From: a bacterium 42_11
GTDB taxonomy: Bacteria > Synergistota > GBS-1
Reading direction: 5' to 3'
Assembly (NCBI GenBank): GCA_001508835.1
Contig: LGFB01000006.1
Span: 1 to 15,045, forward strand
Length of the DNA: 15,045 bases
In this document: piece by piece, positions 1 to 15,045 of the stretch
Position numbering within the stretch: position 1 is the first letter of the stretch
How the letters are laid out: every line of letters begins with the position of its first letter
The notes under the pieces: generated by a model
Database searches by the model: none
What the model was told of the DNA's origin: nothing
What the model saw: the letters and a program-made list of their open reading frames with translations, nothing else
Made by a program: the position numbers and the translations under genes

Positions 1-1151
1 CCAAGTATTCTACCCGTTTCCTCCTCAGCTACTATCTTTACCGAGATAGAGGAACCACCAGGGTAATAGCCGGCTGTAGTGTGTGACTCTATAAGGGAAG
101 TTTTTATCTTTAATCCTTCAGCCTTCGCCTCCTCGACACTTAACCCCGTTCTCGCTATCTCCATATCCATCACCTTAGCTATAGCGGTTCCCACGACCCC
201 TGGGAAGATTGCGCGCTCACCCGCAATGTTGCTACCCGCAACCCTTCCCTGCTTATTAGCGGTACTGCCAAGAGGAATATAAACCTTTTTACCTGTCACA
301 AGATGCACGGCATCGGCACAATCACCCGCCGCGTAAATCCCCGGAACGGATGTTTCCATGAGATTATTGACATCTATGGAGCCCTTCGGCCCCAATGCTA
401 AGCCGGCTTCCTTAGCCAGCTCCGAATTCGGTCTAACCCCTATGGCGAGAAGGACTATGTCAGCCTCGATCTTTCCTTTATCGGTTATAACCCTCTCTAC
501 CCTTCTTTTTCCCTCGAAACCCAAAACCTTTGTAGATGTTAAAACCTCGACCCTGTTTTCCCTAAGGTAATTCTCCACCTTCTCTGCAATGTCGCCATCC
601 ATGTTAATGAGTATATGAGGCATGAGCTCAACCATGGTAACTCTCATACCCAAAGAAGCAAAGCTCTCTGCCATCTCAACCCCTATATAGCCTGCACCAA
701 CTATGACTGCCTTCCAAGGGTTTTCTCTTCTTATATAATCTATTATTCTATCGCCATCCCTAAGGGTTCTTAAGGTAAAAACTCCATCAAGGTTAACCCC
801 TTCAAAGGGGGGAATAAGGGGGCTTGCACCCGTAGCTATAAGAAGATAATCGTAGCGTATATTTTCCCCGCCTGCCACAACGAACCTTCCATTCACATCT
901 ATCTTCTCTACACGGGTTTTAAGCCTGACATCTATACCCCCTTTTCTAAAAGCCTCAACGTCTCTTGCAACAAGCCTTCTTCTCTCAGAAATTTTTCTGC
1001 TTATCAAGTAAGGTAAACCACAGGCTCCATAGGACAAGTCTTCTTCATCGGTTATCAAAAGAACCTCCAGATCAGGATTGGTTCTCTTCGCCTTAAAGGC
1101 CGCAGAAGGGCCAGCCGCTACACCACCTATAACAACCAGCTTCTCAGGCAT
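1..1151 (-). CDS. FAD-dependent CoA-disulfide reductase / NADH oxidase-like protein (partial)
   Basis: Pyridine-nucleotide disulfide oxidoreductase that would move electrons from NAD(P)H through FAD to a disulfide or oxygen in the cytoplasm. The reading frame is open from ATG at 1151 to the window edge: 383 residues are seen, and members are usually about 440-460, so the end of the dimerisation domain is missing. Visible signs are the N-terminal FAD motif GGVAAGPSAA (residues 9-18), a single redox cysteine in LSYGACGLPYLIS (Cys44), the position used by CoA-disulfide reductases and NADH oxidases, a second nucleotide fold VIVGAGYIGVE, the FAD-contacting AAGDCAD, and YYPGG in the C-terminal domain. 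There is no CxxxxC pair, so it is not a glutathione- or lipoamide-type enzyme. The start overlaps the end of ndk by 8 bp and follows a GGGAGG-type ribosome site, so it is translationally linked to the carAB-ndk unit. The electron acceptor (CoA disulfide, persulfide or oxygen) cannot be told from sequence. Confidence 0.88.
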   Translation of the reverse strand, partial: MPEKLVVIGGVAAGPSAAFKAKRTNPDLEVLLITDEEDLSYGACGLPYLISRKISERRRLVARDVEAFRKGGIDVRLKTRVEKIDVNGRFVVAGGENIRYDYLLIATGASPLIPPFEGVNLDGVFTLRTLRDGDRIIDYIRRENPWKAVIVGAGYIGVEMAESFASLGMRVTMVELMPHILINMDGDIAEKVENYLRENRVEVLTSTKVLGFEGKRRVERVITDKGKIEADIVLLAIGVRPNSELAKEAGLALGPKGSIDVNNLMETSVPGIYAAGDCADAVHLVTGKKVYIPLGSTANKQGRVAGSNIAGERAIFPGVVGTAIAKVMDMEIARTGLSVEEAKAEGLKIKTSLIESHTTAGYYPGGSSISVKIVAEEETGRIL

Positions 1152-1617
1152 GCTTTACTTCCTCCCCTCCCAAAAACCTCTCCTTAAGCTCCATAAACCT
1201 CTTTAGGTCTATATAGCCATATTGAAGCAACCCCGTTAAGCCAACGCTTAACTCGAAGTGCGCCGATGAAGGGCTATCCGAAGCGTGAATGGCATTTTCC
1301 GTTATGCTCCTCCCATACTTAGCCCTTATAGTGCCAGGCTCCGCTTTAGAAGGGTCCGTAGCCCCTATAGCCTTTCTCACCTTCTTTATAACCCCATCGC
1401 CGTATCCTATAAAATGGCTCGTATTTCCGCTGGACATAAAATCCAAAAGCTCCTCATAAAAGCTCTTTCCTCTGTGGACCACATAAAAGCTCTCCCAGAA
1501 CTCCCGCGGGAGAGAAACATGAAGCGCTACCTTCTCTACCTTACAGGGAAGCTCTTCAATTATCCTCTCAGCCCTTTCATCCGCATTGGGCTTTACAACT
1601 ATATAAGTATACTCCAT
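1144..1617 (-). CDS. ndk: Nucleoside diphosphate kinase, divergent
   Basis: Transfers the gamma phosphate of ATP to nucleoside diphosphates through a phosphohistidine, supplying UTP, CTP and dNTPs. The catalytic set is present: Lys9 in VKPN, Tyr45, Arg81, Thr87 in GATDP, Arg98 in PGTIR, Asn108 and the active-site His111 in NAIHASDS, with Glu122 eleven residues later. It departs from typical NDKs in two ways. The segment after VKP is shorter and lacks the usual GVxRGLVG stretch, and the protein ends with about 25 extra residues after the usual final strand, giving 157 residues against about 135-150. The ATG is 22 bp after the carB stop, with AAGGTGAT as ribosome site, and the gene overlaps the flavoprotein downstream. 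Placement behind carAB suits a role in pyrimidine nucleotide supply. All key residues remain, so activity is likely. Confidence 0.93.
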   Translation of the reverse strand: MEYTYIVVKPNADERAERIIEELPCKVEKVALHVSLPREFWESFYVVHRGKSFYEELLDFMSSGNTSHFIGYGDGVIKKVRKAIGATDPSKAEPGTIRAKYGRSITENAIHASDSPSSAHFELSVGLTGLLQYGYIDLKRFMELKERFLGGEEVKHA

Positions 1618-1639
1618 GAAAGCATCACCTTAAATTATT

Positions 1640-4600
1640 TTATACGATTCTGAACCTTCTTTCAAGGTTTTCAAAGCGGAAGGCACGCCGAAGATAGTAC
1701 TCCTGAATAGGCCTTACCTCCAACTCCTCACTCCTTAAGGCTTCTATAGCATCTATCATAGCCTTCGCTCCTGAAACGGTAGTGGCATAAGGGATGCTCA
1801 GGTCCACAGCAAGCCTTCTCGCTTCCGATATCTCCCTACCCGAGCCTATACCTATTATCAAGGAAAATTCTCCTTTCCTTATCTTGGAAGTGCCCTTTAA
1901 CGCCTCACAGGGAATACCGTTACGCTTAAGATGAGAAGCGGTGAACTGGAAAGCTCCAAGGGTAAACCCGAGACTTAAAAGCCTCTGTGCAATGGGTATT
2001 ATCTTTAAAGAGGACTCCTCATCAGCAGCTAAAAGGGCCTTCCCCTCCCTTGGAAGCCTCATGCCCGCCGCAATCTGAGCCTTCGCATAGGCCAAGGGGT
2101 AGCTATAATCTATCCCCATAACTTCACCCGTTGAACGCATCTCGGGACCAAGCTGAGGATCCACACCTGGAAAGCGCGAGAACGGTAAAACCGCTTCCTT
2201 AACAGCCACATGTTCTATCTCCACCTCTTCAGTTATTCCAAGCTCCCTTAGCTTTTTACCTATCATTACCTTGGTAGCTATCTTAGCCCATGGAATCCCG
2301 GTAGCTTTGCTAACAAAGGGAATCGTTCGAGAAGCCCTCGGATTAACTTCAAGAACATATATCTCTCCATCCTTAACGGCATATTGAACATTAATCAAAC
2401 CAACAACGTTAAGCTCCCTTGCCAAAAGCCTTGTCTGACGCTTTATTTCATCCACCATATCCTTTGGTAATGTATGAGGAGGAAGAACACACGCACTATC
2501 CCCAGAGTGAATCCCAGCCTCCTCGATATGCTCCATTACCCCAGCTATAACACATATCTCTCCATCGGCCACAGCATCCACATCTACCTCGGTTGCACCT
2601 TCAAGGAACTTATCTATTAACACGGGAGCCCCCGGGGCCTCTTCAATAGCTCTTTCAAAAAAGCCTTTCATCCTTTCCTCATTATAAACTATCTCCATAG
2701 CCCTGCCACCCAAAACATAGGATGGCCTCACCAAAACGGGGTAACCGATCTCTTCCGCTATCTTTAAGGCCTCCTCAAGATTAAAGGCTATTCCGCTCGG
2801 CGCCTGCTTCAAACCAAGCTTATAGAGGAACTCTCTAAATTCGTCTCTGTTTTCGGCTCTCTCTATCTCAAGGGGGCTCGTCCCTATTATAGGTACCCCA
2901 TTATTGTATAAGGGGAGTGCTAAATTTAATGGTGTCTGCCCACCAAACTGAACTATTACCCCCCAAGGCTTCTCCTCACGAACTATATGAAGAACATCCT
3001 CAAGGGTCAAAGGGTCAAAATAAAGCCTATCAGAGGTATCATAATCAGTGCTCACCGTCTCCGGATTACTGTTAACTATTATGCTTTCTATTCCTTCCTC
3101 TCTTAAGGCAAAGGATGCATGAACACAGCAATAATCAAACTCTATACCCTGACCAATCCTGTTGGGACCGCCACCCAGAATAATTACCTTTTTATTATTG
3201 GAAACCTTTGCCTCATCTTCGATCTCATAGGTAGAGTAGTAATAAGGCGTATAAGCCTCAAATTCAGCAGCGCACGTATCTACAAGCTTATACACGGGGA
3301 AAAGGTTTCTCCTTTCCCTCTCCCTCCTAACCTCTTCCTCGGCTCTACCCCAAAGGCAGGCAAGCTGTCTATCAGAAAAACCGTAAGACTTGGCCTTCTT
3401 AAACAGGTCCTGAGGAATATCGCTTAGCGGGTAGCCCTTAAACCTTTTAAGCTCTTCCTCCAAATCAACTATCTGCTTTATGTTATTCAAAAACCACGGG
3501 TCTATTTTGGTCAGTCTATGAACTTCATCAACGGAAAAACCGCCTTGAAGGGCATATTTAATGTAGAACAATCTCTCAGAATTCGGGCGGGAAAGCTTCT
3601 CCTCTATTTCCTCCCTTGTCAAGGCCTTGGGATCTTTACCATCCGAACCAAGGCCGTATCTTCCTATCTCAAGAGAGCGAACCGCCTTCTGAAGCGCCTC
3701 CTTAAAGGTGCGCCCTATAGCCATAACCTCTCCAACGGAACGCATAGAAGTGCCGAGCTCATCCTTAGCGCCGGGGAACTTCTTAAAATCCCACCTGGGG
3801 ATCTTAACGACACAGTAATCTATCGTCGGCTCAAAGGAAGCATAGGTTTCCCTTGTAATATCGTTCGGTATCTCATCAAGAGTATATCCAACAGCAAGTT
3901 TTGCCGCAATCTTAGCTATTGGAAAGCCTGTGGCTTTAGAGGCTAAAGCGGAACTGCGAGAAACGCGGGGATTCATCTCTATAACCATCATCTCCCCGTT
4001 TTCAGGGTTTAAAGCAAATTGGATGTTGCTTCCCCCTGTCTCAACCCCTATCTCCCTTATCACAGCTATAGCTGCATCCCTCATTTTCTGATATTCCTTA
4101 TCGGTTAAGGTTTGAGCGGGAGCAACCGTGATGCTATCTCCCGTGTGAACCCCCATGGGGTCAAAGTTCTCTATGGAACATATTATCACCACATTATCCT
4201 TCTTATCTCGCATTACCTCGAGCTCGTATTCCTTCCACCCCAAAACAGACTCTTCAAGAAGGACTTCATGAACCATGCTCGCAGAAAGACCCGCCTGCGC
4301 CAAAACCTCAAGGTCTTCCCAACTGTAGGCAACCCCTCCACCTGTCCCTCCTAAAGTGAAGCTGGGTCTTACTATTATTGGAAAGCCTATCTCCTTAGCT
4401 ATCCTCCTCACATCAGCCATGCTTCTCGCTATTCCGCTTTTCGGAACTCTTAAACCTATCCTCTCCATGGCCTTCTTAAAAAGCTCTCTACTTTCTGCCT
4501 TCTTTATCGCCTCAGGAGAAACCCCTATCATTTCAACTCCATATTTTTCAAGCACTCCATTCTCTGCAAGCGCTATAGCGGTGTTTAACGCTGTCTGTCC

Positions 4601-4873
4601 ACCGAGAGTTGGAAGAATAGCATCGGGCCTTTCCTTAGCTATTATCTTTTCAACCACTTCCGGAACTATAGGCTCTATATAGGTTCTATCGGCCATCTCC
4701 GGGTCTGTCATTATTGTGGCGGGATTGCTATTCACGAGAACTACCTCAAAGCCATCTTCCTTCAAAGCCTTGCAAGCCTGACTACCTGAGTAATCAAACT
4801 CGCAGGCCTGTCCTATCACTATTGGGCCCGAACCTATAATCAAGATCCTCTTTATATCAGTCCTCTTAGGCAT
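1640..4873 (-). CDS. carB: Carbamoyl-phosphate synthase large subunit
   Basis: Synthetase subunit of glutamine-dependent carbamoyl-phosphate synthase. It uses ammonia tunnelled from CarA, bicarbonate and two ATP to make the shared precursor of arginine and pyrimidines. It is full length (1077 residues; E. coli has 1073). Two homologous halves are visible, beginning [20 protein letters not shown] and [20 protein letters not shown], each with an ATP-grasp domain ([36 protein letters not shown]), with the oligomerisation domain between them and an MGS-like allosteric domain from about residue 930. That last domain is short and shows GIGSGR where E. coli has NTTSGR. I chose ATG at 4873 ([11 protein letters not shown], the usual family start) with GAAGGA upstream; an in-frame GTG at 4882 would add three residues but lies almost on the carA stop. 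The gene sits 12 bp behind carA and shares its T-box leader. Confidence 0.97.
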
Positions 4874-4885
4874 ATCCTTCACCCC

Positions 4886-6007
4886 TTAACTCATCATATT
4901 TACGAACTCATCAAAGAGATACTTCGAATCGTGAGGACCAGGACTTGACTCGGGATGATATTGAACAGAAAACAGCGGAAGTCGCCTATGTCTCATGCCT
5001 TCAAGAGTTCCATCGTTTAAGTTTATATGAGTTACTTCCATGCCAGACCCTTTAAGAGAATCCATATCTACACAGAAACCATGATTCTGAGATGTTATCT
5101 CAATCCTCCCGTTAGCAAGATTCTTAACGGGGTGATTCGCTCCCCTATGACCGAACTTAAGCTTATAGGTTTTTCCTCCCATAGCAAGCCCGATTATCTG
5201 ATGCCCAAGGCATATCCCAAAGATGGGTATCTTACCTATAAGTTTTTTAACCTCCAGAATGACCCCTTTAATAGCGGCGGGATCACCCGGCCCGTTTGAG
5301 AGAAAAACCCCTGTAGGACTTAAAAAAAAGACCTCCTCAGCGGAGGTCCAAATGGGAACAACTAAAAGCTCGCAACCCCTTGCTTCAAGCTCCCTTAAAA
5401 TGTTGAACTTAACCCCACCGTCATAAACTATGACCTTATAGGGTTTACTATCGTCCCTCCAAGAAAAGCCCTTAAGTCCGTCTAAAAATATCCTTTTACC
5501 GCCATTCCAGAGATATGGCTTCCTTGTAGATATAGGGGTAGCAAGGTCCATCCCCACCATTCCCGGAAAGGCATTAAGACGCTCGAGCAAAGACTTCGGA
5601 TTTAAATCCATCGTTGAAATTATGCCCTTCATTGCACCATAAAGACGGATTCTTCTCGTTAAGGCTCTCGTATCTATACCCTCAATTCCTAAAACGTTCG
5701 CTCTCTTAAGATACTCAGCTAAGCTCATCTTGGACCGCCAATTACTAGGAAAAGGACAATACTCCCTAACTACCAAGCCCTCAACTTGAACCTGCGAAGA
5801 CTCTACATCTTCATCGTTAACACCGTAGTTTCCTATCAATGGATAGGTCATGGTAACTATTTGCCCCTTATAGGATGGATCGGTTAAAATCTCCTGATAC
5901 CCGGTCATGCTGGTATTAAAAACAACCTCACCCACAGCCTCACCCGCACCCGTAAAAGAGCTTCCCTCAAAGGCGGTCCCATCCTCTAAAACCAAGAGAG
6001 CCTTCAT
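4886..6007 (-). CDS. carA: Carbamoyl-phosphate synthase small (glutaminase) subunit
   Basis: Hydrolyses glutamine and passes ammonia to CarB. At 373 residues it matches the family. The N-terminal CPSase small-chain domain runs from residue 1 to about 140 (EDGTAFEGSSFTG, VVFNTSMTGYQEILTDPSY). The class I glutamine amidotransferase domain covers about 190-373 with its triad visible: Cys266 in GICLGHQ, His351 and Glu353 in QYHPESSPGPHD; SNGPGDP at 237-243 is the oxyanion-region motif. The ATG at 6007 follows GGGAGGTG with a short spacing. It is the first gene after the T-box terminator at 6024-6057, so its expression depends directly on antitermination. No odd residues are seen in the active site. 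Confidence 0.97.
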   Translation of the reverse strand: MKALLVLEDGTAFEGSSFTGAGEAVGEVVFNTSMTGYQEILTDPSYKGQIVTMTYPLIGNYGVNDEDVESSQVQVEGLVVREYCPFPSNWRSKMSLAEYLKRANVLGIEGIDTRALTRRIRLYGAMKGIISTMDLNPKSLLERLNAFPGMVGMDLATPISTRKPYLWNGGKRIFLDGLKGFSWRDDSKPYKVIVYDGGVKFNILRELEARGCELLVVPIWTSAEEVFFLSPTGVFLSNGPGDPAAIKGVILEVKKLIGKIPIFGICLGHQIIGLAMGGKTYKLKFGHRGANHPVKNLANGRIEITSQNHGFCVDMDSLKGSGMEVTHINLNDGTLEGMRHRRLPLFSVQYHPESSPGPHDSKYLFDEFVNMMS

Positions 6008-6023
6008 TCCTACACCTCCCCGT

Positions 6024-6057
6024 AAAAAAGCCCCACCCCCTATAAGGGGCGGGGCTT
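6024..6057 (-). terminator. T-box-controlled intrinsic terminator upstream of carA
   Basis: On the minus strand, AAGCCCCGCCCCT pairs with AGGGGGTGGGGCTT around a small loop and is followed by six T. Its 5' arm is the partner of the T-box antiterminator, so uncharged tRNA should relieve termination. It ends 16 bp before the carA start, with the carA ribosome site just after it. Confidence 0.92.
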
Positions 6058-6316
6058 ATCTATCAAGCCTCGCGGTGCCACCCTTCTTGGTAGAAAGGTA
6101 ACCTTTCCCTTCTACCCACTTTAGCGGCCTTTAACGGAGCCATCCGGAGGCTCTACTTGGCTACATTAAGCCTTTCTTCGAGCCTCGGCTCAGGGGCCCG
6201 TTTCAGCTTCGCCTCAACTCCGAGGAGCGCTCTCAGCCCCGTTGGCGCTCCCTCTCTGTCGGCGAGGTGAAGCCTACTTCACCCCTTCACAGCCTTTAGC
6301 CCTATTAAGCTATTCT
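6024..6316 (-). promoter_or_regulatory. T-box riboswitch (tRNA-sensing leader) of carAB
   Basis: Read on the minus strand, this leader has the T-box parts in order. Stem I has AGTA (6275-6278) opposite GAA (6202-6204), AGAGA and CTGAGA motifs in its distal part, and TCGCC/GGCGA and GGCTTC/GAAGCT helices. Stem II follows; then a stem IIA/B-like stretch with CCGGATGG and CCGTTA; then stem III (6089-6117). The core T-box AGGGTGGCACCGCG is at 6071-6084. The antiterminator pairs AAGGG, GCG and GGCTT with AAGCC, CGC and CCCTT, whose strand is also the 5' arm of the terminator, so the two are exclusive. UGGC in the bulge expects a tRNA with discriminator G. In the specifier loop (3' side GAAACGGG) I favour CGG (6198-6200, Arg), which fits G73 and the pathway; AAC (Asn) or ACG (Thr) are other registers. 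That this is a T-box is near certain; the amino acid is not. Confidence 0.93.
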
Positions 6317-6321
6317 GGTAT

Positions 6322-6350
6322 GTTATAATAAAGGAGAAAGTATCTTGCAA
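6322..6350 (-). promoter_or_regulatory. Sigma-A promoter for T-box-carAB transcript
   Basis: TTGCAA (6345-6350), 17 bp spacer, TATAAC (6322-6327) on the minus strand. Transcription would start near 6315, just ahead of T-box stem I, which supports both calls. Confidence 0.75.
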
Positions 6351-6377
6351 GGGGTTTTAGAAAAAAATTTTGGGGCT

Positions 6378-6878
6378 TTAACTTTCATCCCTTTCACAGA
6401 AAAAACCTACCACGAAGCCGGAAAACAGCGAATATATGAATATGAGGAGATTAAAAAGCAAAACGAATTTGTAACCGAGAAAGGCTCCAGCAAGGGGAAT
6501 CGCATGAAGCCTTACAGCCCAAGCACCGATAGTAGTAGCGATTACCCTCATACTCGCACCTTTGTCCACGAGGTCTTTAAACAGAGGATAAAATACGTAG
6601 GCCGGACCAATCATGAGAGCACCAAATAAAGCGCCTATTAAGGTTCCTTTAAATCCGCTTTCTCTTCCTATTATCCTCTTTACAACTTCGGGAGGCAAAA
6701 ACTCCGATATTAGGCCAGAAAGAAAGGCTATCGAGACGATGACGATGAAGAGGTTCGTATACATGTTAACCGCATGGCTTATCCCCAAAACAGCTCTATC
6801 TGAATTTGCGAAGATCAAGATAAGGGCTAAACATGTCACAAAGATCTCCATGGGGTAACTTTTCGCCAATTTGCTCAT
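6378..6878 (-). CDS. Half-size DUF318/ArsP_1-type permease, second of pair
   Basis: Small integral membrane protein of 166 residues with about five hydrophobic segments (roughly 9-26, 42-58, 78-100, 112-132, 136-160). The third carries GTLIGALFGALMIGPAYVFYP, a small-residue GAxxG...P pattern that resembles the core repeat of DUF318/ArsP_1 permeases, which are about twice this size. The CSCG cysteines of arsenical exporters are absent. The ATG overlaps the stop of the partner gene in an ATGA junction and has GGAGG seven bases upstream, so equal co-translation is likely. The same GAL(I/F)GALM(M/I)GP motif occurs in the partner, so the two are paralogous halves and may form a heterodimer. The substrate is unknown; the NifX/PadR neighbours hint at a metal or metalloid. 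No clear terminator follows the stop; the next one is inside the carA T-box. Confidence 0.72.
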   Translation of the reverse strand: MSKLAKSYPMEIFVTCLALILIFANSDRAVLGISHAVNMYTNLFIVIVSIAFLSGLISEFLPPEVVKRIIGRESGFKGTLIGALFGALMIGPAYVFYPLFKDLVDKGASMRVIATTIGAWAVRLHAIPLAGAFLGYKFVLLFNLLIFIYSLFSGFVVGFFCERDES

Positions 6879-7360
6879 AGCAATGCCTCCATTATTAAAC
6901 CTAAAACTATGGCAGAAAAGATTGCAAAGGAATTCCTTACCAAAGCAAATCTTCCTCCCAAAGTCTTTATCTCAAGGGGAAGGGCAACAAGGCCAACCAT
7001 AACCCAAGAAAACAAAAAGGAGGAAACGAGACCCACGGCTCCTCCATTCTCCAAAATATATTTACATATAGGATATCCAGATATAACAGGCCCCATCATA
7101 AGAGCTCCAATGAGCGCACCAATTAATATTCCCTTTATACCCGAAAAGTGCATCAGAAAACCACCAACCAATTCTTTTGAAAGAAAGCTCTGTAAGATAC
7201 CTATAACCACGAAAACAGAAAAAATCCTCACCGAATTTCGAATCAAATTTTTAGCTCCCCTTAAAAGTGCCCTTTTAAAGAGAGCTTTACTTCTAAAGAA
7301 GACGAGGATGTAAAATCCCAAGGTCAGAAGAAAAATAAAACCTCCAAGTCTTAAGCTCAT
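6875..7360 (-). CDS. Half-size DUF318/ArsP_1-type permease, first of pair
   Basis: 161-residue membrane protein, about five hydrophobic segments, with GILIGALIGALMMGPVISGYP in the third matching the partner encoded immediately downstream. A strongly basic loop (RSKALFKRALLRGAKNLIR) after the first segment should be cytoplasmic. I start at ATG 7360, because GGGAGGGAGA lies just upstream; the in-frame ATG at 7396 has no ribosome site and would put charged residues before the first membrane segment. It overlaps the second half-permease by 4 bp. A hairpin terminator (7413-7457) separates it from the DUF5320-like gene, so it depends on readthrough or on a promoter I could not identify between 7361 and 7412. 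The family call rests on the motif pattern, not on a database search. Confidence 0.72.
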   Translation of the reverse strand: MSLRLGGFIFLLTLGFYILVFFRSKALFKRALLRGAKNLIRNSVRIFSVFVVIGILQSFLSKELVGGFLMHFSGIKGILIGALIGALMMGPVISGYPICKYILENGGAVGLVSSFLFSWVMVGLVALPLEIKTLGGRFALVRNSFAIFSAIVLGLIMEALL

Positions 7361-7412
7361 ATTCTCTCCCTCCCAAACAGTGATAGAATCAACCATCTTT
7401 ATTTTCCCATAA

Positions 7413-7457
7413 AAATTTTAGGGGGCAGGCCTTTCAATCCTGCCCCCCCTAAAATTT
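7413..7457 (-). terminator. Intrinsic terminator after the DUF5320-like gene
   Basis: Long inverted repeat: AAATTTTAGGGGGCAGG (plus strand, 7413-7429) against CCTGCCCCCCCTAAAATTT (7439-7457) with a 9-nt loop and a two-base bulge. On the minus strand it ends in a T-rich tract. The TAA stop of the upstream gene lies in the base of the stem, so ribosomes reaching the stop could open it and allow readthrough into the permease pair. Confidence 0.82.
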
Positions 7458-7680
7458 AAGCACCTTTCCCTTGCTCCAGCTTCTTAACTCTTTCTTCAAT
7501 TAACTCTAATTCTCCTCTTAAAAGGTCAGCTTGTTCTTTCAATAGGGCCAGCTCTTCTTCCCTTGTATAGCTTGGTCCCCAGTAATACCAGCATCTCGGA
7601 AGACCGCCTCTACCCCAACCAATGTATGGCCAAGGAGGAACGGAGCCCCTAAATCGGAAACCTCTTCCCCAGCCCCACAT
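7456..7680 (-). CDS. Small DUF5320-like protein (aromatic/Gly-Arg N-terminus, coiled-coil C-terminus)
   Basis: 74 residues in two parts. The N-terminal half is rich in Trp, Gly, Arg, Tyr and Pro (MWGWGRGFRF, PPWPYIGWGRGG, CWYYWGP) with one Cys. The C-terminal half is a leucine heptad helix (EEELALLKEQADLLRGELELIEERVKKLEQ), probably a coiled coil. This arrangement is what is known from DUF5320-type proteins that accompany NifX-like and PadR genes; their role is not established. I start at ATG 7680, eight bases after GGAGG; an in-frame GTG at 7689 overlaps the PadR stop and lies within that ribosome site. It is the third gene of the nifX-like/padR unit. A structural or scaffold role is a guess. 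Confidence 0.7.
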   Translation of the reverse strand: MWGWGRGFRFRGSVPPWPYIGWGRGGLPRCWYYWGPSYTREEELALLKEQADLLRGELELIEERVKKLEQGKGA

Positions 7681-7681
7681 T

Positions 7682-8047
7682 CTACTCACCTCCCTCTATG
7701 AGTTTTATAACTCGCTCTATTACCTTTAAATTCTCCCTTGCAGAGGAAGCCCATCTCTTTAAAAAGGCCTTTCCTCTTTCCGTGATTCTGTAAACCCTCT
7801 TTGGGGGACCACCTTCTCCCACATCCCAATCGGAAATGAGGAGTCCCTCAACCTCCAAAGCCCTTAAGGCTCTGTATATAGAGCTATGGTGAAATAGCGA
7901 AGGCTCTATCCCCAAACCCGAAAGCTCCTCTATAAGGGAATATCCATGAGCCGGCTTTTTCGACAAAATTGCTAATATGGCGGGAATTAAAAGGTCTCCT
8001 CCCATGAAAGGCCTTTCAGGCCTGCAACCACAAAATCTCCATCTCAT
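7682..8047 (-). CDS. PadR-family transcriptional regulator
   Basis: 121-residue winged-helix repressor. The fold is visible as LLIPAILAILSKKPAHGYSLIEEL (residues about 19-42), the recognition region SSIYRALRALEVEGLLISDW (54-74) and the wing GGPPKRVYRITERGKAFL (79-96), followed by a C-terminal helix for dimerisation. The N-terminus has an extension with Cys-x-Cys (RFCGCRPERP, Cys6 and Cys8), a feature often seen in PadR proteins near NifX-like genes and a possible metal or redox site. The ATG overlaps the TGA of the NifX-like gene by 4 bp, so the two are translationally coupled. It probably represses its own promoter through the operator-like repeat at 8480-8504. The ligand is unknown. Confidence 0.92.
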   Translation of the reverse strand: MRWRFCGCRPERPFMGGDLLIPAILAILSKKPAHGYSLIEELSGLGIEPSLFHHSSIYRALRALEVEGLLISDWDVGEGGPPKRVYRITERGKAFLKRWASSARENLKVIERVIKLIEGGE

Positions 8048-8433
8048 AGCTTGTGCATCCCCTCGTGTCGAGGATTCTCACAGGCCTCATCAAGCTCCTC
8101 AAGCTCCCCTCTCCAATAAGAGAGAACCGTTTCCCTCAAAGAGGAAGCTTTCGCCCTAAAAACCTTCACTCCCGCTTCCCTTAAACCCGCTATGGCACCA
8201 GGACCAATGTTTAAAACGATGACGGAATCCGGTTTATAAGCCAAAACGATATCCCTTGCCTTTCTTCCACCACCAAAATGCTCACCCCTATTAGGCTCTA
8301 CCTTCACATCGATAACCTCTCCGCTCTCATCAATATCAACTACGGCGAAATAAGGAGACCTGCCAAAATGAGCTGATAGCTTCGAATCCAACCCTTTATC
8401 TTCCAAAACGGGGACCACTATTCTTTTTCCCAT
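8044..8433 (-). CDS. NifX/NifB-associated-type FeMo-cofactor-binding-fold protein
   Basis: 129-residue protein of the dinitrogenase iron-molybdenum-cofactor biosynthesis family, a single-domain cytoplasmic fold that in known members carries metal-sulfur clusters. Seen: start MGKRIVVPVLEDKGLDSKLSAHFGRSPYFAVVDID, typical of the family, EHFGGGRKARDIV in the middle, VIVLNIGPGAIAGLREAGVKVF near the end, and a tail with Cys and His (CENPRHEGMHKL) that could bind metal. No nitrogenase genes are nearby, so nitrogen fixation is not implied; stand-alone relatives are common in anaerobes. The ATG follows AAGGAG at ten bases. It is first in the unit with padR and the DUF5320-like gene, about 30 bases from the predicted transcription start. 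Confidence 0.9.
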   Translation of the reverse strand: MGKRIVVPVLEDKGLDSKLSAHFGRSPYFAVVDIDESGEVIDVKVEPNRGEHFGGGRKARDIVLAYKPDSVIVLNIGPGAIAGLREAGVKVFRAKASSLRETVLSYWRGELEELDEACENPRHEGMHKL

Positions 8434-8469
8434 AGCGCATCATCTCCTTATTCAAATTTCTCATTTATT

Positions 8470-8499
8470 ATTATAATCAACATATGTGCAATTTGTCAA
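8470..8499 (-). promoter_or_regulatory. Near-perfect sigma-A promoter of the nifX-like/padR unit
   Basis: TTGACA (8494-8499), 18 bp spacer, TATAAT (8470-8475) on the minus strand: both hexamers match consensus. Expected start near 8463. A promoter this strong usually needs a repressor; PadR encoded in the same unit is the natural candidate. Confidence 0.88.
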
Positions 8500-8504
8500 T
8501 ATGT
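8480..8504 (-). promoter_or_regulatory. Operator-like repeat overlapping the -35 box
   Basis: On the minus strand ACATAT and ATATGT form an inverted repeat with 13 bases between (8499-8504 and 8480-8485). CACATAT also occurs twice as a direct repeat (8499-8505 and 8482-8488), and ACATATGT is itself a palindrome. The repeats flank and cover TTGACA, a position suited to repression. Assignment to PadR is inference from context. Confidence 0.55.
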
Positions 8505-8506
8505 GT

Positions 8507-8540
8507 AAAAAAGAAAGCCGGTGCCTTTCGTGGCACCGGC
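8507..8540 (-). terminator. Intrinsic terminator after the M20 amidohydrolase
   Basis: Perfect 9-bp stem GCCGGTGCC/GGCACCGGC with loop ACGAAA (8517-8540), then TTTCTTTTTT on the minus strand. It ends the chemoreceptor-transporter-amidohydrolase group and lies directly upstream of the next promoter. Confidence 0.93.
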
Positions 8541-8554
8541 CATAAAGGCTAAAG

Positions 8555-9727
8555 CTATCTGTCCCTTAGGTATCTGTAAGCTAAAAGCGCATAGAGTGCC
8601 GTTCCTTTCCACAGAACCTCTTCATCCACGTTAAACCTCGGATGGTGATGAGGATAGATGATTCCCTTTTCCTCGTTTCTTACCCCTAAGAAAATGAAAG
8701 CACCCTTAACCTTTTGAAGATAGAAGGCAAAGTCTTCCGCTCCCATCGTCATTTCAGCCTCGGTTACAGGACCTAAATCCTTTGCAACTTCAATGGCAAA
8801 GTCCGCAAGCTCAGGGGTGTTAACCGTCGGTGGATAAGAAACCCTGAATAGCTCAAAACTGCCTTCACAATCCCATGCCATCGAATAGCCTTTTACTATA
8901 TCTTGGATTTTCTTTATTATCCTTTCCCGCACTTCCATATCGAAGGTTCTGAGCGTCCCCGTTATCTCAGCTTCATCAGGTATAACGTTATATCCCTGAC
9001 TACCCTTAAGAACGGGAGTACTTATAACAACCGGATAAAGAGGGTTTACATATCTTGAAACTATCTTTTGCAGAGCATTGTAAATATCGGTGGCAGGATT
9101 AGTAGGATCTATGGCAAGGTGGGGAGATGCAGCGTGCCCTCCTTTTCCCCGAATCTTTATTACATAGCCATCGGAGGAAGCCATGAAAGGTCCTCTCCTT
9201 GTAGCAATAACGCCTGATGGAATATGAGCCCATACATGAATTCCAAAAATCGCATCTATATCATCTACATGTCCCTCTTCGACAACCTTCTTTGCTCCCG
9301 CGCCACCCTCTTCAGCCGGCTGAAAGATAAGCTTAACCTTACCTTTAAGCTCTTCCCTTATTTCCGACAATATCTTGGCAGCTCCAAGAAGCATCGCGGT
9401 GTGAGCATCGTGTCCACAAGCATGCATCTTACCAGGAACCTTGGATTTATAGGGAACGTCGTTTTCCTCCTCCACGGGAAGGGCATCCATATCCGCCCTC
9501 AATGCGACGGTTTTACCCCCTTTCCCACCGTCAAGAAGAGCCACAACTCCAGTCCCAGCAGTTCTTTTCACCTCATACCCAAGGTTCTTCAATTCCTCCT
9601 CCACAATCTGAGAAGTCCTAACTTCCTCAAATCTGAGCTCCGGGTTTTGATGAAAATCCCTTCTTTTTTCGATGATATAAGATTCCAAATCTTTGGCACG
9701 CTCGATAACCCTTTTCTCCATCTCCAT
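8555..9727 (-). CDS. M20-family amidohydrolase (N-acyl/N-aryl amino acid hydrolase)
   Basis: Cytoplasmic metal-dependent amidohydrolase that cleaves an acyl, benzoyl or aminobenzoyl group from an amino acid. At 390 residues it matches the aminoacylase/hippurate-hydrolase/AbgB branch of M20. Metal and catalytic residues are visible: RADMDALPVEE (77-87), Cys104 and His106 in HACGHDAHT, the catalytic and binding pair Glu139-Glu140 in QPAEEGG, His164 in GIHVWAH, and HHHPRFNVDEE near the end; the lid domain lies in the middle. The ATG follows GGGGGGAGG by about ten bases and lies 17 bp after the transporter stop, so the two are co-expressed. By analogy with AbgT-AbgAB, it may act on what the transporter imports. 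Exact substrate specificity cannot be read. Confidence 0.93.
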   Translation of the reverse strand: MEMEKRVIERAKDLESYIIEKRRDFHQNPELRFEEVRTSQIVEEELKNLGYEVKRTAGTGVVALLDGGKGGKTVALRADMDALPVEEENDVPYKSKVPGKMHACGHDAHTAMLLGAAKILSEIREELKGKVKLIFQPAEEGGAGAKKVVEEGHVDDIDAIFGIHVWAHIPSGVIATRRGPFMASSDGYVIKIRGKGGHAASPHLAIDPTNPATDIYNALQKIVSRYVNPLYPVVISTPVLKGSQGYNVIPDEAEITGTLRTFDMEVRERIIKKIQDIVKGYSMAWDCEGSFELFRVSYPPTVNTPELADFAIEVAKDLGPVTEAEMTMGAEDFAFYLQKVKGAFIFLGVRNEEKGIIYPHHHPRFNVDEEVLWKGTALYALLAYRYLRDR

Positions 9728-9744
9728 TTTAGAAAACCTCCCCC

Positions 9745-11271
9745 CTAACTAAGCCTTATTCCAGCACCGGGTCCCACCGGAAGGCCTAACAAATACCAAA
9801 CGACTATCATAACTATCCAGGTCACCAAGAATACCAGCGAATAAAGAAAAGTCCTTGAAATTATCGTGCCTATCCCCACATCCTTCTTGTAAATTGAGGC
9901 GTAACCTATAACTATGGGAAAGTAAGTCATAAGAGGAGTAAAGGAGTTAGTGCTTGAGTCTCCCACCCTGTAAAGCAGCTGAGTCCATTCAGGAGAGTAA
10001 CCCAAATAGTACATCATGGGAACTATAACGGGCGCTAAAAAGGCCCACTTGGTAGAACCGCTTGTAATGAAAAGGTTTATAAAGGTCGAAATTAGTATTA
10101 TAGAAATGAAAAGGCCTATACCGGTAAATCCCGTGCTCTTAAGAAAATTCGCGAGCTTTATGGCAAGCACCGAAGCCATGTTGGTGTGAGTAAACGTGTA
10201 GATGAAGTTAGCTATGGGAAGTATTATGACAATATAGGAGGCCATGGTCTTCATGCTCTCCACCATATAATTAATCATATCCGTTGCTCTCTTAACCTTA
10301 CCCACGCTTTTACCGAAGACGTATCCCCCTATTACGAAGAACATGAAGAGAATGGGAACCATGCCTCTAAGAAAAGTAGATGGCACGATCGTGTTCTTAA
10401 CAGGATCCCTCAAAGGGCCATTTGGCATGAAAGTCAGAAGGAGGATGAAGAAGATATACAATCCTCCAGCGAAAAGCGCCTTTCTGAGCGCGCTTATCTC
10501 CATCCCGCTAAGTTCACTCAAATACTCGGGAGGAACCTGTGCATGCTCGTATTCCTCTTCCCACCTTGCAAACCTTGGCATGGCATACTTCACTGTAAAT
10601 ATCGTTCCTACTACGGTAAGCACGAAGGTTGAAGCGACCATGAAATAATAATTTGCTGTGGGACACACATTATATTTGGCGTTTACTATCTTAGCAGCGG
10701 TATCGGTAATGCCTGCAAGCAAAACATCGGTTCCCGCAATAAAAAGGTTAGCGGTGAAGCCAGAAGCGGCAGCCACATAACCCAATACTAGACCAAAGAT
10801 GGGGTCTTGCTTTCTCGCGTAAAACAGAGCTGCCGTTAAGGGGGGGATGATTACCAAAGAAGCGTCAGAGGCCAAGTTACCACATATGCCAAAAACAAAA
10901 ATAGCGGGAATTAGATACTTGTCCGATACCTTAGTCAGCGTCTTCATTAAAGCGGGAATAAAACCGACCTTTTCAGCAAAACCCGCTGCCATCATCATAA
11001 CCAAAACCAAACCTAAAGGTGGAAATTTTGCAAAGTTACGAACAACATTGGATAAAATCCAAGCAAGTCCCTTTCTATCCAAGAGGCTTATTACCTTTAT
11101 CTCTTTACCCTTCGCAGGATCTATAGCAGATGCTCCCTCAAACACGCCCGAAAGTAATATAACTAAGATCCACAGAAAGAGAAATATCCAAAACATATGG
11201 GGAAGCTTATTCCCCACCCTTTCTATCCAGTTGACAAACCGTGTTAATAAGCCTTCCCTTTCAGGTGCCAC
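9745..11271 (-). CDS. AbgT-family transporter
   Basis: Inner-membrane transporter of about 508 residues with many hydrophobic segments. Family hallmarks are the N-terminal RFVNWIERVGNKLPHMFWIF, GNLASDASLVIIPPLTAALF, the AASGFTANLFIAGTDVLLAGIT hairpin region and, near the C-terminus, SGSTKWAFLAPVIVPM and DSSTNSFTPLMTYFP. Known members import p-aminobenzoyl-glutamate or export sulfonamides. The next gene is an M20 amidohydrolase, so uptake of an N-acyl/aryl amino acid or dipeptide is the likelier role. I start at GTG 11271, eight bases after GGGAGG; the in-frame GTG at 11280 lies against that ribosome site. It lies 96 bp after the chemoreceptor gene with no terminator between; a weak TATAGT is the only promoter hint there. 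Confidence 0.94.
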   Translation of the reverse strand: MAPEREGLLTRFVNWIERVGNKLPHMFWIFLFLWILVILLSGVFEGASAIDPAKGKEIKVISLLDRKGLAWILSNVVRNFAKFPPLGLVLVMMMAAGFAEKVGFIPALMKTLTKVSDKYLIPAIFVFGICGNLASDASLVIIPPLTAALFYARKQDPIFGLVLGYVAAASGFTANLFIAGTDVLLAGITDTAAKIVNAKYNVCPTANYYFMVASTFVLTVVGTIFTVKYAMPRFARWEEEYEHAQVPPEYLSELSGMEISALRKALFAGGLYIFFILLLTFMPNGPLRDPVKNTIVPSTFLRGMVPILFMFFVIGGYVFGKSVGKVKRATDMINYMVESMKTMASYIVIILPIANFIYTFTHTNMASVLAIKLANFLKSTGFTGIGLFISIILISTFINLFITSGSTKWAFLAPVIVPMMYYLGYSPEWTQLLYRVGDSSTNSFTPLMTYFPIVIGYASIYKKDVGIGTIISRTFLYSLVFLVTWIVMIVVWYLLGLPVGPGAGIRLS

Positions 11272-11367
11272 CTTACACACCTCCCTCTCGAACTATAAAT
11301 AAAACAGCGTTAAGGTTCTTATGAAAGCACCCCACTCCTCCCGATTCAATCACCCTCTTTTATTCTC

Positions 11368-13005
11368 CTATCCTCTGTCATCCACGTTAGCCGCCAATAC
11401 AGCTATCACCTCCCCTCGTTCGTTTTTAACAGGACAAGATACCGTGAAAGCCGGCCTATTAGTTCCCAAAGTAACATAAGGTTCTCCAACAAACGGCTCT
11501 CCCCTTAAAGCCCCCTGAAACCAAGGTCTGAAAGACCAGTCCACATTTTTATCGAGTCTGGCATCAGCATGAATTATCTTCCCATTTAAGCCAACCAAGA
11601 GAGGAGTCTTGATGTAAGGATGGCCTTTAAAGGCTTTGTCAAAAATGGGCGCCAATCTGTTTATATCGAGGCTCTTAAACTCCGGCCTCTCCGCTAATTC
11701 CATCAAAACCTTCAAGCTTTCCCGCGCCATACGCTCCTTATCTTCTTTACTCCACGTCTCCTTGGTGTATTGATTAGCCACACTTTTAAGGCGACCGGCT
11801 ACCTCGACAAGCTTCTTGACACAGCCTTCTATATGCTCCAAAGCATTGCTCTGTTCAGTCAAGGATGCCGTAATCTCTTGAACGCTTGCCGCCGTTTCCT
11901 GAGAAAGAGAAGCCAACCTTCCTGCCTCCTGGGCTATTTCCGAGAGCTTCTGAACCTGTGCCTTCACCCTTTCATCTACTAAGTCTAAGCCAGAGGAGAC
12001 CTCCCCAAAGGCACGCGAAAAATCATTCAGCGATGAGACTACATCCTCTCCCTTCCTTAAGTTATTATTAACAAGCTCTGTTCCGCTCGTCACCTCAGTA
12101 GCCACCGCTTTAGCGCTCTCCATCATCTCGCCAGCCAACGCCGCAATTTCTAAAGCAGAGCTCCTTGACCTCATGGCAAGCTTTCTAACCTCCTCGGCCA
12201 CAACAGCAAAGCCTCTTCCGCTTTCACCAGCGCGAGCAGCCTCTATGGCAGCATTCAGGGCTAAAAGGTTAGTCTGCTCCGCTATCTCAGCCAATGTATC
12301 GACAAATCTGTTAATCTGCTCCATCTGTTCAGCAAGCTTTATAACCTTTTTAGCAGTTTCCTCATTTGAAATTGTAACCTGCCTTATATCGCCAAGGAGC
12401 GACCCCATCTTGTTACTCACATCATGGGAAAGCACTTCGGCATTATCAGAGAGCTTTCTGAGATTTGAAGCTGTTTCTGAGATCTCCCGTGCCAGGGAAA
12501 GCAAGGTCTCTATACCGTTAGCCACTTTCTGGGCCACATCGGCCTCTTCGTCAGCGGCGGTGGAGACCTCATTCATAGCGTTAGATGTTTCCTTCAAACC
12601 CTTTCTATTGGTTTCGGTATCCCTCTCCAAGATATCGACGAGGTAGCTTAACTCCTCGGAGCTTCTCTGAACGTCGCCTATCAACCTGAAAAAGGTATCA
12701 AGGACCGGCAAGATAGAATTTTCAACGCTCTTAGAAAACTCCCCCTTCCGCCTTAAAATGGCCTGGTCAACTCCAACGATATCCCCCTTCTCCAGGAGTT
12801 TAACTAACGATTCAAGCTGGGTGAAAGACTTAAAATCCTTAAAAACCAAAAACAGGCCAAATAGCCCCGCACCAAAGCCTAAGATCGCCAAAGCCAGTGG
12901 AACGCTAAAATGAGACAAATAGAAACCTCTCAAACAATAAAAGACTGCCACACCCTCTAAAATAAGGCCAGCTAAAATAAACACAACAGAATTTCTAACT
13001 TTCAA
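11368..13005 (-). CDS. Methyl-accepting chemotaxis protein with C-terminal Cache-like domain
   Basis: 545-residue chemoreceptor. Two hydrophobic segments (about 8-25 and 33-55) leave only a short loop outside, so no periplasmic sensor is present. The long coiled-coil signalling domain runs from about 110 to 415, with the conserved tip [20 protein letters not shown] and [15 protein letters not shown] (240-277) that contacts CheA and CheW. After it, residues about 425-545 form a Cache/PAS-like region: [45 protein letters not shown]. Cache domains are normally outside the membrane; here the topology puts it in the cytoplasm. The start is TTG 13005 after AAGGGGGGA; no ATG is usable in frame. Its own promoter is at 13050-13079. 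The transporter and amidohydrolase genes follow, suggesting a shared ligand. Confidence 0.93.
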
Positions 13006-13026
13006 AATCCATATCCCCCCTTCATT

Positions 13027-13042
13027 AGATTTTTAAAAATCT
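13027..13042. repeat. 16-bp perfect palindrome in the chemoreceptor leader
   Basis: AGATTTTTAAAAATCT reads the same on both strands and falls at about +1 to +16 of the predicted chemoreceptor transcript. It could be an operator between the divergent genes; a chance AT-rich palindrome is also possible. Confidence 0.5.
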
Positions 13043-13049
13043 GAAAAAG

Positions 13050-13079
13050 ATAATAGCATAAGTTAATTTAGAGGGTCAA
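13050..13079 (-). promoter_or_regulatory. Promoter of chemoreceptor-transporter-amidohydrolase group
   Basis: TTGACC (13074-13079), 18 bp spacer, TATTAT (13050-13055) on the minus strand, each 5 of 6 to consensus. The predicted start is near 13043, about 38 bases before the TTG start codon. Confidence 0.7.
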
Positions 13080-13099
13080 GATTTTGATATCATATTCTT

Positions 13100-14248
13100 A
13101 TGGCGAAGTTCTTCCCCATTACGGAAAAGGCAACTTTTCTTGAAAGGGTCAATCGCTTCACAATTAAGGTTTTAAACCGCCATGGAAAAGTCCTAAAATC
13201 CTACCTTCCAAACTCTGGAAGTTTGGAGGAACTTTTAATTCCCGGAAGAACCGTTTTGATTACCGAAAGCCCGAAAGGAAAGCTTCCCTACAAAGCGGTT
13301 GGAGTAATCGATGCAAGCGGAAATTTTATAATGATAGACTCTATAAAGGTTAACGAAATTTTACCATCGATAATAGAGAGGATCCCTTCCTTAAAGGGCT
13401 ACCAGATAACCCGAAGAGAGGTAAGATACGAAAATGCAAGGTTTGATTTTTTATTAGGAAAGGGACCTCAAAAGCTTCTTCTTGAAGTTAAGGGTTGCAC
13501 GCTCTTTTGGGAAGATGTAGCTTCCTTTCCCGATGCCCCCACAAAGCGAGGGGTAAAACACCTAAGGCTTCTTTCAAATCTCCCAGAAGACTTAAAAGGA
13601 GGAATCCTATTTATTATCCAAAAACCGGTCAAATACTTTATACCAAACTTTCACACCGACCCAGAGTTCGCAAGCGAGCTTTACAAGGCAAGAGAAAGGT
13701 TGTTAATAGAAGCTATAAGTTTAAAGTGGGACGAAAACTTAAATTTAATCGAAGAATCGGTATCACGCGCACATATCCCATGGGAAAGGATGGAACCCCT
13801 TTTACAAGATAAGGGGGCTTATCTACTGTTATTACTAAACGAAAGTCCAAAAGCGCTACCCTTTTCCAATGGAAGCAAGTCTAAAAGCCCTCTCTTTGAA
13901 AAAGGGTTTTATGTATACGTGGGATCGGGACTGAGAGGCCTATCATCGAGGATAAAAAGACACTTAAGCGATAAAGGAAAACCTTTCTGGCACATCGATA
14001 AAATCAAAAAGGGGATGAAAGTAGTAAAAGTTATACCTATAAGAAACCCTGAGAGGATGGAATGCAAAATAGCGAAGGAGCTCAAAGCTATAGCAGATGG
14101 GATAATCGCCGGTTTCGGTTCAAGCGATTGTGCCTGCGAAAGCCACCTCTTCTACTTTAAAAGGGACCCCAGACAGGTGGAAGGCTTCTTAGGAAGGGTA
14201 TTAAAATTCAGATTCGGATTACTAAGCGAGACTATCCAGAATCCTTAA
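13100..14248 (+). CDS. sfsA: SfsA nuclease fused to a DUF123 (GIY-YIG-like) domain
   Basis: 382-residue two-domain protein. Residues 1 to about 233 are SfsA: ATFLERVNRFTIKV, LPNSGSLEELLIPG, then the nuclease-like core with Asp116 in ARFDFLL and Glu129-x-Lys131 in LLLEVKGCTLF, then FPDAPTKRGVKHLR. SfsA was named for sugar fermentation and is known as a DNA-binding, nuclease-fold protein. Residues about 238-362 are DUF123: KGAYLLLLL, GFYVYVGSGLRGLSSRIKRHL, PFWHIDKI, and FGSSDCACESHLF at the end. DUF123 is related to GIY-YIG nucleases and is also known fused to endonuclease III. SfsA alone is about 230 residues. There is no ribosome site before ATG 13100; TATCAT at 13088-13093 would start transcription at about the ATG, so the mRNA may be leaderless. 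Confidence 0.93.
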   Translation: MAKFFPITEKATFLERVNRFTIKVLNRHGKVLKSYLPNSGSLEELLIPGRTVLITESPKGKLPYKAVGVIDASGNFIMIDSIKVNEILPSIIERIPSLKGYQITRREVRYENARFDFLLGKGPQKLLLEVKGCTLFWEDVASFPDAPTKRGVKHLRLLSNLPEDLKGGILFIIQKPVKYFIPNFHTDPEFASELYKARERLLIEAISLKWDENLNLIEESVSRAHIPWERMEPLLQDKGAYLLLLLNESPKALPFSNGSKSKSPLFEKGFYVYVGSGLRGLSSRIKRHLSDKGKPFWHIDKIKKGMKVVKVIPIRNPERMECKIAKELKAIADGIIAGFGSSDCACESHLFYFKRDPRQVEGFLGRVLKFRFGLLSETIQNP

Positions 14249-14260
14249 TTTTGGAAGAGA

Positions 14261-14289
14261 TTGTAGAAAAGGTTTCCAAATAGTAAAAT
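14261..14289 (+). promoter_or_regulatory. Putative promoter of racemase-DUF917 genes
   Basis: TTGTAG (14261-14266), 17 bp spacer, TAAAAT (14284-14289). The expected start near 14296 would place the ribosome site at the very 5' end. An inverted repeat TTTGGAA/TTCCAAA (14250-14256 and 14274-14280) overlaps it and might be an operator. Confidence 0.5.
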
Positions 14290-14309
14290 AAAGGTGGAGG
14301 TGCTTGCCC

Positions 14310-14975
14310 TTGATAAAGCACAAAATCGGTTTGATAAGGGTTGTAACCATAGAAAACGAAGAGCTTCTAAACTCTCATGGAAGGCTGATAGAAAGGGCCT
14401 TCCCAGAAGTAAAGGTGGTAAGCAAATGTATCGAAGACCAGCCGAAGGGTATATACGATGAGGAAACGGAAAAAATAGCCAGACCCAAAATTTTAAGGCT
14501 GGTTCAGGACTTCCAAGAGGAGGTTGAAGGGATAATTATAAGTTGTGCTGCAGACCCAGCGATCGATGAAGCCAGAAAGATATCGAAGATACCCATCATA
14601 GGGGCGGGAACCTCTTCAGCGCTAATGGCATTAGCTTGCGGAAGAAAAATCGGGGTTTTAAATCTCACAGAAAGAACTCCAAAGGTATTTAAAGAGATAC
14701 TAAAGGATAGCCTCATTGCCGAAGCAAACCCTGAGGGAGTTAAAAACACCTTGGACCTTCTAAGCGACTGGGGTAAAGAGAGAGCCTTAGAAGCCGCGGG
14801 AAAATTAAGAGAAAAAGGAGCCGAAGCGATAGCCTTTGCCTGCACAGGATACTCCACGATAGGCCTCGCTCCGTTTTTAGAGAAGAGCCTTAAACTTCCC
14901 GTGATAGACGCAGTAATAGCCTCGGGAGCGATCGCCCTTTACACCTTAAGAAGGCTTAAATGCTGGGAGGGATAA
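14310..14975 (+). CDS. Asp/Glu/hydantoin racemase-family protein
   Basis: Cytoplasmic cofactor-independent racemase-fold protein of 221 residues. Two active-site cysteines face each other in this family, and both are visible: IIISCAADPAIDEAR (Cys79) and AIAFACTGYSTIG (Cys178). IPIIGAGTSSALMA and KIGVLNL are typical of the two-domain fold. Hydantoin racemase, AroM-like and aspartate/glutamate racemases are all candidates; the DUF917-type gene that follows favours hydantoin or a related amino-acid derivative. No ATG fits. I choose TTG 14310, nine bases after GGAGG; TTG 14304 is in frame but only three bases from it. The next gene starts four bases after the stop, so the two form an operon. Confidence 0.85.
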   Translation: MIKHKIGLIRVVTIENEELLNSHGRLIERAFPEVKVVSKCIEDQPKGIYDEETEKIARPKILRLVQDFQEEVEGIIISCAADPAIDEARKISKIPIIGAGTSSALMALACGRKIGVLNLTERTPKVFKEILKDSLIAEANPEGVKNTLDLLSDWGKERALEAAGKLREKGAEAIAFACTGYSTIGLAPFLEKSLKLPVIDAVIASGAIALYTLRRLKCWEG

Positions 14976-14978
14976 AAA

Positions 14979-15045
14979 ATGATTTTGAAAGTTAACGAGG
15001 ACATAGCCGAGGCCGCCGTCTTAGGAGGAGCCTTCTTAGGCGGTG
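14979..15045 (+). CDS. DUF917-type protein (partial, N-terminus only)
   Basis: ATG at 14979 preceded by GGGAGGG, open to the window edge: MILKVNEDIAEAAVLGGAFLGG and on. The acidic start followed by a glycine-rich xLGxxFLGGG stretch resembles the N-terminus of DUF917 proteins (S-methyl thiohydantoin desulfurase group), which are often next to hydantoin racemase or hydantoinase genes. Only 22 codons are visible, so the family call leans on context. Confidence 0.55.
   Translation, partial: MILKVNEDIAEAAVLGGAFLGG

Follow-up and report, generated by a model that had tools for sequence, protein, structure and literature searches.

The arginine-specific carbamoyl-phosphate synthase (CPSase) of Bacillus subtilis is insensitive to UMP. 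It is encoded within argCJBD-carAB-argF, which is repressed by AhrC (PMC9245794), and the organism has a second CPSase for pyrimidines (PMC6245113). In Escherichia coli, one CPSase serves both pathways and UMP, IMP, and ornithine act on the enzyme (PMC6245113), with carAB transcribed from two promoters under transcription factors (PMC8632094). A structured RNA leader has been described for carA of Polynucleobacter (beta-proteobacteria), where the carA motif RNA contains an extended hairpin and its ligand is not known (PMC8632094). Transcriptional T-boxes specific for arginine (Rfam RF00230) are a known RNA type, and the arginine specifiers collected in TBDB are CGG in 8%, CGC in 52%, and AGA in 24% (PMC7778990). 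The phylum Synergistota is absent from the T-box lineage list of PMC3766115, a survey that did not necessarily examine it, and is described as enriched in riboswitches (PMC12452182). The literature searched contained no description of a T-box before carAB; the surveys Vitreschak 2008 and Gutierrez-Preciado 2009 lay outside that search, and an earlier mention is possible. Passages of PMC9245794, PMC10949432, and PMC2700814, papers that mention both terms, describe other T-boxes (Pro, Met, Leu).

Here we analyzed a carAB locus of bacterium 42_11 (Synergistota; GBS-1) in a stretch of 15,045 nucleotides, hereafter the window, which is contig C178 of a genome of 1.41 Mb in 245 contigs that is 77.6% complete (G000). 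Its family comprises this genome and three relatives, G001 (99% complete), G002 (96%), and G003 (98%). As in B. subtilis, the locus encodes a CPSase predicted to answer to arginine, but neither an ArgR-family protein nor a second CPSase was found here. As in E. coli, one CPSase apparently serves both pathways; in contrast to E. coli carAB, one promoter was seen and control would lie in an RNA switch. It is a classical problem how a one-CPSase cell divides its carbamoyl phosphate between the arginine and pyrimidine pathways; E. coli solves it with several proteins and allosteric effectors, and the present locus seemingly with one RNA and a lost nucleotide-binding site. The Polynucleobacter carA motif, compared by description only, is likewise a structured RNA leader on carA. 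The RNA elements, the arginine specifier, and the exclusive terminator and antiterminator are those of known Arg-specific T-boxes, and what differs is the carAB target, the apparent sole-CPSase setting, and the change in the enzyme. The features of the locus are as follows.

6322..6350, minus strand: sigma-70-like promoter TTGCAA-17-TATAAC, the best hexamer pair upstream (9/12)
6042..6299, minus strand: T-box leader RNA (RF00230), by covariance model, 105.9 bits
6188..6290, minus strand: Stem I of the T-box, at alignment columns 10-112 of the RNAalifold consensus for the six family T-boxes
6198..6200, minus strand: specifier codon CGG (Arg), in the Rfam register GAA-A-CGG-G, invariant in six family T-boxes
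6077..6080, minus strand: UGGC bulge, predicted to pair with the tRNA 3' end G73-C-C-A
6044..6086, minus strand: antiterminator, folding at -15.2 kcal/mol when the 7-nt T-box bulge is left open
6024..6057, minus strand: intrinsic terminator, folding at -26.4 kcal/mol, with a 13-bp stem and a run of six Us, the last four unpaired
6013..6021, minus strand: Shine-Dalgarno-like GGGGAGGTG of carA, by sequence reading
4886..6007, minus strand: carA, CPSase small subunit (TIGR01368, 517.8 bits, cut-off 307)
1640..4882, minus strand: carB, CPSase large subunit (NF003671, 1660 bits, cut-off 599)
1790..2002, minus strand: degraded MGS/allosteric domain of CarB (PF02142, 21.4 bits, cut-off 24.1)
1144..1617, minus strand: divergent nucleoside-diphosphate-kinase-like (NDK-like) gene (PF00334, 104.7 bits, over cut-off)
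3..1151, minus strand: CoA-disulfide-reductase-like gene (TIGR03385, 380.7 bits, cut-off 578.8), incomplete where it leaves the window

The only Rfam match within the window was the T-box directly upstream of carA (6299-6042, minus strand), which spans the full model (1-219) and exceeds the gathering score of 93 bits (E 5.5e-23); the carA leaders of G001 and G003 match RF00230 as well. With the core AAGGGTGGCACCGCG located at 6085-6071 and the UGGC bulge within it, the T-box of the original prediction is confirmed. The RNAalifold consensus of the six family T-boxes has 71 pairs, 15 of them with a change on both sides (counted over six sequences without a shuffle control), and contains both helices that had been proposed to flank the specifier. 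The antiterminator and terminator share the strand AAGCCCCGCCCCTT and are thus mutually exclusive, as had been claimed, and none of 500 mononucleotide shuffles folded to an energy as low as that of the terminator. The predicted promoter has counterparts at about the same place in the carA leaders of G001 and G003 (TTGATT-17-TATAAT, 10/12), and the best pair in the three family argG leaders reaches 11/12, also with a 17-base spacer, where only the best-scoring hexamer pair per leader was reported. From the start of the -35 hexamer to the T-box there are 51 bases in the window, 50 in G003, and 61 in G001. A mechanical scan of positions 5950-6500 under stricter rules returned neither promoters nor terminators, probably because it requires a -10 hexamer ending in T and because the stem occupies two of the six Us. 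The leader RNA itself is an ordinary T-box; it is the target that is unusual.

Judging from these sequence features, a tRNA-Arg(CCG)-specific transcriptional T-box very probably controls carAB and perhaps the two following genes. Under arginine shortage, the CGG specifier would bind uncharged tRNA-Arg(CCG), whose free GCCA end would pair with the UGGC bulge; this would hold the antiterminator and allow transcription of carAB; with charged tRNA-Arg(CCG), the terminator would form. The carbamoyl phosphate made would be joined to ornithine by ornithine carbamoyltransferase (OTCase), and argG-argH, preceded by a T-box of this kind in three relatives, would complete arginine. With nucleotide control of the apparently sole CPSase seemingly lost, both the synthesis and the activity of CarAB would answer to arginine, sensed as tRNA charging, and perhaps to ornithine, rather than to pyrimidines. 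Arginine control of carAB expression is thus a prediction from the T-box, and the response to tRNA in the cell is presumed on the same grounds. The start of carB was called at GTG, and translation could instead begin at an internal ATG (MPKRTDIK). The NDK-like gene falls under all six NCBIfam NDK cut-offs listed; it and the CoA-disulfide-reductase-like gene follow carB in the identical order in G001 and G003 and are perhaps co-transcribed with carAB.

Within the family, CarAB is apparently the sole CPSase. One CarA (1e-30) and one CarB (1e-20) were identified in each of G001 and G003, and no second CPSase, such as the pyrimidine enzyme that accompanies the arginine-specific type in two-CPSase species, was found in either genome at these thresholds, below which a diverged copy would escape. 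Given the incompleteness of the window's own genome, the single-copy statements rest on these two near-complete relatives. Neither CarA nor CarB was found in G002. Two carbamoyltransferases are present in each of G001, G002, and G003 and one in G000; those of G001 are OTCase (TIGR00658) and aspartate carbamoyltransferase (NF002032), the gene of the latter (pyrB) being followed by pyrC, K, D, F, and E in a pyrBCKDFE cluster whose PyrK is under its NCBIfam cut-off (154.4 versus 219). The pyr clusters of G002 and G003 were recognized by similar N-termini. The OTCase gene adjoins an ornithine-racemase-like gene (G001, locus L246, 8255-10290, minus strand; also L248, L250, and L252), whose product in G001 scores 406 bits to Orr against a cut-off of 480 and in the other genomes was recognized by similar N-termini.

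An ArgR protein repressor was considered as an alternative control and rejected, as no ArgR was found in the four family genomes (9 of 14 control genomes were positive). ArgJ was likewise found in none of the four, with 10 of the 14 controls positive. Within the family, ArcC exceeds its cut-off only in G002; weak matches in G001 (21.2 bits) and G000 (18.9 bits) are far under the cut-off of 358, for a model that matched all 14 controls and only 2 of them over cut-off. An arginine-deiminase-like (ADI-like) protein also occurs only in G002, at 463.9 bits and under the cut-off of 489.1, with a weak model that was positive in 3 of the 14 control genomes and over cut-off in 1. This gene content suggests that carbamoyl phosphate seemingly comes from CarAB, presumably as the sole supplier, in three genomes and perhaps from a deiminase route in the fourth, where the ADI-like protein and ArcC may supply it instead. 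In G002, contig C46 (22278 bases) carries tRNA genes and arcC in mirror positions; this palindromic contig is possibly an assembly artefact.

The T-box on a gene that feeds two pathways had been flagged as surprising, and the surprise is justified by the single CPSase of the near-complete relatives and by a CarB pocket that is mostly lost. With a seemingly sole CPSase and an apparently lost pyrimidine site, one arginine signal may govern the building block of both pathways. We therefore put forward, tentatively and as a conjecture that could well prove wrong, that control of the sole CPSase has passed entirely from pyrimidines to arginine, the T-box having apparently been copied from an argG leader, the UMP/IMP pocket having been lost, and the ornithine contact kept. 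If true, the supply of the pyrimidine precursor would be set by how far the tRNA that reads one of the rarest arginine codons is charged. Alternatively, the T-box is real but CarAB works mainly for pyrimidines: the switch would top up expression in arginine starvation, while basal read-through and an unseen pyrimidine control (a second promoter, mRNA decay, or a new effector of the CarB domain) would set the normal level. A single CPSase must indeed feed the pyr cluster too, a carAB operon tightly shut in arginine-rich medium would starve the cell of pyrimidines, and an NDK-like gene follows carB in all three genomes. However, no second Rfam element occurs in the window, and in G001-G003 none reached the gathering score in the stretches scanned around the pyr cluster and argF (only a tmRNA was returned); a second promoter could have escaped notice, as just the best site per leader was reported and the mechanical scan is coarse. 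We consider the top-up role unlikely, if worth keeping in view. The OTCase gene, being without a T-box or other Rfam leader at gathering score in the stretches scanned, indicates that the arginine branch is not wholly under T-box control. The proposed arginine control of carAB is testable on a single operon.

Residues Lys954, Thr974, Asn1015, and Thr1016 of CarB (E. coli numbering) are taken here to line the nucleotide pocket of the C-terminal domain. In E. coli CarB, this pocket is shared by UMP and IMP; Thr977 and Lys993 have been implicated in UMP inhibition and UMP binding, and Thr1042 in contact with ornithine (PMC6245113). The three CarB proteins of the family were compared at these positions with an outside set from other phyla, comprising the 56 of 79 loci (L003-L081) that passed the filter, 2 of them truncated. 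Lys954 (55/56 outside), Thr974 (54/56), Asn1015 (54/56), and Thr1016 (54/56) are all absent from the three family proteins, as is Lys993, which is found in 46 of the 56 (the other ten have 8 serines and 2 gaps). Thr977 persists in one family protein, that of the window, versus 55/56 outside. The ornithine-contact Thr1042 is present in 3/3 family proteins and in 49/56 outside (serine in 5). The domain itself, under the PF02142 cut-off in the window, gave no match at E 1e-3 in CarB of G001 and G003, versus 69.6, 68.9, 57.8, and 45.6 bits in the outside CarB of G061, G029, G041, and G046. The intact MGS nucleotide pocket that marks an E. coli-type UMP-regulated CPSase is thus missing from the family, suggesting that CarB of the three T-box genomes seems to have lost UMP/IMP control and would be insensitive to UMP.

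The timing of this loss is informed by G061 (the genome of L003, Candidatus Desulfofervidaceae), the nearest outside relative found, whose CarB is 77% identical. Its CarB retains Lys954, Thr974, Thr977, Lys993, and Asn1015 and has lost Thr1016, and no T-box was found before its carA; by this single outgroup, both the pocket loss and the T-box fall in the family lineage. The changed domain could also reflect simple decay with no regulatory meaning. CarB was read from 19 other Synergistota genomes, none with a T-box match near carA; 4 of the 7 that could be counted have serine at Asn1015 and altered RP positions, and the other 12, which had no alignment anchor and were left out of the column count, have no EGRP segment either, so that erosion is not peculiar to T-box genomes. 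Against decay speak a domain that is still translated and keeps its ornithine-contact threonine in 3/3 genomes, and the five residues and higher PF02142 score kept by G061; on balance we find mere decay a doubtful explanation. A different modification was observed at L294-L297 (G041, G046, G045, and G053), where the CarB ORFs are 1348-1364 aa long; in the two tested, G041 and G046, a diaminopimelate-epimerase domain (PF01678, 135 and 116 bits) forms the C-terminal part, resembling a CarB-DapF fusion.

The arginine specificity of the leader was assessed through the register of the specifier strand GAAACGGG (6204-6197). The RF00230 alignment sets the register as GAA-A-CGG-G, and CGG occupies it in all six T-box matches of the family, that is, in 3/3 carA leaders (G000, G001, and G003) and in 3/3 argG leaders found (G001, G002, and G003). 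To calibrate the register, 73 T-boxes were read out of 133 matches in the phylum, with gene names assigned by short motifs chosen by the analyst; 31 of the 73 gave no specifier with the pattern used. The 19 argG leaders gave 10 AGA and 3 CGG with 6 unread (Arg in 13/19), the 13 thrC leaders gave ACC (Thr) in 11 with 2 unread, and all 8 thrS-like leaders gave ACC. Gene and codon agreed wherever both were readable in these three groups, and no other codons appeared there. T-boxes at genes that the motifs left unassigned gave 3 ACC, 2 AGA, 1 AGG, and 1 TAC, with 23 unread, and the 3 carA leaders, all CGG, complete the 73. The argG T-boxes of the phylum share the architecture of the carA leader, with AGA as specifier in every readable leader outside the family and CGG within it. 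At dapA-, lysA-, or asd-like genes (named by eye; L147, L150, L153, L216, L219, L231-L234, and others), the GAA-N-NNN pattern yields no specifier and the specifier loops look different.

The tRNA complement is consistent with this reading. ARAGORN identified in the window's genome a tRNA-Arg(CCG) that is complementary to the CGG specifier and whose G73-CCA end is complementary to the UGGC bulge; G73 is present on the tRNA-Arg(CCG) of G001, G002, and G003 as well. The proposed tRNA-Arg specificity thus finds support in the Rfam register, in the carA and argG leaders of the family, and in the discriminator. Among the 45 tRNAs of G001 there are Arg anticodons ACG, CCG, CCU, and UCU, all with G73, and no tRNA-Arg(UCG), which leaves a single reader for CGG in that genome. 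In G002, tRNA-Arg(UCU) has A73 and tRNA-Arg(CCG) has G73, which favors CCG for a T-box whose bulge is UGGC. CGG is infrequent among Arg codons, at 4% of 207 in the window, 2% of 1095 in the G001 loci, and 3% of 1252 in the G003 loci (mechanically chosen ORFs >250 aa), with CGA rarer still in the window (3%). In TBDB, the preferred specifier is mostly the least preferred codon (PMC7778990).

Two other codons had been weighed for the specifier. ACG (Thr), already disfavored in the original prediction, is rejected on the register, on the homologous argG leaders, and on U73 in all three tRNA-Thr of G001 and in the window genome's own tRNA-Thr(CGU). AAC, which had been left open, lies two bases 5' of CGG, overlapping it, and would make tRNA-Asn the ligand and tie carAB to asparagine status. 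The tRNA-Asn(GUU) of G001 does carry G73 and fits the UGGC bulge, so the discriminator alone cannot exclude asparagine, and the conserved purine 3' of the specifier (PMC7583486) fits CGG-G and would fit AAC-G as well. AAC is, however, out of register in the Rfam alignment, the same specifier sequence precedes argG, an arginine gene, in 3/3 family leaders found, and the corresponding position outside the family reads AGA in 10/10 readable argG leaders (6 without a reading); the register and the argG leaders speak against asparagine, and AAC is very improbable as the specifier.

We also examined how far the carA T-box has spread and where it came from. In the 61 genomes searched, 27 hold carA, and the 24 of these other than G000, G001, and G003 gave no T-box match near it under filters that lose weak matches. 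In a wider collection, a T-box core lies within 600 bases of 1 of 80 carA loci (3 of them with <300 bases upstream), and this one (L002) is the same DNA as the G003 locus; a wider spread of the association was therefore rejected. The six family T-boxes form one clade (support 97/98), and the move from AGA to CGG may thus have occurred once. The carA and argG T-boxes of G003 are 86% identical and group together in the tree (support 87/85, below the starred level). The tree has two changes for the carA copies and 14% of the bootstrap trees have one; carA may have gained its T-box once or more than once. The plain relationship to the argG leaders could suggest that the carA T-box is a decayed, non-functional copy, which is scarcely credible given the intact specifier, core, and terminator in 3/3 carA leaders and the 15 of 71 pairs changed on both sides. 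For study, the family offers a bridge enzyme under an Arg T-box and a specifier that seems to have changed naturally from AGA to CGG.

Two further observations concern other genes of the window. On the minus strand at 6378-7396, a pair of short ArsP_1-like permease genes (166 and 173 aa) overlap each other and look like two halves of one permease, the second being under the Pfam cut-off. On the plus strand, the gene at 13100-14248 encodes a single protein that fuses SfsA (PF17746 and PF03749) with DUF123 (PF01986).
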